From: [Clostridium] aerotolerans DSM 5434
GTDB taxonomy: Bacteria; Bacillota; Clostridia; Lachnospirales; Lachnospiraceae
Assembly (NCBI RefSeq): GCF_000687555.1
Contig: NZ_JHWJ01000015.1
Coordinates: 1 to 64,000, forward strand
Reading direction: 5' to 3'
Length of the DNA stretch: 64,000 bases
The notes under the pieces were generated by a model. It was not told the origin of the DNA, made no database searches, and was given only the letters and a program-made list of their open reading frames with translations. Positions 1 through 64,000 of this stretch are shown piece after piece; position 1 is the stretch's first letter; each line of letters opens with the position of its first letter. Made by a program: the position numbers and the translations under genes.

Positions 1-708
1 GGAAAAGTCTATATTGAACACTAGGAAAAAGACAGACTATATTTAATTGTAGGAGTGTTATCTATGGAATCTTGGATATGAAAATACGGAATGAAGATGC
101 TAGAATTACAAGATTAATAGTTTATATTATTAGACACTGAAATAATAGAATCTATAATACAGAGGAATTGGATCGTAATCTTCTATATTATATATATTTA
201 CTTAATGGCAATGGCAATGGCAATGGCAATGGCAATGGCAATGGCAATGGCAATGGCAATGGCAATGGCAATGGCAATGGCAATGGCAATGGCAATGGCA
301 ATGATATTATAAGGTACAGACCCGAAATAGGTAAAGATATAATTTTTGAATGCGTATCTTAATTATCCATCTTTATTATAAACATATATAATACTGTGCT
401 GAACCTTGTTTCCTTAATCTAATAATAACGAAACAGTTATGATTAAAATAATTAACCTATGTTCTAACTAATAGACTTTATGGCCTTTAGAGAGTAAGCT
501 AATGATTGTTCGATTAAAATATGGATTGCATCTGTAGAGCGAAAGAATACCATAGACTATGTTGTTGTTAACAGGAATAGATTACCTTCTGTTGAGATTT
601 GTTAAAAATTCATTGACTGTAAAACAGATATAGGAATAAAGAAGATTAAAAAGCGGGTATTATCAGGAGTATATAGGTGATGTTTTAAGTCATAGTTATA
701 ATAGAAAG
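1..708. other. AT-rich gene-poor left end
   Basis: This stretch is much richer in A and T than the flagellar region beside it. Apart from the hexanucleotide array inside it, I see no reading frame with a convincing ribosome site, no RNA gene and no recognisable protein. The only long frame (168-362, TTG start) consists mostly of the Asn-Gly dipeptides produced by the array. It may be decayed intergenic sequence or the edge of another gene neighbourhood cut by the window. Confidence 0.5.
204..299 (+). repeat. Hexanucleotide tandem array, (AATGGC)x16
   Basis: Sixteen perfect head-to-tail copies of AATGGC run without interruption, then break into AATGAT. In the + frame that opens at TTG 168 the array encodes 16 Asn-Gly dipeptides inside a 64-residue frame. 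A six-base unit cannot shift the frame, so copy-number change would alter length only. The lack of any substitution suggests recent expansion by slipped-strand pairing, or an assembly artefact. Whether the frame is translated is unclear: the purine-rich AGAGGA lies only 1-2 bases from the TTG. Confidence 0.9.
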
Positions 709-741
709 ACCCTGAAATGTTTTTTATGGCATTCCAGGGCC
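708..741 (-). terminator. Rho-independent terminator of the transglycosylase gene
   Basis: A stem of ten pairs (CCCTGRAATG at 730-739 against its complement at 710-719, one G-U pair) with an A-rich loop is followed on the minus strand by TCTTTCTATT. It lies just past the stop at 751 and would end the minus-strand surface-protein unit. Confidence 0.7.
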
Positions 742-750
742 TTTTATGAT

Positions 751-1554
751 TTATAGTAATCCGCTCGTGGAATTCTGAGTATTATCCTGATTTCCTAAGC
801 TGTGGGATGACATCTGCATACGCATCTTCATCAACTCTATTAGATAGAGGTAGTTCGTTTTATTAGCCAGCAGTGAATTTCCATCTGATTCAGAAGCTTG
901 TCCAGTGAGAGACGTCAGAGTCTGAAACAGTTCATTGATTCCTGTCATTCCCTGAGAGGAATAGGAATTATAATTGGAAGATGTTTGATTCACGTAATTA
1001 TCTGAGGATTTTGAGTTGCTGGAAAAGTATAAGGAACCGGTCTTTAATGAATCATCGTTACCCATAAAACCTATTACCTTTTTCACGTACTCCTGAGTTT
1101 CTTTGAAAGGCGGTATCCCTCCGTATTTCTTTACATTATTACCGCCGGCATTGTAAGCTGCTAAAGTTAGTTCTACGTTACCGTTGAACCGCTCCAGATG
1201 TTCTTTTAAATATTTGGCTCCACCCATGATGTTGCTTTTGGCATCATATGGATCCGATACTCCTAAGGATCTTGCTGTTGCGGGCATCAACTGCATGATA
1301 CCTGCTGCTCCCTTTTTTGAAGTTGCGGAGGGGTTGAAATTAGATTCCACCTTGGCAACTGCCTTTAAAAGCTTTTCAGGCACTCCATATTTGTTAGCGG
1401 CTTCTTTAAAGATCTCCTCAAGATTCTGAGGGGCGTTTACAATTGATTTCAGTACATTTTTAAATTCATTTCCGGATTTGGATGCTGTATTGTTTGTACG
1501 TCCTACCCCTGCTCCTGTAAGGGCAGACAGTTTTAGCTGGTCGATTGTTGCCAA
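751..1554 (-). CDS. Lytic transglycosylase (SLT domain), flagellar-locus type
   Basis: Predicted soluble lytic transglycosylase that cleaves the glycan backbone of peptidoglycan. The SLT core fills roughly residues 55-160. The catalytic glutamate is in KVES near residue 70, followed by the GxxGIMQLMP loop near residue 85 and AYNAG near residue 132. I chose the TTG at 1554 (267 residues) because GGAGGA sits seven bases upstream. Extending to 1608 would cover the end of the gene before it and leave no ribosome site. There is no signal peptide or membrane segment, which fits an enzyme exported through the flagellar apparatus, as FlgJ-type enzymes are, but this is inference. The tail is Ser/Asn-rich and low in complexity. 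It is the last gene of a minus-strand run and is followed by a terminator. Confidence 0.87.
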   Translation of the reverse strand: MATIDQLKLSALTGAGVGRTNNTASKSGNEFKNVLKSIVNAPQNLEEIFKEAANKYGVPEKLLKAVAKVESNFNPSATSKKGAAGIMQLMPATARSLGVSDPYDAKSNIMGGAKYLKEHLERFNGNVELTLAAYNAGGNNVKKYGGIPPFKETQEYVKKVIGFMGNDDSLKTGSLYFSSNSKSSDNYVNQTSSNYNSYSSQGMTGINELFQTLTSLTGQASESDGNSLLANKTNYLYLIELMKMRMQMSSHSLGNQDNTQNSTSGLL

Positions 1555-1582
1555 AATATATTCCTCCCGCCTTTTAAGGCAA

Positions 1583-2650
1583 TTATGAAATCCATTTTCC
1601 AGAAGCATCTACCCAGTATTGTCCTATATTCGTGTGGTATGCCATACTTCCATCTATATGAAAATAATACCAGACTTTCGGTTGAATTTCTACCCAGCCT
1701 GTCATCATCTCTCCACCCTGGGTATTTAGATAATACCATTTACCATCAATCTGCTGCCAGCCAGTCATTAGTTTGCCATCAGCAGGGTTTAAATAATACC
1801 ACCTTTGTCCTGACTGCAACCAACCGGTTTGACGAGTTCCATTCCCATCGAAATAATACCAGTCGTTTAAAATCTGCTTCCAGCTGTTTCTTGGTACACC
1901 GCCATCTTCCTGCTTATAAGTATTTCCCTTCCACGCTCCGGTGGTATCTCCTTCATACTCCATGATAGTATCGTCAGAAGTTACATAATCTCCTTCTTTC
2001 ATATACTTTCGATCATCGGCAGTAAATCCGATTGCACGAACTTCATAGTAATAAACTGCGTTCTTGTCCATAAGTTCAGAAAGATCTGCTATGTTTGTCT
2101 GGACGGAAATACGTTTTTTTAGCTTATCGTCTGCATAAAGCGCTACCTGATAACCGGTGGCGAATTCAACTTTTTTCCATACAGCTTTCGTCTTCTTGCT
2201 GTCGCTCCAGCCAGCTTTAGCGGTTTTTCCTAATTTCACTACTGGTACATAATCAACTTTAACCTCAAGAGTATTATTATCCAAAGCTTTGGCTGAAACA
2301 AATTTGGCTCCGGTCACTTTTAGCTCAGAACGGTTATAGGATTCTGCAAAAATCATAGTATCTGAAGTCAAAATCACACTGACTCTCTCATTGGAAGCCG
2401 CTTTCCATTTACTGATATCCCTCTTCCATAGAGTATCCTGAATGGTAACTCCTGAGGTTGTGGTTGTAATCTCAGGCATGAGAATTTCTTCATCGCCGAA
2501 TTGGCTCTTAAAGGTCAGATTTAGGCTGCGGATTACAATGGATTCAGCAGCTTGAACCTTTAGAGGGGGCAGAATGATCATCATAACAGCCAGTAGGGAT
2601 AATAATATAAAATATGGTTTCATTCCTTCTTTTCTTATCATTGTTCCCAT
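1583..2650 (-). CDS. Secreted choline-binding-repeat (cell-wall-binding) protein
   Basis: Exported surface protein. Residues 1-34 look like a signal peptide (basic start, hydrophobic stretch, ALA-type end in VQAAES). A middle region of about 210 residues, with a segment reading like a fibronectin-type fold (GYQVALY, YYYEVRAI), precedes four or five C-terminal repeats with the WYYF/L-x-GxxxTGW pattern of CW_binding/choline-binding modules (about residues 255-355). The start is uncertain: ATG 2650 lies only four bases after AGGAGG, while ATG 2641 overlaps the preceding stop as ATGA. It is a shorter paralogue of the gene immediately upstream. The repeats predict binding to teichoic-acid choline or glucan; the role of the N-terminal part is unknown. 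Confidence 0.8.
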   Translation of the reverse strand: MGTMIRKEGMKPYFILLSLLAVMMIILPPLKVQAAESIVIRSLNLTFKSQFGDEEILMPEITTTTSGVTIQDTLWKRDISKWKAASNERVSVILTSDTMIFAESYNRSELKVTGAKFVSAKALDNNTLEVKVDYVPVVKLGKTAKAGWSDSKKTKAVWKKVEFATGYQVALYADDKLKKRISVQTNIADLSELMDKNAVYYYEVRAIGFTADDRKYMKEGDYVTSDDTIMEYEGDTTGAWKGNTYKQEDGGVPRNSWKQILNDWYYFDGNGTRQTGWLQSGQRWYYLNPADGKLMTGWQQIDGKWYYLNTQGGEMMTGWVEIQPKVWYYFHIDGSMAYHTNIGQYWVDASGKWIS

Positions 2651-3996
2651 ACTCCCTCCTCATTGATCAGATATCCGTCCACTGTGGTTTTCACTGCCAT
2701 GCTTCCATCCTGGTTAAAGTAGCGCCAATAACCATCCACTTTTTGCCAGCCGGTAGCCATTACTCCATCTTCTCCTGTATAATAAGTCTTTTCTTCCCGT
2801 GTAAAAAGACCTTTCATCATAACACCTTCAAGATTTGCAGGTATGGCATTTAAATAATACCATCTTCCGGCCTGATTGATCCAGCCTTTCTGCATCGCTC
2901 CCTGATTGCTGAAGAAATAGGTATAGCCATCGATTACCTGCCAATTGACAGCAGCGGCTCCCTGAGGTCCCTCATGGCCGTTATCAGGATAGAAATAGTA
3001 CCAGACATTATTAATCTTCTGCCAGCCAGTCAACATGGCTCCATTGGCATCTAAATAATAAATATCGGAATCTAAGATAAACCAGCCGGTTACCATCTTA
3101 CCATTCTGGTCAAAACGGTACCATACATTATCAAGTGCCATCCAGGAATTGACCTGAAGAGTGCTGTCTTTATGGCGGTAAAACCAGACACCTGACTGTT
3201 GTTCCCAGCCGCTTTTCGGCTCAGTGCTTGCTGTACCATCTGTTTTACGGTCAGCTTCCTTGCCTGTTCCATCAGACACATCCCGGTCTCTGATGACAAG
3301 CTCATCGGATTCTACCCAGTTACTTTTTTTGCCGTTCTTTAATTCATCCTGCTTAAACGGTATGGAACGGATTTTATAGGAATAGGTTCCTTCTTCTGTC
3401 ATGTAAGGATAAAAATTATAGGTAGTCGCAGTTACCTGCTCCTTTTTATATATAATTTTCTTTCCTTGATAGAGCCATACTTCGTAGGCACCGGAAGTAT
3501 TATCTCCCTTGGACCAGACTGCCAAACCGAGTCTTGTGTCCTTCCAGCCCACATCTTCAGGTTCTGCATAAAGTCCTTTGATTGCTTTGGCACGCAGTGT
3601 AACGACTAAATCGCTTCCCTGGCGCTTTGCACTGACATAGGAACCTCCATTTACTTTGATTTTGGTGGCTTCATAGGATGATTTAAAGTAAGCATCGGAC
3701 TCATTCGATGGGGTCAGAGTAACATTCATCTTGGGTTCCTCCCCAATCGTCATATCTTTTGAGGTGGATGTTACCCACGCTGCCTCTGTCACCTTATACT
3801 CCTTGCTTCCAGCTGTTACATAGCAGTCTGCACTTGTCTTATCAATCTGTATATCCGGCAGGCGGTCCCCTGCCTCAATATTAAGACCTACTTTAATGCT
3901 GACTGAATTAATCGCATCCGTCGCCATTACTTTTTCTGGTATCAAGCACAAACAAAAGGCCGTCAATATCACCATGGCCATTGTCCGCTTCTTCAT
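2638..3996 (-). CDS. Secreted choline-binding-repeat protein, longer paralogue
   Basis: A clear signal peptide (MKKRTMAMVILTAF core, cut near VMATDA) leads a 452-residue exported protein. The N-terminal domain of about 230 residues resembles that of the next gene, with corresponding landmarks GWxDxxxxxAVW, a YEVWLY/YQVALY strand and YxYxIRxIPF. From about residue 265 to the end come seven or eight aromatic repeats of the WYYF-DxxGxMxTGW type. The start has AAAGGAG seven to eight bases upstream. A gene with the same architecture follows, overlapping by 13 bp, so the pair probably arose by tandem duplication and is co-transcribed. Adhesion or wall anchoring is likely; the ligand cannot be read from sequence. 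Confidence 0.82.
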   Translation of the reverse strand: MKKRTMAMVILTAFCLCLIPEKVMATDAINSVSIKVGLNIEAGDRLPDIQIDKTSADCYVTAGSKEYKVTEAAWVTSTSKDMTIGEEPKMNVTLTPSNESDAYFKSSYEATKIKVNGGSYVSAKRQGSDLVVTLRAKAIKGLYAEPEDVGWKDTRLGLAVWSKGDNTSGAYEVWLYQGKKIIYKKEQVTATTYNFYPYMTEEGTYSYKIRSIPFKQDELKNGKKSNWVESDELVIRDRDVSDGTGKEADRKTDGTASTEPKSGWEQQSGVWFYRHKDSTLQVNSWMALDNVWYRFDQNGKMVTGWFILDSDIYYLDANGAMLTGWQKINNVWYYFYPDNGHEGPQGAAAVNWQVIDGYTYFFSNQGAMQKGWINQAGRWYYLNAIPANLEGVMMKGLFTREEKTYYTGEDGVMATGWQKVDGYWRYFNQDGSMAVKTTVDGYLINEEGVWEQ

Positions 3997-4045
3997 CTAA
4001 TCACTCCTTTTCTTTGCTGACTTAATAAATTACAGTATATAATTC

Positions 4046-4073
4046 CTATCGTCATGTTTGGTATGGAACATAA
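4046..4073 (-). promoter_or_regulatory. Possible sigma-28 promoter for the choline-binding-repeat genes
   Basis: On the minus strand TTAT, 16 bases, GACGATAG resembles the flagellar sigma consensus TAAA-N15-GCCGATAA in its -10 half. It lies 50 bases upstream of ATG 3996. The -35 half is weak, so this is only a candidate. Confidence 0.28.
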
Positions 4074-4087
4074 GCCGTCAACGGATA

Positions 4088-4705
4088 TTACTGCTTTTTC
4101 AGCCGCTCAGAGAGAGTGAATTTTTTAATCATAGATTCCTGATGAGGAGTCATTTCCAGAAATTGAGCACCATAGCGATAGCCTATATTCTCCTCCATTT
4201 CTGAAACATCTTTCTTCCATACTACATAGCCTTTTAGACGGACGCAGCCGTAATTGGTGTTGATCAGGAAAGAAAAAGGCTGGTTTTCCATAAGGTTTTC
4301 TTTTGACTCAAAGCCTACGCCCCCAACACTGATATCTTTTATCTCTGCCTGGATATGTAAAAGAGTGCCGCTGTCTCCTGATGTTTCTATGGTTACAGGC
4401 TGCTCTATTCTGACCTTCAATGCCTGTCGCCTTTCATTTTCGCTGACCATTTTCACTACCTTGCAGGTGGCACGATAAGCAGGCTGATCCGGTAGCTTTG
4501 TCATTCCTGAAATCCTGCATTTGCAGGTCACAAGGCCCTGTTTGCCATCATAAAATTCGATCATGGTCTCACCACTGATGTTCCATATATCATTTTCATC
4601 TATGACCAGCTCCATGACCTCCTTGTCACCATTCATGACTTCTACTTGCGCAAGCAATGAGCCTGCAAATGAATAGATGCAGGCTTTTTTACATTCCATA
4701 AACAT
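4088..4705 (-). CDS. PilZ-domain cyclic-di-GMP-binding protein (YcgR-like flagellar brake)
   Basis: Protein of 205 residues with an N-terminal YcgR-like half and a C-terminal PilZ domain. Both parts of the PilZ ligand signature are visible: RRQALKVR near residue 90 and DISVGGVGF near residue 125. This supports binding of cyclic di-GMP. In B. subtilis and E. coli such proteins slow the motor by contacting MotA or the C-ring, and the position beside flagellar genes fits that role. ATG 4705 is used because GGAGG lies nine bases upstream; a longer frame to 4756 would run back into the preceding gene. It follows the FlhX-like gene by four bases and is probably co-transcribed with it. Confidence 0.87.
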   Translation of the reverse strand: MFMECKKACIYSFAGSLLAQVEVMNGDKEVMELVIDENDIWNISGETMIEFYDGKQGLVTCKCRISGMTKLPDQPAYRATCKVVKMVSENERRQALKVRIEQPVTIETSGDSGTLLHIQAEIKDISVGGVGFESKENLMENQPFSFLINTNYGCVRLKGYVVWKKDVSEMEENIGYRYGAQFLEMTPHQESMIKKFTLSERLKKQ

Positions 4706-4709
4706 AATT

Positions 4710-5057
4710 TTATTCCTCCGTCTCAGGTGATTCAATTTCGTCAGTGTTTGAATCATCGGAGTTTTCTGTCAACAATTTTTCCTTGATGTCTGGTACATAG
4801 TCTAAAAAATATAAATAAATATCTACAATTGCCTGGTATAGCTCTTCCGGAACTTTAGCTCCCAACTCTAGCTGAGTCAGAATCGTCGCAAGGGAATTAT
4901 CCTCATACACCGGGACACCGCTTTCGTTGGCGGTCTCGATGATTCGTTCTGCCATATAACCCATTCCGGAAGCAACGATGACAGGGGCAGCATTTTTATT
5001 TTCATCGTATTTAATCGCAACTGCTTTTTTGTTTAATGTGTTTTTAAATTCTGACAT
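4710..5057 (-). CDS. FlhB C-terminal-domain protein (FlhX/YlqH type)
   Basis: A 115-residue soluble protein that matches only the cytoplasmic C-terminal domain of the export-switch protein FlhB. Its KAVAIKYD, APVIVASG, ESGVPVYE and LxxxLxLGAKVPEELY line up with the same landmarks in the FlhB of this window. The self-cleaving NPTH site and the membrane domain are missing. ATG 5057 has AAGGAAG ten bases upstream and overlaps the end of the YlqG-like gene by 14 bp. FlhX proteins can partly replace the processed FlhB C-terminus, so a role in export specificity is likely. The ylqG-ylqH order is the one known from Bacillus. An acidic tail of about 30 residues follows the domain. Confidence 0.85.
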   Translation of the reverse strand: MSEFKNTLNKKAVAIKYDENKNAAPVIVASGMGYMAERIIETANESGVPVYEDNSLATILTQLELGAKVPEELYQAIVDIYLYFLDYVPDIKEKLLTENSDDSNTDEIESPETEE

Positions 5058-6465
5058 CGACTGAATTCTTCCTTTCCTGTATTTTAGGAAATACCTCCAC
5101 AGGAGAATTGGGACCTCCGCCTGCCTGGAGATACAGGTTATCAATCCGTAAATGGTGCTGCTCGAGTATGGCCTTCATCCCTTTTTGAATCGCCCCCTCT
5201 GATCTTTGCATCCGTTCCGGATAATATAGCTGGAGAGAGGATGCGTCTCCTCCATAGACCAGCAGCAATTTAAACTGGCCCAGCTCACGGATATCAAATT
5301 TCACGAAAATTCTGGATACTCGATTTATGCCTGCTTGTGTGCTGCTGCCTTGTTCATCTGGATCAATCCACATTTCTGTGAATAGCTTCTTGCCATTGAT
5401 GTTAAATGGAAAGGCTAGATGTATGAGGGGCATATATACACTTTCATTGAGTATCATGGAGTTCATCATGTTTAAAAAGGTCTGTTTATTTTCAAGTCCG
5501 GTTCCTCCGCTTACCCCTGTGCGCAGAAAATCCAGAAACTTTTCGGACCACTCATTTTTACCTGCCGCCTGATCCATATCCACCTGATCGAGAAGGCTGC
5601 TGAACTGGTCCATGGTCACGGTACCAAAATATTTGCGGAAGCCCTGATATCCCGTCAGCCTTTGAAATGCCTGTAAGACCTCTTCCCTGTTTCCGTTTTC
5701 ATATCTGGAAATCAGTACAGTCAGCATGGAAATCTTATCTCTTATGGTACCCATATCATGGTTGGCAGAGATATATCGCCCAAGGAACGGCATAATCTTA
5801 TCTTTCAGAAGAGCACTGTTTTTTGAGGTATCTCCTTCCTGCGCCAACATATCCAGTTCTTTTAACATCTCCTGGATCTGTTCTCTGGTCTGCTTATAAA
5901 CATAACTTTCCATCTCCCTTAATGTACGGAAAATGTCACCAAGAATATGCTTTCCAGATGACATGTCATTAAATTTCCGAATAAAATTAAGGACGTCTGA
6001 TTTTAAATCCACAGAATTTGTATCAGCCATTACCATTCTAAGCTGATCGAATAATCCACCGCTGAATTTCACATTGGATTCTGCCTGCTCTTTTAAGAAC
6101 GGCAGAATGTCTTCCTCGTTCATCTGGGCAGCTTTAAAAAATGCAGCAATCCGCTCTGCAGCTTCCTGCCCCATTACTCCTCCGGTAAGCATCTCCTCTC
6201 CCTGGAAAAATATGTCCGTAAAAATCTTAGAAAGATCCGGAATATTTCGAACCATGTTGAGAAATGAACCAAAATTGGATCTGTATTGAAATGCCAGCTG
6301 CTGCTCTCCATTTCCTCCGGCATTGGTCCTGTTGTCTCCCCTTGTCACTCTGGAGGGATCCACTGGGTTCTGTATCTGGGGTCCCTGACCTGCCTGGGGA
6401 TTGTTTTTAATGGTTGAATTATCGTAACCTGATAGCGGTGTTGTTACTTTTAAAACATCTGCCAT
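5044..6465 (-). CDS. YlqG-like / FliK-like flagellar protein
   Basis: Protein of 473 residues from ATG 6465, which has GGAGG six bases upstream. The N-terminus is Asn/Gln/Gly-rich and looks disordered. A largely helical middle (about residues 85-330) is followed by a C-terminal region (about 340-460) with the pattern of FliK hook-length-control C-domains: PLIHLAFPF, a short acidic turn, then RIFVKFDIRELGQFKLLL. The next gene is FlhX-like, and in Bacillus ylqG and ylqH sit together, so it is probably the YlqG counterpart. A second, more standard FliK is encoded at 43.3-44.6 kb. Its exact work is unknown; an effect on export-substrate choice with FlhX is a reasonable inference. Confidence 0.65.
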   Translation of the reverse strand: MADVLKVTTPLSGYDNSTIKNNPQAGQGPQIQNPVDPSRVTRGDNRTNAGGNGEQQLAFQYRSNFGSFLNMVRNIPDLSKIFTDIFFQGEEMLTGGVMGQEAAERIAAFFKAAQMNEEDILPFLKEQAESNVKFSGGLFDQLRMVMADTNSVDLKSDVLNFIRKFNDMSSGKHILGDIFRTLREMESYVYKQTREQIQEMLKELDMLAQEGDTSKNSALLKDKIMPFLGRYISANHDMGTIRDKISMLTVLISRYENGNREEVLQAFQRLTGYQGFRKYFGTVTMDQFSSLLDQVDMDQAAGKNEWSEKFLDFLRTGVSGGTGLENKQTFLNMMNSMILNESVYMPLIHLAFPFNINGKKLFTEMWIDPDEQGSSTQAGINRVSRIFVKFDIRELGQFKLLLVYGGDASSLQLYYPERMQRSEGAIQKGMKAILEQHHLRIDNLYLQAGGGPNSPVEVFPKIQERKNSVDVRI

Positions 6466-6526
6466 ATTATGCCTCCATCTATGTGGTAAATCATACATTT
6501 TTTTCCAAACGTTCTTCTATTTGCTA

Positions 6527-6553
6527 TTATTTTTTAAACAACCATACCGATAA
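6527..6553 (+). promoter_or_regulatory. Candidate sigma-28 promoter of cheA
   Basis: TTAT, 15 bases, ACCGATAA lies 39 bases upstream of the cheA start. The -10 half (CCGATAA) matches the flagellar sigma consensus exactly; the -35 half is a poor match to TAAA. A TATACT at 6561-6566 is an alternative -10 for sigma-A but has no good -35. Confidence 0.4.
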
Positions 6554-6591
6554 ATAGATATATACTAATTAGACAAGGCGGTGTAAATATT

Positions 6592-8724
6592 ATGGATAAC
6601 GGCATGGATAATATGCTTGATATGTATCTCTTTGAAACCAATTCCCTTCTGGAGCAATTGGATGAACTCCTGATAGAAGCCGAAAAAGCAGGAGATTTTA
6701 CGGTGGACGATGTAAACGAAATCTTTCGTATCATGCACACCGTCAAGGGTTCCTCTGCTATGATGGAGTTTTCTTCCCTGATGCAGATTGCCCATCACAT
6801 TGAAGATTTATTCTTCTTTATTCGTGAGAATGGTTTGGATTCTCTTGACATTTCCCACAAGAGCACCCTTTTTGATTTAATGTTCCGTTCTACCGATATG
6901 CTTAGAGCAGAGGTTTCAAAGGTAGAAAACAATGAACCACTTAGTGATAATGTCGACAATCTAACTCAGGAAATTAATAGCTTCCTGAAAAAAATCAGTA
7001 AGGATAACACACAAAAGGATGCCGAAGCTAAAAGCGAGAAAGCTCCTGAGCAAAAAAAGCCCGAAGAGCCAAAAAAGGTCTCCGCCCCTGCTGTCCAGGC
7101 CGCTAATTTAGACGAAATCCGGATGGATCTGGCTGAATGTCCAGATGACAATGCTGCTTTCTTCCTCCGCCTCTTTTTTGATGAAGGCTGTGGAATGGAA
7201 AACTTAAGAGCATTTATGCTTATAAGTGCACTGAAGGAATCCGGACTAGAATTTAACTATTATCCGTCTGATATCGAAACAAACAGTCAGACCTGCGCAA
7301 CCATTATTGAGAAAGGTTTCTTTTTGACCTTTGAATCTAAAAATGATGCAGAATCTGCCATTACCCAGGTAAGTAATTTAAATAATATCCGCTCTTATGA
7401 ACTGATAGAAAATGTTCGTGTTAAAAATGCCGCCGCTGATGAAGCTCAGGCACCAGCTGCCACTGCTCCTGCCGTACGGGAAAGTGCTGCTGCAAGCGCT
7501 CCTGCTGCTGCTTCCGGACATCAGACACCAAATAAGCAGAATTTAATCAGTGTAAATCTGGCTAAGCTTGACAATCTTGTTGCAATTGTTGGTGAAATCG
7601 TTATCACAGAATCTATGGTGACCTCATCTCCTGACATTCAGAATTTAAAAAACATGGATAACTTTTTAAAGGCAACCAGACAGCTTCGCAAGCTCACAGA
7701 TGATCTTCAGGATATCGTTATGTCCCTGCGCATGGTACCGGTATCCGGTGTATTCCAGAAGATGAACCGAATTGTCAGAGATATGAAGCAAAAGCTGAAA
7801 AAGGACGTTCGCCTTACAATCGTTGGCGAGAATACCGAAGTTGATAAGTCCATAGTAGACAGCATCGGCGACCCTATTATGCATATCGTTCGTAACTCCA
7901 TGGACCATGGAATTGAAGAAACCGCAGAGGAACGTATTAAAGCTGGTAAGAATCCTCAGGGAGAGATTATTCTTTCCGCCAGTCATACTACCAACGAAGT
8001 TATTATTTCTATTAAAGATGATGGTCACGGAGTAGACCCTGCCGGCGTTCTTGCAAAGGCCAAAAAGAATGGCATTCTTACAAAGCCGGAAAACGAATAC
8101 ACTGAAAAGGAAATCCTTGCTCTTCTTCTCGCACCTGGTTTCTCTACCAACGAAGTGGTAACGGAATATTCCGGCCGTGGTGTTGGTATGGACGTTGTTA
8201 AGAAGAATGTAGAGGCAGTAGGCGGTACCGTTACTGTTACAAGTGAATTAGGAAAAGGAATGTGTACGACTTTAAAGATTCCTCTTACCATGGCAATTGT
8301 AGATGGTATGGAAATCGCTGTAGGCAAATCTGTATTTACCATTCCGATTGCTAACATCCGTCAGTCCTTTAAGGTTAAGAACGAAGACGTTATTTACGAT
8401 ACTGAGGGGAACGAGATCATCAAATGTATGAATCAGTTCTATCCAATTATTCGTATACATACCCTCTATAATATTAATACAGAAATCACGAATATTGAAG
8501 ATGGAATCCTTGTTTGGGTAGAATCCGGTGACAAGTCCTATTGCCTGTTTGTTGATGATCTGCTTGGAGAACAGCAGGTAGTTGTAAAACCGCTTCCAGT
8601 TTATTTAAATAGCTTTAACATTAAAAATTCAGGAATCTGCGGCTGTACTATCCTGGGTGATGGTAATATCAGCATCATTTTAGACGTTTTAAATCTGTAT
8701 GCTGCAGCACACAATCAATACTAA
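6592..8724 (+). CDS. cheA: Chemotaxis histidine kinase CheA
   Basis: Central kinase of the chemotaxis pathway (710 residues, usual size). Domains in order: P1 with phosphorylated His49 in MHTVKGSS; an acidic and Lys-rich linker; P2 response-regulator docking domain at about 170-280; an Ala/Pro-rich linker; P3 dimerisation helices at about 320-385; P4 ATPase with N-box MHIVRNSMDHG, DDGHG and GRGVGMDVV; and a P5 CheW-like domain from about 570. It takes receptor signals through CheW and phosphorylates CheY, CheB and CheV. It opens the cheA-cheW-cheR unit, divergent from the ylqG-like gene. AAGGCGG upstream is a modest ribosome site. Confidence 0.97.
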   Translation: MDNGMDNMLDMYLFETNSLLEQLDELLIEAEKAGDFTVDDVNEIFRIMHTVKGSSAMMEFSSLMQIAHHIEDLFFFIRENGLDSLDISHKSTLFDLMFRSTDMLRAEVSKVENNEPLSDNVDNLTQEINSFLKKISKDNTQKDAEAKSEKAPEQKKPEEPKKVSAPAVQAANLDEIRMDLAECPDDNAAFFLRLFFDEGCGMENLRAFMLISALKESGLEFNYYPSDIETNSQTCATIIEKGFFLTFESKNDAESAITQVSNLNNIRSYELIENVRVKNAAADEAQAPAATAPAVRESAAASAPAAASGHQTPNKQNLISVNLAKLDNLVAIVGEIVITESMVTSSPDIQNLKNMDNFLKATRQLRKLTDDLQDIVMSLRMVPVSGVFQKMNRIVRDMKQKLKKDVRLTIVGENTEVDKSIVDSIGDPIMHIVRNSMDHGIEETAEERIKAGKNPQGEIILSASHTTNEVIISIKDDGHGVDPAGVLAKAKKNGILTKPENEYTEKEILALLLAPGFSTNEVVTEYSGRGVGMDVVKKNVEAVGGTVTVTSELGKGMCTTLKIPLTMAIVDGMEIAVGKSVFTIPIANIRQSFKVKNEDVIYDTEGNEIIKCMNQFYPIIRIHTLYNINTEITNIEDGILVWVESGDKSYCLFVDDLLGEQQVVVKPLPVYLNSFNIKNSGICGCTILGDGNISIILDVLNLYAAAHNQY

Positions 8725-8744
8725 TTGGAATTGGAGGAATACAA

Positions 8745-9203
8745 ATGTCAGCAGAGAATACTCAAACTACTATGTCTGGCTCTGAAGCCACGGAGCGGTA
8801 CCTTACGTTCCGCACAGATAACCTGATTTTTGGAGTAAGCACAAACTATATTATAGAGATCATCACGAACCATGCAATTACCACCATGCCGATGATGCCT
8901 AATTATGTAAAGGGAATCATCAACTTAAGAGGACAGATCGTTCCTATTATTGATATCCGCTTAAGACTTGGAAAATCTGAGATTGAATATACCAACACCA
9001 CCTGCGTGATCGTATTAAATGTAGATTCTGTCTTTATCGGAATCATTGTTGACGCAGTCGAGCAGGTTCTGGACATTGATTATTCTCAGATTTCCTCTGT
9101 TCCTGCTAACAACCGGGAAGAACTGGTAAGTGGTATGATATCCATGCCAGACAACAATGTTGTTCTGCTTATGGATTGTGTAACTTTAGTTAATAACTCA
9201 TAA
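8745..9203 (+). CDS. cheW: Chemotaxis coupling protein CheW
   Basis: A 152-residue single CheW domain that links chemoreceptors to CheA in the signalling array. It shows the family landmarks FGVSTNYIIEII, MPNYVKGIINLRGQIVPIIDIR and the final VVLLMDCVTL. GGAGG seven bases upstream fixes the ATG. It lies 20 bases after cheA and 14 bases before cheR, so all three are almost certainly one transcript. A second CheW domain is present in the window as the N-terminal half of CheV. Confidence 0.95.
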   Translation: MSAENTQTTMSGSEATERYLTFRTDNLIFGVSTNYIIEIITNHAITTMPMMPNYVKGIINLRGQIVPIIDIRLRLGKSEIEYTNTTCVIVLNVDSVFIGIIVDAVEQVLDIDYSQISSVPANNREELVSGMISMPDNNVVLLMDCVTLVNNS

Positions 9204-9217
9204 AGGACGGCCTTTCA

Positions 9218-10030
9218 ATGTTAACACTTTCACAGCAAGACTTCACACGGCTGGTTCAGTTCGTGAAAAAAAACTATGGAATTGACTTGTCAAAAAAGAT
9301 GCAGCTGATTATGGGACGGCTATCAAATACAATCATTACTATGGGCTATTCTTCTTTTACAGAATACATAGACCACGTAACCTCTTCTAAGAATCCAGCT
9401 GATCTGGAAGTAATGCTGAATAAGCTTACAACAAATTATACTTATTTTATGAGGGAGGAAGCTCATTTTAATTTCTTTCGGGATACCATTCTTCCTTACC
9501 TCTTAAGTACAAAAAAGAATAAAGTTCTAAGCATATGGAGTGCTGGCTGCTCTTCTGGAGAAGAGCCTTATACAATATCAATGTTATTAAAAGAATCCCT
9601 GGGGGCGCAGGCCGCCCTCTGGGATACCAGGGTTCTTGCTACTGACATATCGCAGAATGCATTAAATGCAGCAAAGCAGGCAGTATACGATGAAGAGTCA
9701 TTGAAGAACTTATCTCCTTCCTGGAAATCCAAGTATTTTGTAAAAACTGCAGAGCCAGGTATTTATTCCGTTTCTCCTGCGATTAAATCCAATGTTATTT
9801 TTCAGACCTTTAACTTAATGGACCCCATTCGGTTTCGTCTGAAATTTGATGTGATTTTTTGCAGAAATGTCATGATCTATTTTGATCAGAATACAAAAGA
9901 TGGCCTGATTCAGCGTTTTTATGATGCAGCTGCGCCGGGAGGCTATTTACTCATTGGTCATTCTGAGACCATTAATAAAGAAAAGACTCCTTTCAAGTAT
10001 ATAATGCCAGCTACCTATCGAAAAGAATAA
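9218..10030 (+). CDS. cheR: Chemoreceptor methyltransferase CheR
   Basis: Protein of 270 residues that methylates receptor glutamates using S-adenosylmethionine. An N-terminal all-helical domain (about 1-75) contains the TTNYTYFMREEAHF segment. The Rossmann domain follows, with SAM motif WSAGCSSGEEPYT, the acidic strand VLATDIS and the catalytic-region motif FDVIFCRNVMIYF. Start GTTAATG at 9218 has only AAGGACGG as a weak upstream site. The stop lies at the foot of a long hairpin that separates it from cheB. It pairs functionally with CheB and CheD as the adaptation system. Confidence 0.95.
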   Translation: MLTLSQQDFTRLVQFVKKNYGIDLSKKMQLIMGRLSNTIITMGYSSFTEYIDHVTSSKNPADLEVMLNKLTTNYTYFMREEAHFNFFRDTILPYLLSTKKNKVLSIWSAGCSSGEEPYTISMLLKESLGAQAALWDTRVLATDISQNALNAAKQAVYDEESLKNLSPSWKSKYFVKTAEPGIYSVSPAIKSNVIFQTFNLMDPIRFRLKFDVIFCRNVMIYFDQNTKDGLIQRFYDAAAPGGYLLIGHSETINKEKTPFKYIMPATYRKE

Positions 10031-10097
10031 TCTGTTTAATATAAAATCTATTTACTGCTGCGATGTATCGGTAAATGGATTTTATATTACACAGATT
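10029..10097. other. Long hairpin between cheR and cheB
   Basis: Two 27-base arms (10029-10055 and 10071-10097) pair almost perfectly, with one mismatch and one G-U pair, around a 15-base loop. The first arm includes the end of the cheR stop codon. The stem is mainly A-T and is followed by TAAAATTAAAT, not a clean T run, so it is not a standard terminator. It may protect the cheAWR message end, reduce read-through into cheB, or be a relic of a small mobile palindrome. Confidence 0.8.
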
Positions 10098-10174
10098 TAA
10101 AATTAAATATCAGGAAAATGTAAAACTTACATCAGCCTGGCTGTGTCTATTACCTGCCAAGAATGGAGTAAAAT

Positions 10175-11215
10175 ATGAACGAAAAAATCCGTGTTCTTAT
10201 CGTAGATGACTCCTTGCTGTTTCGCAAGGTGTTGATTGATAATCTTTCCAAAAATCCGAATATTGAAGTCATTGGCTATGCGATTGACGCTTTTGATGCC
10301 GAAAAAAAGATTCCTCTCTTAAAACCTGACGTGGTTACCGTAGATGTGGAGATGCCCCGGTTAAATGGAATTGATTTTGTAAAAAAACTGTTGCCAATTT
10401 ATGCCGTACCAGTGATTTTAGTTTCTTCTCTTAATTTGAATGTATTTGAAGCTCTCTCCGCAGGAGCTGTGGATTTTGTCCGGAAGCCGGATATGACGAC
10501 TGGAAATTCCTCCAGTACCTTTTTAAACACATTAATGAGTAAAATATTTATTGCCTCCCGGGCTAAGATTAAGGTACCGCAAACAGCACCTGTGGTTCCG
10601 AAAAATACATTAAACAGTGGGAGGCCATTTTCATTGAATGCTTATAATACAGTTATAGGAATTGGGGCATCTACTGGCGGAACCGAGGCAACCTTGCAGG
10701 TATTAAAAAACCTTCCCGCCGATACTCCGGGGATAGTGGTGACTCAGCATATGCCCGAGGGATTTACAAAAATGTACGCGGACCGTTTAAACCGTCTTTG
10801 TCAGATGAATGTAAAAGAGGCTCAGAGCGGAGATATCATAGAAAGAGGACAAGTGCTTATTGCTCCTGGTGATTTACAAATGAAGGTAGTGCGTGTAGGA
10901 AGCCGATATTCCGTAAGCTGTTATTCCGGAGAAAAGGTAAGCGGCCACCGCCCTTCTGTAGATGTTCTCTTTCAGTCCATAGCGGATACGGCGGGACCAA
11001 ATTCTGTTGGAATTATTATGACTGGAATGGGACGCGATGGTGCTGATGGTCTTCTCAGTATGAAGAAAAAAGGTGCATTTACCATAGGGCAGGACGCAGA
11101 AAGCTGTGTTGTATACGGAATGCCTATGGTGGCCTATAATATTGGAGCTGTGGTCACTCAGACTTCCTGTGCTAATATTTCCAATGTGTTGCTGAAACAT
11201 TTATATTCACTTTAG
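10175..11215 (+). CDS. cheB: Protein-glutamate methylesterase/deamidase CheB
   Basis: Receptor methylesterase of 346 residues. The N-terminal receiver domain has the acidic pair VDDS near residue 11, phospho-aspartate in VTVDVEMP near 56, and the KPD lysine near 107. A short linker leads to the esterase domain, with the catalytic serine in IGASTGG, histidine in TQHMPEGF and aspartate in MTGMGRDGADG. GGAG is placed six bases before the ATG. Unusually it is 144 bp away from cheR across a large hairpin and so may be expressed separately from cheAWR. Confidence 0.96.
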   Translation: MNEKIRVLIVDDSLLFRKVLIDNLSKNPNIEVIGYAIDAFDAEKKIPLLKPDVVTVDVEMPRLNGIDFVKKLLPIYAVPVILVSSLNLNVFEALSAGAVDFVRKPDMTTGNSSSTFLNTLMSKIFIASRAKIKVPQTAPVVPKNTLNSGRPFSLNAYNTVIGIGASTGGTEATLQVLKNLPADTPGIVVTQHMPEGFTKMYADRLNRLCQMNVKEAQSGDIIERGQVLIAPGDLQMKVVRVGSRYSVSCYSGEKVSGHRPSVDVLFQSIADTAGPNSVGIIMTGMGRDGADGLLSMKKKGAFTIGQDAESCVVYGMPMVAYNIGAVVTQTSCANISNVLLKHLYSL

Positions 11216-11239
11216 TATAAGAAATTACTGAATCCAAAG

Positions 11240-11266
11240 TTAATATTTTTTTACTTATGACGATAA
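11240..11266 (+). promoter_or_regulatory. Candidate sigma-28 promoter of the flgM operon
   Basis: TTAA, 15 bases, GACGATAA sits about 48 bases before the flgM start. The -10 differs from GCCGATAA at one position. A late flagellar promoter here fits, because flgM, flgK, flgL and csrA are sigma-28 targets in related bacteria. Alternative -35 placement is TAAT with 14 bases. Confidence 0.42.
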
Positions 11267-11313
11267 TATAAATAGAACCTTTGGTATATAAGCTCTTAGA
11301 AAGGAGTCGTTAA

Positions 11314-11625
11314 ATGCGTATTTCACCGAACTATTATAGTACGCTATATAATACATCCATGATACGACAAAGTCAGGATACTTCCGCAGTAACCGCTTCG
11401 GAATCCTCAAAAAACAAATATGATGAAATCACAATCCGTTCTGCATCACCGGAAGAAATAGACTCGAAGTTCGCTTCTACTCTGAAAAATCTTATGGTAA
11501 AAGAGATAAAGCAGCCAGCTTCGGAGGAAAAACTGGATCTTTTAAAGCAGAGAATTGAGAATGGAACTTATCAGGTAGATGCCAATAAGTTAGCCGAGAA
11601 GATTCTTCTATACAAAGGAGCCTAA
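11314..11625 (+). CDS. flgM: Anti-sigma-28 factor FlgM
   Basis: Small protein of 103 residues, disordered at the N-terminus, with the conserved C-terminal sigma-binding segment near residues 68-103 (KQRIENGTYQVDANKLAEKIL). FlgM binds FliA (sigma-28) and is exported once the hook is complete, which releases late gene expression. AAAGGAG lies seven bases before the ATG. It opens the flgM-flgN-flgK-flgL-yviE-fliW-csrA run, and its stop overlaps the next start as TAATG. Its target, FliA, is encoded at 29.1-29.9 kb. Confidence 0.92.
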   Translation: MRISPNYYSTLYNTSMIRQSQDTSAVTASESSKNKYDEITIRSASPEEIDSKFASTLKNLMVKEIKQPASEEKLDLLKQRIENGTYQVDANKLAEKILLYKGA

Positions 11626-12056
11626 TGAATATGAATGAATTTATTACCGTAATCGAAGGTTTGACTGAGTTATTCCAGGAACTGATACAGATTGAACAGA
11701 CAAAACTGGAAGCAGCCAAAAAGAATCGTATTACTCATGTAGAAGACTGCATGAACAAAGAACAGGCAGCTATCTTAAAGCTGAGAGGTCTTGAACGGAA
11801 ACGTGAACTCTGCCAGGAAAAGATGGGCTTTGAAGGCTGTACCTTCCAGGAGATTCTATCAAAAACGACTGGAAGTGAACATGATATGTTAAAAAACATG
11901 TTCAATACTCTTACCGACCATGTCCGTCTTTTCCAGGATATCAATGACAGTGCACGTACCATGATTGAAGTAAATCTTCACATGATCAATAAAGCTATTA
12001 ACAATTCCCAAAATGGAACAACACCAGATAATAAACTATGGGGGGGACAAATATGA
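11625..12056 (+). CDS. flgN: FlgN-like flagellar export chaperone
   Basis: A 143-residue, mostly helical protein in the position where FlgN is always found, between flgM and flgK. FlgN binds the C-termini of the hook-filament junction proteins FlgK and FlgL and escorts them to the export gate. Sequence identity in this family is low. The assignment rests on the helical pattern (LTELFQELIQIEQTKLEAA) and gene order. The first ATG overlaps the flgM stop; a second ATG six bases on is possible. It overlaps flgK by four bases. Confidence 0.78.
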   Translation: MNMNEFITVIEGLTELFQELIQIEQTKLEAAKKNRITHVEDCMNKEQAAILKLRGLERKRELCQEKMGFEGCTFQEILSKTTGSEHDMLKNMFNTLTDHVRLFQDINDSARTMIEVNLHMINKAINNSQNGTTPDNKLWGGQI

Positions 12057-14092
12057 CACGATCAACCTTTGCCGGTTTTACCACTGCCCGCCTGGCTATG
12101 GCTGCCAGCCAGAGATCACTTGACGTAACCGGTCAGAATATTGCTAACATTAATACGGTAGGATACACCAAGCAGCAGGTGGATTTAGTCAGCCTGAATT
12201 TAAGAGGCGGGGATCTATACAGCAGCAATCCAAGTTCAAAGATTGGATATGGTGTAGAAACCACTAATGTATCTCAGATCCGTGATCCATTTTTGGATGT
12301 ACAGTATCGAAACCAGGTAGCAAAAGTCGGAACAGCTGACGCACGTCAGGCTGTTTTAGATCAGCTTGGCGATATATTTGATGAGACAGATAAAAATGCT
12401 TTAAAGACTGCCCTTAGTGATTTGAGCAGCAGCTTGGACAAGTTGTCTGCCAATGCAAACAGCAGTGAGTTTGACAGTATTGTACGTTCTCGCAGTCAGG
12501 TATTAATGAATTATATCCATCAAAAAAGTGCAGATTTAAAGAGCACACGGGAAGAAACCATAAGCGGTCTGGAAAAAACCAGTTTACCAGCTGTAAACAG
12601 CTTATTATCTGACATTGGTGAATTAAATGATGCAATCTGGAAAAGCCAGATGCTGGGAAATCCGGCGCTTGAGATGATGGATGAGAGAAATAACAAGCTG
12701 GATGAACTTGCCGGCTATATTCCCATCAGCGTATCTTATAAAGAAGTGCAGATATCTGACGGAGCCAAGTATAACTACCCTGTAGTAAAATTAAATGGTT
12801 CCAATGGAGTTACATATAATTTAACCGCAGGTTATCATGGAGAAAACTACGCTTCTCTCTCTGTAGAAAGAAATAAAAATTCCCAGGGAGTCGAGGATGG
12901 AACCGTATCTATAAATCTGATACCAGCATCTGATTTTCCTTCTTATGCAGATGTTTCAGCATTAAAAACAAACATAACCGATTCTTTAAAAGAAGGAACA
13001 CTTAAAGGTACGATTGATATGTTAAACAAGTCAGGAGAACTAGATGATCCTGCAAGTGATTACAGAGGAATTGGATACTACGAGAAATCCTTTGACGCTT
13101 TTGTTCAGACCTTTGCAAAAACATTTAATGCGCTGAATCAGAATACAGTTCCTTATACAGGAGTTACAAGTGCTCCTTCCAAAGGTTCTGCAGAGCAAAT
13201 GGTTGGCAATGGCTCAAATCATGCGGAATATGTTTATAATTTTAGCAATGCAAAAGGTAATTTCCTAAAACACGAAATAATTAATGTCAATGGTCAGAAC
13301 TACACGTTTGGGGATGGAAGCAACGGTACGATTCTTCTTGGAGATACCATAGAGGATAGTCTTAAAAACCTAGCAGATAAATTACCAGAAACAGAATTTA
13401 ATGTTAATGGCATTAGTCTCGCTGGTAACTGGAGTTATAATGAGAGCAGCAAAAAACTCACATGGACTAGTTCATCTTTCTTATCAGTAAACGAAGTTAT
13501 AACTTCTAATAGTATTAAAACCACAGCAAATAATGATATTGATAGTTTGGTTTATTCTGCCAACCCTGTGAATGTTAAGAATTTTGACTTATTTAAAACA
13601 TCTGATGGCAGCAATATTTTTACTGCAGGCAATATTAAAATATCAGATGACTGGATGAATGGCAGTATACATATTATCTCCTCTCATGATTCAAATGCAG
13701 GTTCAACAGCTAGCGATAACATTATACTAATGATTAAATCGCTAACAGACAGCCGTGAGTTTAAATATGATTATACGAAAACTGATTTATCAGGAAATAC
13801 CCATACGGAAACCATTTCTTTTTATAATGGTAACTTCTCCCAGTGCTATTCTAATATGGAGAACATGCAGGGTATCGATAGCTCAGCAAATACCGCTATC
13901 CTGAATAATCATATTTCTGTATTATCAGAAACATCTAATAATAAAGATGCTGTTTCTGGTGTATCTCTTGATGAAGAAGGCATTAACCTGATGCAGTTTC
14001 AGAGGTCTTATACAGCTGCTGCTCGTTTAATGACTACTCTTGACCAGGCACTGGATGTACTCATTAATAACACTGGTATGGTTGGCCGATAG
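12053..14092 (+). CDS. flgK: Flagellar hook-associated protein FlgK (HAP1)
   Basis: First hook-filament junction protein, 679 residues from ATG 12053, which follows GGGGGG by six bases and overlaps flgN as ATGA. The N-terminal rod/hook signature is clear (GFTTARLAMAASQRSLDVTGQNIANINTVGYT type), and the C-terminal helix with GVSLDEEGINLMQFQRSY matches it. The conserved ends build the D0/D1 core. The middle (about residues 260-600) is AT-rich, Asn/Ser-rich and poorly conserved, as expected for surface-exposed D2/D3 domains. It is on the long side for the family. Confidence 0.96.
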   Translation: MTRSTFAGFTTARLAMAASQRSLDVTGQNIANINTVGYTKQQVDLVSLNLRGGDLYSSNPSSKIGYGVETTNVSQIRDPFLDVQYRNQVAKVGTADARQAVLDQLGDIFDETDKNALKTALSDLSSSLDKLSANANSSEFDSIVRSRSQVLMNYIHQKSADLKSTREETISGLEKTSLPAVNSLLSDIGELNDAIWKSQMLGNPALEMMDERNNKLDELAGYIPISVSYKEVQISDGAKYNYPVVKLNGSNGVTYNLTAGYHGENYASLSVERNKNSQGVEDGTVSINLIPASDFPSYADVSALKTNITDSLKEGTLKGTIDMLNKSGELDDPASDYRGIGYYEKSFDAFVQTFAKTFNALNQNTVPYTGVTSAPSKGSAEQMVGNGSNHAEYVYNFSNAKGNFLKHEIINVNGQNYTFGDGSNGTILLGDTIEDSLKNLADKLPETEFNVNGISLAGNWSYNESSKKLTWTSSSFLSVNEVITSNSIKTTANNDIDSLVYSANPVNVKNFDLFKTSDGSNIFTAGNIKISDDWMNGSIHIISSHDSNAGSTASDNIILMIKSLTDSREFKYDYTKTDLSGNTHTETISFYNGNFSQCYSNMENMQGIDSSANTAILNNHISVLSETSNNKDAVSGVSLDEEGINLMQFQRSYTAAARLMTTLDQALDVLINNTGMVGR

Positions 14093-14103
14093 GAGGAACT
14101 GAT

Positions 14104-15114
14104 ATGAGAATTACTACTAACGCAATTTTAAGAAATTATAAAAATAATCTTTCTACAACAATAAATTCATTAAATAGCTCAAGAACAAAGGTAATGACTC
14201 AGCGCAGCTTTAATTCTGTGGCTGAAAATCCAGGTGCTGCTGCAAGAGCTTCCCAATTACACCGCAAGTATTATGCGAACCAGGATAACTTAAGTATGTT
14301 AAACGACGTTCAATCCAGACAGGATGGACAGGAAGATGCCCTGCGACAGATATCTGATATGCTAAAAACCATTAATAAGGATTACGGCATCCAAGCTATG
14401 AATGGTACCAATCAAACATTAGAAGTCAGAGAAGGGTATGCTTCAGCTTTAAGAGAATTTCAAAAATCAATGATATTAAGCCTTAATTCTAGTTACGAGG
14501 ATACGTTTTTATTCGCAGGCTCTGACGGGAAAAATCCGCCTTTTAACTTAGCTGACGACGGAACGCTGACATATCGCGGTATTAATGTAGATGCCGCTAT
14601 TGGTACTGCAGATAAGAATTCATTAGACAGACTTTCCACAGAAAAACTCTATGTTGATTTGGGTATGGGACTATCTCTTGATGAAAACAACAAAGTTGTT
14701 CCCTCCAGTGCATTTAATATGTCTCTGCCAGGTATCAATGCTATTGGTTATGGAAAAGACAGTGACGACATGAGCAACAATGCTATAGTATTAACCGGTC
14801 AGATGGCTGATTTACTTAGTGCAGAGACCTTTGACGCTCAGGCTTACCAAAAATTATCCGCTAAATTTGAGAACGTAAGTACAGGAATCTTAAACCAAAT
14901 TACAGAACTAGGCGTTAAATCTGAATTCCTGACTACAACAAAAGATCGTCTGGAGAATACAGATATTTCTCTCCAGGAGCAGATGGAGAATGTAGAAGGA
15001 ATTGATATGGCAAAGGCAATTACGGATTATATGTGGAATCAATACGCATATAATGCAGCACTGAAAGTAGGTACTTCTATCCTGTCACCATCGTTTATTG
15101 ATTTCATGAAATAG
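14104..15114 (+). CDS. flgL: Flagellar hook-associated protein FlgL (HAP3)
   Basis: Second junction protein, 336 residues. The flagellin-like N-terminal helix (MRITTNAILRNYKNNL, then SFNSVAENPGAAARASQL) and the C-terminal helix (EGIDMAKAITDYMWNQYAYNAAL) are the family hallmarks. It joins FlgK to the filament. AGGAGG sits seven bases before the ATG, 11 bases after flgK. The C-terminus is probably bound by FlgN before export. Confidence 0.96.
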   Translation: MRITTNAILRNYKNNLSTTINSLNSSRTKVMTQRSFNSVAENPGAAARASQLHRKYYANQDNLSMLNDVQSRQDGQEDALRQISDMLKTINKDYGIQAMNGTNQTLEVREGYASALREFQKSMILSLNSSYEDTFLFAGSDGKNPPFNLADDGTLTYRGINVDAAIGTADKNSLDRLSTEKLYVDLGMGLSLDENNKVVPSSAFNMSLPGINAIGYGKDSDDMSNNAIVLTGQMADLLSAETFDAQAYQKLSAKFENVSTGILNQITELGVKSEFLTTTKDRLENTDISLQEQMENVEGIDMAKAITDYMWNQYAYNAALKVGTSILSPSFIDFMK

Positions 15115-15136
15115 TCTTGATTGGGGGTGTAATTCT

Positions 15137-15745
15137 ATGGAACCGTTATTAAAAATAACCACCATACCTATTAAGTATGAACTTACGATTACAAAAGCCC
15201 GGTTAGAATATTCAAATTCAAAGGCTGAAATGGTGGCTTCCAGAGAAAGAGGCGGCTTTGAGATGGAAAGCCGTCCCATTAAAGTAAAATTAGATACTTA
15301 TAATGCTCGAAATTCCGTTTGTCCCACTACAATGGAAAGCGTTCGTCGATCCGCCCAGGAGGGCAGACAGGCCGTTCAAGAAGCTACCGCAGCCTATGCA
15401 GAGGAGAGTGCTATGTTGTTAGACCCAAATATTTCGAATGCTCTAGATATCATCAATCAGCAGCGTGCTCAAGTGCCAACCGGAGACTTTGGCTTAACTT
15501 TCCTGCCTACCACAGGTCCGGAAATAGAATGGTCCAATCCTGATTTAAATATGCGGTATCAAATGGATCGACTAAATTTTGACTTTAGAATCGCAAATGG
15601 CGACTTTGAGTTTATCCCTGGTGATGTTTCTATCTCCATTACCCAAATGCCAGATGTAGAAATTGAGTATACTGGCGGACCTATGTATGTTCCACCCAGT
15701 GCTGCAGATTTTTTTAATCACTCTCCAGTAGATGTGCTAGCATAA
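15137..15745 (+). CDS. YviE-like protein (DUF6470)
   Basis: A 202-residue protein of the family found between flgL and fliW in Bacillus and clostridia (YviE). Visible features are an N-terminal IPIKYELTITKARLEY stretch, a central Ala-rich helix (residues 65-95) and a C-terminal half rich in beta-type sequence with several acidic and aromatic residues. No catalytic motif, signal peptide or membrane segment is seen. The function of the family is not settled; its fixed position suggests a part in late flagellar assembly or FliW-linked control. GGGGGTG lies seven bases upstream of the ATG. Confidence 0.8.
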   Translation: MEPLLKITTIPIKYELTITKARLEYSNSKAEMVASRERGGFEMESRPIKVKLDTYNARNSVCPTTMESVRRSAQEGRQAVQEATAAYAEESAMLLDPNISNALDIINQQRAQVPTGDFGLTFLPTTGPEIEWSNPDLNMRYQMDRLNFDFRIANGDFEFIPGDVSISITQMPDVEIEYTGGPMYVPPSAADFFNHSPVDVLA

Positions 15746-15764
15746 TTTAATCCCGGAGGTTTCT

Positions 15765-16211
15765 ATGGAAATCAAAACACAATATTTTGGTACCATTTCT
15801 TGTTCAGAGAAAGAGTTCATCCATTTTCCTGATGGGCTATTTGGCTTTGCTGATTTAAAATATTACGTACCTTTAGCTTTTGAGGATAACAGTGATGCCC
15901 TTATCTCTCTTCAGTCTGTAGAAGATGCCTCCATCTCTTTTATACTCATGAATCCCTTTCAGCTTTATGCAGAATATATGCCTGTATTATCAGATGAGGA
16001 TAAAAAGCTATTAGATGTCTCTTATAATGAAGACAATATTTCATACTATGTTATCTGTGTCATACATGAATCTATGGAAAATAGTACAGTAAATTTAAAA
16101 TGTCCTATCGCTGTAAATACAGATACCAGAGAAGCTCGTCAGGTTATTTTAGATAACGTACTTTATAAATTTCGCCATCCAGTGAAAGATTTCGTAAAAA
16201 AGGAGAAATAA
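15765..16211 (+). CDS. fliW: Flagellar assembly factor FliW
   Basis: A 148-residue protein that binds either flagellin or CsrA and so couples flagellin translation to its export. Family landmarks are visible: FPDGLFGFADLKYYVPLAFED near the N-terminus, FILMNPFQLYAEY near residue 60, and NLKCPIAVNTDTREARQVIL. GGAGG five bases upstream fixes the ATG. It is followed after one base by csrA, the usual fliW-csrA pair. The regulated flagellin gene is not in this window. Confidence 0.95.
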   Translation: MEIKTQYFGTISCSEKEFIHFPDGLFGFADLKYYVPLAFEDNSDALISLQSVEDASISFILMNPFQLYAEYMPVLSDEDKKLLDVSYNEDNISYYVICVIHESMENSTVNLKCPIAVNTDTREARQVILDNVLYKFRHPVKDFVKKEK

Positions 16212-16212
16212 C

Positions 16213-16464
16213 ATGCTTATCCTTCAAAGAAAAAAAGGTCAGGAACTTAAGATTGGCGATAATATCAGTATCACTGTTCTGGATATGGGAAATGACTGGG
16301 TAAAACTTGCTATTGATGCTCCTAGAGATGTTTCTATACTACGTTCAGAATTGATTGAGGCAGCTTCTGCAAATAAGGAAGCTGCAGCCGTCTCTCTGAG
16401 CCCAGGATCAATATCTAAAATAAATGAATTATTAAAAATAAAAAAAGATAGCGGAGACAACTGA
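16213..16464 (+). CDS. csrA: Carbon storage regulator CsrA
   Basis: RNA-binding translational repressor of 83 residues. The start MLILQRKKGQELKIGDNI and the VKLAIDAPRDVSILRSEL segment hold the residues that contact GGA motifs in RNA. In Firmicutes it blocks flagellin translation until FliW removes it. The C-terminal tail of about 20 residues beyond the core is typical of FliW-sensitive CsrA proteins. AAGGAG is seven bases upstream. The stop codon lies in a hairpin terminator shared with the convergent gene. Confidence 0.96.
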   Translation: MLILQRKKGQELKIGDNISITVLDMGNDWVKLAIDAPRDVSILRSELIEAASANKEAAAVSLSPGSISKINELLKIKKDSGDN

Positions 16465-16484
16465 AATTATTTCAGTTCCTCCGC
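16451..16484. terminator. Bidirectional terminator between csrA and the nucleotidyltransferase gene
   Basis: GCGGAG...CTCCGC closes an inner AACTGAAA/TTTCAGTT stem, about 14 pairs in all, with T-rich sequence on the downstream side of both strands (TTCTTCTTT on plus, TATCTTTTTTT on minus). Both converging stop codons are inside the structure, and the genes are separated by only two bases. Confidence 0.85.
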
Positions 16485-17792
16485 TTCTTCTTTAATATCC
16501 TCTTTGTTACTATTTTGTTCTGTATCACTGTTTTTAACTGTTATTTCTTCTGCAGCAGTTGTCTCTATATCACTATTCTTCTGTTTAAATCCCCTAAGTT
16601 TTAACCATACAAATCTGACAATTGATATATTTTGAATGAACCCTTTAAGCTTATTCATAGGTTTTATAAAATATTTTTCAAAAAATCTATGATAGAATAA
16701 TCGTGACCCGTACCGTGCCAGCCTGAATACCCAAAATAAGGGCAGTAAAGCTCCAGCTCTCTCTAACTCAGGATAAATAGTCTCCATATATTCTCTATCT
16801 GGAAATGTCCATTCCAATAGTTTTTGAAATTGTTCAGCCCGGCGATTACGAGCATAACAGTCCGCTACCGTTTTAATAAGCGGAAGAAATTGAGAGCTGA
16901 CTTCTCTCCCTTCCTCCCCTTTTGATAAGATATAAGATTCCATGGCATCATAAACTTCCGTAAAGTCTGCACCGGCTCCAGTTCCAAACCAGCGAAGTAC
17001 AAGATACTCCATTTTTTCAGCAAAGGCTTCAATCTTTAACTTTTTTAATCGCTCATAAATATATTTCCAGGAGAACTCTTCTGCATAACGTTTATAAAAA
17101 AACCAGAAATCTATAATCTGGTTCATGCTGATTTCGCCTTTAGCATAGCGATCTGTCAATCTACACATATAAAAGAGATATTGGTCATTAGGATTCATTT
17201 CTTTGACATACTTGTATCCCTCTTTACATGGTATCGCACGTAACATCATCTTATAGAACTTTCGCATGGGTCTGCTTAAAAAAATATTATAATTATAGAA
17301 AAACACTTTAATACCTGGTATCCGGTAATAGAGATAGCCTTCTTCATCCTGTGGTCTTTCCATAAAATCTCGGATTCGCAGTTTATTTGCGATTATTTCT
17401 GTACCTTTCTTATCGGAACCAATTTCAATATATTCCTGGCAGCACATTTCTTCAATGGGATAGCTTTTAACATTCTCCGAATAATCTATAAAAAAGCAAT
17501 TAACTTTCTCCCGCTCCAGCAATGATCTAAGCTGCTTTTCCACCTTTCTTAATCGATTTGTACGGTGGACTGCTTCTAAATATTTTTCAAAAAAACGATT
17601 GCGTACAGATTGAGGGATTATCTCATCTAATCCCAAAATTCCGTAATGAATGATATGAGCAACGTGGTGAAAATCCGCAAGCCGAAACATCTTTTCCCAG
17701 TCCAGCTGGCGCATTGGCTCAGGTGTTGTCTTTTGATTCATAACAGAAGATAGTATGGTTATTAAGTATCGTTCCTCGTATCCTTTTCTCAT
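16467..17792 (-). CDS. Nucleotidyltransferase-fold family protein (NTP_transf_5-like), probably degenerate
   Basis: A 441-residue protein from ATG 17792, with GGA-rich sequence eight bases upstream. The order of elements resembles the NTP_transf_5 family: a helical start with HHVAHIIHYGIL, a two-helix LRKVEKQLRSLLE segment, then FFIDYSENVKSYPIEEMCCQEYIEIGSD where family members carry a K...YP...R...DIDLLV type site. Here the usual DxD is not evident, so catalysis is doubtful. After residue 385 come basic stretches and an acidic, repetitive tail. It sits divergent from the C39-like gene and converges on csrA. A link to glycan or surface decoration is possible but unproven. Confidence 0.6.
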   Translation of the reverse strand: MRKGYEERYLITILSSVMNQKTTPEPMRQLDWEKMFRLADFHHVAHIIHYGILGLDEIIPQSVRNRFFEKYLEAVHRTNRLRKVEKQLRSLLEREKVNCFFIDYSENVKSYPIEEMCCQEYIEIGSDKKGTEIIANKLRIRDFMERPQDEEGYLYYRIPGIKVFFYNYNIFLSRPMRKFYKMMLRAIPCKEGYKYVKEMNPNDQYLFYMCRLTDRYAKGEISMNQIIDFWFFYKRYAEEFSWKYIYERLKKLKIEAFAEKMEYLVLRWFGTGAGADFTEVYDAMESYILSKGEEGREVSSQFLPLIKTVADCYARNRRAEQFQKLLEWTFPDREYMETIYPELERAGALLPLFWVFRLARYGSRLFYHRFFEKYFIKPMNKLKGFIQNISIVRFVWLKLRGFKQKNSDIETTAAEEITVKNSDTEQNSNKEDIKEEAEELK

Positions 17793-17960
17793 TACACACT
17801 TCCATCCTTTATTGCGAAGGTACAAACCTAATCAGCAAATCATGTATTAATGTATCTCCATATTATATTCATGATCACATGATCTTGATGAATGCACTCT
17901 TTTGTTTATTCAAGTTAAAAACATCTATTGTTACGCGCAGAAGGTTACATCTTACACTTA

Positions 17961-17987
17961 TATATCGGTTTTTATATAAATATCTTA
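17961..17987 (-). promoter_or_regulatory. Candidate sigma-28 promoter for the nucleotidyltransferase-fold gene
   Basis: On the minus strand TTAA, 15 bases, ACCGATAT. The -10 half carries the exact CCGATAT of the Bacillus flagellar sigma consensus. It would give an untranslated leader of about 160 bases. It abuts a similar box on the plus strand. Confidence 0.38.
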
Positions 17988-18011
17988 ACTTTAGTATGGA
18001 AATGTACGATA
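17985..18011 (+). promoter_or_regulatory. Candidate sigma-28 promoter for the C39-like peptidase gene
   Basis: TAAC, 15 bases, TACGATAG, with three of four -35 bases and six of eight -10 bases matching TAAA-N15-GCCGATAA. It lies inside the longer reading frame and 48 bases before GTG 18059, which supports the later start. Confidence 0.35.
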
Positions 18012-18058
18012 GATATTGTATACTTGGATATAAATTTATGATAGAAAAGGTGAATTCA

Positions 18059-18784
18059 GTGAATGGATTTTATAATATCATGCTTAAAACACTGCTCTTA
18101 ACTACCGTTCCATTATCAACATCATTTTCTCTTAATACACAAAGTACAGAACTGACAAAGCCAACTAGCATTACTCAGGAATTAATCGGTAATGGTTTTG
18201 AAGAAGCAGAGATTCCGCAAGAGGGTAAATATGATGTAATGCTAGGTAGTGTGGCCGGTCCTCTTACGTACTATAATCAAGGTGATTCCAGATGGGGAAA
18301 TTATCTTTGGGGCGGAAAAGATTCCTTATCGATCTATGGCTGCGGTCCTACCATCATGGCAATGTTAATTACCAGCCTGACTGGAAATCAGGTGCTTCCG
18401 GCAGATGCAGCAAACTGGGCAGCTTCTAATAGATGCTGGGCTCCAGGAGATGGCTCCTATCATTGTTTAATACAGCACGCTTCTTCTGCCTTTGGAATAG
18501 AAGCGACCCCTATTAGGGATTATTCGGTAAATGGCATTCAGCAGGCTCTTAATTCCGGCCATCTGGTAGTGGCATTAGTTGGCAGAGGGCACTTTACGCA
18601 GCGCGGGCATTTCCTAATTATAACCCGCATGACAGAGGATGGAAATGTAAGAATTGCTGATCCTAACAGCTATGGAAATACATCCATGGATTGGGATCCT
18701 GGAATTATCTTAAAGGAGCTGAATCATCGCGCCTCTAATGGAGGCCCTCTGTGGGCTATCGGCCTTCCCGATGTTTCAAGGTAA
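18059..18784 (+). CDS. C39-like (papain-fold) cysteine peptidase, secreted
   Basis: From GTG 18059, with AAAAGG just upstream, the protein has 241 residues and a short hydrophobic N-terminus (MLKTLLLTTVPLSTSFSL) that looks like a signal peptide. The rest is a peptidase_C39_2-type domain: YNQGDSRWGN, catalytic cysteine in IYGCGPTIMAM, histidine in GHFLIITRM and the Asp/Asn site in ADPNSYGN. The frame stays open back to 17879, but that extension has no ribosome site and contains a promoter-like box. Such enzymes cleave wall cross-links or leader peptides; the substrate here is unknown. Its end overlaps the convergent small gene by nine bases. Confidence 0.75.
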   Translation: MNGFYNIMLKTLLLTTVPLSTSFSLNTQSTELTKPTSITQELIGNGFEEAEIPQEGKYDVMLGSVAGPLTYYNQGDSRWGNYLWGGKDSLSIYGCGPTIMAMLITSLTGNQVLPADAANWAASNRCWAPGDGSYHCLIQHASSAFGIEATPIRDYSVNGIQQALNSGHLVVALVGRGHFTQRGHFLIITRMTEDGNVRIADPNSYGNTSMDWDPGIILKELNHRASNGGPLWAIGLPDVSR

Positions 18785-19180
18785 TGTTTGATAGTAGGAA
18801 TCTTTTCCTGCCAGACGTATGCTGATATGGCGGTCCAGTTCTATGGTCCGCTGAAGCAGCATTCGTATGCTATTGCCCTTTTCTGCCAGCTTCTTGATGA
18901 ATGGGTGATCAGGTATATTCTCTTGCGCTCCATTAATCAACCTGGCAATCTGATCCGCTTCACCAGGGGCCATATAAGACAACAGGTGCATTACATTTCT
19001 CTCATTGATATCAGCTTTATCCATCTCATCCTGACGCATTCCAAGCAATATCTGAACTGATGTCCTGTCGTTTCTGGACAATGCATCTCCAATATCCCTT
19101 GTAATTCGTTCTATTTCAGAAATACATTGATATTTCTTTTGCATCTCTTTTAATATTTCCATCAGCATCTCATCTTCCAT
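18776..19180 (-). CDS. FliT-like small helical protein downstream of fliS
   Basis: A 134-residue protein, almost entirely helical in prediction by eye, with no membrane segment. It follows fliD-fliS on the same strand, which is the usual place for FliT, the chaperone of the filament cap FliD, but its sequence is not clearly recognisable as FliT (it has a FlgN-like ring too). ATG 19180 has GGAGG five bases upstream. A strong hairpin lies between it and fliS. The last three codons overlap the convergent peptidase gene. I treat it as an export chaperone by position only. Confidence 0.55.
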   Translation of the reverse strand: MEDEMLMEILKEMQKKYQCISEIERITRDIGDALSRNDRTSVQILLGMRQDEMDKADINERNVMHLLSYMAPGEADQIARLINGAQENIPDHPFIKKLAEKGNSIRMLLQRTIELDRHISIRLAGKDSYYQTLP

Positions 19181-19214
19181 ATCTGCCTCCTGAATACTCG
19201 TCTTATTGATAAAT

Positions 19215-19240
19215 GGCTGGAGAGGATAACCTCTCCAGCC
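19215..19240 (+). terminator. Strong hairpin between fliS and the FliT-like gene
   Basis: A perfect 11-pair GC-rich stem, GGCTGGAGAGG with its complement, around ATAA. TTATTTT follows on the plus strand; only ATTTATC follows on the minus strand. It therefore looks like a better terminator for plus-strand transcripts, such as those running past the C39-like gene, than for fliS itself. Confidence 0.7.
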
Positions 19241-19245
19241 TTATT

Positions 19246-19614
19246 TTAACTACTTAGTCGCTGAGCTTCTTTAAATGCATCCCGTAAATCAACAATCAAA
19301 GGACGTACCTCTGCAATGACCTGTCGGTTTCTTCCTGCTTTAATTCTACTGAACTCAAAAAGGAAAAAATCGTAATGTCGTTTCAACTCTCCACTAATCT
19401 CATAATTGAAATTTAAAGTGTTTTTTAGATAAGTTACAATATCAATTGACCGCTGAATGGATTGTTCAAAAGATTCATAGTCTTTTTTTTCTAAAGCCAG
19501 ATCCGCTCTTGTCAAACGCTTTAACAATTCGTCAAATAAAAGATTCAGCATCTCCCCCGGCGTCATAGTATTAACTGACTGCTCTTTATATTGCTGGTAT
19601 CCATTCATATTCAT
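19246..19614 (-). CDS. fliS: Flagellin export chaperone FliS
   Basis: A 122-residue four-helix chaperone that binds the flagellin C-terminus in the cytoplasm and keeps it unfolded for export. Recognisable features are YQQYKEQSVNTMTPGEMLNLLFDELLKRL at the start (the family's Y-x5-V-x-T-x3-L-LxxLYxG-type region), ALEKKDYE and YLKNTLNFNYEISGELKRHYDF. It lies 17 bases after fliD, which is the standard order. The ribosome site is GGCGGTG, of moderate strength. Confidence 0.95.
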   Translation of the reverse strand: MNMNGYQQYKEQSVNTMTPGEMLNLLFDELLKRLTRADLALEKKDYESFEQSIQRSIDIVTYLKNTLNFNYEISGELKRHYDFFLFEFSRIKAGRNRQVIAEVRPLIVDLRDAFKEAQRLSS

Positions 19615-19631
19615 TATTTACACCGCCATTC

Positions 19632-21980
19632 CTAACCACCGAATGAACTGAGCCAACTGCTTTGGGAGTTCATCTGGGATATTACGTTTTCCAGGTTTGT
19701 GAACTGCTTTACATATCGGTCCGTCTCTGTTTTTAACTGAGCTTGAAGATTTTTGATATAAGTATCAATGCTGTCTATAGATTTTTGTAAAGTATTGGTT
19801 AACACACTGTTAGGCGCATATTGAGAGCCTGCCTTTTCAATCAAAATACCTTTTGTTGCAGTGGTGGTTGATGCGTATCGATCAGTTATAGAAGTTAGCT
19901 TTGCCATAAATCCATCGCCTTCACCAGTTGAAGAGTCTTTCTTTTTGGTAAATAGCTTTTGTAAATCTTCAGGATTTTTTTCAAGCGCAGCACGAAATTT
20001 AGTCTCATCAAGTTTAAGCTTACCTTTATCTGCATAGTCAGTGCTTGTACTAATGCCAAAGGAGCTTAACATTGCCTTGTCATTTGATCCCGCATCAAAA
20101 ATAAAACGAAGGCTATCCGACAACGATTTTAATTCGCTATCATTAAACAGAATTCCAGCTTTTGCCTTCTCTTCCCACTTTTTTATCTGATCTTCTGACA
20201 TATTTTCTTTTTGTTCATCCGTTAACGGAGCATAATCCCTATTAGGTTTTGTGCTTACTTGTTTATTTACTAAATCTACAATTTCATTAAAATCTTTAAT
20301 CATATCAGTGAGAGTTGAAACAATTTGGTCACTGTTAGTTTTAGAACTTAATGTTACAGGTTCTGAGTCAGTAATTAAATTACCATTATCGTCATAACCA
20401 AACTTTCCATTAATTGTTATATTAAGACCATCTAAATTAAAGGAATTACTTCCGCGCACCAACGTTTCTGTTGGGCCGTTACCATACCGAACTGTAATCT
20501 CAGCATCTTTACCTTTTTCATAATTAAAATCATCATCTGAGCCAAAGATAGCTTTAGCATTCTCATCAAGCTCTATTTTGCCAGAAACTCCGGCTACTGT
20601 AGACAGAAATGAAAACTTATCAGTATTTGCCATATAGCTGACTTTTACACCAGCATTAGAAGAATTAATCTTATCCATAATCTCCTTCATCGACATTTCA
20701 TATGTTAATCCTTCAATCTCTGTTCCATTAATTTCCATGCTTAATTTGCCATCTGCAGTGGGTGTTAATATCTTATCTAACCCTGCTTTTGTAATAGATG
20801 ATTCAAGATTTAGGCGATTAGATTCTCCTCCTAAAATGCCAAATTCTCCTTTAGTCCCCAACAGCCCTTTATCCGCTGAAGTAATTGATAAAACAGAAGA
20901 TGTGTCGACCTTATCAGTTCCTGCTACTAAAGTCTTAAATACCAGTTTATTATCTATATTTTCTACACTTATTCTTCCTGAACCAAACTGCTTTTCTAAT
21001 TTTTCTTCTAAATCTTTTGCCAAATCAGTTATATTGGTTTTATCTCCAAGCTTTATAGATTTTGTAACACCATTATAGGTAAAACTAATATTTTTATCTT
21101 GCGTTCTTTCTAAGAATGTTTTTCTAGAATTAAGTTCTTGGGTAAGTTTCTTCATATCTTCTGAAAAACCATCCTTACTTAAGGTTCTAGCTTCTTCAGA
21201 AATCATGCTTATATCAGTAATTCCAAAGGCTTTTAACGCAGATGTACTTCCACCTGCAAACAAAACTGTATTACCAGCTGTTTTCTCTTCATCTAGCGTC
21301 ATATTTAACTTTGTAGATCCTTCTATTGTCTCTGCAGTAACATTAATTACACTGGCCAGTGTTTTATCCCCACCTATTGATACCGTTTTCAAGGATTCAT
21401 TAATAGCTTTTGCGGCACCCTCTGCATTTGAATAATCGTAATCTTCTCCAGACTTTAATGTTACATTATAAGTCTTGCTTCCATATTTAAATGTTATGTA
21501 TTCACCCTCTAAATTACTTACATCCTTGTCACTAAAATTAATAGTGCCAGTATTAATTGCCTGATCGCTCACTCCCTTATTGGAAATCTTATACGCATCC
21601 TGTGCCATACTTTTTACTCCAACAATAGAAAGAGAGTCAGATATGGAGGAGTTACCTGTAACGTTTACGTATTTACTGTTAGCACCATTGGTTGTAATAC
21701 TGCTTTTTGCCCAAAAGCTAGAACTTGAAATATTTGTTGCAGGAGAAGTATAGGAAGTGTACTTTCTAGAAAATTCCACTAGTTTGGAACTCACTGACTG
21801 ATATGCCTCCTGCTTCCAGAGTATAGTCTGTCTACTCTTATTTTGTTTTGCTATCTTAGCTCTGGTGGACGCTGTCATTCCTTCAATCAGAGTATCTCTG
21901 TCCAGTCCGCTGGCAAGACCGCCATAACCACGAATGGATGATGCTGCGCTGGTTTTATTTGTCGTTGATACTGATGCCAT
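19632..21980 (-). CDS. fliD: Flagellar filament cap protein FliD (HAP2), enlarged
   Basis: Cap protein on which flagellin subunits fold at the filament tip. The N-terminal FliD signature (IRGYGGLASGLDRDTLIEGM) and C-terminal D1/D0 helices with a long coiled coil (QKSIDSIDTYIKNLQAQL) are clear. At 782 residues it is far longer than the usual 450-600. The extra length is in the AT-rich, Ser/Thr/Lys-rich middle (about residues 200-560), which should be surface-exposed D2/D3 sequence and possibly adhesive. AAAGGAG lies seven bases upstream, and a hairpin sits just before it. Confidence 0.94.
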   Translation of the reverse strand: MASVSTTNKTSAASSIRGYGGLASGLDRDTLIEGMTASTRAKIAKQNKSRQTILWKQEAYQSVSSKLVEFSRKYTSYTSPATNISSSSFWAKSSITTNGANSKYVNVTGNSSISDSLSIVGVKSMAQDAYKISNKGVSDQAINTGTINFSDKDVSNLEGEYITFKYGSKTYNVTLKSGEDYDYSNAEGAAKAINESLKTVSIGGDKTLASVINVTAETIEGSTKLNMTLDEEKTAGNTVLFAGGSTSALKAFGITDISMISEEARTLSKDGFSEDMKKLTQELNSRKTFLERTQDKNISFTYNGVTKSIKLGDKTNITDLAKDLEEKLEKQFGSGRISVENIDNKLVFKTLVAGTDKVDTSSVLSITSADKGLLGTKGEFGILGGESNRLNLESSITKAGLDKILTPTADGKLSMEINGTEIEGLTYEMSMKEIMDKINSSNAGVKVSYMANTDKFSFLSTVAGVSGKIELDENAKAIFGSDDDFNYEKGKDAEITVRYGNGPTETLVRGSNSFNLDGLNITINGKFGYDDNGNLITDSEPVTLSSKTNSDQIVSTLTDMIKDFNEIVDLVNKQVSTKPNRDYAPLTDEQKENMSEDQIKKWEEKAKAGILFNDSELKSLSDSLRFIFDAGSNDKAMLSSFGISTSTDYADKGKLKLDETKFRAALEKNPEDLQKLFTKKKDSSTGEGDGFMAKLTSITDRYASTTTATKGILIEKAGSQYAPNSVLTNTLQKSIDSIDTYIKNLQAQLKTETDRYVKQFTNLENVISQMNSQSSWLSSFGG

Positions 21981-22007
21981 ACATAAACTCCTTTCTTATA
22001 TCCACAT

Positions 22008-22028
22008 CCGATTTTCGTCAAAAATCGG
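22008..22028 (+). terminator. Hairpin with T run in the fliD leader
   Basis: CCGATTTT, CGTCA, AAAATCGG: an eight-pair perfect stem followed on the plus strand by TTTTTTTCTTG. On the minus strand it lies 28 bases before the fliD start, close to the AAAGGAG. As a plus-strand element it would be a terminator with no gene before it; as RNA on the minus strand it could influence fliD translation. Confidence 0.6.
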
Positions 22029-22055
22029 TTTTTTTCTTGTTTTTGCTATACTTAT

Positions 22056-22083
22056 TTATCGACATATTGTATACTAAAGATAA
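22056..22083 (-). promoter_or_regulatory. Candidate sigma-28 promoter of fliD
   Basis: Minus strand TTAT, 16 bases, GTCGATAA, about 76 bases before the fliD start. The -10 half differs from consensus at one base; the -35 and spacing are imperfect. Confidence 0.35.
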
Positions 22084-22093
22084 TAGTATTATC
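22079..22093. promoter_or_regulatory. Small palindrome before the ParA-like gene
   Basis: GATAAT, AGT, ATTATC is a perfect six-base inverted repeat placed 26 bases before the TTG start, next to TATACT. It is the right size for a dimeric repressor site, possibly for autoregulation, but could be chance in AT-rich DNA. Confidence 0.3.
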
Positions 22094-22119
22094 TCAAATT
22101 ACGAATGGAGGAATAGAAC

Positions 22120-22893
22120 TTGTCAACGGTAATTACCATTACAAATCAAAAGGGCGGCGTAGGCAAAACAACCACTTCTTGCTCTCTTGCCTGCGGTTTG
22201 GCTATGAAGAAAAAAAGAGTCTTGGCAGTTGATTTAGATCCACAGGGTAACTTGGGCTTTAGCCTTGGACTTGAGATCGAATCCTGCGCTACCATATATG
22301 AAGTTTTTAAAGGAACTGCATCCTTGCAGGAAGCCATTCGGCCAGCAAAGTATTGTGATGTTATATCATCCAACATACTCCTTAGCGGTGCGGAGCTGGA
22401 ATTTACCGGGAAGCAGCGGGAAAGTATGTTGAAGAATATTCTTTCTACCGTAGCAGGTTACTATGATTATATCATTATTGATACACCTCCTGCTCTTAAT
22501 ATTCTTACGGTCAATGCATACGCTGCGGCTGATTATCTGGTAATTCCTATGGTACCAGAAATCCTTAGTCTGCTTGGCGTATCCCAGATAAAAGATACCA
22601 TTAACACGGTCCGTGCCTCTGTGAATCCGGATCTTTATGTTCTTGGAATTTTGCTTAACAAATATAACCCGAGAACTCTCCTTTCCAGGGAAGTTAAGGA
22701 AATGGCTGAGAATATCGCTGCCCAGATTGGTACCGTTGTATTTGACACTCATATCCGCTCCAGCGTCAGCGTAGCGGAAGCTCCTGCTCAGGGAGAAAGC
22801 CTTTTGGACTATGCTCCCCGCTCCAATCCAGCCTTGGATTACAAAGCTTTGGTCGAGGAAGTTCTAGAACGGATCAGGCTGCGTAAAAATTAG
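22120..22893 (+). CDS. ParA/Soj-like ATPase
   Basis: A 257-residue deviant-Walker ATPase: KGGVGKTT at residues 11-18, VDLDPQGNLG near 40, IIDTPPALNILTVNAY near 120 and LNKYNPRT near 185. Such proteins form ATP-dependent dimers that pattern cargo on the nucleoid or poles. The start is TTG 22120, with GGAGG eight bases upstream. No parB and no parS-like cluster is visible, and the neighbour is a ComFB-domain protein, so this is more likely an orphan ParA that positions flagella, chemoreceptor arrays or its partner than a chromosome partition gene. No flhF/flhG pair exists in this window. Confidence 0.88.
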   Translation: MSTVITITNQKGGVGKTTTSCSLACGLAMKKKRVLAVDLDPQGNLGFSLGLEIESCATIYEVFKGTASLQEAIRPAKYCDVISSNILLSGAELEFTGKQRESMLKNILSTVAGYYDYIIIDTPPALNILTVNAYAAADYLVIPMVPEILSLLGVSQIKDTINTVRASVNPDLYVLGILLNKYNPRTLLSREVKEMAENIAAQIGTVVFDTHIRSSVSVAEAPAQGESLLDYAPRSNPALDYKALVEEVLERIRLRKN

Positions 22894-22917
22894 TATATAT
22901 GAGAGGGGTATGAGACT

Positions 22918-24111
22918 ATGGCCAGAAAAAGCAGCAAGACAGCTCATGTAATGAATTTATTAGCGGGTGATGAACCTGAGACTTCCAAATCAGAAGCAGC
23001 AAAGGAAAACCAGGCTGCCAGTCTGAATACAGATTCTTCTGAAACGATAAAAGAACTAACCGTATTAGCTCACAAGGCTTCCATTCAGACACAGGAGGGA
23101 CCATTAACGCCCTCCCCTATATCAATCATAGATATGTCTTCTTCCTCACCTGATCCAGTTTCTGAGATGATCAGACAGCAGTTAGAAGAAGAGGAAGGAA
23201 TCACCACTGAATCTTCACGAGAAACGGCTATTGAAGCAAATGTAACTGAGACAGGAGATACTGAATCAGAAAAAGCTGTGGACGAAAATGCCAGATCCGA
23301 AAAAACGGAAGCTGGTAAAAATTATGTAGAAAAAGCTGAAATTGAAGGAATTGAAGATGAAGAGACAATTGCTGAGAAAGCAGTAACTGAAGATATTGAA
23401 GCTGAAGAAACAACTGCTGAGAAAACAATAGCTGAAGGAATTGAATCTGAAGAAACAACTACTGAGAAAGCAATAACTGAAGGAATTGAATCTACAGGAA
23501 TTGGGTCAGAAGAACTAAAGACTGAGACCCCTATTGATGATCGTAAGAAAAATGCTGTAGCTGGAGATAGTAACGAAAGCAATGCCAACTCCACTGGCAG
23601 CACGGAAGCCTTGGGTAATTTTGACAGCGGATCTGATGTTAAAGGAAATATAGGCTATGAAGAAGAGAACGCTCCAATGATCCTTACTGCTTCTGAAGTA
23701 AAAGTCATTGAGGCAGACTTTGAAGAACCAAAGAGGAATCCATCTCTTGAGCCTGAGGCTATGAAAAGCAAGGAAAGCGCATTAGCTCCGGAGACTGAGG
23801 CTATGAAAAGCAAGGATAGCGCATCTATCCCTGAGCCTGAAAAGGCAACATTTAAATATCTGAATGTTATGGAACATGTGGTTCAAAGTAAGGTGCATGA
23901 ATATGCAGCTAAATTTGATACCTGTTGTTGCGGGCATTGCATTGCAGATATAACAGCACTGACTTTGACCAATCTTCCGCCAAAGTATGTTGTGGTGAAA
24001 CCACCTACTGCATCACCTCTTTTGAATTTTTACATGAATCGTTATTCCCAGCAGGTAATTGTAGAAATAACAAAAGCCTGCTTCACGGTAAAACAAAACC
24101 CACACCATTAG
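22918..24111 (+). CDS. Acidic-repeat protein with C-terminal ComFB domain
   Basis: A 397-residue protein in two parts. Residues 1-310 are highly acidic, low in complexity and probably disordered, including a 15-residue repeat (about 143-187) and a 14-residue repeat (about 280-307). Residues 312-397 form a ComFB-like domain: YLNVMEHVVQSKV, Cys336-338 and Cys341 in DTCCCGHCIADI, ALTLTNLPPKYVV and a final NPHH. ComFB-family proteins have been reported as cyclic-dinucleotide receptors, and the cysteines suggest a metal site. It starts 25 bases after the ParA-like gene (GAGGGG nine bases from ATG), so the two form an operon. A job as c-di-GMP-dependent cargo or regulator of the ATPase is my inference. 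Confidence 0.7.
   Translation: MARKSSKTAHVMNLLAGDEPETSKSEAAKENQAASLNTDSSETIKELTVLAHKASIQTQEGPLTPSPISIIDMSSSSPDPVSEMIRQQLEEEEGITTESSRETAIEANVTETGDTESEKAVDENARSEKTEAGKNYVEKAEIEGIEDEETIAEKAVTEDIEAEETTAEKTIAEGIESEETTTEKAITEGIESTGIGSEELKTETPIDDRKKNAVAGDSNESNANSTGSTEALGNFDSGSDVKGNIGYEEENAPMILTASEVKVIEADFEEPKRNPSLEPEAMKSKESALAPETEAMKSKDSASIPEPEKATFKYLNVMEHVVQSKVHEYAAKFDTCCCGHCIADITALTLTNLPPKYVVVKPPTASPLLNFYMNRYSQQVIVEITKACFTVKQNPHH
23344..23493 (+). repeat. 45-bp tandem repeat (3.3 copies) in the ComFB-protein gene
   Basis: Three full imperfect 45-bp units and a partial fourth, each beginning GAAGGAATTGAA or a variant and coding for EGIExEETxxEKAxT. Copies two and three are very similar at the DNA level, suggesting recent expansion. 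Confidence 0.8.
23755..23838 (+). repeat. 42-bp tandem duplication in the ComFB-protein gene
   Basis: Two 42-bp units starting GAGGCTATGAAAAGCAAGGA encode EAMKSKxSA plus a Pro/Glu segment. They lie just before the ComFB domain, in the linker. Confidence 0.75.
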
Positions 24112-24123
24112 GCGTGGGTTTTT
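24095..24123. terminator. Bidirectional terminator closing the fla/che operon and the ComFB gene
   Basis: AAAACCCACACC, ATTA, GGCGTGGGTTTTT: a GC-rich stem with a T run on plus and TTTTGTTTTACC on minus. The stop codons of both convergent genes overlap inside the loop (TAG at 24109 and, on minus, TAA at 24110-24108). Confidence 0.88.
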
Positions 24124-25391
24124 CTTTCTTCTGTTAAGTCTGGTTCCTGTTCTGCACTGATGGTAAGGCTGTTCCATATGCCGTTTACAGCTTCGACGCA
24201 ATCCATATAGGTCTGGGCTAAAAATCCGGAAGGAAGACCTAATTCATCAGACATTGCTTTTACATTCTTCCACTCTGCATTTTCATAGCTGAGTATGAGT
24301 TTATAGAGGGTTCCACAAATTCCTTCTTTATTAATTAATGCTGCTTTGATTTCCTCGGCAACTGGTATCTCAGCCAGAATCTCATCTAAAGGTGCATTAA
24401 TTAAATACTGAAGGGTTGAAAACATACCCATCATATATGCTTCTGACCGGATAATTGGAAAATCCTCCACATGGTCAGAGAGAGCCATAGCAAAATTGGC
24501 TCTTAAAAACGAAAGCTTCATGACCGCTTCCAAAGCCTCATCATGATGAGAGTCGTTATTAAAGCTTAAAAGATATACCCACTGTTTTAACTGGCTGATT
24601 CCCATAGTTACCAGCGCCTGGCGAATGGAAGATACTCTCCGGCGCAAAGCAAAATATGCGGAATTTACAATTTTAAGCAGGGCATAGGTTAGAGCTGCAT
24701 CATGGCTAATGATTTCTTCGATCTGCTCAATATCTGGTTCGTCCTTCGAAACTTCCACGACCAGCTGAAAAAAGTTTCCCTGGAGAAATTCCATACGGTT
24801 TACTTTTTTAGCAAGAGCTTCGGCAACATAACTTCCCTCTACAAAGTCTGTATTGATCTCAAGAGCCAGTTCGTAATCCTCTTTGTTTTTGACGCCGGTC
24901 GCGATACATTTTTTGTCCAGGCCCCTCATGGTATTAACGAGATTGATGAGAGATGTTTTATCTTTGGAATCATGTTTGTTTCCTATATCAATCTTTATGT
25001 AAGTTGCAAAATCCAGCATAGAGAAAAAGCTTGGAGAAAACTGAAAATCATTGATAGCGAACTCATAGCCTTCTGCTCTATATTTTCGAATAATGGTTGG
25101 AGCCAGAGGGTGTATCATCACATGATCCTCAATCTGGATTACCATCTTTTCTTTATCAAAGATCTTTGGCGTATTACGAAACAGCAAAGCCGGAGTAAAA
25201 GTTACAAAAGTGAGCTTATCATCCGCAAAGTTATCGGAGTTCTGCATAAGAAAGTCCGAAATAGTATCCGCAACCGCCACGTCGGAATTGCTGTAAATGG
25301 AATTATAGTCCTTCTGAAACAATACTTCATATCCGACGATCCTGTCCTCTTTCAAAGCCTTAATGGGCTGACGAGTGACATATTTATCCAT
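24108..25391 (-). CDS. Degenerate EAL plus HDOD domain protein (YuxH-like)
   Basis: A 427-residue signalling protein. The N-terminal 200 residues follow the EAL fold (YVTRQPIKALKEDRIVGYEVLFQ, EIQIED-like strand, YIKIDIG), but EAL reads EVL and the metal-binding NLSP, DDFGTG and E-x-VE sites are altered, so phosphodiesterase activity is unlikely. Residues about 200-400 are an HDOD domain (SHDAALTYALLKIVNSAYF, SSIRQALVTMGISQLKQW). Such proteins usually act as scaffolds in motility and c-di-GMP control. GGAGG precedes the ATG by seven bases. It is the last gene of the long operon, right after cheV. Confidence 0.85.
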   Translation of the reverse strand: MDKYVTRQPIKALKEDRIVGYEVLFQKDYNSIYSNSDVAVADTISDFLMQNSDNFADDKLTFVTFTPALLFRNTPKIFDKEKMVIQIEDHVMIHPLAPTIIRKYRAEGYEFAINDFQFSPSFFSMLDFATYIKIDIGNKHDSKDKTSLINLVNTMRGLDKKCIATGVKNKEDYELALEINTDFVEGSYVAEALAKKVNRMEFLQGNFFQLVVEVSKDEPDIEQIEEIISHDAALTYALLKIVNSAYFALRRRVSSIRQALVTMGISQLKQWVYLLSFNNDSHHDEALEAVMKLSFLRANFAMALSDHVEDFPIIRSEAYMMGMFSTLQYLINAPLDEILAEIPVAEEIKAALINKEGICGTLYKLILSYENAEWKNVKAMSDELGLPSGFLAQTYMDCVEAVNGIWNSLTISAEQEPDLTEERKTHA

Positions 25392-25392
25392 C

Positions 25393-26304
25393 TTATCCCC
25401 TCCTCTGAATCAGATGATCGATCACCTCAACCAAGTGTGCGATCTCGGGCTTACTCAGCTGCTCATCTGCTCCTAATTGTTTTCCTTTTATCATCAATTC
25501 CTGATTGATCATGGAGGAGAAAATAACCAATGGTATCTCTTTCAGCTTTGGATCGGACTTAACCAGCTTGGTCAAACGATGTCCATCCATTACAGGCATC
25601 TCGATATCAGTAATAATAAGATTTACCTTATCATTTAAATCAGAATCATCCTTGATCTTCTCCAGATAATCCCATGCTTCCTGTCCATTATTCTTGAACA
25701 TTAAGTTTTCATAACCGGCTTTCTTAAGAGCAGTCTCAATCATTTTCGTAAGAAGAATGGAGTCCTCTGCAATTAAGATAGGATAATTCACTTCTGTTCT
25801 TTTTCCAAGTTTATTAATCTCGTCCAGCTGAATTCCTGTCTCTGGTGCTATCTCTGCAACAATTTTTTCAAAGTCCAGTATGGTAACCAGATTATCTCCG
25901 CATTGAGCGATTCCAGTGGCTACGCCTTCTTCTCCGCGGCTGATGGTGTCGTCAGGCTTCTGAATGCTCTCCCAGGAAATACGGCTGATACCAACCACAC
26001 TATGGACACGAAATGCAATATGTAATTTATTGAAGTTGGTAATTATAAATAGATCCTTAGGCTGCTTCTCAGAAACACTTCCTGTCAGATAGTGAGGAAG
26101 ATCAATGACTGTAAGTAAGAGATCCCTGGGTTTAAAAATACCTTCTACAGAAGGATGGGAATGCGGAATAGGCTTTACCTTCTCTGACATCATAATTTCA
26201 CGTACTTTAGCAACATTAATACCATACAACTCACCATATATGGTAAATTCCATTATCTCAATTTCATTGGTCCCTGATTCTAACAAAATCTCTGTTTCTG
26301 CCAT
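25393..26304 (-). CDS. cheV: Chemotaxis protein CheV (CheW-REC fusion)
   Basis: A 303-residue coupling protein. Residues 1-165 are a CheW domain (EIMEFTIYGELYGINVAKVREIM). Residues about 175-300 are a receiver domain with EDSILLTK, phospho-aspartate in IITDIEMPVMDG and the final lysine in LSKPE. It couples receptors to CheA and, when phosphorylated, helps adaptation. AAAGGAG is placed well before the ATG. It sits between cheD and the EAL/HDOD gene, whose start follows after one base, so all three should be co-transcribed. Confidence 0.96.
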   Translation of the reverse strand: MAETEILLESGTNEIEIMEFTIYGELYGINVAKVREIMMSEKVKPIPHSHPSVEGIFKPRDLLLTVIDLPHYLTGSVSEKQPKDLFIITNFNKLHIAFRVHSVVGISRISWESIQKPDDTISRGEEGVATGIAQCGDNLVTILDFEKIVAEIAPETGIQLDEINKLGKRTEVNYPILIAEDSILLTKMIETALKKAGYENLMFKNNGQEAWDYLEKIKDDSDLNDKVNLIITDIEMPVMDGHRLTKLVKSDPKLKEIPLVIFSSMINQELMIKGKQLGADEQLSKPEIAHLVEVIDHLIQRRG

Positions 26305-26387
26305 ACTCTTTCTCCTTTATCCCAATATAATCCAGCAAAAACAACTGCTTACCTAATTATCGACATTTTTCTGCTGGTTCATAATGC

Positions 26388-26870
26388 TTACAAAACAATT
26401 TCCGCTCTCCCATAGGTACGAATCTTTACCGCCCCAGTGCTGATATCAACTGACATGGTGCGGGCGTAATTTTCGCCAACATCTTCCGCTGCCAATCTGA
26501 CACCAGCATTTTTTAATATCTGTTTTACACTGACTATATTTCTTGCGCCAATATTACCAAGAGTGCTGTTTCCCTGCAGCTCGAACATCTTGGCTCCGCC
26601 TGCTATCTTTGCCACCAAACGAGGCTTTCTGGCCCCAAGAACCTCTATCTTTCGAAAGGTCTCATTAAGACCGGTATCTGCATATTTAAATATATTGCCG
26701 TCACCAGTGCCGTACACTTCCGGGAGCATAATATGTACGAGAGCTCCCAGCTTAATCATGGGATCATATAAGCTGATGCCGATACAGGAACCAAGGGCAT
26801 ATGTAATAAGAGTCCCTTCCTGTCTGGCAAACTTCATATCTGCGATCCCTACTGTAATTTGCTTATCCAT
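26388..26870 (-). CDS. cheD: Chemoreceptor glutamine deamidase CheD
   Basis: A 160-residue deamidase that converts receptor glutamines to glutamates and also binds CheC. Visible landmarks are the catalytic cysteine in YALGSCIGISLYD, histidine in GALVHIMLPE, and the KIAGGAKMF and IGARN segments. Its start overlaps the cheC end by eight bases, so translation is probably coupled, matching the known CheC-CheD complex. Confidence 0.96.
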   Translation of the reverse strand: MDKQITVGIADMKFARQEGTLITYALGSCIGISLYDPMIKLGALVHIMLPEVYGTGDGNIFKYADTGLNETFRKIEVLGARKPRLVAKIAGGAKMFELQGNSTLGNIGARNIVSVKQILKNAGVRLAAEDVGENYARTMSVDISTGAVKIRTYGRAEIVL

Positions 26871-27489
26871 TCGTAATCCCCAGTTTCTCCATTAAAAAGT
26901 TCAGTGATTCAATATCCGGCATCATGAGGAGGTCACTGTGAAGTACTTTTCCGCCAATCACAAACTGGCCGCTGATCATCATCATTTTATCTGTCTGATA
27001 ACCGAATTCTACCATCGGTACACTTAAAATTCCTCCTAACATGTTAACAGCAATGTCGGGAACGGATAAGTTTATGGTTACCTCACTTAAGGTTGACATG
27101 GCATTAACATAGGATGAAATTATAATATTTCCAATTTCTTCAAGAGCAGAGGTTTCAAGTACATTCAGCTGGTAGTAATCCTCGATTTCTTTCTGCAGAA
27201 CGCTGCTAAGCACTTCATTAATAAAATCAAGCTTCAGGATAAACAGCATCAGTCCGTTGATTTCACCTGTCATTTTTACAAGAATAGCCGCAACAATTTC
27301 TTCCGGATCACCGAGGAATTGAATGGCTTCGTTATAACCAAGGATCTGGACATCCGGCAGTGTCATTCTCACGGATTTTCCAAGCATGGATGATAACGCT
27401 GTTGCAGAGTTTCCTGTTCCAATGCTGCCTATCTCACGAATCAAATCAAGGCCCAATCCATTCATTTCATCATAACGTCTAATTTTCAT
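26863..27489 (-). CDS. cheC: CheY-P phosphatase CheC
   Basis: A 208-residue phosphatase of phosphorylated CheY with two copies of the ExxN active-site helix: IREIGSIGTGNSATAL near residue 20 and LEEIGNIIISSYVNAM near residue 115. Binding of CheD raises its activity in Bacillus. The start is taken at ATG 27489 with GAGG close by; the in-frame ATG nine residues... further on (MNGLG) has no ribosome site. FliY, in the same operon, carries the same phosphatase fold. Confidence 0.94.
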   Translation of the reverse strand: MKIRRYDEMNGLGLDLIREIGSIGTGNSATALSSMLGKSVRMTLPDVQILGYNEAIQFLGDPEEIVAAILVKMTGEINGLMLFILKLDFINEVLSSVLQKEIEDYYQLNVLETSALEEIGNIIISSYVNAMSTLSEVTINLSVPDIAVNMLGGILSVPMVEFGYQTDKMMMISGQFVIGGKVLHSDLLMMPDIESLNFLMEKLGITNG

Positions 27490-27522
27490 TTCATCGCCCT
27501 CTTTCCTTAACGCTTACGATAT

Positions 27523-28296
27523 TTACCGCAGCGAATTGATTGTGGTTTCTACTTCGTCTGAAGTCTGTACCATCTTTAGTGCATAGGAATAGGCTCTTTG
27601 CGCCTCCATCATTCTTGTCATTTCAAGGGCAAAATCAGTGCCTGAACTCTCCAGAGCGCCTTTTACTACTTTTGCTTTCTCAAGAAGTATGGGATCACCG
27701 TTTTTAGCAGAAGCCACAAAAGCATTTCCGCCTACGTCCTGAAGGCCGTCCATTCTTGAAAATGTATAGACACCAATTGCCTTAGGATCGTGCTCTCCCT
27801 CGTTTAGCTCTTCTTTCTCTTCGTCCTCTGCGTCCTCTTGGTTTTCAGGGTAGGAAGCTGGCTTCACATCGTAGGATACTTCTTCCTGATCCATGTTCAT
27901 GACCCTCTTTCCTTCTGTGTTTACAAGATAGAACTTATCTTCTGTCTTTGCAAGCTGAAACCGGCCATCTCTTGAGTAAGTTACTTCTCCGGTCACCGGA
28001 TCCTTTAACATGAAAAATCCTTCTCCTGGAATGGCATAATCGTTTTCAAGACCTGTTTCAGTATATGGCATGGTGCTCATATTTGACTTTACATTCTCTA
28101 TTCTGGTACCGCTTCCTGACATAGCACCATTTTCACCTTTGGCATTTCTCACTTTTTCATATACTAAATCAGAAAATACACCGTTTTGAGGTTTAAAACC
28201 AACGGTGTTGACATTTGCAATATTATTGGACACAATATTCAGCTTTGTCTGCTGATTCATTGCCCCCAATGCTCCTATGTAAAAAGATTGATTCAT
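27523..28296 (-). CDS. flgG: Flagellar rod/hook-basal-body protein (FlgG/FlhP type)
   Basis: Distal-rod type protein of 257 residues with the N-terminal GALGAMNQQTKLNIVSNNIANVNTVGF signature and the C-terminal SGTDFALEMTRMMEAQRAYSYALKM helix. An acidic, Glu/Asp-rich stretch (about residues 145-175) is inserted between domains. It follows its paralogue by 14 bases; the pair corresponds to flhO-flhP of Bacillus or flgF-flgG. GGAGG is eight bases upstream. Confidence 0.85.
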   Translation of the reverse strand: MNQSFYIGALGAMNQQTKLNIVSNNIANVNTVGFKPQNGVFSDLVYEKVRNAKGENGAMSGSGTRIENVKSNMSTMPYTETGLENDYAIPGEGFFMLKDPVTGEVTYSRDGRFQLAKTEDKFYLVNTEGKRVMNMDQEEVSYDVKPASYPENQEDAEDEEKEELNEGEHDPKAIGVYTFSRMDGLQDVGGNAFVASAKNGDPILLEKAKVVKGALESSGTDFALEMTRMMEAQRAYSYALKMVQTSDEVETTINSLR

Positions 28297-28310
28297 CGGA
28301 TATTCCTCCC

Positions 28311-29114
28311 TTAGATTCTGCCTATATCACTTACGATTTTTCCCATAAGCTGGTCATACATTTTAAGTACCTGGGCTGCACTTTGAGATGCCCTCTGACT
28401 GGTCATCATCGCTGTCATCTGATCTATGGGATCAATGTTAGAACGTTCCAGGGATTTCCACTGAATTCCGCCATTCACTGCTGTACCGTCTTCTGTTGCT
28501 TTAAAGGTTCCATTGTTTCCTTTTACCAACTGGGTATAGTCATTAAAGTTAAAGACGCCTATCTTTCCAAGAAGTACCGGCTCGCTTTCTTCAGATTCAG
28601 TACCTTCTTCATCGCCGCCTAATCCCTTTACCGGCACTTCATAAATATTTCCTGATTTATCTACAGAAATACGGTCTGAAGTCATCTCAATGGGATTTCC
28701 ATCTTCACCAAGTACTCTTCCGATAGAGGGTAATGTTAAATAACCTTCCTGGTCTGTGGAAAAAGAACCATTTCTCGTATAGAGCCGGTTACCATCTTTA
28801 TCCTGAACGGCAAAGAAACCAGGCTGTGTCAATGCAAAATCCAGGTTATTACCTGTTTCTTCCACATTGCCCTGATTATAGCTGGTTTTGGTTTCTCCTA
28901 CGGAACGTATCATAGAGACAGAACCAATCTGGGTGGGGTTGCTTTTGTTACGGTTTCCATTGCGGTAGAGCAATTCGTCCTTAAATGTAGTACTGACCAT
29001 CTGGTCGGACTTATATCCTGGGGTGCTCACGTTTACCATGTTATTACTGATTGTATTCAAGTTCCGGTTCTGATATAGCATTCCAGACGCCAGATTATAA
29101 AACCCATGAAACAT
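28311..29114 (-). CDS. flgF: Flagellar rod/hook-basal-body protein (FlgF/FlhO type)
   Basis: Paralogue of the next gene, 267 residues from ATG 29114, placed after AAGGAAGGGG. The longer frame to 29141 would overlap the sigma-28 gene and has no ribosome site. N-terminal YNLASGMLYQNRNLNTISNNMVNVSTPGYK and C-terminal MTAMMTSQRASQSAAQVLKMYD show the rod/hook family. It has the same acidic insertion type in the middle (GGDEEGTESEES). Which of the two is proximal or distal rod cannot be told from sequence alone. Confidence 0.83.
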   Translation of the reverse strand: MFHGFYNLASGMLYQNRNLNTISNNMVNVSTPGYKSDQMVSTTFKDELLYRNGNRNKSNPTQIGSVSMIRSVGETKTSYNQGNVEETGNNLDFALTQPGFFAVQDKDGNRLYTRNGSFSTDQEGYLTLPSIGRVLGEDGNPIEMTSDRISVDKSGNIYEVPVKGLGGDEEGTESEESEPVLLGKIGVFNFNDYTQLVKGNNGTFKATEDGTAVNGGIQWKSLERSNIDPIDQMTAMMTSQRASQSAAQVLKMYDQLMGKIVSDIGRI

Positions 29115-29130
29115 ATTTTTATCCCCTTCC

Positions 29131-29907
29131 TTATTTCCCATTTATAAAATTGGTCAAATAAAGCCTTAGCTTTTGTATGGCATTCGAATGAATCTGGGAG
29201 ATTCTGGGCTCACTGACACTCATAACCTGAGCAATCTCCTTCATATTTAATTCGTCCATATAATACAAAGAAATAACCTTTTGTTCATTTTCTTTTAAAT
29301 TATTTATGGCAGAAACAAGAACCTGCTTGAATTCTTCCTGGAGATAATGGTCCTCTGGCTGATCATTTTCATTGATGGCAGGAAGCTGAAGCACCTTTTT
29401 ATTCTCACTTCCGGCCTCTAAAACCATATCTAAGGAGAGCACGCTGTAAATATTGGTTTTACCTACAGCCTCCTGATACTTTTCCAGACTGATATTCATG
29501 TGGTCTGCGGTTTCCTTGGGTGTTGGAAAACGGCCAAGACGGTTGCACAATTCCATGGCAGCATTATCAAGATCCTTGGCATTCTTCCTCACACTTCTAG
29601 GAATCCAGTCCTGTTTTCTTGCCATGTCAATAATCATACCGCGTATCCGCTTGGAAATATACGTTTCAAACTTTACATTCATTTCAGGATCAAACTTCTC
29701 AATCCCGCTCATGATTGTAAGCACACCTTCATTTACAATATCTTCCACCTGAGCAAAGCTTAAATATACATCCCGCATTTGAATGGATATACTCTTGACC
29801 ATATACATATAACGCATTACCAGCTCATGCTTGATATTAATATCCTTGCTCCGCTTATATTTAATTAGTAACTCTTCATTGGTGCTTTGGCTAAAATCCT
29901 GTTCCAT
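29131..29907 (-). CDS. fliA: Flagellar sigma factor FliA (sigma-28/SigD/WhiG)
   Basis: RNA polymerase sigma factor for late flagellar genes. Region 2 contains YMYMVKSISIQ and EDIVNEGVLTIMSGIEKFDP; region 3 RSVRKNAKDLDNAAMEL; region 4 has the helix-turn-helix VISLYYMDELNMKEIAQVMSVSEPRISQIHS. ATG 29907 gives MEQDFS, 258 residues, the usual length; TTG 29946, overlapping the flhA stop by four bases, would add 13 residues and cannot be excluded. It follows flhA directly with no flhF or flhG between, unlike most clostridia. FlgM at 11.3 kb is its predicted inhibitor. Confidence 0.95.
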   Translation of the reverse strand: MEQDFSQSTNEELLIKYKRSKDINIKHELVMRYMYMVKSISIQMRDVYLSFAQVEDIVNEGVLTIMSGIEKFDPEMNVKFETYISKRIRGMIIDMARKQDWIPRSVRKNAKDLDNAAMELCNRLGRFPTPKETADHMNISLEKYQEAVGKTNIYSVLSLDMVLEAGSENKKVLQLPAINENDQPEDHYLQEEFKQVLVSAINNLKENEQKVISLYYMDELNMKEIAQVMSVSEPRISQIHSNAIQKLRLYLTNFINGK

Positions 29908-29942
29908 TCCGACTAACACTGCCTTTCTGACATAAAATCCTG

Positions 29943-32012
29943 TCAAACGGTAATATTTCCGACTGCCTGAATCTGAATATTATTTGCAATCTCATTAAAC
30001 GAAAGGACATATACATTGGGATAGAACTGTTCAATCAAACGATAAAAATACAGTCTGACCACCTGGCTTGTTAAAACGACCGGCTTCTGATTTAAATCAC
30101 TGAATTTCTTGATGTGTTCACCCATCTGTCCGATTACCGACTGCATTACATCAGGGCTGAGGGCAAGATACACTCCTTGTTCACCCTTTGCCATACTGCT
30201 GATGATATTTTTCTCCAAATCCGCGTCCAGGGTTAGAACCTTCATCTGCCCTCCGTCACAGAACATTCTTGTAATCGTTCTCTTTAAGGCGATTCTAATA
30301 TTTTCAGTTATAACATCGATATCCCTGGTGACAGGGATGGAATCTACAATTGTCGCAAGAATTGTCTCCATATCCTTAATGGGCACGCCCTCTTTTATAA
30401 GGTTATTAAGGATCTTTTGAAGATTTCCATATGTAAACTGGCTGGGGATCAGTTCATCAACCAGCTCTGCTGAATGCTTCTTTACATTATCAAGCAGCTG
30501 CATGACCTCCTGGCGTCCAAGCAGTTCATACGCATGCTGCTTGATGGTCTCTGAAAGATGGGTAAGCATAACCGACAACGGATCAATAACCGTATACCCG
30601 TAAATCTCAGCCATCTCCTTATTCTCAGGGCGAATCCATTTACTTGGAATTCCATAGGCAGGTTCCACGGTTTCAATTCCATCTACCTCTCCAGAAAGCA
30701 TTGGGGGTTCCAGGGCCAGATAGTAGTCTACCAGAATTTCTCCCTTAGTCACTTCTTCTCCTCTGATTTTAATCACATACTGATTGGTGTTTAAACTGGA
30801 ACTGTCTCTCAGCCTGACTGATGGTATTACAAATCCCATATCCTGGGCGTACTGCCTGCGGAATATAACGATACGGTTAATCATCTTTCCACCGCTGCTC
30901 TCATCAATCAGCGGGATTAAACTGTAACCAAATTCCATCTCTATTGGTTCAACATTAATTAAAGAATAAACATTATTTACATCACGGTAATAGGATTCCT
31001 CATCAGAGGGCTGATGAGCTGCTTCCTCTACTGCCTGAGTGGCTTCTAACATCTGGTCTCTGACGGCTGACTGTTTTACTTTCCTCTCAAGATGAAAACC
31101 GGAAGCAACAAGCAAGACTGCCATAAGAGCCAGCTGTACCTTAGGCATTCCAGGTACGAGCATAAGTACTACCATGACAAATCCCGTAAGCATAATTGCT
31201 TTTGGCTGTGCCGTGAACTGGGAGGATACGTCTTCATTTAAGCTGCCTTCGGATACCGCTCTGGTTACAATCATACCGGTTGCCGTTGCAATTAACAGGG
31301 AAGGAATCTGGCTGACAAGGCCATCACCTACCGTAGCAATGCTGTATACCGTCATTACCTCGGAAAATGGCATAGTAGCCTGAACCATACCAATTACCGC
31401 ACCACCGATAAAGTTGACCGCTGCGATAATAAGAGACATGATAGCGTCTCCCTTTACGAACTTGGTGGCACCATCCATGGCTCCGTAGAAATCGGCTTCC
31501 TTCTGAATTTTATATCGTCTAAGCTTTGCTTCCTGCTCATCGATTAAACCAGAACTTAAATCTGCATCTATGGCCATCTGCTTACCAGGCATGGCGTCCA
31601 GAGTAAATCTGGCTGCTACTTCTGATACACGCTCCGTACCTTTGGTAATAACAAGAAAGTTCATCAAAACAATGATAATGAATATGATAAAACCAACAAC
31701 AATATTTCCCTGTAAAACGAAATCGCCAAATGCTTTGATTACCTGTCCTGAGGCCCCGTGGTTCGACAAAATATTTCTGGTGGAAGACACGTTTAATCCC
31801 AGACGTAAAAGGGTAGTAATCAAGAGCAGGGAAGGGAATATGGAAAATTCCAATGGCTCTCTAATGTTCATGCTTATCAGCAAGATAATCATGGACAGGG
31901 ATATATTTATGATAATCATTACATCCATAAAGAACGGAGGCAATGGAATAATCAACAGAAGTACAATCATAATGACAAATACTACTACGGAATTTTTCAG
32001 TAAGTTCTTCAT
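29943..32012 (-). CDS. flhA: Flagellar export gate protein FlhA
   Basis: Major export-gate component, 689 residues. Eight predicted membrane segments occupy about residues 1-310, with the conserved cytoplasmic FHIPEP-region sequence (DAMPGKQMAIDADLSSGLID near 150). A linker leads to the large cytoplasmic domain that docks chaperone-substrate complexes and forms the ring. The length is standard. It lies between flhB and fliA. Only a weak ribosome site (GGTG) precedes the ATG, which may mean translation coupled to flhB or a lower yield. Confidence 0.97.
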   Translation of the reverse strand: MKNLLKNSVVVFVIMIVLLLIIPLPPFFMDVMIIINISLSMIILLISMNIREPLEFSIFPSLLLITTLLRLGLNVSSTRNILSNHGASGQVIKAFGDFVLQGNIVVGFIIFIIIVLMNFLVITKGTERVSEVAARFTLDAMPGKQMAIDADLSSGLIDEQEAKLRRYKIQKEADFYGAMDGATKFVKGDAIMSLIIAAVNFIGGAVIGMVQATMPFSEVMTVYSIATVGDGLVSQIPSLLIATATGMIVTRAVSEGSLNEDVSSQFTAQPKAIMLTGFVMVVLMLVPGMPKVQLALMAVLLVASGFHLERKVKQSAVRDQMLEATQAVEEAAHQPSDEESYYRDVNNVYSLINVEPIEMEFGYSLIPLIDESSGGKMINRIVIFRRQYAQDMGFVIPSVRLRDSSSLNTNQYVIKIRGEEVTKGEILVDYYLALEPPMLSGEVDGIETVEPAYGIPSKWIRPENKEMAEIYGYTVIDPLSVMLTHLSETIKQHAYELLGRQEVMQLLDNVKKHSAELVDELIPSQFTYGNLQKILNNLIKEGVPIKDMETILATIVDSIPVTRDIDVITENIRIALKRTITRMFCDGGQMKVLTLDADLEKNIISSMAKGEQGVYLALSPDVMQSVIGQMGEHIKKFSDLNQKPVVLTSQVVRLYFYRLIEQFYPNVYVLSFNEIANNIQIQAVGNITV

Positions 32013-32053
32013 TCTTTTACACCATTTCTTTCAAGTATCTCTGCTGCTTTTTT

Positions 32054-33115
32054 CTATTCGATGATTTTGTTATTCATACGGTATACATAAACCAGAATCT
32101 CTGCAACCATACCATAATACTCCGGAGAAATCTCCGCCCCGACCTGAGTACTGGCAAAAATACCTCTGGCCAAAGGTTTATTTTCCAGTACGTATACTCC
32201 ATGTTCCTCACCAACTGCCACGATCCTGAGAGCCAGCTCATCCTGGCCTTTGGCAACCAGCATTGGAGCATTGTCCTTTTCCAGATCATAACGCAGGGCC
32301 ACTGCGTAGTGGGTGGGGTTACGGATAATAACGTCTGCAGTGGGTACCGCCTGCATCATACGGGATCTGGCCCGTTCCCTCTGAATGCTTCGGATCTTTC
32401 CCTTGATCTCGGGATTACCCTCTGTCTGTTTAAATTCTTCTTTTAAATCCTGCTTTGACATCTTAATCTGGCGTTCATAATCCCACCATTGATAAAAATA
32501 GTCAAATGCTGCTACCGCTAGAAATACAATGCAGACCTTATATACCATACTCATGACAGAATCGAGTACAAAAACTGCGGAATCCCGGATGTCCATATCA
32601 ATGGTTCTGGCAACGCCTCTTAAATCTCCCATAATGATCTGATATAAAATGACAATCAAAAGTGTGATCTTTATTAAATTCTTTGTAAGCTCCACCAGGC
32701 TTTTCAAAGAGAACATGTTTTTTATTCCCTTTAAGGGGCTCAGTCTGCTAAACTGAGGTACCATATTCTTTTTTGTAAATATAAATCTAGTCTGCAATGC
32801 TGTTCCGAGGATCGCCAGCACCATGGAAACAACCACGATGGGGACTGCCCCCTTTAAAACTGCTGTAGCCATGTCTAAGTATGCCCGCTTCGTATGGTCA
32901 GAAAGTGTTTCAGCCATTGGTGCCAGGCTGATATATTTCACCATAAAGTCCCGCATGGTTCGGTAAATGAGAGGAAACAGCATCTTTAACATTACAAATG
33001 TTCCAAGAAGAGAACATATCATTACCACATCTTTACTGACTGCAACATGGCCTTTCTTTCGTTCGTCCCGCCGCTTTTTCGGCGTGGCCTTCTCGGTCTT
33101 TGAACTATCTGCCAT
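32054..33115 (-). CDS. flhB: Flagellar export switch protein FlhB
   Basis: Export-substrate switch protein of 353 residues. A basic N-terminus (KTEKATPKKRRDERKKG) precedes four predicted membrane helices. The C-terminal domain carries the self-cleaving NPTH site in IIRNPTHYAVALRYD near residue 265, then LVAKGQDELA and the end NNKIIE. Cleavage between Asn and Pro allows the switch from rod/hook to filament export together with FliK. A free relative of this C-terminal domain is encoded at 4.7-5.1 kb. Confidence 0.97.
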   Translation of the reverse strand: MADSSKTEKATPKKRRDERKKGHVAVSKDVVMICSLLGTFVMLKMLFPLIYRTMRDFMVKYISLAPMAETLSDHTKRAYLDMATAVLKGAVPIVVVSMVLAILGTALQTRFIFTKKNMVPQFSRLSPLKGIKNMFSLKSLVELTKNLIKITLLIVILYQIIMGDLRGVARTIDMDIRDSAVFVLDSVMSMVYKVCIVFLAVAAFDYFYQWWDYERQIKMSKQDLKEEFKQTEGNPEIKGKIRSIQRERARSRMMQAVPTADVIIRNPTHYAVALRYDLEKDNAPMLVAKGQDELALRIVAVGEEHGVYVLENKPLARGIFASTQVGAEISPEYYGMVAEILVYVYRMNNKIIE

Positions 33116-33139
33116 TTTCGTTCCTCACATCCTTTGCAC

Positions 33140-33901
33140 TTATAATAGCTTGATGATATGCTGCACCGTTAAAAGCATCTGGCTTATAATATCACCCAAA
33201 TAATCTGACATGGGTGAAAACAAGAAAATAAGCATTAATAAGCCAACAATGAGCTTTGCCTGTATATTAACAACAAAAATGTTGATCTGCGGTATGATCT
33301 TCATCAGGATACCAACAGCAATTTCCACCAGAAACTCGATAGCCACGATTGGAAATGAAAATTTAACAGCCATGATCATGCATTGGATAAACACCTCAAT
33401 CATCGCCCATGCTACCTGGGGCCCTAAAACCACCTGGCCATAAGGAACAAATTCGGCCGATGTGATCAAAAGCTTAAAAAGTGCCAGGTGACCGTCAACC
33501 GCAAAAAACAACAGCATGAAATACGTATGGTAAAGGCTGCCGCTTAAAGCGATCTGAGCATTGCTTTGCGGATCAAAGATGGTAGCCATGGAAAGTCCCA
33601 TCTGATAATCAATTATTGAACCTGCAAAGGTAATGACTAAGAAAAAGAGATCAATTACAAATCCGACCGCATATCCCATAGCAAACTCTTTCATGAGAAG
33701 CACGGAATATTCAATGGAATTGACTGGCTCCGGTACTTGTGCGGAAGAAAAGGAGTAAATAAGAAGCGTGAACACCATGACCATTCCGGCTTTTACCTGC
33801 ACCGGGATGTTTTTTCTTCCCAGAATAGGGTTCAGCAGAATGAATCCTGACATTCTCATAAAAATCAGGGAAAACAGCATAATCTGTCCTATTTCCGGCA
33901 T
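33140..33901 (-). CDS. fliR: Flagellar export gate protein FliR
   Basis: Membrane protein of 253 residues with about six hydrophobic helices and the family landmarks MRMSGFILLNPILGRKNIPVQVK near the start and MGLSMATIFDPQSNAQIALSG in the middle. It forms the export-gate core with FliP and FliQ. Standard length and position between fliQ and flhB. AAAGGAAG precedes the ATG. Confidence 0.96.
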   Translation of the reverse strand: MPEIGQIMLFSLIFMRMSGFILLNPILGRKNIPVQVKAGMVMVFTLLIYSFSSAQVPEPVNSIEYSVLLMKEFAMGYAVGFVIDLFFLVITFAGSIIDYQMGLSMATIFDPQSNAQIALSGSLYHTYFMLLFFAVDGHLALFKLLITSAEFVPYGQVVLGPQVAWAMIEVFIQCMIMAVKFSFPIVAIEFLVEIAVGILMKIIPQINIFVVNIQAKLIVGLLMLIFLFSPMSDYLGDIISQMLLTVQHIIKLL

Positions 33902-33928
33902 TGAATTCTTCCTTTCTGTCGCTTTTCC

Positions 33929-34189
33929 CTACCCCAGCATGGTATTAAAAATACGGATTGTAAAATCACAAAGCATGTCCATCATATTGCTTCCCATAAT
34001 CAGCAGCATCAGTCCAATTACTAACAGCTTTGGTACAAATGTGATGGTTTGCTCATGAATCTGGGTTGCTGCCTGTAAAATGGATATTACGATACCAATG
34101 ATCATACTTACAACTAAAACGGGACCTGCAAGTTTTACCGCTGCCCCAAACATTTCATACATCAGACTGCTAAGTGCAACTTCTGTCAT
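33929..34189 (-). CDS. fliQ: Flagellar export gate protein FliQ
   Basis: Small two-helix membrane protein (86 residues) of the export gate. GPVLVVSMIIGIVISILQAATQIHEQT followed by TFVPKLLVIGLMLLIMGSNMM is diagnostic. GGAGG lies seven bases upstream, 14 bases after fliP. Confidence 0.96.
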   Translation of the reverse strand: MTEVALSSLMYEMFGAAVKLAGPVLVVSMIIGIVISILQAATQIHEQTITFVPKLLVIGLMLLIMGSNMMDMLCDFTIRIFNTMLG

Positions 34190-34203
34190 TTTATTTCCTC
34201 CCG

Positions 34204-34866
34204 TCAGTAATGAAAGCTTTTAACCAGATTCGTAAACAACAGCTCCCAGCCATTGATCGTCACAAATAAAAGGAGCTTAAAAGGAAGTGAGATCATTGCC
34301 GGCGGAAGCATTACCATACCCATGGACATAAGCGTACTGGATACAATGATATCCACAAGCATAAATGGCAGGAAAATCATAAAGCCTGCAGTAAACGCTC
34401 TCTTTAGCTCAGAGGTCATAAAGGAAGGAATGACTACGGTCATTGGAAGGTCTTCTAAGTTTTCAGGCTTTTCTATTTTGGATAAATCAGCAAAAACATT
34501 TAACGTGGAGGTCTCTGTCTGCTTTAGCATAAAACGTTTCATGGGAACCTCTGCCCGTTTTATGGCTTCTTCCTGTTTTATCTCTTCTTTCAGATAGGGC
34601 TGATAAGCATTTGTGTTGATATCCTTTATCACCGGATCCATGATAAACAGAGTTAAAAACAATGCAATTCCCACCAAAACCATATTTGGCGGCGTTTGCT
34701 GGATTCCCAGAGCATTTCTTGTAAAAGACAAGATAATGACAATCCTTGTAAAGGATGTCATCATCACTAAGATAGAAGGCATCAACGAAATGATGGTCAG
34801 AATGAGAAACAACTCAAGTGTTGGCATTCGGCCCCCATTGATATTAATCAAGGCATCTGTATTCAT
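34204..34866 (-). CDS. fliP: Flagellar export gate protein FliP
   Basis: A 220-residue gate-core membrane protein. N-terminal helices contain MTSFTRIVIILSFTRNALGIQQTPPN; a cytoplasmic or periplasmic acidic loop (about 75-130) follows; the C-terminal helices include ELKRAFTAGFMIFLPFMLVDIIV and LPFKLLLFVTINGW. As in Bacillus there is no long cleaved signal peptide. AAGGAGG precedes the ATG. It sits after fliO and before fliQ in the standard order. Confidence 0.96.
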   Translation of the reverse strand: MNTDALININGGRMPTLELFLILTIISLMPSILVMMTSFTRIVIILSFTRNALGIQQTPPNMVLVGIALFLTLFIMDPVIKDINTNAYQPYLKEEIKQEEAIKRAEVPMKRFMLKQTETSTLNVFADLSKIEKPENLEDLPMTVVIPSFMTSELKRAFTAGFMIFLPFMLVDIIVSSTLMSMGMVMLPPAMISLPFKLLLFVTINGWELLFTNLVKSFHY

Positions 34867-34877
34867 TCTGTTCCTCC

Positions 34878-35237
34878 TTACTCATCTTTCTTGTGTCTGT
34901 CTGAATACTTCTTAAGTAGTTTTTTAAAATCGAGATAACCCTCAGCGCCGGAAAGCGGTGAGGATTCATACCCTTCTAAATCTATTTCCTCTTCCGGTAT
35001 TTCAGCCAGAAGTGTAATCTGAGAAGCTGCAATACCAATAAGATAGTAATGACTGCCTAATTGAACAATAGCAACCGCCTTATCCTGCCCCAGCGGAAGC
35101 CTGTCCAGCATCTGCATATGTGTACCCCCGCGCTTTAACCCGATGCCCTTCCCAAGACTCTTTGTAAATATGTAGCTTAAGTACAAAATTAAAATCGTGA
35201 GAATTAATACCGATGCCAGACTAATTATACTGTTCAA
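34878..35237 (-). CDS. fliO: Flagellar biosynthetic protein FliO
   Basis: A 119-residue protein with one membrane helix near the N-terminus (SLASVLILTILILYLSYIF) and a short cytoplasmic beta-rich domain (LDRLPLGQDKAVAIVQLGSHYYLIG), followed by an acidic and basic tail. FliO stabilises FliP during gate assembly. The start is TTG 35237, with GAGAGGAAG upstream. Assignment is by this layout plus position before fliP. Confidence 0.9.
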   Translation of the reverse strand: MNSIISLASVLILTILILYLSYIFTKSLGKGIGLKRGGTHMQMLDRLPLGQDKAVAIVQLGSHYYLIGIAASQITLLAEIPEEEIDLEGYESSPLSGAEGYLDFKKLLKKYSDRHKKDE

Positions 35238-35254
35238 CGACTGCCACTTCCTCT

Positions 35255-36619
35255 CTACTGGATATTCCCTTTTACGATTTCTGTAATTCGAATACCGAAA
35301 TTATCATCTACTACTACGACATCGCCTTTTGCTATACAGCGGCCGTTTACATATAAATCCACCTGATCTCCAGCCAGTTTATCAAGAACCACAAGGGAAC
35401 CTTTCGTAAATTCGAGAATGTCCTTTACCAGTTTTCTGGTTCTTCCGATTTCTACTGAAACCTCCAGGGGCACTCCCATAATTAACTCTCTGTTTTCTTC
35501 CTGTTCTTCGTAATTACCAGCGCTATCTTTTAAATTCTTCTGAGGAATTGGTTTCACATTGATTGTTTTAGGATCATGCGTATCCTTCGCTGCATTCTGC
35601 TGTCCACCCTGAAGCTGTGAAATCATTTGCTGCATTTGGTTCATCATCTGCTGCTGCATCTGTAACTGATTCATCAGATTCTGCATGTTTGTTTGATCTG
35701 CTCCTGACATCTGCCCTCCTGCTGTAGGTACTGCTGTAGGTACTGCTGTTAAAGGCTGTTCCACTTTAGCAGGCTCAGTATTCTGATTGCCAGCCAGAAG
35801 TTTTTCAATTTCAGCCTGTGATAACGCTCCGCCTGACGATTCAGTAACCGGCTGCGGTTTTTCCACTGGCTGTGGCTCTACTTCTGGTTCTTTCGCTGTA
35901 CCGCCTGATAAAAGCTTTTCAATCTCCTCCTGAGAAAGAACGCCCCCTCCCGAACCTGCCGCCGGCTTTTCCGGTTCGCTCACTGGTTCAGGCTTACTCA
36001 CAGGTTCAGGCTCTGATACCTGATCCTCCTCAGTGAAAAATCCGCCTACCAATTCCTTCGCCAGGCTTGGAGGCATAACATTTATAAATTCACTTTCCAT
36101 CTGATCGGCTATCTTTAATGTAAAGCCGACGACCACCATGACCTCATCTGTGTCATAATACTTTTCCTTAAAATCATCAAGGTCCCCAATTTCAAAGGAA
36201 CTGGGCGTGGAAATATTAACTGCTTTTGATAAGAACTCGGAGAGTGCTGTTGCTGATGCTCCCATCATCTGGTTCATGACTTCGCAGATGGCACTGATGT
36301 TCAGCTCATTTAACTCAAACTCTTCTTCCGGAGTTTCCATTCCCATCATCATATCTACGATAATCTTTACATCATGCTTTTTTAATAGCATAATATTGCT
36401 TCCGCTTAATCCAGCAGTATATGTAATTTCAACGCCTACTGCAGGCTCCAGATTTGATATTTCAAATTCTTCCCTTGTTAATACTCTGACCACTGGTGTA
36501 GTTATGTCAACTCTGGCATTGAGCATGGTAGATACTGCAGTGGCTGAGGCACCCAGGCTTATATTTAGTATTTCACCTATGGCATCAATCTCAAATGCGC
36601 TAAAATTCTTCGAATCCAT
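35255..36619 (-). CDS. fliY: FliY: CheC-type phosphatase fused to FliN C-ring domain, with two FliM-like peptides
   Basis: C-ring protein of 454 residues that joins CheY-P phosphatase activity to the switch complex. Residues 1-195 carry a CheC-like domain with two ExxN helices (IGEILNISLGASATAVS and ICEVMNQMMGASATALS). Residues about 365-454 are the FliN/SpoA domain. The linker (about 200-345) is Glu/Pro-rich, then Gln/Met-rich, and contains two copies of the LSQxEIEKLLxG peptide (residues 227-240 and 265-278), closely resembling the FliM N-terminus LSQSQIDALL in this same operon. In FliM that peptide binds CheY-P. Confidence 0.95.
   Translation of the reverse strand: MDSKNFSAFEIDAIGEILNISLGASATAVSTMLNARVDITTPVVRVLTREEFEISNLEPAVGVEITYTAGLSGSNIMLLKKHDVKIIVDMMMGMETPEEEFELNELNISAICEVMNQMMGASATALSEFLSKAVNISTPSSFEIGDLDDFKEKYYDTDEVMVVVGFTLKIADQMESEFINVMPPSLAKELVGGFFTEEDQVSEPEPVSKPEPVSEPEKPAAGSGGGVLSQEEIEKLLSGGTAKEPEVEPQPVEKPQPVTESSGGALSQAEIEKLLAGNQNTEPAKVEQPLTAVPTAVPTAGGQMSGADQTNMQNLMNQLQMQQQMMNQMQQMISQLQGGQQNAAKDTHDPKTINVKPIPQKNLKDSAGNYEEQEENRELIMGVPLEVSVEIGRTRKLVKDILEFTKGSLVVLDKLAGDQVDLYVNGRCIAKGDVVVVDDNFGIRITEIVKGNIQ
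35786..35941 (-). repeat. Two FliM-N-terminus-like peptide repeats within fliY
   Basis: DNA for two 13-14 residue motifs (VLSQEEIEKLLSGG and ALSQAEIEKLLAG) spaced by 38 residues, each preceded by a Gly-rich turn. The match to the CheY-binding peptide of FliM is visible by eye. Confidence 0.85.
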
Positions 36620-36669
36620 ATAACTTTTCTCCCTTTATACTCATTTAGCCCTCTATGCCATATTTTGCC

Positions 36670-37116
36670 TTATTTCCCGATATCCAACGCCTTGGAAGCC
36701 ATCATCTTTATGGCATTAAATGCAGTAATATTCGCTTCATAGGATCTGGTTGCAGACATACTGTCCACGGTTTCTTTGATCAAATCCACATTCGGCATCT
36801 GCACGTAGCCGTTTTCATCCGCATCGGGATGCTCCGGGTTATAAACAGACTTTAGAGGACTAGTGTCTTCCACAAGCTGTGAGACCCTGACACCCCCTGT
36901 ACTCTGCTGCCAGCTTTTACCTGCTGCATTCATAAGTACTTTCTTAAAACTGTTTTCGTTTCTGGCTTCAAGTACTACCATTTTTCTTCGATAAGGACCC
37001 CCAGCTTCTGTTCTGGTCGTATCAATATTAGCTATGTTTTGAGATGCGACATCCAAACGAAGACGTTGTGCAGTCATTGCTGACGCACTTATGTTCATAG
37101 AACTCAAAAATGACAT
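36670..37116 (-). CDS. flgC: Flagellar rod protein FlgC, at an unusual place
   Basis: Proximal-rod protein of 148 residues from ATG 37116, with GAGGAGG six bases upstream. Family landmarks are all present: SSMNISASAMTAQRLRLDVASQNIANIDTTR, GGPYRRKMVVL, DPDADENGYVQMPNV and the C-terminal SATRSYEANITAFNAIKMMASKALDIGK. It normally lies between flgB and fliE, but here flgB and fliE are adjacent (50.2 kb) and this single flgC is 13 kb downstream, between cheY and fliY. Expression should still be in the same transcript. Confidence 0.93.
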   Translation of the reverse strand: MSFLSSMNISASAMTAQRLRLDVASQNIANIDTTRTEAGGPYRRKMVVLEARNENSFKKVLMNAAGKSWQQSTGGVRVSQLVEDTSPLKSVYNPEHPDADENGYVQMPNVDLIKETVDSMSATRSYEANITAFNAIKMMASKALDIGK

Positions 37117-37140
37117 ATGTACCCTCCTCAAATATCAGCT

Positions 37141-37500
37141 TTAGCCGATAATGCCAGTTACTGTCTTAAGAATACGGTCCGGCTTAAATGGCTTTACAAT
37201 GAAATCCTTTGCTCCGGATTTGATTGCTTCAATAACCATACTTTCCTGTCCCATGGCAGAACACATAACAACAGCTGCATCTGGTGATTTTGCCTTAATA
37301 GCCTTTAACGCTTCAAGTCCATCCATATTTGGCATGGTAATATCCATGATAACAAGATCTGGATTGATTTCTGAAAACATCTGTACTGCCTGAACTCCAT
37401 CAGAAGCCTCATATAAATCCGTATATCCGTTCTTAGATAACGTGTCCTTAATCATCATTCTCATAAAAGCTGCATCATCTACTAATAATATTTTTGCCAT
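37141..37500 (-). CDS. cheY: Chemotaxis response regulator CheY
   Basis: Single receiver domain of 119 residues: acidic pair Asp8-Asp9, phospho-aspartate Asp53 in VIMDITMPNMDG, threonine/serine in VVMCSAMG and lysine in VKPFKP. Phosphorylated by CheA, it binds the switch (FliM, probably also FliY here) to change rotation. ATG 37500 is chosen because AAAGGAG is properly spaced; ATG 37509 would start right at the ribosome site. It lies between fliM and flgC. Confidence 0.96.
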   Translation of the reverse strand: MAKILLVDDAAFMRMMIKDTLSKNGYTDLYEASDGVQAVQMFSEINPDLVIMDITMPNMDGLEALKAIKAKSPDAAVVMCSAMGQESMVIEAIKSGAKDFIVKPFKPDRILKTVTGIIG

Positions 37501-37548
37501 TTTTAACATCTCCTTTATTATCCTATGTTACTTTATATAATCCCTGAC

Positions 37549-38568
37549 TCAGTTTTCACTGGTCTGGTAATTTCCCGTTTCAATCAAATCATCAATCTGT
37601 ACGGCTACATTCCGCTTATGGACTCCCAACTGGCCTTTAAACCATGGCTGGCTTTCTATATAAAGCTGAATATCCGAATCCTTTGGAGTATTCAGATTGA
37701 TGACATCGCCCACATGAAGATTATAAATATCATCAAGAGTGATAGCAGCATCTCCCACTTTTGCCTGAACCAAAAGATCAGAACTCTTTATGCTGTTAAG
37801 GATTTCCTGTCTGTTATCCTGACTCTTAAGCTCATCTCCCAGCGCATTGTGTTTCTTCTTATCCATAATTTCGAATATGTTCATAAGCAATGATCCTGGA
37901 ATACAGACATTCAGTCTTCCGGTACATTCCTTTAATTCCACATCAATCACCACAATGACAATGGTTTCATCAACACCAATTTCCTGAAACATACCTGGAT
38001 TTTCTTCCAGTCTGTCCATTACGAAATTAAGGTTGATGTAACTGGACCATGAATCCTTCAGTGCTCCAATTAAATATTGAATTACCTTGCGGTAAAGAGC
38101 CATCTCTATCTCTGTATATGTATAATATTCGTCGATATCAGCTTCTTCCCCTACACCTCCAAGCATACGGTCAATAAGACTTAACATCAGGCTCATGCTG
38201 GCATTGATCAAAAGAGGCGGACTCTGGGAAATATTTGGCACCGTTACATTAACGATGGTAAGTACATCATTATCACCGAGAGCATTGGCAAATTCATAAT
38301 ACCGCTGCTCTTCTACCGTTACGACTGACAATTCACTTGATGTGCGGAATAAACCGTTAATCTGAGAGCCAGCCATTCTGGAATAATTATCAAATATGCT
38401 CTTTAAAATTTTCAGTTTATCTTTGGTAAACTTTTTAGGACTATAAAAGTCATACTTCCTGTATTTTGTGTCATTTGCTTTTTTATCAATCTCATCGATC
38501 GGCTCATCTGCTCCCTGAAGGGAATTGAGCAGTGCATCAATTTGACTTTGGGATAATACTTCAGCCAT
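37549..38568 (-). CDS. fliM: Flagellar motor switch protein FliM
   Basis: C-ring protein of 339 residues that receives CheY-P. The N-terminal CheY-binding peptide is EVLSQSQIDALLNSLQG. Middle CheC-like domain contains FTKDKLKILKSIFDNYSRM and NGLFRTSSELSV; the C-terminal SpoA domain ends near VHKRNVAVQIDDLI. ATG 38568 has GGAG eight bases upstream; a GTG nine bases earlier is less likely. It lies between motB and cheY. Confidence 0.96.
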   Translation of the reverse strand: MAEVLSQSQIDALLNSLQGADEPIDEIDKKANDTKYRKYDFYSPKKFTKDKLKILKSIFDNYSRMAGSQINGLFRTSSELSVVTVEEQRYYEFANALGDNDVLTIVNVTVPNISQSPPLLINASMSLMLSLIDRMLGGVGEEADIDEYYTYTEIEMALYRKVIQYLIGALKDSWSSYINLNFVMDRLEENPGMFQEIGVDETIVIVVIDVELKECTGRLNVCIPGSLLMNIFEIMDKKKHNALGDELKSQDNRQEILNSIKSSDLLVQAKVGDAAITLDDIYNLHVGDVINLNTPKDSDIQLYIESQPWFKGQLGVHKRNVAVQIDDLIETGNYQTSEN

Positions 38569-38604
38569 CTGTTTCACTCCCGCTTTTTATTTGTTGTCCG
38601 TTTC

Positions 38605-39369
38605 TTACTGATTCTGATGATATACCTGACGGTAATATTCCTCCAGGGATCTCTCCACCTTGTTGCTTTGGGTAATCAGGATCTCCACACGGCGGTTTCT
38701 CTCTCCCCCATCTTCTGTATCAAGTGGTGCGATAGGACGAAACTGACCAAAACTCATACTCACCAGTTTTTCCGGAGATACGGCATTCCTGCTCTGTAGA
38801 TAAATGACCAATTCTGCGGAACGCTGGGCAGAAAGCATCCTGTCACTTCGGATATTGTTAGGCCGCTCCGGATTGAACTGAGAAGTGTGTCCCAACACCT
38901 TAACTTCTTTTATCGTATCGTTTGCCCTTGATAGAACACCAGCAAACTGATCAAGCAGTTCTTTCCCCTCCTGGCGAAGAACCGAGCCGTCACCATCAAA
39001 AAATACTCTATCACGAAATGCTATAAATGTGAAGTCATCTCCTTGGGTAATCTCTATAGAATCCTGCAGATTCCGTTCTTCAATCACCTGCTTTAACACG
39101 ATGGAAAGCTGGTCAAAATCTGTGATAGTACCAGCCTCTGAAGCTGTGTCAGAAGTGGGCTCACCCTGCGCTACTGACGATGGAATTTCCTGTCCCTCTC
39201 CTACAGCCGCGCCCGGATTTACACTCCCCACAAGTGTCTTCCATTTACTCTGGTCAATGTAAGAAACAGAATACAAAAGGATAAAAAAACATAAAAGCAG
39301 AGTAACAATACCGCCATATGTATCCAGCCATCCTCCAGGCTCTTCCTGTTTCCTGTCCTTCTTTATCAT
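38605..39369 (-). CDS. motB: Motor stator protein MotB, with glycine at the usual channel aspartate
   Basis: A 254-residue stator subunit. One membrane helix (about 19-40) precedes a linker and an OmpA-like peptidoglycan-binding domain (VFFDGDGSVL, VLGHTSQFNPERPNNIRSDRMLSAQRSAELV, RRVEILI). In typical MotB the helix begins Tyr-Ala-Asp-x-x-Thr-Leu-Leu, with that Asp carrying the ion. Here it reads Tyr18-Gly19-Gly20-Ile-Val-Thr-Leu-Leu, so position 20 is Gly and the nearest acid is Asp16, one helical turn earlier. Start has AGGTGG upstream. It forms a unit with motA. Confidence 0.93.
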   Translation of the reverse strand: MIKKDRKQEEPGGWLDTYGGIVTLLLCFFILLYSVSYIDQSKWKTLVGSVNPGAAVGEGQEIPSSVAQGEPTSDTASEAGTITDFDQLSIVLKQVIEERNLQDSIEITQGDDFTFIAFRDRVFFDGDGSVLRQEGKELLDQFAGVLSRANDTIKEVKVLGHTSQFNPERPNNIRSDRMLSAQRSAELVIYLQSRNAVSPEKLVSMSFGQFRPIAPLDTEDGGERNRRVEILITQSNKVERSLEEYYRQVYHQNQ

Positions 39370-39407
39370 ATAACCACCTGTTTTTTAATCTTGTAGCTGG
39401 AACCGGT

Positions 39408-40217
39408 CTATGAAACAGCACCTGTGTCGTCTGTCCCGATACTACCTTTTTTCATATATTTTTTCTGCTGGTCCTGGGACAGATAAGAAAAAAGCTTCTC
39501 CACCAAAAATTTGGGATTATCTCCGGCTTGTATTGATAATACACCTTCTATAATGATCTGCTTATAAAGAACCTCTTCCTCATTGCGGATACGAAGCTTT
39601 TTTGCCATTGGTGCAAAAAGCATATGGGCCAGGATACAACCATAAAATGTAGCCAGCAATGCTGTGGACATATCTGCCCCAATGCCTCCTGCACCTTGCT
39701 CTACATTGAGGCCCTTCAGCATGTTTACGAGACCTACCAGCGTTCCTACAAGACCAAAGGCCGGTGCCAGTGAGGTACACCTCTCAAAGATGCTGATCTG
39801 CTGTTCGTGGCGGTCAATCAATGCGTTTACTTCACCTTCCAGGATTTCCCTGATTCGCTCCGCATCCACTGCATCTACAATGAGCATGACACTTTGCTTT
39901 AAAAATGGATCACGTATGGACCCTGCCTGTTCTTCCAGAATAAGAAGTCCTCTTTTTCTGGCGGTCTGCGCCATGTCTGCAAACTTATAAATAACTTCAC
40001 CAGCATTGTATTTTTGAGCTCCAAACATGATTCCAATATGTTTGGGAATCTGGGCAAGCATTCGAAATGGATAACTGGCGATAAGTGCTGCCGCTGTTCC
40101 TCCGATAACGATGATCACACTGGGGATATGTATAAAATTTGCCACTTTATCCGTCCCAATTCCTAAGACAATTAAGACAGCTCCCAGTATCCACCCCACT
40201 ATCAAAGATACATCCAT
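39408..40217 (-). CDS. motA: Motor stator protein MotA
   Basis: A 269-residue stator subunit with four membrane helices. Recognisable parts are the first two helices (IVGWILGAVLIVLGIGTDKVANFIHIPSVIIVIGG region), the cytoplasmic loop with torque-generating charges, the proline-bearing APAFGLVGTLVGLVNML helix, and the C-terminal EEVLYKQIIIEGVLSIQAGDNP signature. GGGAGG precedes the ATG by six bases. It lies after flbD and before motB. Confidence 0.96.
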   Translation of the reverse strand: MDVSLIVGWILGAVLIVLGIGTDKVANFIHIPSVIIVIGGTAAALIASYPFRMLAQIPKHIGIMFGAQKYNAGEVIYKFADMAQTARKRGLLILEEQAGSIRDPFLKQSVMLIVDAVDAERIREILEGEVNALIDRHEQQISIFERCTSLAPAFGLVGTLVGLVNMLKGLNVEQGAGGIGADMSTALLATFYGCILAHMLFAPMAKKLRIRNEEEVLYKQIIIEGVLSIQAGDNPKFLVEKLFSYLSQDQQKKYMKKGSIGTDDTGAVS

Positions 40218-40248
40218 GAATAACCTCCCATTTTCATTTAATCCAGGA

Positions 40249-40452
40249 TCAGTCCTTCAACCTCTGTGCGCTGGCCAAGATTCTAGCATTGAAATCCACT
40301 GTTCTTGAAATAATTTCCTCCACACTCTCCTGTACAACATAGTGCTTTCCGTTCACCAATATGACATTGGATTCCGGTATGGATTCAATCCGCTCAATCT
40401 GCACGCAGTTAATCACAAACTCTTCCCCATTTAGTCTAGTCAAACGTATCAC
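40249..40452 (-). CDS. flbD: FlbD/SwrD-like small flagellar protein
   Basis: A 67-residue protein with the family pattern MIRLTRLNGEEFVINCVQIERIESIPESNVILVNG split over two strands, followed by VVQESVEEI. The start codon is GTG 40452 with GGGGAGGGG eight bases upstream. In Bacillus (SwrD) this protein raises motor torque and is encoded just before the stator or fliL genes, as here between flgE and motA. Confidence 0.93.
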   Translation of the reverse strand: MIRLTRLNGEEFVINCVQIERIESIPESNVILVNGKHYVVQESVEEIISRTVDFNARILASAQRLKD

Positions 40453-40513
40453 AGCGTGGTCCCCTCCCCTTATGTCTGGAGAGGCATTACCTGCCTCTCC
40501 GCATTATGAAATT

Positions 40514-42136
40514 TTATCGTTTCAGATTAACTAATTCTTCCAACATCTGGTCTGTTACGGTAATAATCTTTGAGTTTGCCTGGAAACCTCTCTGAGTGGT
40601 GATCATATCGGTCATTTCAGTTGCAAGGTCTACCTTTGCCATTTCTAAGTAGTTACCAAGGATTCTTCCCTCAGTACCACCTGCTTCATTGACACTTACA
40701 TTGCCTGCACTGGCGCCGATGGTGTAATAATATCCACTGTCTTTTTCAAGACCTCCGGTGTTTGGAACGCTTCCTAAAGCAATCTTTCCGATAACAACGG
40801 GTGCATTATCACTTGTTGTTCCGACAATGGTTCCATCTTCCTGAATTTTATAATTTGAAAATTCAGCTACTCCCTCTGGATCAGAGGAAGAAGTTCCCTG
40901 GGAATTGGAATTTGCTTTTAATGCAGTGTCATATGTACTTTGTGCTGATTTCAGAGCATCTTGGGCTGCTTTTAATTTTGCATCCTTATCAGCAACATCC
41001 AATTCCTTTGATGTCATGATTCCTTGTAAAGAATCGCTATCTGTTTTTGAAAGAAATGTTTGTGCATTTTCCAACTTAACAGTTGCTGTCGCTAAAGCAG
41101 TCTTTAAAGCAGCATAAACTGCTGTATCAGTTGGATCTCCATTTTGAAGGTCATCATATGCTTGGGCATAGTCTATCATGACTTGATCTAGTTTAGTTTC
41201 ATCAGGTCCGTAAGATCCAAGTGGATCTTTCAAATTAACCTTAGATTTCGCCCTTAACAGTTCATAACTTTTTTTATCATAATCAAGCTTTGCCTGAGTA
41301 TAAGCTTTTAATTTAGTTCCGCCCGGATCCCCAGTCGTATCATTCTTATACTCTGAATATAATTTGTCCATAGTATCTTTCAGAGTATTAGCTTCCCCAA
41401 TGAGAGTTCCTATATTTCCAATACTATTATTCTTATATGCATCATCATAAACTGCTTTCGCTTCAAAATATTCCTGTCTAGCAGTACCCGCTGCAATAAT
41501 CGCAGTATTTACTGCTGCCTGAGCTTTATCCAATGCTGCTTTCGCATTAGTAAGTGCTGAACTGCTTTTACCTTTCGTAACCGCTTCCATATCAGCATTC
41601 GTAGGAAGTTTTAGTGGTGACAGTGCGCCTTTTGCAAATTCTGCATCACCATCATACTTACCATTCTGAAAGCCATAAACATAATTACCACTATCATCAA
41701 CTAAATAACCATTAGGATCTACTTTAAATTTTCCAACTCTGGATAAATACAATCCACTTGATTTTACTGCATCTTCTGAATCAAGAGAGATGCTGCCACC
41801 ATTCAGCATTGGACCTACCAGGAAGAATCCTGTTCCATCAATCATACAGTCCAGTCCGTTTGCGGAAGGAGACATACCGCCCGTACCAAAATCATAGGCA
41901 ATAGAACCAGTTGTAACACCATAACCTATCTGGTTTGCATTTACCGCACCGTATCCTCCGTTCTTAGTATCACCTGCTGATCCAGCAGAAGTTGACTGAT
42001 ACATAGCATCCTTAAAGGACATATTGGCTGATTTATACCCCCAAGTATTTACATTCGCAATATTATTACCGATAACGTCCATCTTTGACTGATGTGCTCT
42101 AAGTCCTGCCACACCAGCGAACATTGATTTAACCAT
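40514..42136 (-). CDS. flgE: Flagellar hook protein FlgE with a large helical insertion
   Basis: Hook subunit of 540 residues. The conserved start (SMFAGVAGLRAHQSKMDVIGNNIANVNTWGYK), the FlgE box around residues 85-105 (GLDCMIDGTGFFLVG) and the C-terminal helix (LATEMTDMITTQRGFQANSKIITVTDQML) are intact. Between about residues 185 and 420 lies an Ala/Lys/Asp-rich, strongly helical, coiled-coil-like segment (ALTNAKAALDKAQAAV, KLKAAQDALKSAQSTYDTAL) where other hooks carry short beta domains. This region should face outward from the hook. It is longer than usual clostridial FlgE. GGAAAAAGCAT precedes the ATG. Confidence 0.94.
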   Translation of the reverse strand: MVKSMFAGVAGLRAHQSKMDVIGNNIANVNTWGYKSANMSFKDAMYQSTSAGSAGDTKNGGYGAVNANQIGYGVTTGSIAYDFGTGGMSPSANGLDCMIDGTGFFLVGPMLNGGSISLDSEDAVKSSGLYLSRVGKFKVDPNGYLVDDSGNYVYGFQNGKYDGDAEFAKGALSPLKLPTNADMEAVTKGKSSSALTNAKAALDKAQAAVNTAIIAAGTARQEYFEAKAVYDDAYKNNSIGNIGTLIGEANTLKDTMDKLYSEYKNDTTGDPGGTKLKAYTQAKLDYDKKSYELLRAKSKVNLKDPLGSYGPDETKLDQVMIDYAQAYDDLQNGDPTDTAVYAALKTALATATVKLENAQTFLSKTDSDSLQGIMTSKELDVADKDAKLKAAQDALKSAQSTYDTALKANSNSQGTSSSDPEGVAEFSNYKIQEDGTIVGTTSDNAPVVIGKIALGSVPNTGGLEKDSGYYYTIGASAGNVSVNEAGGTEGRILGNYLEMAKVDLATEMTDMITTQRGFQANSKIITVTDQMLEELVNLKR

Positions 42137-42213
42137 ATGCTTTTTCCTTTCTTCCCTTCGCCGTTCTCCTTATGTCAATCGGACATACAGGATAAGCCCC
42201 CTTAACGGTCCGG

Positions 42214-42588
42214 CTATAATAAAACGGCACTGTCAATCTTAGTGAAAATATTATCTTTCATTTCATTTCCAGACATGGTAGTTACAACTGTGTTGTTGGG
42301 TACATTCACAATGAAAGCTCCCCGTTCACTTATGATTACCACATCCTTTGCACCTTTTACACGGGCTTTTTCAACTGCGGATTTCAAGTCATTTAAAAAT
42401 GCATCAGACATCTCAATCCCTCTTTCATTCACCCGTTCTGCCGCATGTCGGGAGAAATGAAGCTCCCCGCTTTTTTGAATGCGGTCATGAAGCATATCAC
42501 TAAAGCTGCTGCCACATTCTGACATTGCCGCAGAGCTTCGCAGCTTCAGCTGCCTGACGTCTTCATATTGGTTTATCTTTTCAATCAT
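42214..42588 (-). CDS. Flagellar operon protein (TIGR02530 family)
   Basis: A 124-residue protein found between flgD and flgE in many Firmicutes. The family core is visible: LHFSRHAAERVNERGIEMSD, AVEKARVKGAKDVVIISERGAFIVNV and NNTVVTTM. No catalytic motif or membrane segment. Its function is not established; position suggests a role in hook assembly. AGGTGATG is the ribosome site, 14 bases after flgD. Confidence 0.88.
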   Translation of the reverse strand: MIEKINQYEDVRQLKLRSSAAMSECGSSFSDMLHDRIQKSGELHFSRHAAERVNERGIEMSDAFLNDLKSAVEKARVKGAKDVVIISERGAFIVNVPNNTVVTTMSGNEMKDNIFTKIDSAVLL

Positions 42589-42602
42589 GTAGCATCACCT
42601 GT

Positions 42603-43310
42603 CTATTTTTTGGTGTTATCATCGGTGGTTCCTTTATCAGTGTCCGTATCATAAACAGTGACAATATCGGAAACATTAAAGCTGTTTGTTGTATCTCCCT
42701 CCAGATAAATCTTGGGAACACCTTCGTGGATCTCTATTTTAGCTACAATCCCTTCTTTATTTACCGTATTGCCATCACTGTCTTTACCAGTCACCTTTAT
42801 TTTTTTACCAACCATAGATGTTCCATAATTAATGGTGTTTATCTTTGAAAAATCATCCATCGCTGTAGATTCATTGTTATAAACAGACATGATACTTGAG
42901 ACAGCATAGCCATCTGTCGACGTATCACCACTCAGGAACAGCCTCGGAGTACCGTTATAAATATCTACCCGGTCAACATTTCCTTCTTTTTTGACCAGAC
43001 TCCCATCTTTATCCATATACGAGATCGACACTTTCTTACCAATCATGGAAGTACCATAATTAATGGTGTTGACCTTCGCAGAATCATCCATCGCTGTTGA
43101 GAAGTTCTGCATCGCCTGCATCATGGCAATCTGAGTCATCTGGGTCATCATCTCTGAATTATCCATGGGGCTTGACATATCCTGGTTCTGAAGCTGAGCT
43201 GCTAACAGCTTAAAAAAGCTTTCCGTACTTAGATCACTGTTTTTTTTGGATGTCGTTTCCCCAGTCACCTGGTTGGTTTTAGCTGCTGAATTTAATGCGT
43301 CCACTGCCAT
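42603..43310 (-). CDS. flgD: Flagellar hook cap protein FlgD with a duplicated domain
   Basis: Scaffold on which the hook polymerises, 235 residues. The N-terminal segment (FFKLLAAQLQNQDMSSPMDNSEMMTQMTQIAMMQAM) is diagnostic. Two copies of a domain of about 73 residues follow (about 73-145 and 150-222), each starting AMDDxxKxNTINYGTSMxGKK and ending in a VS/DIxxVY strand. The copies are 77 codons apart and retain near-identical DNA at their starts, so the duplication is fairly recent. Most FlgD proteins have a single such unit with a FnIII-like domain. AAGGAG precedes the ATG. Confidence 0.92.
   Translation of the reverse strand: MAVDALNSAAKTNQVTGETTSKKNSDLSTESFFKLLAAQLQNQDMSSPMDNSEMMTQMTQIAMMQAMQNFSTAMDDSAKVNTINYGTSMIGKKVSISYMDKDGSLVKKEGNVDRVDIYNGTPRLFLSGDTSTDGYAVSSIMSVYNNESTAMDDFSKINTINYGTSMVGKKIKVTGKDSDGNTVNKEGIVAKIEIHEGVPKIYLEGDTTNSFNVSDIVTVYDTDTDKGTTDDNTKK
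42647..43094 (-). repeat. 231-bp in-frame duplication in flgD
   Basis: Two units with a 231-bp offset. Identical blocks include CCATAATTAATGGTGTT at 42823 and 43054 and ATCATCCATCGCTGT a little further on. The remainder has diverged but aligns in protein. Confidence 0.8.
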
Positions 43311-43328
43311 TATTACATCTCCTTATCC

Positions 43329-44576
43329 CTATTCTGCCTCTTTGAATTCTCCGCTGTAGGAGCCAAACATTCCCAGTCTCAGCTTTTGAGCAAAATCATC
43401 GACACCGTCATCGGATTGTTTCTGGTTCTGCTGCTGGTGCTGTTGATCCTGTCCGCCGCCTTGCTGGTCCTGATTCCGGTTATTGAGATAATCGGCTTCT
43501 GATTTATCCACTACCACCTGGAATGGACGTTCCATATTGGATTCCAATATGTTTCCAATTTCAGCTGCTGACTGTGAAATAAGCTTTAATGTCTTACTTT
43601 CAGAGCAGACAATCGATACGTGAACCTGATTATTCTCATTGGAAATCTTAAGAAGGATCTTTCCTAAATTGTGAGGCTCCAGCTGAAGCTCCATGCTGTC
43701 TTTACCAGTTTTCATCTGGCTAAGGATTTGCTTTGACAATCTGGCTTCCATCTCTTCCGGATCGTTTTCATTCACAGGCATGGTCACAGTTTTTTCTTCT
43801 TGTCCATGTACGGCATGAACTGGCTGCGTATTCCGGCTTTGAAGATTTTCAAAAGCCTTTAACGTAATTCCATCTTCTTCTTTGACTTCTTTCCCATCTT
43901 TCCCTTCATTTGCTTCCGCCTTTTCATTTTTCACAAATGCTGGTCCAACAGATTCTTTAACAGCCTCAGCAAATCCAGGGCCGGTTAAGGCTTCTTTTTT
44001 TACAACATCGGGGTCTTTTAGTACTTCCTGGTTCTTATCTGGAGTAATGGTTTCTTTCAGTTCTGACTTCTTTCCCATCAGCTGTAATCCAGGGCCTTTT
44101 GGTAAAACAACGTCTGTTTGTTTTTGTGCCTCGTCTGAAATCAGATTTTCAAATCCATTTGCCATCATACCTGGACCTTTGGTTTCTTCTGACTCATTGT
44201 TTGGATTCAGTGATTTTAAAAGCTGAGCTGGGTTGACTTTTCCTGATAGCTCAAGAGAATTTTTGTTCCCTTGAAGGATTCCAGTTGAAAACATGGTCTG
44301 CATATATTCTTCCGGCAGTTTTTGTTCCTGGACCAGTGCATTATTTTCAACAGCCCTATTATTAGATTGATTGCTGCCTATGTACTGCATTGCCGCTTCT
44401 TCCCCATTATCTTTTGCTTCCGGTTTGGAATTTTCAGAACCGGTATTCTTCTTCTGGGTCTTGTCTTTCAGCAGATTTTTAAAGCCTGAGATACTATCTT
44501 CCGTTTTCCCATCCTTCTTTTGTGCTTCCGGCTTCGGTTTCTCAATCAGATCCACATAACTCATATTGATATTCAT
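43329..44576 (-). CDS. fliK: Flagellar hook-length control protein FliK
   Basis: A 415-residue ruler protein. The first 270 residues are charged, low in complexity and likely extended, with three GPG motifs (about residues 134, 161 and 199). The C-terminal domain carries the FliK signature LQLEPHNLGKILLKISNENNQVHVSIV, then a Gln-rich tail (residues about 370-395) before GMFGSYSG. It measures hook length and triggers the FlhB switch. AAAGGAGG precedes the ATG. Located between fliJ and flgD, the standard place. Confidence 0.9.
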   Translation of the reverse strand: MNINMSYVDLIEKPKPEAQKKDGKTEDSISGFKNLLKDKTQKKNTGSENSKPEAKDNGEEAAMQYIGSNQSNNRAVENNALVQEQKLPEEYMQTMFSTGILQGNKNSLELSGKVNPAQLLKSLNPNNESEETKGPGMMANGFENLISDEAQKQTDVVLPKGPGLQLMGKKSELKETITPDKNQEVLKDPDVVKKEALTGPGFAEAVKESVGPAFVKNEKAEANEGKDGKEVKEEDGITLKAFENLQSRNTQPVHAVHGQEEKTVTMPVNENDPEEMEARLSKQILSQMKTGKDSMELQLEPHNLGKILLKISNENNQVHVSIVCSESKTLKLISQSAAEIGNILESNMERPFQVVVDKSEADYLNNRNQDQQGGGQDQQHQQQNQKQSDDGVDDFAQKLRLGMFGSYSGEFKEAE

Positions 44577-44648
44577 CTCTTCGCCTCCTTTCTTTTTTTG
44601 CCATCTGGCTTATTTATATGGTAACTGGCAGAGTTTTCTCTGACAGAA

Positions 44649-45098
44649 TTACCTGCTGTTACGAACTGACATGGTATTGGAAACAAATTCCTCAATGAAC
44701 AGCTCCTCGCTTCGCAGTACCTCTTTGTTATATTGGTCCAGCTTTTTTTCCTTTAGCTTTTCAATAGAAGACTTTTCTTTTTTGGCTTCAACAACCTCAT
44801 TGCGCTTTTGCTCTTCTTTCAGCCTAAGCTTTTTTAAGGTTACTTCTTCATATAGAATCCGCTGCTGCATGTAAGTGATATATGACTCATATTCCCGCAT
44901 GGCACTTACTGTCATACCACAGTGGGTCTCCTCCCGGAAACGGGTACAGGCGGCCATTCTCTGTTCTGATAATGCATGAATGGTCTGCTCCTGTTGAACG
45001 ACCTGAGCCAGGATGATGGCATGTTCGCTTTTTAAATTATCCAAAGTCTGATCTTTGTAATTTAAAACGGTATCTAAAGGAAAATTAAACTTTTTCAT
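44649..45098 (-). CDS. fliJ: Flagellar export protein FliJ
   Basis: A 149-residue, fully helical, coiled-coil protein (FNFPLDTVLNYKDQTLDNLKSEHA at the start, KKEKSSIEKLKEKKLDQYNKEVLRSEEL near the end) that forms the central stalk of the FliI ATPase. Assignment uses the family start pattern and the place directly after fliI. The ribosome site is weak (AGGCTGCAA). Confidence 0.92.
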   Translation of the reverse strand: MKKFNFPLDTVLNYKDQTLDNLKSEHAIILAQVVQQEQTIHALSEQRMAACTRFREETHCGMTVSAMREYESYITYMQQRILYEEVTLKKLRLKEEQKRNEVVEAKKEKSSIEKLKEKKLDQYNKEVLRSEELFIEEFVSNTMSVRNSR

Positions 45099-45119
45099 TT
45101 GCAGCCTGCTTTCTCAACC

Positions 45120-46421
45120 TTACCTTAAAATTTCTTTCATCTTATCAAGGATTTCTTCGTAGCTGTTGTTTTCCTGTATTCCCTGACACAGGAATTCATT
45201 GATTTTATCTATTTTAGCAATTGCAAAATCAAGCTTTGGATTGGTACCGCTTTTATAGGCACCGATGGAAATGAGATCTTCATTCTTCTCGTAAATGCTC
45301 AAAATATCCCTGACACGGGAAGCCATCTCCCGATGCTCGTCTGATACGATATTGTTCATCAATCGTGAAATACTGGCGCTTACATCAATGGCCGGAAAAT
45401 GGTTTGCATTCGCCAGCTTTCGGCTCAGTACAATATGTCCATCTACAATTCCTCGCACCGTATCTGCAATGGGCTCATTGGTATCATCACCTTCTACCAG
45501 AACCGTATAGATTCCAGTAATGGAACCCTCTTTAAAATTACCGCTGCGTTCCAGAAGCTTGGGAAACTCCGCATAAATGGAAGGAGTGTATCCTCGGGCT
45601 ACCGGAGGTTCTCCAATGGCAAGACCAATTTCGCGCTGTGCCATGGCAAATCGGGTAAGGGAATCCATCATGAGCAAAACGTCCATGCCCTGATTCTTAA
45701 AATACTCTGCAATGGTGGTTGCAACCAGCGGACACTTCATGCGAAGCATGGCTGGCTGGTCAGAGGTAGCTACGACTAAAACAGAACGCTTCATTCCCTC
45801 TGGACCGAGATCCTTTTCAATAAATTCCCGGACCTCTCGGCCTCGCTCTCCAACAAGAGCCACTACATTGATATCTGCTTTTACATTTCTTGCAATCATT
45901 CCAAGCAGGGTACTCTTTCCAACACCACTGCCCGCAAAGATTCCGATACGCTGTCCTTTTCCAATGGTATTCATTCCATCAATTGCCTTGACTCCGAATT
46001 CCATTTTCTCAGAAATAGGAGGACGCTCCATTGGATTTATGTACGGGTTCTCTACATAGTAAAATTTAGGGGATTCAAAAGGACCTTTTCCATCCATAGG
46101 CTCTCCTTTTGCATCAATAATACGTCCCCTCAAAAATTCACCAACCGGTATCTTTAAACGGCGTTTCGTATTTCTTACAAAACTGCCCGCTGCAATACCA
46201 TTCATATTTTCATAGGCCATAAGCTGAATTTTATCATCTTTAAAACCTACTACTTCAACCGGTATCTGCTCCTGCTTGTCCTCGTTATAGATATAAGCGA
46301 TGTCACCGATACTTGCCTTACCGCCCGATGCTTCCATGGACATTCCAACAATATTTTCAATTTTACCGATATGGTCAATTGTCTCTGTCTTCATTATAAG
46401 ATCAGAAAGTTCCTTAAACAT
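45120..46421 (-). CDS. fliI: Flagellum-specific ATPase FliI
   Basis: ATPase of the export apparatus, 433 residues. Walker A is FAGSGVGKSTLLG near residue 165; other marks are VALVGERGREVREF, LLMMDSLTRFAMAQREIGLAIGEPP and the PKLLERSG segment. The N-terminal beta domain is typical of the F-type family. The C-terminus is slightly short. AGGAGG is upstream. It works with FliH and FliJ. Confidence 0.97.
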   Translation of the reverse strand: MFKELSDLIMKTETIDHIGKIENIVGMSMEASGGKASIGDIAYIYNEDKQEQIPVEVVGFKDDKIQLMAYENMNGIAAGSFVRNTKRRLKIPVGEFLRGRIIDAKGEPMDGKGPFESPKFYYVENPYINPMERPPISEKMEFGVKAIDGMNTIGKGQRIGIFAGSGVGKSTLLGMIARNVKADINVVALVGERGREVREFIEKDLGPEGMKRSVLVVATSDQPAMLRMKCPLVATTIAEYFKNQGMDVLLMMDSLTRFAMAQREIGLAIGEPPVARGYTPSIYAEFPKLLERSGNFKEGSITGIYTVLVEGDDTNEPIADTVRGIVDGHIVLSRKLANANHFPAIDVSASISRLMNNIVSDEHREMASRVRDILSIYEKNEDLISIGAYKSGTNPKLDFAIAKIDKINEFLCQGIQENNSYEEILDKMKEILR

Positions 46422-46435
46422 GGGGGTTCCTCCTG

Positions 46436-47242
46436 CTACAGTCTGGCATTATTGAGTATTCCTTTGATATTCTCAATCTGGGTATTGACGCTGACATCAA
46501 TAATCTCTTCCGGAAGCTCGATAATACAGCTGCCATCCTCAGCATGATCCATTGCAATTATCTTAATATTACCGGAGATGTGGGATAATTCATTGAGAAG
46601 CCCCACATCTCCCTGTATCATCATTCCTGCATCCTTTTGTGACACATAGATCTTGACCCACTGGGTTTTCTTAAGCTTTCCAGCTGCACCAACGATCATT
46701 CGTTTTATAATTTCGCCGCTTGATTTTAAGCTGGTCTGGATCACTTTTTCTGCTATGGTCAAGGTGATTTTCTTTAAATCGTCAATATACTTTTCAAGAA
46801 GCTTATCTTTTTCTACCGTAATGCTTTCAATGGTAGTCTTTACAGCCTGCTTAAACTCATCCATATGCAGATCCAGTTCAATCTTATGATCCTCATATGC
46901 CTTGTTGGTTCCGTCAAGCAGACCTGCTTCATATCCTTCCCGGTAACCATTCTCTCTGGCTTCCTCTAAAAGCCTGGCGGCTTCTTCTCTGGCCTGCAAA
47001 AGTAGCTCTTCCGAACGCCGCGTGGCTTCCTCATATGCATCAGAAGCCTGCTTGTATATGATTTCCGCTTCTTCTTTCAGCTTATCAGTAATATGATCAA
47101 CAAATTCCTCAACTGCCAGTTCTTCCAGATGCTCTTCTTCTTTTGCAACTTTAATGATATCATCAAATGTCCTGTCAAATGCATATTCCAGAACACGATC
47201 TTCTGTCTTTATCCCCTTAATAATATTAGGCAATGATATCAT
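46436..47242 (-). CDS. fliH: FliH, regulator of the flagellar ATPase
   Basis: A protein of 268 residues from ATG 47242, overlapping the fliG end by 17 bases; a GTG nine bases further back is possible. A long coiled coil (about 50-125, with ELLLQAREEAARLLEEARENGYREGYEAG) leads to a C-terminal V-ATPase-E-like domain (LAEKVIQTSL-type and IISDHAEDGSCIIELPEEIIDVSV-type segments). It tethers FliI to the C-ring. The coiled coil has several GxxxG spacings typical of FliH. Confidence 0.9.
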   Translation of the reverse strand: MISLPNIIKGIKTEDRVLEYAFDRTFDDIIKVAKEEEHLEELAVEEFVDHITDKLKEEAEIIYKQASDAYEEATRRSEELLLQAREEAARLLEEARENGYREGYEAGLLDGTNKAYEDHKIELDLHMDEFKQAVKTTIESITVEKDKLLEKYIDDLKKITLTIAEKVIQTSLKSSGEIIKRMIVGAAGKLKKTQWVKIYVSQKDAGMMIQGDVGLLNELSHISGNIKIIAMDHAEDGSCIIELPEEIIDVSVNTQIENIKGILNNARL

Positions 47243-48230
47243 CCTTTCCACCCTTGCTGATAATCAGCTCGCCTTCTTCTTCCAGACGTCTGATGGTAGC
47301 AACGATTCTCTGCTGAGCTTCCTGTACATCCTTCACACGAACATTAACGGTAACTTCCATATCAGACATAATGCTCTCTCTCATACGGCTGGACATATTA
47401 GCAAAGATAGCTTCGGAAATCTGCTCATTGGTTCCTTTAAGAGCATAAACCATATCCTTCATATCGCACTCGCGAATGAAACGCTGAATGGAACGATTGT
47501 CCATGGTAACGATATCCTCGAATACGAACATCTTCTTGCGGATGGTATCTGCCAGATCGGAATCCTTTTTCCCCAGCTCTTCGAAGATAAGCTTTTCGTT
47601 TCCACGGTCCATACGATTCATTACGTTTGCAATGTAATCGATACCGCCCACAGTTGTGTAATCCGTGGTAATGATACCGGAGAACTTTCTTTTGATCTCA
47701 TCTTCCACAATCTTAATGCCATCGGGAGAAGCACTCTCCATTCGGGCTATGGCCTCTACTACTTTAAATCTCTTCTCAGGAGGCAGCTCTGAAATAAGCT
47801 CTGCTGTCATATCCTCTGTGGTATAAGAGAGAACCAAAGCAATGGTCTGAGGCCTCTCATGCTGCAGGATAGAAAACAGATTCTTAGAATCACTTTTTCT
47901 GATAAATCCAAAGGACCTGGATTTCAGTGACTGTGTCACCTTTTGGAGGAGGTTGCTTGCTGTGCTTTCACCAAATGCTTTCTCTAATACGGTTCTGGCA
48001 TATTCAAGACCACCATCGGTCACGACCTTCTGAGTCAGACAAGTTTTATAGAAATCATCCAGTACTTCTTCTGTGGCCTTAGCTTCTACATGTCCCAGCT
48101 TTGCCACTTCGACTGTAAGTTTTTCGATTTCCTCTTCTGAAAGATATTTATATATTTTCGACGCTTTCTCTACTCCGAGCGAAACAATAACAGTTGCCGC
48201 TTTTTGTTCTGGTCTCAGACTAGTTGTCAT
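47226..48230 (-). CDS. fliG: Flagellar motor switch protein FliG
   Basis: Rotor protein of 334 residues that meets MotA. N-terminal domain (LRPEQKAATVIVSLGVEKASKIYKYLSEEEIEKL), the ERPQTIALVLSY motif of the middle domain and the charged torque helix near residue 280 (RFIRECDMKDMVYALKGTNEQISEAIFANMSSRM) are all clear. Start has GGAGG eight bases upstream, and the reading frame begins inside the end of fliF. Confidence 0.97.
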   Translation of the reverse strand: MTTSLRPEQKAATVIVSLGVEKASKIYKYLSEEEIEKLTVEVAKLGHVEAKATEEVLDDFYKTCLTQKVVTDGGLEYARTVLEKAFGESTASNLLQKVTQSLKSRSFGFIRKSDSKNLFSILQHERPQTIALVLSYTTEDMTAELISELPPEKRFKVVEAIARMESASPDGIKIVEDEIKRKFSGIITTDYTTVGGIDYIANVMNRMDRGNEKLIFEELGKKDSDLADTIRKKMFVFEDIVTMDNRSIQRFIRECDMKDMVYALKGTNEQISEAIFANMSSRMRESIMSDMEVTVNVRVKDVQEAQQRIVATIRRLEEEGELIISKGGKDDIIA

Positions 48231-49845
48231 TATTGTCTCCTCCGTTCAACCATGCTTTCAGCAACTGGGCCGAAATCTCAGGATTTTGGTCTGCAAACTC
48301 ACGGATGCTTTCACGCAGCTCTGCGCCCCGATCCACTTCCGGAACGAAAATCTCAGGTTCAACCGGTTCCACTTCTTCTTCCACTGTTTCTTCTTCCACT
48401 TCTGGTATGTCGGGAATCACCGGAACATCCTCCTGACTGTCCTCCGTTTCGACAATCATGGCTTTCTTTTTGTTTGCCCTTCTAATTGCCAATATGACGA
48501 TCAATACAAGCAATAACACACCGACTGCAGCCGCAATCAGTATCCACTGATTCACAATCATACCCTTAGCCCCTGCTACTTCTGATGTTTCCGGCTGTTT
48601 CGGCACATCAACCGTATAGAACGGTGCAGCTACTGCAGTGATTTTCTCCGCTCTGTCCGCCTGAGCAATGCCTGCTGCATTACCAGCCAGGTTACGGATA
48701 TCATCCACTGTCAGTGTACCAAAATCAGTCCCATTCACAACTACGGAAACTGTAAGATTTTCAAGACTTCCGGGATTTACCTGTCCCTGCTCCTTAATCT
48801 GATTAATGAGGTACTTTCTGTTTAGACCACTGGAAGCGTAGGAACCATCTCCGCCGGTTCCTGTTCCTGCTGCATTATATTCCGGAATATCAGCATTTGC
48901 TTCTGATCCGGCAACGCCAGATGCTGTCTGCTTATCTCCGGAGAATTCTCTGTTAATGGACTCTTCTGAAATAATACCTGTTTTGTCCTTCTCGTCAATC
49001 TTATCCGGAGTATTATATACAATGCTCTCACGGATCAATTTATCCATATTGACCGTACATTTAGCAGATACCTTTACGTTTCCGTTGCCAAATACCGGTC
49101 CCAGCACATTGATGACCTTGGCTGAAATCTGGTCTTCAATTACCTTAGCAATTTCCTCGCTTGCTTTTCCTGTATTAATATCCTCTTCTTCGGAATCTAC
49201 TGTAATCTCTCTGCCGTTCCCGTCAAAGACGGAAACATTATCAATGACCATTCCAGGAATACTTCTGGAAATAAGGAGCTGAATGGATTTTGCCTGCTCC
49301 TCAGTAGGTGAACCGCCGTCTTTCATCACAACAACAGCCTGGGCGCTCGCTTCCTTAGCACTATCCTCAGACAGCGCATACTTGGAAGTCTCTCCCAGGG
49401 CTATCGTTACATATGCTTCTTTTACACCATCAAAAAGCTGAATGGTTGAACCAATTCTGGTCTCCAGATCGTAAAGCTTAAAGGTCTTACGATCAGAATC
49501 CGTAGTCATTAAATTAACATTATTTTTAAATACATCGTATGTAAATCCACTTTTGGGATAACCTTCTGAAACCAGCTTGGCTCTGGTCGTGTCCATCTGC
49601 TCAACCGGTACCAGAATATCTCCGTTTTCATATTGATAAGAAACCCCATCCTCTTGCAGTTTACCTATAATCTGCTTGGCTTCCTCGTTGCCAATGCCTG
49701 TAAACATTACTTCAAAAGGCTTAGCTCTCATGGACAATGCCAGGATCACTGATCCGGCCACAACCAATACGCCTACTATTGAGGCTATTGCTATCTTCTT
49801 TGTCTTACTGCTAAGACCGTTTATAAAATCCTTAATTTTTTCCAT
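48220..49845 (-). CDS. fliF: Flagellar MS-ring protein FliF
   Basis: MS-ring protein of 541 residues with two membrane segments (about 18-43 and 425-450). Between them are the ring-building motifs, including KPFEVMFTGIGNEEAKQIIGKLQ and LLISRSIPGMVIDNVSVFDGNGRE. The C-terminal cytoplasmic tail is acidic (VPEVDRGAELRESIREFADQNPEISAQLLKAWLN), the FliG-binding part. It lies after fliE and before fliG. Confidence 0.97.
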   Translation of the reverse strand: MEKIKDFINGLSSKTKKIAIASIVGVLVVAGSVILALSMRAKPFEVMFTGIGNEEAKQIIGKLQEDGVSYQYENGDILVPVEQMDTTRAKLVSEGYPKSGFTYDVFKNNVNLMTTDSDRKTFKLYDLETRIGSTIQLFDGVKEAYVTIALGETSKYALSEDSAKEASAQAVVVMKDGGSPTEEQAKSIQLLISRSIPGMVIDNVSVFDGNGREITVDSEEEDINTGKASEEIAKVIEDQISAKVINVLGPVFGNGNVKVSAKCTVNMDKLIRESIVYNTPDKIDEKDKTGIISEESINREFSGDKQTASGVAGSEANADIPEYNAAGTGTGGDGSYASSGLNRKYLINQIKEQGQVNPGSLENLTVSVVVNGTDFGTLTVDDIRNLAGNAAGIAQADRAEKITAVAAPFYTVDVPKQPETSEVAGAKGMIVNQWILIAAAVGVLLLVLIVILAIRRANKKKAMIVETEDSQEDVPVIPDIPEVEEETVEEEVEPVEPEIFVPEVDRGAELRESIREFADQNPEISAQLLKAWLNGGDNNDN

Positions 49846-49871
49846 CGCCTCTGTCCGCCCCGTTATCCATC

Positions 49872-50183
49872 TTAAATACTAATTCTCATCATTTCGTTAT
49901 AAGATTCCAGTGCCTTATTACGAAGTGCTGTTAAAAGTTCTACTGATAACTGGGCTTTTGCTGCTGCTGCCGGAACGGTATGAGCGTCATCGATCTGACC
50001 TGTGGACAGTAAATATTCCTGGGTGGTCAAATCCTTGTCCGTCTGTTTTACATTCTGAATGGCCTCTCTAAAAACATCCTGAAATACAGTACTTCCTGCA
50101 TTTCCGGATGTTACCTTCTTGTCACTTCCAATATTTCCTATGGAATCCAAGGGAATGATGGGTGTTATGAACATCTGTTCCAT
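49872..50183 (-). CDS. fliE: Flagellar hook-basal body protein FliE
   Basis: A 103-residue rod adaptor between the MS ring and the rod. Family landmarks VFQDVFREAIQNVKQTDKDLTTQEYLLSTGQID and SVELLTALRNKALESYNEMMRI are present. GGAGG precedes the ATG. It follows flgB directly with no flgC in between. Confidence 0.95.
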   Translation of the reverse strand: MEQMFITPIIPLDSIGNIGSDKKVTSGNAGSTVFQDVFREAIQNVKQTDKDLTTQEYLLSTGQIDDAHTVPAAAAKAQLSVELLTALRNKALESYNEMMRISI

Positions 50184-50200
50184 ATTATGTACCTCCTGTT

Positions 50201-50581
50201 TTAACCTTTAATTATCGTACGTAGTCTGCTTATCTCGCTGTTTAAAGCATTAAGTTCATATTGGTACTGCAACGTTGTTCTTGCTAATTCCACATTCTCC
50301 ACGTCCATATTCACATTATTTCCATCCATTCTTGCTGATTCATTATCCGTATTTCTAATGAAATGTCTGGAACTTCCAATGATATTGCCTATGTCCTGAG
50401 ATGTACCCTTCTTTCCTGTCATCAAACGTTTGCGGAATTCATCTTCAAACGTTACATACTGGGCTTTGTATCCCGGAGTATCTCCATTGGCTATGTTGTT
50501 AAGGGTAACCTTCTGCTTTGACCACAGATAATCCAGAGTCTTCTCCGCCATGGAAATATTGTTTCCAAATATTAAATTCAT
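50201..50581 (-). CDS. flgB: Flagellar rod protein FlgB
   Basis: First gene of the long fla/che operon, a proximal-rod protein of 126 residues from ATG 50581 (GAGGA eight bases upstream). EKTLDYLWSKQKVTLNNIANGDTPGYKAQYVTFEDEFRKRL near the start and VELARTTLQYQYELNALNSEISRL at the end are typical. About 130 bases separate it from the sigma-A promoter. Confidence 0.95.
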   Translation of the reverse strand: MNLIFGNNISMAEKTLDYLWSKQKVTLNNIANGDTPGYKAQYVTFEDEFRKRLMTGKKGTSQDIGNIIGSSRHFIRNTDNESARMDGNNVNMDVENVELARTTLQYQYELNALNSEISRLRTIIKG

Positions 50582-50715
50582 CGGATTGTTCCTCACTTTC
50601 ACTTCTTCCAGAAAATGCTCCTAAAACTTTTTAGGGCTGTAAACTTCTAAATGTAGTTAAAATTTCGACAAGCTCTTCCAAAATTATATTTTTTTTGTAA
50701 TTCAAAACTTACTTT

Positions 50716-50744
50716 ATTTTACATTTTATTACATATATTGTCAA
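50716..50744 (-). promoter_or_regulatory. Sigma-A promoter of the fla/che operon
   Basis: On the minus strand TTGACA (50744-50739), 17 bases, TAAAAT (50721-50716): a perfect -35, optimal spacing and five of six at -10. Transcription would start near 50709, with a leader of about 128 bases before flgB. No sigma-28 or sigma-54 signature is seen, so housekeeping polymerase should read the early operon. Confidence 0.78.
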
Positions 50745-50832
50745 GAAAGTTCTATTAAGCCAATATCCAAATACTGGTTATAATATTACTCACTATCCGG
50801 CATTTTGTATAATGAGTTTACCAGGAATGCCA

Positions 50833-51840
50833 TCAGACCCTCCGTTGCTTTTTTTCTCCCATTACAGGCAGGTCCTCCCAGGTTTTCAAAAATGCCCATA
50901 CTACCTCCGGGTCGAACTGCTTTCCGCTTCCTCTAAGCAGCTCCTTTTTTATTACCTCCGGGTCAAGCTTTGGGCGGTAGCATCGGTTGCTGCTCATGGC
51001 ATCAAAGGAATCAGCTACGCAGATGATTCTTGCAAGTAAAGGGATTTGAGCCCCCATCAGTCCTTCCGGATATCCTTTCCCGTCAAACCGTTCGTGATGA
51101 TACCTTGCTCCCAGCTCCAAGTCTCTGACGGTGGAAATGTCTTTTAGAATATCTCCCCCAATGACTGTATGGGTTTTCATGATCTCCTTTTCTTCCGCTG
51201 TAAGCTCCGTGGTTTTAAGAAGTATCTCGTCCGGTACTCCTACTTTTCCCACATCATGAAGAAGGGCAATCTCATATAAACGCCTGATTTCTTCATTACA
51301 CCAATTCATATTCTCCCCTATTAAGACAGAATATCTGGCCACTCGCTCTGAGTGTCCTTTTGTGTAGTTGTCTCTGGCGTCTATTAAAGCTGCTATTGCA
51401 TTAACAGAGGCCAGAGAAATGGTTTCCAGCTCTTTTGTCTTTTGCTCCAGCTTTCTCTTAAGCTGTCTGTTAGAATCTTTTGTTTCCAGAGCCCGCCTGA
51501 CTCTGCATAAAAGGACTTCCTTTACCACTGGCTTCGAGATGAAATCGTAGGCTCCCATCTTTAGGCATTCCGCTTCAATGGCCTTATCCGTTTGCGACGT
51601 TATGAAAATAACTGGTATGTCAGAACAGTCCGGTCTGGTTTTTAGTTGTTTCATAATCTGCCAGCCATCAATCTTAGGCATTGCCAGATCCAAAAGAATC
51701 AGGTCCGGACTTATCTGTTCCATATACCGGAATGCAATTTCTCCGGAAACAGTAGTAAACACCTCATAATATTCTGAGAGCATGTCTTCTAATACCCTAA
51801 GAAAAAAAGAAGTGTCATCAATTGCTAATATTCTGTACAA
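50833..51840 (-). CDS. Response regulator with HD-GYP domain
   Basis: A 335-residue RpfG-type protein. Residues 1-120 are a receiver domain (IDDTSFF, phospho-aspartate in LILLDLAMPKIDG, lysine in ISKPVV). After a coiled linker comes an HD-GYP domain with HDVGKVGVPDEILLK and HHERFDGKGYPEGL, the metal and GYP motifs intact, so cyclic-di-GMP hydrolysis is predicted. The start is TTG 51840 after GGGGGGAG. It lies just upstream of the flgB promoter on the same strand but with its own gap, so it is probably a separate unit. Its kinase partner is not evident. Confidence 0.9.
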   Translation of the reverse strand: MYRILAIDDTSFFLRVLEDMLSEYYEVFTTVSGEIAFRYMEQISPDLILLDLAMPKIDGWQIMKQLKTRPDCSDIPVIFITSQTDKAIEAECLKMGAYDFISKPVVKEVLLCRVRRALETKDSNRQLKRKLEQKTKELETISLASVNAIAALIDARDNYTKGHSERVARYSVLIGENMNWCNEEIRRLYEIALLHDVGKVGVPDEILLKTTELTAEEKEIMKTHTVIGGDILKDISTVRDLELGARYHHERFDGKGYPEGLMGAQIPLLARIICVADSFDAMSSNRCYRPKLDPEVIKKELLRGSGKQFDPEVVWAFLKTWEDLPVMGEKKQRRV

Positions 51841-52057
51841 GCCTCTCCCCCCTTACTTTAAAAGCCGCCTCCAGCACAACCCTTCTTGCTGCGCTTTCCT
51901 TACCCCACACATTGTGACCTAGATACATAGTTTCTTTTATGAAATTCAGCAAATTCCTCAAACCCAATACTACTAAAAGAGAATCCAAAGAATCCGCAAT
52001 AAATTTTACATATTCTTTTAATAGGAACATTTACGTTACGTTACCAAGATAATATAT

Positions 52058-52084
52058 GGTATCAAAGGCATATATTTTGATACC
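52058..52084. promoter_or_regulatory. Perfect 9-bp palindrome in the divergent region
   Basis: GGTATCAAA at 52058-52066 and TTTGATACC at 52076-52084 enclose nine bases. No T run follows on either strand, so a protein-binding site or small RNA hairpin is more likely than a terminator. The function is unknown. Confidence 0.45.
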
Positions 52085-52323
52085 TCCCATAAGTTTTGGT
52101 TTCACTTTTTGGTTATATTTCTATTAATTATTAACTTTTCTATATTTATATCGAAACCTAAGTCAAAATAATAAGCGATTTTAGTCGATTTTTGTCATTT
52201 TATCAGTATCTTAATACCCGCTATCCAGGAATAAAGGATAAAAGCATGAAAATGCAGCTGTCAGGCCATGTAAAATCATAAATTATAAAGAGCAAAAGAT
52301 AAATATTTACATGAAAAGCTGGA

Positions 52324-52353
52324 TTCAAGAAATGAGATTTGTCTTCATATAAT
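52324..52353 (+). promoter_or_regulatory. Possible sigma-A promoter of the large glycosyltransferase gene
   Basis: A perfect TATAAT at 52348-52353 with a weak TTCAAG 18 bases upstream, about 62 bases before the start codon. Confidence 0.35.
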
Positions 52354-52414
52354 AGAACGATAAACAAAATTATGAAATCTGAAAGCAAATTTTAGAATGA
52401 AAGAGGAAGTTATA

Positions 52415-54229
52415 ATGAGTATAGAAAATTTAACTGCAGATGCCATTCAGGAAGACACTTCTGAAAAGCAGTATGAAGAAGCGGTCCGACTTCAGGAGTT
52501 TCTTATTTCCATTGCCAGCCAGCTGCCAGCTGCCATAAGAAATCAAGAGCTTACTTATAGCATGAGTCATATAAGAATCCTCTCCATTGGTCTGTCCCGA
52601 CTAGAATTCATCTGCCACGATCCGAAAATACTGGAAATTCCAGTCTCCTACCTAGCCATGTATGAAAATACCAAGTGGACCATTGACAAATTAACGGAAT
52701 ATATAGAGACGGACCAACGAAAGAAAGCGGAGGATCTGGCAGAATTTCAATTGATCCCATTTCTTAAGGAATGGAAGGAGGATACCTATTTCTGGCTGCT
52801 GATTTATCCTGATAAAGAAAAAATGAGCCATTATTATGAACATGAATTTATACCAAATCACCGGAATACCTATGAGGACAGGGGAAAGGATTATCTGGTC
52901 TCCATTTTCATTCCTGTTTATAATAAGGTAGAGTATACAAAAAAGTGTCTGGAAAGCCTTTTTCGAAATACAAACCTGACCAGACACTCCTGCGAACTGA
53001 TTCTTCTGAATGATGGTTCTACGGACGAAACGGAAGAATATTTCAAGGAATTGGGCATTCGAAAGGTACTGACCTTAAAACGAAATGTAAAAGCCATGAT
53101 CTTTTCCCTAATGTACCGGGTTTGTGAAGGAAAATATGCTGCCTTTATTAATAACGATACCATATTAACAAGCAACTGGCTGGATAATCTGCTGACCTGC
53201 ATTCAATCTGATCCGGATATCATATCTGTAGCTCCCAGTACGCCTAATACCAGTAACCGACAGGGCATGGTGGATGATTTTACACCGGAGAATGCGGAAG
53301 AAAAAGCGAAGTCCCACAACGTCAAATGTCCCTACTTATGGGAAGAGAAATGCCGGCTAATGCCTGTAATTGCCCTTTATGATATTGATAAAGTAAATAC
53401 CATTGGGTTTGCAGACCGGTTTTATTATACCATGGAATTTTGGGATGATGATTTCAGCCTTCGGGCCCGGAGAGCTGGTTACAAGCAAATACTGTGCAAG
53501 GATACCTGGTGTTACCACTTTGGCAGTGTTTCAGGAAAGGAAGACCAGCTAAAGTACCGGACGCTGCAAAATGGAAGAAGTCTGTTTATTCAGAAACACG
53601 GTGTTGACCCATGGGGCCATAACTTCTGCTATGATCCTTACCTTTTGACTCATTTAGAAACCACCTTTCCTGATCTTCCAGAGGATACCCCGATTCTTGG
53701 GATCGACCCCGGCTTTGGAGCTGATGTGATACAGCTTATGACAGGATTAAGGCGTTTGGGAAAAAAGGTTACCTTTTCCTTTGCCATTGGTGATTCCAAT
53801 CTAGCTGATGACTTAAAGCCTTTAAAGGGGACTGTCTCCATTGCAGAATCTATGTATGATATGCACCGGGCTCTCCCGGACGGAAGCTTTCAGTATATCT
53901 CCATTGGAAAGGAGATATCTCTTTACCCTGATTACTCTGAACTGTTAAAGAAATGCGCATCTCGCTTGAAGCCTGGAGGAGTGATATCCTTTTATTTAAC
54001 CAACCCTTATTCTCTTGGCTTAAAAAGAGAGCTGGAGGAAGAGAGACTGTTAAATGGAAAGCACTCAATCACGCTCATTCCTTTAAACGAAGTCGTATCT
54101 ATTTTAAGCGGACAGGGATTGAGGCCTAATGCCAATGGTATCTTTGAGGCAATTCTGCCTGCGGTATTAAATCCAGGCAGATCAGAACACCTAAATCGGT
54201 ATCTGGTCCTTGCAACAAAGCCAAAATAA
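52415..54229 (+). CDS. Family-2 glycosyltransferase with C-terminal Rossmann-like domain
   Basis: A 604-residue protein from ATG 52415, with GAGGAAG five to seven bases before. Residues 1-150 are helical and unrecognised. Residues about 160-385 are a GT2 catalytic domain: VSIFIPVYNKVEYTKKCLESLF, NDGSTDET, AAFINNDTILTSNW and WDDDFSLRARRAGYK. From about residue 425 comes a Rossmann-like part (ILGIDPGFGADVIQLM, then CASRLKPGGVISFYLTNP) that looks like a methyltransferase fold. Position between flagellar genes suggests flagellin or hook glycosylation, but that is inference. A strong terminator follows. Confidence 0.8.
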   Translation: MSIENLTADAIQEDTSEKQYEEAVRLQEFLISIASQLPAAIRNQELTYSMSHIRILSIGLSRLEFICHDPKILEIPVSYLAMYENTKWTIDKLTEYIETDQRKKAEDLAEFQLIPFLKEWKEDTYFWLLIYPDKEKMSHYYEHEFIPNHRNTYEDRGKDYLVSIFIPVYNKVEYTKKCLESLFRNTNLTRHSCELILLNDGSTDETEEYFKELGIRKVLTLKRNVKAMIFSLMYRVCEGKYAAFINNDTILTSNWLDNLLTCIQSDPDIISVAPSTPNTSNRQGMVDDFTPENAEEKAKSHNVKCPYLWEEKCRLMPVIALYDIDKVNTIGFADRFYYTMEFWDDDFSLRARRAGYKQILCKDTWCYHFGSVSGKEDQLKYRTLQNGRSLFIQKHGVDPWGHNFCYDPYLLTHLETTFPDLPEDTPILGIDPGFGADVIQLMTGLRRLGKKVTFSFAIGDSNLADDLKPLKGTVSIAESMYDMHRALPDGSFQYISIGKEISLYPDYSELLKKCASRLKPGGVISFYLTNPYSLGLKRELEEERLLNGKHSITLIPLNEVVSILSGQGLRPNANGIFEAILPAVLNPGRSEHLNRYLVLATKPK

Positions 54230-54234
54230 ACAAA

Positions 54235-54285
54235 ACTCCCTGTCAGGGCCGAAATATATCTTCTGCCTTAACAGGGAGTCTTTTC
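54235..54285. terminator. Bidirectional terminator after the glycosyltransferase gene
   Basis: ACTCCCTGT (54235-54243) pairs with ACAGGGAGT (54271-54279), followed by CTTTTC on plus; on minus the stem is followed by TTTTGTTTATTTTGG. It separates the glycosyltransferase from the convergent yjfB gene. Confidence 0.82.
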
Positions 54286-54286
54286 A

Positions 54287-54478
54287 TTATGCTCTTGTAT
54301 CTACGATCTGTCCAACACCACTAGAAGGTATCTGGCCAGGAGCTGCGCGGCTTATCATATCGAGAAGTCCGGCTGCCTGCTGTTCTTGTTGATTCATGGC
54401 CTTTTTCGTTATAGAGAGACCTGCCTCCTGCTGAACCTTTGCCATGCTCATATCCATGCTAAATGCAGCGACGTCCAT
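54287..54478 (-). CDS. YjfB-family putative motility protein
   Basis: A 63-residue protein from ATG 54478, with AAAGGAG seven bases upstream. It starts MDVAAFSMDMSMAKVQQEAGLSITKKAM and ends PGQIPSSGVGQIVDTRA, with a Gln/Ala-rich helix between: the pattern of the small YjfB motility family. The molecular role is unknown. A sigma-28-like box with an exact CCGATAT lies upstream, supporting a place in the flagellar regulon. Confidence 0.82.
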   Translation of the reverse strand: MDVAAFSMDMSMAKVQQEAGLSITKKAMNQQEQQAAGLLDMISRAAPGQIPSSGVGQIVDTRA

Positions 54479-54539
54479 ATTCGTTCTCCTTTCATGCAGT
54501 CGAAACTGCAATCCTTATTATCTTTTGCTTCTTATTATA

Positions 54540-54566
54540 TATCGGACTTAATAAGCTTCTGATAAC
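54540..54566 (-). promoter_or_regulatory. Candidate sigma-28 promoter of the yjfB-family gene
   Basis: Minus strand TTAT, 15 bases, TCCGATAT about 62 bases before the start. The -10 has the exact CCGATAT core; the -35 is weak. Confidence 0.4.
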
Positions 54567-54580
54567 AGGCTGGTATGAAA

Positions 54581-56116
54581 TTACGATTCTTTATAGCAAT
54601 CCAGGGTAAACCAAAATTCAACACCACCTAAGACATTGCGCACCCCGCAGGATTTCTTATGAGAATCCATAATCGCCTTAACAATAGAAAGTCCGATGCC
54701 GCTCCCACCATATTCCCTTGTGTGGGCCTTATCAACCTTAAAGAATTTAGTCCAAAGCTTAGGTATGTCTTCTTCCGGAATGTTCTGACCGGTATTAAAC
54801 ACCGTTACAAGCGCTTCGGTTCCTTTTTCTTCTGCGGTAATGATAATATTTCTATCTCCCCCCAGATGGTTTAAGGCGTTATTCAGATAATTGGTAATGA
54901 CTTCTTCTATTTTAAATTCATCGGCACAGACGTAAATGGGCCCGCAGTCCTCAAGCGTTACGGTTGCATTGTTATGCTGAATCAGGATTCCAGCTGAATT
55001 TATCACTCCACGAATGAGCTCCGTTATATCAAACCGCTCCAGCTGCAGAGCATCGTTTCCAAATTCAATAGCAGTAAGATTTAATAGCTGACGGACCATC
55101 TTATTCATCTTATTGGCTTCATCTATAATTACTTCACAGTAGTATTCCCTGCTTTCAGGATCATCTGCCATTCCCTCGTTGAGCCCCTCGGCATATCCCT
55201 GAATTAAGGCAATGGGAGTTTTTAATTCATGGGATACATTCGCGATAAAATCTTTACGCATGTCGTCGATTTTTACTTTTTCTTCAATATCCTTTTGAAG
55301 CTCCTCATTGGCAGCCCGCAGCTCTCCTATGGTATCCTTTAACCGGTCAGAAAGCTTGTTCATACTGTTTCCTAATATGCCGATTTCATCCTCTTCTTTT
55401 CCTGTATACTTAGCATCAAAATCCAGGCCAGACATCTTTTCCGACAGGTTAGACAATGCAAGTATGGGGGAAGTGACTCTTTTGGTGGTTAAATAGGTAA
55501 TAATGCTTCCGACCAAAAGCGCGACACCTCCTACATAAGCAAGGAACCGATTGGATAAGGATACACTTTCCCGGATACTGGCCAGGGGTATGGATATGAG
55601 GAAAATGGTCCTGTTATCGGAGAAATATCCCCAGCTTTCCAGATAATAAGAATCCGACCTGGTATCATAGGTCTTTTGAATCACGTAATTGTCGTACTTC
55701 TTCATTATATTCGTGTGCGGCATATCTTTTCCAAAGATATAATCCTCCACACGATTGGTTAAAAACTGTCGGTCTCCGCTGGTTGACATAAGAGCTTCAT
55801 CTGTGGAGCTGTCGATTAAGACCATGGCAAGGTTATATTTCTCTCCCATGATGCGAAACATCTTTTGGACAGGGCCTTCATTTTTAAAGTCCTTATCATA
55901 GGTATCCTTATAATACCCAATGATTCCTTTTCCACTTTCATTGGCTTCTGCCACCACTTGGTCAATCTCATTATAGGCGCGTTCCAGAATGTGCACTTTA
56001 TCTATGGTGTAGAAGGTTTCTAAAAACCAGCTATTGACGCACCAGGTCGAAATAAGCACAAACGCCATCAGTCCTACAAAAATAATGGCGTATCGTGCTT
56101 TTATGGAATGTTTCAT
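54581..56116 (-). CDS. Sensor histidine kinase with HAMP domain
   Basis: A 511-residue membrane kinase. Helix 1 (about 10-30) and helix 2 (about 192-215) bracket an extracellular sensor of about 160 residues. HAMP follows (TKRVTSPILALSNLSEKMSGLDF), then the phosphoacceptor His in FIANVSHELKTPIALIQGYAEG, and an ATPase domain with NYLNNALNH, TVFNTGQNIP and EYGGSGIGLSIVKAI. It overlaps its regulator's stop by four bases. The stimulus is unknown. The kinase has no flagellar signature. Confidence 0.95.
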   Translation of the reverse strand: MKHSIKARYAIIFVGLMAFVLISTWCVNSWFLETFYTIDKVHILERAYNEIDQVVAEANESGKGIIGYYKDTYDKDFKNEGPVQKMFRIMGEKYNLAMVLIDSSTDEALMSTSGDRQFLTNRVEDYIFGKDMPHTNIMKKYDNYVIQKTYDTRSDSYYLESWGYFSDNRTIFLISIPLASIRESVSLSNRFLAYVGGVALLVGSIITYLTTKRVTSPILALSNLSEKMSGLDFDAKYTGKEEDEIGILGNSMNKLSDRLKDTIGELRAANEELQKDIEEKVKIDDMRKDFIANVSHELKTPIALIQGYAEGLNEGMADDPESREYYCEVIIDEANKMNKMVRQLLNLTAIEFGNDALQLERFDITELIRGVINSAGILIQHNNATVTLEDCGPIYVCADEFKIEEVITNYLNNALNHLGGDRNIIITAEEKGTEALVTVFNTGQNIPEEDIPKLWTKFFKVDKAHTREYGGSGIGLSIVKAIMDSHKKSCGVRNVLGGVEFWFTLDCYKES

Positions 56117-56790
56117 TGACTCACCTCAAATTTATATCCCATTCCCCATATGGTCTTGATGTAATCTCCTTTTTCCCCCATCTTGCTTCGAAGCTTCTTT
56201 ACATGGGTATCTATAGTTCTGGCATCTCCAAAATAATCGTAATTCCATACATTATTTAATATCTTTTCCCTGGACAGGGCGATTCCCTGGTTTTCAAGGA
56301 AATAGGCCAACAGTTCAAATTCCTTAAAGCTTAATTCAATGTTGGTTCCATCAATGGTGACCTGATGGGCCGCCTTATCAATACAGATTCCTCCGATCTC
56401 TACCTCGTCGGCTGGTACTGCATTGCTTCTTCTTAAGATGGCCTCTACTCTTGCAACTAAAATCTTAGGGCTGAAAGGCTTTGAGATATATTCATCCACA
56501 CCGAGGTCAAAGCCCTGAAGCTCATCTCTTTCTTCCCCTCTTGCCGTCAGCATGATGATAGGGACCTGAGAATATTTGCGGATGGTCTTAAGGGTTTCCC
56601 AGCCGTCCATTTTAGGCATCATAACATCAAGGATAATGAGTACAATATCTTTCTGTTCAAAGAATACGTCCACAGCCTCCTCTCCATTGGCAGCCTCAAC
56701 TACGGTAAATCCCTTCACACTCAAAAAATCTTTTACCAGCTTTCTCATTCTGGATTCATCATCAACCACTAATATTTTTAGCTGTTCCAT
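56113..56790 (-). CDS. OmpR/PhoB-family response regulator
   Basis: A 225-residue regulator: receiver domain with VVDDESRM, phospho-aspartate in IILDVMMPKMDG and lysine in ISKPFSP; winged helix with FELLAYFLENQGIALSREKIL and DTHVKKLRSKMG. GGAGG is five bases before the ATG. It is the first gene of a two-gene unit with the kinase. Its targets cannot be read here; autoregulation is common in the family. Confidence 0.95.
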   Translation of the reverse strand: MEQLKILVVDDESRMRKLVKDFLSVKGFTVVEAANGEEAVDVFFEQKDIVLIILDVMMPKMDGWETLKTIRKYSQVPIIMLTARGEERDELQGFDLGVDEYISKPFSPKILVARVEAILRRSNAVPADEVEIGGICIDKAAHQVTIDGTNIELSFKEFELLAYFLENQGIALSREKILNNVWNYDYFGDARTIDTHVKKLRSKMGEKGDYIKTIWGMGYKFEVSQ

Positions 56791-56840
56791 CGCAACCTCC
56801 TGAAATCAGATCCTTTTTCTTTTCCTTTATTTCTGACCAT

Positions 56841-56869
56841 ATTGTAACAAATGAAAAGGGGAATTTCTA
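56841..56869 (-). promoter_or_regulatory. Candidate sigma-A promoter of the two-component genes
   Basis: TAGAAA (56869-56864), 17 bases, TACAAT (56846-56841) on the minus strand, about 50 bases before the regulator start. Four of six and five of six consensus bases. Confidence 0.45.
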
Positions 56870-56971
56870 CATTTTCACAGAGATTTCACACGAATAGGCG
56901 AGAAATGACTGTTCATTGAATAATTCCCCCAATCAAAGGGTCATATTCCTTTTCCTGGTAAGTAAAATCAT

Positions 56972-57683
56972 AACCACCCGTTGAACGGGTGGTTTGCTCT
57001 ACCCCTATAAGGGGTTATTACCGACGTTGGAGCCTAAAGGCTCTTCGAAAAAAATCCACAGCCGCACAAACATTTATCTGCTGAGCCCAACAGGGCTCAT
57101 TTTATTTGCTTTGCTTTACCGGCTCACCCGTGAACGGGTCTATGTATTCTTTTAACGTCATTTGATCATATTCTAAATCTTCCTTTAATTGATTTTGTAT
57201 ATATTCTTGTATCTTCTTTGCATTCTTTCCCACTGTATCTACATAATATCCACGACACCAAAAATGTCTGTTTCCATATTTGTATTTTAAATTCGCATGT
57301 CTCTCAAATATCATTAGCGTACTCTTACCTTTTAAATATCCCATAAAACTTGATACGCTGATATTTGGTGGTATTCTCACTAACATATGAACATGATCTG
57401 GACATATTTCTGCCTCTACTATTTCCACACCTTTTCGTTTGCATAACATACTTAGCACATTTGCTATATCCTGCTTTAATTCTCCGTACGCTACCTTTCT
57501 GCGATATTTTGGTGCAAAAACTATATGATACTTACAATTCCATTTTGAATGTGATAAACTACTTATATCCATTTGGATAACCTCCTCAGATGTGCTTGTG
57601 TGGCTGCGAACCAACACTATTATATCACTGGAGGTTTTTTACTTGAAGCTAAAGCAGCTGTGGACGCACCTGCATAGCAGGTG
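56972..57683 (-). mobile_element. Solo IS200-type insertion sequence
   Basis: A compact element holding only a Y1 transposase gene, bounded by palindromes: an 11-pair perfect hairpin at 56972-56994 (AACCACCCGTT and complement) and CACCTGC/GCAGGTG at 57667-57683. Further hairpins lie at 57001-57015, 57030-57043 and 57083-57098. IS200/IS605 elements carry subterminal hairpins recognised by the enzyme and no inverted terminal repeats, as seen here. Exact ends and the target tetranucleotide cannot be fixed from one copy. Confidence 0.78.
57102..57572 (-). CDS. tnpA: IS200/IS605-type transposase TnpA (Y1 HUH)
   Basis: A 156-residue transposase from ATG 57572, with GAGGAGG eight bases upstream. 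The HUH metal motif is CPDHVHMLVRIPP, the fold start is KWNCKYHIVFAPKYRRK, and the nucleophilic tyrosine lies in GYYVDTVGKN. All are intact, so the gene looks functional. No tnpB is present. It lies between the two-component genes and kduI and disrupts no recognisable gene. Confidence 0.95.
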   Translation of the reverse strand: MDISSLSHSKWNCKYHIVFAPKYRRKVAYGELKQDIANVLSMLCKRKGVEIVEAEICPDHVHMLVRIPPNISVSSFMGYLKGKSTLMIFERHANLKYKYGNRHFWCRGYYVDTVGKNAKKIQEYIQNQLKEDLEYDQMTLKEYIDPFTGEPVKQSK

Positions 57684-57704
57684 GTTTATAAAAGACTGCA
57701 ATAC

Positions 57705-57740
57705 AATAAAAAAGCAGACACACCAAAAGTGCATCTGCTT
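57705..57740 (-). terminator. Terminator of kduI
   Basis: On minus, AGCAGATGCAC, TTTTG, GTGTGTCTGCT then TTTTTTATT: about 11 pairs with one or two G-U and a strong T run, just after the kduI stop. Confidence 0.82.
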
Positions 57741-57753
57741 CTATATATAAATA

Positions 57754-58596
57754 TTATCTTAATTCAGTGGTTGGAATGGTATCCATATCGTCGAATGCCT
57801 GATTCTCTCCACCCATTGCCCAGATGAAGGTGTAATTGCTGGTACCTGCTCCGGAATGGATGCTCCAGGATGGGCTGATCACTGCCTGCTCATTCTGCAT
57901 TACGATATGTCTTGTTTCATTGCCTTCTCCCATCATGTGGAATACTACATTGTTCTCCGGAATCTCGAAGTACATATAGATTTCCATACGTCTCTCATGA
58001 GTATGGGATGGCATGGTGTTCCATACGCTTCCTGCATCTAATACAGTCATTCCCATGGAAAGCTGACAGGTTTCCAATACGTCTGGATGAATAAACTGGT
58101 TGATGACACGCTTGTTTGCGGTCTCCATTGCTCCAAGAGGCTTTTTCGCTGCCTTTTCAATAGGAATAAACGTTGTTTTGCATGCCTTATGAGCTGGTGC
58201 ACTTACCATATAGAACTTGGCAGGGTTTGCTGCATCTGCACTGGAGAAGGTAACTTCCTTTGTTCCTTTTGTAATGTATAAGCAGTCTTTGTAATTCATC
58301 TTGAACTCTTCCCCATCTGCAACAATGGTTCCTGCTCCACCGATATTAAAAATACCGATCTCGCGTCTCTCAAGAAAATAGCTTGTACCAAAATTTTTCC
58401 AAATATCAATACCTTTGTCAATAGAAACAGATTCTGTTGTAGGCATACAACCTAATGTAACCATACGATCTACATGGGAATATACAGCTACCACTTCATT
58501 GGCAACGTATAAATTTTCAATTAAAAATTCATTTCTTGTTTCTTCTGTTGTATATCGTTTAAAATCTCTTTGATTAGCTGAATAACGGATATCCAT
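57754..58596 (-). CDS. kduI: 5-dehydro-4-deoxy-D-glucuronate isomerase KduI
   Basis: A 280-residue cupin enzyme that converts 5-keto-4-deoxyuronate to 2,5-diketo-3-deoxygluconate in pectin and uronate breakdown. The N-terminal and C-terminal cupin halves are both present; the zinc site is in NTMPSHTHERRMEIYMYF plus the later histidine in SPSWSIHSG. GGAGG precedes the ATG. No kduD, lyase or transporter gene accompanies it, so it is isolated from its pathway within this window. Confidence 0.96.
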   Translation of the reverse strand: MDIRYSANQRDFKRYTTEETRNEFLIENLYVANEVVAVYSHVDRMVTLGCMPTTESVSIDKGIDIWKNFGTSYFLERREIGIFNIGGAGTIVADGEEFKMNYKDCLYITKGTKEVTFSSADAANPAKFYMVSAPAHKACKTTFIPIEKAAKKPLGAMETANKRVINQFIHPDVLETCQLSMGMTVLDAGSVWNTMPSHTHERRMEIYMYFEIPENNVVFHMMGEGNETRHIVMQNEQAVISPSWSIHSGAGTSNYTFIWAMGGENQAFDDMDTIPTTELR

Positions 58597-58742
58597 TTAT
58601 TAAAACCCTCCTTGTTGTATTTTGAAATAACTGACCACTCTCATGGTATCACAAGCAGGTTTTTAATTCAACAGGTTCTTAGATTTATTGTGAAAAACCA
58701 ACAACAAATCCCGTTTTTCAGGAAGTAAAATCATTCACTTAT

Positions 58743-60482
58743 TTAAAGAACGTGAAATTTTGCCACTTCGTCACGCAGCAAATTTGCCTGAGCCGACAGC
58801 TCTTCACTGGAAGCGGAGCTTTGCTCTGCCGTAGCGGCATTGCTTTGCACCACAGCGGATATCTGATTGATTGAAGAGGTGACCTGCTCCATAGCCACCG
58901 ATTGCTCCCTGGAAGCCTGCTCTACCGTCTCCATAAGCTCTTTGACGTGCTTGGCCTGATTGGTTGCATCGGAGAGAAGCTCTGCATTTTCTTTTGCTGT
59001 AGTAAGTCCGTCTTCTACGGCACGGGTCGCATTCTCAACAAGATGTGCGGTGCGTTTTGCTGCCTCGGCTGCCTTTGCCGCAAGACTTCTTACCTCATCG
59101 GCTACCACAGCAAATCCTTTTCCGGCTTCGCCAGCCCGGGCAGCCTCCACCGCAGCATTTAAAGCCAGGAGGTTTGTCTGGGAAGCGATTCCATCGATGT
59201 CCTTCGTGATCTTTCCTATTTCATCTGAGGTGGTTTTGATTTCATCCATGGCATTTAGCATCTGCTTCATCTTATCATTGCTTTCTTCCACACGATATAC
59301 GGTCTGCTCCACATAATCAACAGCTTCTTCTATATGAGAGGTATTCTGCTCTACCTGAGAGGAAACGACTGTTATAGATGAGGAAAGCTCTTCTATGGTT
59401 CCGGCCTGCTCTGTGGCACCGGCGGCCAGAGCCTGAGCGGCATCTGCCACCTGGGTAGAGCCTGCATTTACCTGATCGGCTGACTGACGTATGATTTTCA
59501 GCGTCCGGTTTAGCTGCTGGTAAATAAGAGTCAGTGAATTATGGATCGGTGCAAAATCTCCTGCATATCTTTTTTCCACAGGAAGGGTCATATCCCCTCG
59601 TGACATATGCTCCATGTGATTGGTAATATCTGCAACTACCTCTGCCATTTGTCCTATCAGCTCATCCGTTGCCCTAGAGAGAACCTCCAGCTCATCCTTT
59701 GTCTCGCTGATTGTTACAGGGGGTGTATGAACATCTCCCTCTGCCAATAGCTTAAGACGATCTGCAACAGGGGTTAGGGGTGCGGTAATCTTACTTAGAC
59801 GGCCAGTGAGAATGAAAAGGCCTGCTGCACAAATTCCTAACGATACCAAAAGAAGAAACGCAATTTCCATCAGCTTCTCTTTCTGGTGCGCAGCCACCGC
59901 GTCATTGATGTCGTCAATGTAATTTCCGGTGCTGATATTCCAGTCATAAGGCGCGAATTTAAGTGTATAGGCTCTCTTTGCATATACTCCATCCTGACCA
60001 GGCTTTGTGAAATAAAAATCCGTAAATCCGCCTCCTGATTTTGCGCCATTCTCAATAAAGCTTCTGATGTAATAATTGCCTGCTTTATCCGTCTCATTGA
60101 ACCGTTCTTTTCCTTCATATTCCGGATTCATGTGCACGGCGCAAAGACCGTTCGACGTATCTGCCCAGAAATAACCGCTGCCTCCGTCGTATCTGGCATT
60201 ACGGACGATGCTTTCTGCATTCTTTTTTGCCTGCTGCTCCGTAAGCTCACCGCTTTCATAGCGCTTATAGTTGTCATCCAATACACTGACAAGATTTTCA
60301 ACTGCCGTCTTAATATTCTGATCATAGCTTTCATAACTGGACTTAATCCAGTTTTGATATGCACGGTCCAAGCTGATGTAGGAGATTACTGTTAATACAA
60401 AAATTGTAGTAAACAACATGGCACTGACAAATAAAATCAGTTTTCCCCTGACCTGCAATCGTTTCTTCTTTTGCTTTTCCAT
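58743..60482 (-). CDS. Methyl-accepting chemotaxis protein with sCache sensor
   Basis: Chemoreceptor of 579 residues from ATG 60482 (GGAGG eight bases upstream). Membrane helices near 12-35 and 205-225 flank a single-Cache extracellular domain ([33 protein letters not shown]). HAMP follows, then a signalling hairpin with the conserved tip [38 protein letters not shown]. No C-terminal CheR-docking pentapeptide is present. sCache receptors often sense small carboxylates, but the ligand here is not known. It is monocistronic by layout. Confidence 0.95.
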
Positions 60483-60837
60483 TATGTATTCCTCCATGAT
60501 TGCATAGACTTAATAATATTCATTATGATACATCCATTATCTGACAAGTGCAACGCGAGTTTGGTATAATAATGTATAACTTTTTACTTTTATGTCTCAT
60601 TTTATCTTTTTATAAGAATTATACATTTATACTTGTGTCATAACTCATGTGTCACCGTCAATATAAGCTGTTTTCTTACACAAAAGACTTTACAATATAC
60701 AATTCAGACAAATATAGAGCAGATACTAAAAAACTGTGAAAAGTTTAGTTTATTACTATTTTATAACCATCAATAATCCACACGATTTTGAATCTAAGGA
60801 ATCTGGTTTCTAATCTTACAATAAATAGCACTAAAAC
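60483..60837. other. Upstream region of the chemoreceptor gene
   Basis: About 355 bases, AT-rich, with no gene that I can support. It holds the candidate flagellar promoter at 60537-60563. The remainder shows only scattered short palindromes and A/T tracts. Confidence 0.55.
60537..60563 (-). promoter_or_regulatory. Candidate sigma-28 promoter of the chemoreceptor gene
   Basis: Minus strand CAAA, 15 bases, TCAGATAA, about 55 bases before the start codon: three of four -35 bases and a near-consensus -10 with correct spacing. Chemoreceptor genes are common sigma-28 targets. Confidence 0.4.
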
Positions 60838-60885
60838 AAAAAATGTGCCCTGACCCAAGGCTTGTTGGGTGCAAGGCACATTTTT
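60838..60885. terminator. Terminator after the glycosyltransferase pair
   Basis: AAAAATGTGCC and GGCACATTTTT form the base of a hairpin, with an inner CACCCAACAAG/CTTGGGTC-type stem, and T runs on both strands. It closes the minus-strand 60.9-63.1 kb unit. Confidence 0.82.
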
Positions 60886-60894
60886 AAGAAAGAG

Positions 60895-62007
60895 TTAACC
60901 TTTTTTTGATGCGATTACCATTTGCAGATTATTCTTTAATCGAGCATCTTCCGGGGCATGCTCTAATGCTCTTTTCGCATGCTCTTCGGACTCATCAAGC
61001 ATTCCCATACGGTATGCAGCTATGGAGCAAAGATCATCAGGGGTGTAATCCCAGGAATAGCCCATATTTACAAACGTTCTGGATTTTTCTGTTATCTTTA
61101 ATGCTTCTTTTGCCAAATAGTAGCTCATGGTCCAGTCTTTTAGCTCGTAGCACATTCTTGCAAATTCCACATAAGGATCCCTCATGGTGGGTACCTCTGC
61201 TATGGCGCGGAAATACCAGCTGTATGCTTCCTTCGTCTTTCCAAGCCGGTAATAGGATCTTGCAATCCAGCGCATGGCTGCGCATCGTTCATCCGGCCAG
61301 TTAGCGGACGGAAGATTCAGGTATTGATTTAAGGTATCAATGGATTTCTGCCACTGGCTTTTATACATATACTCCCTGCCAAGATAATAACGCATCCGCT
61401 CATCCTCTGGCGTTTCATCCACAGCAAGCTCTAAAAGAGGCAGATAAGACCCTCTGGATTTCGTAGGATCGGGGTGATGGTTGAGTACCATACCATCGAT
61501 ATATACGGTTTCCAAAGGCTGTGTTCCCACATACTGAACGAATTCATGGATAGGACATTTCCAGCGGAAGTTCTTACGCTCATGCACTTTAAAATAGTAG
61601 AACTGAATATCCGGAGTTCCGTCGGCCTTTAAGCTCCAGTTATAAAGATAACGGCCGGTCTTTGAAATCTCTCCCTGGTGCAATGGCTTGTGATTTAACC
61701 ATGCCTCCTCCAGTTTTTTTCTCCAGCCGGGTTCAAAAAGCTCATCTAAATCCGTACAGACACAAACGTCCACATCTTCCGGAACGTGTTCCAGAGAAAT
61801 GTTTCTGGCAACATCAAATCTCCATGGCTTTACGATGTCCACGTAAACCACAGCCCCTCTTTCCCGAAGCTTTTCTACGGTACCGTCATCGGAACCTGTA
61901 TCCGTCACAACAATGAGGTCAGCCTCGTTCATGGAATCCATCCATTGATCCACAAAAGAAACTTCATTCTTACAGATCGCATAGACACATATCTTTAATC
62001 CGCTCAT
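60895..62007 (-). CDS. TPR-containing family-2 glycosyltransferase, copy 2
   Basis: A 370-residue protein. An N-terminal GT2 domain (residues 1-190) shows CVYAICKNEVSFVDQWMDSM, VVTDTGSDDGTVEKL and the acidic CTDLDELFEPGW. The C-terminal 170 residues are TPR-like helices (YYLGREYMYKSQWQKSIDTLNQYL, SYYRLGKTKEAYSWYFRAIAE). GAGGAGG precedes ATG 62007, overlapping the upstream paralogue by four bases. The two are close homologues of equal length, so tandem duplication is certain. A role in cell-surface or protein glycosylation is inferred. Confidence 0.86.
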   Translation of the reverse strand: MSGLKICVYAICKNEVSFVDQWMDSMNEADLIVVTDTGSDDGTVEKLRERGAVVYVDIVKPWRFDVARNISLEHVPEDVDVCVCTDLDELFEPGWRKKLEEAWLNHKPLHQGEISKTGRYLYNWSLKADGTPDIQFYYFKVHERKNFRWKCPIHEFVQYVGTQPLETVYIDGMVLNHHPDPTKSRGSYLPLLELAVDETPEDERMRYYLGREYMYKSQWQKSIDTLNQYLNLPSANWPDERCAAMRWIARSYYRLGKTKEAYSWYFRAIAEVPTMRDPYVEFARMCYELKDWTMSYYLAKEALKITEKSRTFVNMGYSWDYTPDDLCSIAAYRMGMLDESEEHAKRALEHAPEDARLKNNLQMVIASKKG

Positions 62008-63116
62008 GAGGATACCTCCTCACTGGTCTCTTTCTTGCACCGGTCTTCGATTAAGGCAAGATTGCTCTTAAGCCTTGTATTGTCAGGGTCCATGGAAAGC
62101 GCTTTCTTTGCATGTTCCCTTGCCTTTTCGTACATGCCCATACGATATCCGCTGATGGCGCAATAATCATAAAACGCATATCCCCAGCTCACCGGATCTA
62201 CCAGATAGCTTCCCGTGCTCTCTGTGATTGTGAGACCTTTTTCTGCCATGGCATAGCAAAGGGGCCAGTCACCTTCCAAATATCCGGCTTTTGCAAGGGC
62301 CAGATAAGGTTCTCTTACATCAGGATCCTCTGCAAGCGCTTTAAAAAGCCAGGATCTTGCTTCTCTTTTATTGCCAAGCTCTCCAAAGCTGTGAGCAATA
62401 AAACGCATGGAAGCACTTCTCTCCTCCAGCCATCTCGCAGTAGGAAGGGAAAGGTGGCGTTTTAAAGTACTGATTGCTTTCTCATATTGACCATGAAATA
62501 CATACTCTCTGCCCAGCCAGAACGTGGCTCTGTCATCTAAGGGATTTTCCTCCACAGATAATTCCAGGAGGGGAAGATACTGGCTTCTTGGTTTTGATTC
62601 ATCCGGAAAATGGTTCAGCACCATACCGCTGATCCAGCCAGATACTTCCGGTGTTTCCCCGCTGTATTCCAGAATTTCATGTACGGGATGAATCCATTTA
62701 TAATTGTTTCTTCCGTGAATTTTTTCCATGGGAAACTGTTTCTTTGGACTTCCGTCAGGATTGCAGCTGAAGGAAAATAAATAACGTGCTCTGGTCTGTC
62801 CCGGTTTCCACTGAGCCTCCAGCTTCTCTCTCCACCCTGGTTCAAATACTTCATCAAGATCATTGGAAACGCAGATGTCTGCATCCTCTGGAATATGATT
62901 CATGGCCACATTTCTGGCGGTATCAAAGCGCCAGGGAGAAATGGTTTCCTCATAAACAATGGCTCCGCGCTGCCGAAGCTTTTCCACGGTTTTATCTGTG
63001 GAACCGGTATCAGTTACAATCACTTCATCTGCTTCTGATACCGCGTCCATCCACCGGTCTACAAACTCTTCTTCATTCTTACTGATTGCGTATACACATA
63101 CCTTATATCGATTCAC
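62004..63116 (-). CDS. TPR-containing family-2 glycosyltransferase, copy 1
   Basis: Partner of the next gene with the same architecture (GT2 then TPR helices). I use GTG 63116, nine bases after AAAGGAG, which gives 370 residues, exactly the length of its paralogue, and the matching start RYKVCVYAISKNEEEFVDRWMD. The ATG at 63143 has no ribosome site. The DxD-like acidic motif is SNDLDEVFEPGW. The two differ mainly in the middle loop, so they may use different sugars or acceptors. Confidence 0.86.
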   Translation of the reverse strand: MNRYKVCVYAISKNEEEFVDRWMDAVSEADEVIVTDTGSTDKTVEKLRQRGAIVYEETISPWRFDTARNVAMNHIPEDADICVSNDLDEVFEPGWREKLEAQWKPGQTRARYLFSFSCNPDGSPKKQFPMEKIHGRNNYKWIHPVHEILEYSGETPEVSGWISGMVLNHFPDESKPRSQYLPLLELSVEENPLDDRATFWLGREYVFHGQYEKAISTLKRHLSLPTARWLEERSASMRFIAHSFGELGNKREARSWLFKALAEDPDVREPYLALAKAGYLEGDWPLCYAMAEKGLTITESTGSYLVDPVSWGYAFYDYCAISGYRMGMYEKAREHAKKALSMDPDNTRLKSNLALIEDRCKKETSEEVSS

Positions 63117-63256
63117 TTTGACCAACTCCTTTTGGGGATCCATACTTATAATTCATTATACGTACCTTATTCCCTCCAGATAACCGGATTCCTGCCCCCA
63201 TTTTATTTGCTAAATTAAGTATATGCAGATAGGACTTGTTCCGTGAACCGATTGGG

Positions 63257-63787
63257 TTAATCCGTTGCTTTTACTCCGTAGACTATTTCATAGATTTCCT
63301 TTTTATAGGGCAGAAATTCCTCTTCTGTCATAGGAGCCCTGTAGCTCATGATCATGAGTCTAAGGGGGTTGTCTTCTGGCTTTAAGGGCATCTGCTCATA
63401 GAAAAATGGATTTAAGTGAAACCCTAGTCTTTCATAAAAACCAGCTCTTCGGCCAGTCATTGGGTCAGCTTCTGTCACCGGCTCTATCTCAAGAAATACT
63501 GGTTTTTCAGCCTCTTTTAAAACCTCCTCCACAAGGAGTCTTCCATAGCCATTGCCTCTGGACTGCTTTAAGGTAGCAAGATGCTCTAAGAAAATACAGT
63601 CAGAAAGCTCCCAGTATCCTAAAAAGGCAAAAACCTTTCCCTCTTCTTCCACAACGCGGACACGGTAAAGAGGATGATCGAAGACTTTTTCCTGCCCCTC
63701 TCTGGTGCGACGCTCAATGGCTGGAAAAGCCTCTTCATAAACCTGGTATATTTCCTCAAATCGGGACTTCGGGTGTTTTAACAGCAT
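63257..63787 (-). CDS. GNAT-family N-acetyltransferase
   Basis: A 176-residue acetyltransferase with a GNAT fold: FAFLGYWELSDCIFLEHLATLKQSRGNGYGRLLVEEVL carries the acetyl-CoA motif (QSRGNGYG near residue 93), and AGFYERLGFHLNPFFYEQMPL is motif B. The acceptor is not known. GGAGAT precedes the ATG. It stands alone on the minus strand with gaps on both sides. Confidence 0.88.
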   Translation of the reverse strand: MLLKHPKSRFEEIYQVYEEAFPAIERRTREGQEKVFDHPLYRVRVVEEEGKVFAFLGYWELSDCIFLEHLATLKQSRGNGYGRLLVEEVLKEAEKPVFLEIEPVTEADPMTGRRAGFYERLGFHLNPFFYEQMPLKPEDNPLRLMIMSYRAPMTEEEFLPYKKEIYEIVYGVKATD

Positions 63788-63855
63788 AACAATTATCTCC
63801 TAACCATATATTAATTCTCCTCTCAGTGTACCATTTCCGGAGGGAAGAAACAAGC

Positions 63856-63890
63856 AAAAAGCCTGTCCCGGTCAAACCGGAACAGGCTGT
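63856..63890 (-). terminator. Terminator of the gene cut by the right edge
   Basis: AGCCTGTCCCGGT, CAA, ACCGGAACAGGCT: a GC-rich stem of about 13 pairs, with one mismatch, followed on minus by TTTTTGC. It ends the partial minus-strand gene that starts beyond the window. Confidence 0.85.
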
Positions 63891-63900
63891 CTATATACAT

Positions 63901-64000
63901 TTACTTTGTGGTGATTCTGCCCTGACCTGCTGGATTCGCATAATCGCTGCCTACATTTCCGCCTAACTGATTGCGGATATAGGAGGACAAAAGATCAACA
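63901..64000 (-). CDS. C-terminal fragment of an unknown protein, cut by the window edge
   Basis: A minus-strand frame stays open from the window end to a TAA at 63903-63901 and ends SDYANPAGQGRITTK, preceded by LLSSYIRNQLGGNVG. Just past the stop is a strong terminator in the right orientation, which supports a real gene. Only 32 codons are visible and I do not recognise the family. Confidence 0.5.
   Translation of the reverse strand, partial: VDLLSSYIRNQLGGNVGSDYANPAGQGRITTK

Follow-up and report, generated by a model that had tools for sequence, protein, structure and literature searches.

A candidate ATPase-adaptor pair of ParA and ComFB type in flagellar gene clusters of Clostridia that lack FlhF

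The FlhF-FlhG pair is described as a conserved switch that underlies many flagellation patterns, and the same source calls it an open question whether flagellation in enteric bacteria without FlhF-FlhG is regulated or random (PMC12826062). Each protein of the ParA/MinD class within one bacterium is described as serving one cargo (PMC10241942); ParB acts on ParA via N-terminal residues, and McdB is an activator unrelated to ParB (PMC9178275). Among ComFB-type proteins, that of B. subtilis is reported to be an obligate dimer with a zinc site made of three Cys plus a Cys or His (PMC4381287), cyanobacterial members bind c-di-AMP and also c-di-GMP (PMC12313861), and CdgR works via its c-di-GMP-free form (PMC13075795).

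Here we analyzed a locus of [Clostridium] aerotolerans DSM 5434 in which a gene for a ParA-type ATPase is followed, among flagellar genes, by a gene for a ComFB-bearing protein. We know of no other ParA adaptor with a second-messenger receptor domain, and such a ParA-ComFB pair is undescribed in the titles and abstract openings listed in a search of mainly open-access papers. The pair represents a concrete, deletable candidate for flagellation control in many FlhF-less Lachnospiraceae.

Gene layout of the ParA-ComFB locus

The window, i.e., the whole stretch of 64,000 nucleotides analyzed, belongs to a genome of 4.73 Mb; in a tree of FlhA, the nearest rows to that of this host come from Clostridium sp. 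12(A) and from Lacrimispora algidixylanolytica, the latter in Lachnospirales. The pair and its surroundings comprise the following features.

22120-22893, + strand: parA, ParA-type ATPase of 257 aa with a TTG start (Pfam AAA_31, E 4.9e-53)
22918-24111, + strand: ComFB-tether gene, 397 aa, presumed dedicated partner of ParA (Pfam ComFB, E 8.4e-15, residues 316-395)
22918..22968, + strand: N-terminal basic/amphipathic motif MARKSSKTAHVMNLLAG, partner residues 1-17
23119..23196, + strand: second short tether motif ISIID...DPVSEMIRQQLEEEE, partner residues 68-93
23197..23862, + strand: acidic low-complexity tether, from the sequence and the composition of homologues
23863..24102, + strand: ComFB domain with zinc loop C336-x-C338-x2-C341 and a His at the protein end
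24095..24122, either strand: stem that could act as a terminator in both directions, common to comFB and the EAL-HDOD gene
22008..22028, + strand: hairpin and T-run in the parA leader, terminator-like on the + strand
24108..25391, - strand: EAL plus HDOD gene (Pfam), a common neighbour
19632..21980, - strand: fliD (Pfam FliD_C and FliD_N), the commonest neighbour
29131..32012, - strand: fliA and flhA, directly joined (overlap 29943/29946), the usual place of flhF-flhG being empty

Both reading frames are intact and encode their Pfam domains, in agreement with the preliminary description of an adjacent, self-contained ParA-ComFB pair beside fliD. The gap is short, as had been described, and measures 24 nt instead of 25; likewise, a cysteine cluster exists, its true form being the ComFB zinc loop C-x-C-x2-C (C336, C338, C341) and not CCCxxC. 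The EAL/HDOD gene said to lie across a common terminator carries EAL and HDOD domains by Pfam, its stop codon overlaps that of comFB inside the stem at 24095..24122, and this stem folds far better than shuffled sequences on both strands (z = -4.3 and -4.9). The EAL domain of the encoded protein looks degenerate by eye. A palindrome is indeed present upstream of parA (22008-22028; folding z = -2.2), but such matches in this region are not rare by chance (4 seen vs 2.0 expected). Among the genes near the pair, fliD, fliS, cheD, cheC and flhA were identified by Pfam, while NCBIfam models matched fliA and a gene of FlgF type.

The ATPase had been called an orphan Soj. It does stand without ParB and parS, i.e., the sole ParB found genome-wide is on a separate contig, immediately after a different ParA that was taken as Soj, and the window shows no parS-like site even when up to 3 mismatches to the consensus are allowed; a ParABS system was rejected because the pair ParA has no ParB beside it and the window no parS-like site. 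The Soj identity, on the other hand, was not upheld, as the protein groups with plasmid-type ParAs (see below). The other ParA-class proteins of the genome, named from sequence, are the one beside ParB, a MinD-like protein, a protein of 397 aa and an ArsA-like protein, with no FlhG seen among them. Only two weak FlhF matches were found in the host genome (best E 6.7e-20, as expected for SRP-family relatives), which thus lacks an FlhF-FlhG system as judged by the FlhF GTPase. These weak genome-wide matches and the overlap of flhA with fliA agree with the earlier statement that no flhF-flhG pair is present in the window.

Conservation, flagellar context and FlhF absence

ComFB matches were found in 81 of 195 relatives; out of 84 matches, 72 were inspected as loci (short-form ones mostly with 3.2 kb) and the other 12 by the ParA profile alone. 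A ComFB gene lies behind a window-like ParA in 23 of the 24 genomes of the same genus (all but G020, which gave no match) and in another 12. All of these 35 loci are near flagellar genes, their ParAs share 50-100% identity with the window's, and the gaps range from -29 to 35 nt. At the other ComFB loci inspected (L002-L031, L052, L058 and L069-L071), no such ParA was seen within the stretch examined, and two of the non-paired ComFB matches, G104 and G163, are long reading frames whose N-terminal parts differ.

Scanning 84,980 species, each represented by one genome, confirmed 165 tether loci, of which the best 80 were analyzed as named loci, labelled by record titles (those of MAGs may be wrong). 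parA is directly upstream of the tether gene on the same strand in all of these best 80 of 165, with gaps of -140 to 253 nt that depend partly on start-codon choice; the order is kept across genera and families, in the relatives' 35 loci as well as in the named ones, and the pairing is beyond chance. Titles of carriers include Lacrimispora, Muricomes, Sporofaciens, Mediterraneibacter, Dorea sp. and Ohessyouella, as well as Anaerotignum, Pseudoflavonifractor and Oscillibacter. Flagellar genes are near the pair in 75 of the best 80 of 165 loci (the other five are mostly contig-limited), where fliD was seen in 75, the EAL-HDOD gene in 65, cheV in 65, and cheC and cheD in 62; three Anaerotignum loci show the remaining cluster with the EAL-HDOD gene absent. 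Two arrangements occur among these 80: in 18 loci the pair follows the EAL gene at 4-212 nt and is co-linear with the fla operon, and in 57 it is flipped beside fliD, with 5 undecided. A crude sigma-28-like pattern matched in 0 of 58 flipped intergenic regions toward parA vs 24 of 58 toward fliD, and a sigma-28-like promoter driving parA was rejected on this count.

The presence of the pair was compared with that of FlhA and FlhF in the 195 relatives and in a class sample of 393 genomes (at least 90% complete), two sets that share at least five flagellate genomes. FlhA is encoded by 133 of the 195 relatives (cut-off 1e-50), and a strong FlhF match (E 5.2e-37 or better) was found in 95 of these 133, 92 above the curated cut-off, leaving 38 without. 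Pair-type ParA occurs in 36 of these 38 FlhF-less flagellates, in 0 of 95 with FlhF and in 0 of 62 relatives without FlhA; its scores of 395.8-475.6 bits are separated from the next ones (294.9, 290.6 and 282.4). Of the two exceptions, G020 has a flagellar contig that stops within cheV, and in G150 the parts of flhA are on separate contigs. In the class sample, 154 genomes have FlhA (cut-off 1e-100) and 138 have FlhF, 136 of these with FlhA, so that 18 are FlhA-positive and FlhF-less; pair-type ParA (378-472 bits; next 281) was found in 6 of the 18 and in 0 of the 136. The other 12 of the 18 do without pair-type ParA; therefore flagella can do without both systems, and FlhF absence does not require the pair. 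None of the 195 and 393 genomes searched had both pair-type ParA and FlhF. For the named loci, the genomes were assessed at the flhA-fliA junction, where the spacing is at most 199 nt in 58 of the 58 loci that show both genes (among the best 80 of 165). The absence of flhF and flhG from carriers, a point raised at the outset, thus holds for FlhF in the carriers searched, and for flhG in the host genome and at the flhA-fliA junction.

A tree of FlhA (93 of 107 rows after thinning of near-identical same-genus rows; quick method, midpoint root, some duplicate genomes) grouped all 55 pair rows, including that of G020, which was labelled by lineage though the pair was not found there, with 9 FlhF-less rows without the pair (SH-aLRT 96) and apart from all 26 FlhF rows. 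Five pair-less rows of one genus share an unresolved fork with pair rows. The pair label needs two changes on this tree, of which the starred branches force only one, and a single origin of the pair would be compatible with it. Another three FlhF-less rows group with an FlhF row, which marks a separate loss. Because few events suffice on the FlhA tree, we rejected the idea that FlhF-FlhG was replaced many times independently, and we treat replacement as a hypothesis and not as proven. Within one family, some genera have the pair and others an FlhF system, and the Soj of the host genome groups with the Sojs of family members, three with FlhF and one without FlhA; since the Soj grouping crosses the split between pair and FlhF within the family, the flagellar cluster seems to have a history of its own. 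A published parallel is an enterobacterial flagellar cluster without FlhF and FlhG that has been attributed to transfer (PMC12826062).

Branch of the ATPase and build of its partner

The deviant Walker A motif KGGVGKTT is present in 83 of 86 pair ParA rows, and the best fold matches of the pair ParA are Soj/ParA structures; by ranking, it is not FleN/FlhG- or BcsQ-like. In a tree with Soj-type ParAs, FlhG (KGGVGK reading frames in FlhF loci) and MinD alone, the pair ParAs form one clade beside Soj (support 98/89). When the three next-best ParAs were included, the pair ParAs joined these (100/99) and separated from Soj. Two of the pair rows, which by sequence most likely belong to G039 and G070, grouped with the three added rows (99/93), and the pair ParAs no longer formed a single clade. 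In this enlarged tree, two rows among the 20 labelled Soj (L233 and L234, judged by sequence) left the Soj group. The three next-best ParAs are all in FlhF-bearing genomes and each precedes a small basic partner beginning MAKKSF, MPKKDF or MAKKDF; at least two of these partners contain a low-complexity linker, none has a Pfam match above cut-off, no ComFB or KTxHV partner was seen beside any of the three ParAs, and two of the three adjoin plasmid replication initiators (RepA_N; Rep3). The branch is called plasmid-type because of these initiators and small partners, though the set is thin evidence, with three rows only, two on long branches. By eye, the pair partners start MA[RK]K[ST], which resembles the starts of the small plasmid-type partners.

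Judged by these trees, the pair ParA groups with plasmid-type partition ParAs and would be their kin, not that of chromosomal Soj, FlhG or MinD. A relocated FlhG was rejected, as the ATPase falls outside the FlhG clade in both trees, and so was descent from chromosomal Soj, as the three next-best ParAs shift the pair to the plasmid-type branch. R189 and R218 have been named as DNA-binding residues of Soj (PMC3778016; for R189 also PMC10120649). The position of R189 holds R in 82 of 86 pair rows and that of R218 in 0 of 86, which together with the grouping sets the pair apart from chromosomal Soj; the three plasmid-type ParAs likewise keep the R189 position without R218, so the replacement of R218 decides little. 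As to plasmid type Ib ParAs, the ATPase grouping agrees, but the small DNA-binding partner and the replication initiator are lacking. The ParA C-terminal region differs in G039 and G070, and the ParA tail at locus L101 has RGRGRPRKH, AT-hook-like by eye.

The partner ranges from 154 to 480 aa in the best 80 of 165 loci. Its N-terminal basic motif has the form KTxHVLNLL, and KTxHV is present in 17 of 19 partner tethers gathered by the ComFB family, independently of the motif; in the large scan, which used KT[AD]HV itself, invariance is by construction. Flanking positions in the best 80 of 165 tethers show L and then [LI] in 80 of 80 each, with R/K ahead of the motif in nearly all. G039 and G070 partners carry a different N-terminal motif. 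A second tether motif was found by a relaxed pattern in 75 of the best 80 of 165 tethers (shuffles: mean 0.64, maximum 3), the pattern having been loosened after inspection from a stricter one that gave 38 of 80. Neither motif was part of the preliminary description. The pooled composition of the acidic tether in these 80 homologues (best 80 of 165) is 16.5% E, 7.2% D and 5.8% K+R, without C or W.

The ComFB domain scores 55 bits against a curated Pfam cut-off of 25, which places the partner in this family, and falls below the cut-off of the NCBIfam Bacillus ComFB model. Pfam detected only ComFB in the window's partner, and no recognised DNA-binding domain. For alignment, partner rows were trimmed to the ComFB domain. 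The partner profile matches B. subtilis ComFB (4wai, E 1e-6) and a c-di-GMP receptor (8hja, E 3.3e-4). All 80 partners (best 80 of 165) have CxCxxC and 76 of them P[RH]H close to the C-terminus, and the C-terminal His is the likely fourth zinc ligand. As a candidate ligand, c-di-AMP is as plausible as c-di-GMP. At loci L100 and L101 the ComFB domain is too diverged for Pfam, and KTRQVMNLI and KTKHVMDLV persist; since the L101 partner keeps KTKHVMDLV without the zinc cysteines or a Pfam match, the N-terminal motif outlasts the ComFB domain.

Proposed function and comparison with known systems

We tentatively propose, with somewhat less than even confidence, that the pair is a partition ATPase turned flagellar, with a dinucleotide-reading adaptor, which probably controls flagellar number or placement. 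The pair would form a two-gene ATPase/adaptor module of FlhF-less flagellar gene clusters in Lachnospirales and other Clostridia. The positioning or clutch module suggested in the preliminary description is supported in part: the conserved pair, its flagellar surroundings, the lack of an adjacent ParB or parS and the FlhF-less carriers agree with it, while dinucleotide binding, ParA-ComFB contact and a positioning or clutch action are predictions, and the correlation with FlhF absence stems from a small number of evolutionary events. The plan of the partner would be that of a small plasmid-type partner, i.e., a basic N-terminal end and a flexible linker, with a dimeric zinc ComFB in place of the short C-terminal domain. 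We infer that its N-terminal motif contacts ParA and sets the ATP cycle, as in ParB and small partition partners, that ComFB dimers may read c-di-GMP or c-di-AMP, and that the ComFB domain may hold or sense the cargo; a dinucleotide-gated ParA cycle could then set the number and place of flagellar basal bodies, and the pair would do the job that FlhF-FlhG does in sister flagellar lineages. The stronger claim, that this is a second, independent solution to flagellar number and placement, in which a plasmid-type ATPase and a ComFB-bearing adaptor stand in for FlhF-FlhG through dinucleotide gating of the ParA cycle, is one that we advance as a possibility only, and a doubtful one. AlphaFold models of single chains with one ParA copy gave confident ParA and ComFB domains in a ParA-partner read-through and an N-terminal motif helix at about 50 pLDDT there and about 45-48 pLDDT in a second chain with a longer linker, the motif not being docked confidently. 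The carrier genus Lacrimispora includes L. sanguinis, which has been described as peritrichous (PMC12578346), so no striking flagellation pattern demands a positioner.

Other roles are conceivable. If the pair instead placed receptor clusters, as ParC does elsewhere, with tuning by ComFB, the cargo would be the chemoreceptor array or another chemotaxis part; cheV (65 of 80) and cheC with cheD (62 of 80) do accompany the pair in the best 80 of 165 loci, and ParA-type proteins position arrays in other bacteria (PMC10241942). We consider this unlikely, as fliD is the direct neighbour and a more frequent companion (75 of 80, best 80 of 165), the window's partner has ComFB only by Pfam, and the correlation with FlhF absence is about flagella. 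A switch without positioning is a minor but real possibility: a dinucleotide-gated ParA-ATP/ComFB complex would act on flagellar expression, export or motor output, like FleN-FleQ and BcsRQ-BcsE. The titles of PDB entries 6ybb and 8p53 name ParA/MinD-class ATPases in complex with c-di-GMP-linked proteins, and cyanobacterial ComFB alters the levels of pilus and phototaxis proteins (PMC12313861), but the ATPase belongs by ranking to the partition branch and not to FleN/FlhG- or BcsQ-like proteins.

The few independent events on the FlhA tree and the kinship with plasmid-type partition ParAs would also suit a pair with another role (e.g., a leftover partition system) that was co-inherited with the flagellar cluster by linkage alone. 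This appears improbable given that the pair is kept in 36 of 38 FlhF-less flagellate relatives at ParA identities down to about 50%, that pair-type ParA occurs in 0 of 62 relatives without FlhA, and that the partner has no recognised DNA-binding domain. If the reading as a flagellar ATPase with a dinucleotide-reading adaptor is true, a second-messenger receptor domain would sit inside the adaptor of a ParA system, and a stand-in for FlhF-FlhG may operate in a flagellar lineage common among gut Clostridia.

Like FlhF-FlhG, the pair is a two-gene NTPase module encoded among flagellar genes; it differs in having no SRP-type GTPase and in an ATPase that groups with Soj/plasmid-type ParAs and not with FlhG/MinD, and, as the pair ParA begins 10 residues ahead of the P-loop KGG, it lacks the space for an N-terminal DQAxxLR helix like that of FlhG (motif: PMC12826062). 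FleN-FleQ and BcsQ-BcsR-BcsE, as known from PDB titles, likewise tie a ParA/MinD-class ATPase to c-di-GMP, but with an ATPase of another branch and an unrelated receptor. ComFB/CdgR receptors have the same domain, the zinc loop and fourth ligand being as in B. subtilis ComFB (PMC4381287), but the known ones are short and without ParA, whereas the pair's partner has 154-480 aa (best 80 of 165). McdA-McdB and ParA-ParB share with the pair a ParA ATPase with an adjacent adaptor gene, but the adaptor here bears ComFB, and neither parS nor a carboxysome is involved (McdB: PMC9178275). In contrast to plasmid type Ib pairs, the partner ends in ComFB and the locus is a flagellar cluster with no replication initiator alongside; the ATPase branch, the gene order, and the partner's basic start and flexible linker are nonetheless alike, and this kinship with plasmid partition pairs suggests that such modules may be made by swapping the adaptor's end.

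Flagellar surroundings and a contrasting genus

Near fliS lies a gene that is kept in many of the loci carrying the parA-ComFB pair:

17879-18784 of the window, + strand, C39-peptidase-like protein (Pfam)

Among the 58 intergenic regions of loci with the pair reversed beside fliD, scanned with a crude sigma-28-like pattern, 24 matched; the site TATTTAAAGTATACTATATGCCGAT, oriented towards fliD, was an exact repeat in many of these (e.g., L158, L162 and L175), and the same crude pattern found no site towards parA in the flipped loci. Neither the flagellar GTPase FlhF nor a pair-type ParA was found in five genomes of one genus (G272, G351, G443, G546 and G572; loci L078, L079 and L127-L129), which have flagella of the same lineage as the pair carriers; this genus represents a natural contrast for testing the pair.

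Diverged partners and other ComFB proteins

In two genomes of a single family (G417 and G535), Pfam found no ComFB match on the partner protein:

L101:8757-9320, partner without Pfam ComFB match
L100:8308-8856, partner without Pfam ComFB match

The L101 partner keeps the N-terminal KT motif and has lost the zinc cysteines.

Elsewhere, a G104 protein (L058, approx. 7300-8150) with a C-terminal ComFB domain and, judged by eye from its sequence, a response-regulator receiver-like start looks like a further ComFB fusion near signalling. One same-genus genome has a short second ComFB (L052; G021:C90:40310-40549) with no ParA neighbour.

Plasmid-type relatives of the pair ParA

By score, the following ParAs were the closest to the pair ParA:

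L252:4640-5401, plasmid-type ParA
L253:1181-1969, plasmid-type ParA
L254:3518-4279, plasmid-type ParA

In L252, the next gene appeared CheW-like by eye. After each plasmid-type ParA (3/3) comes a small protein with a basic start.
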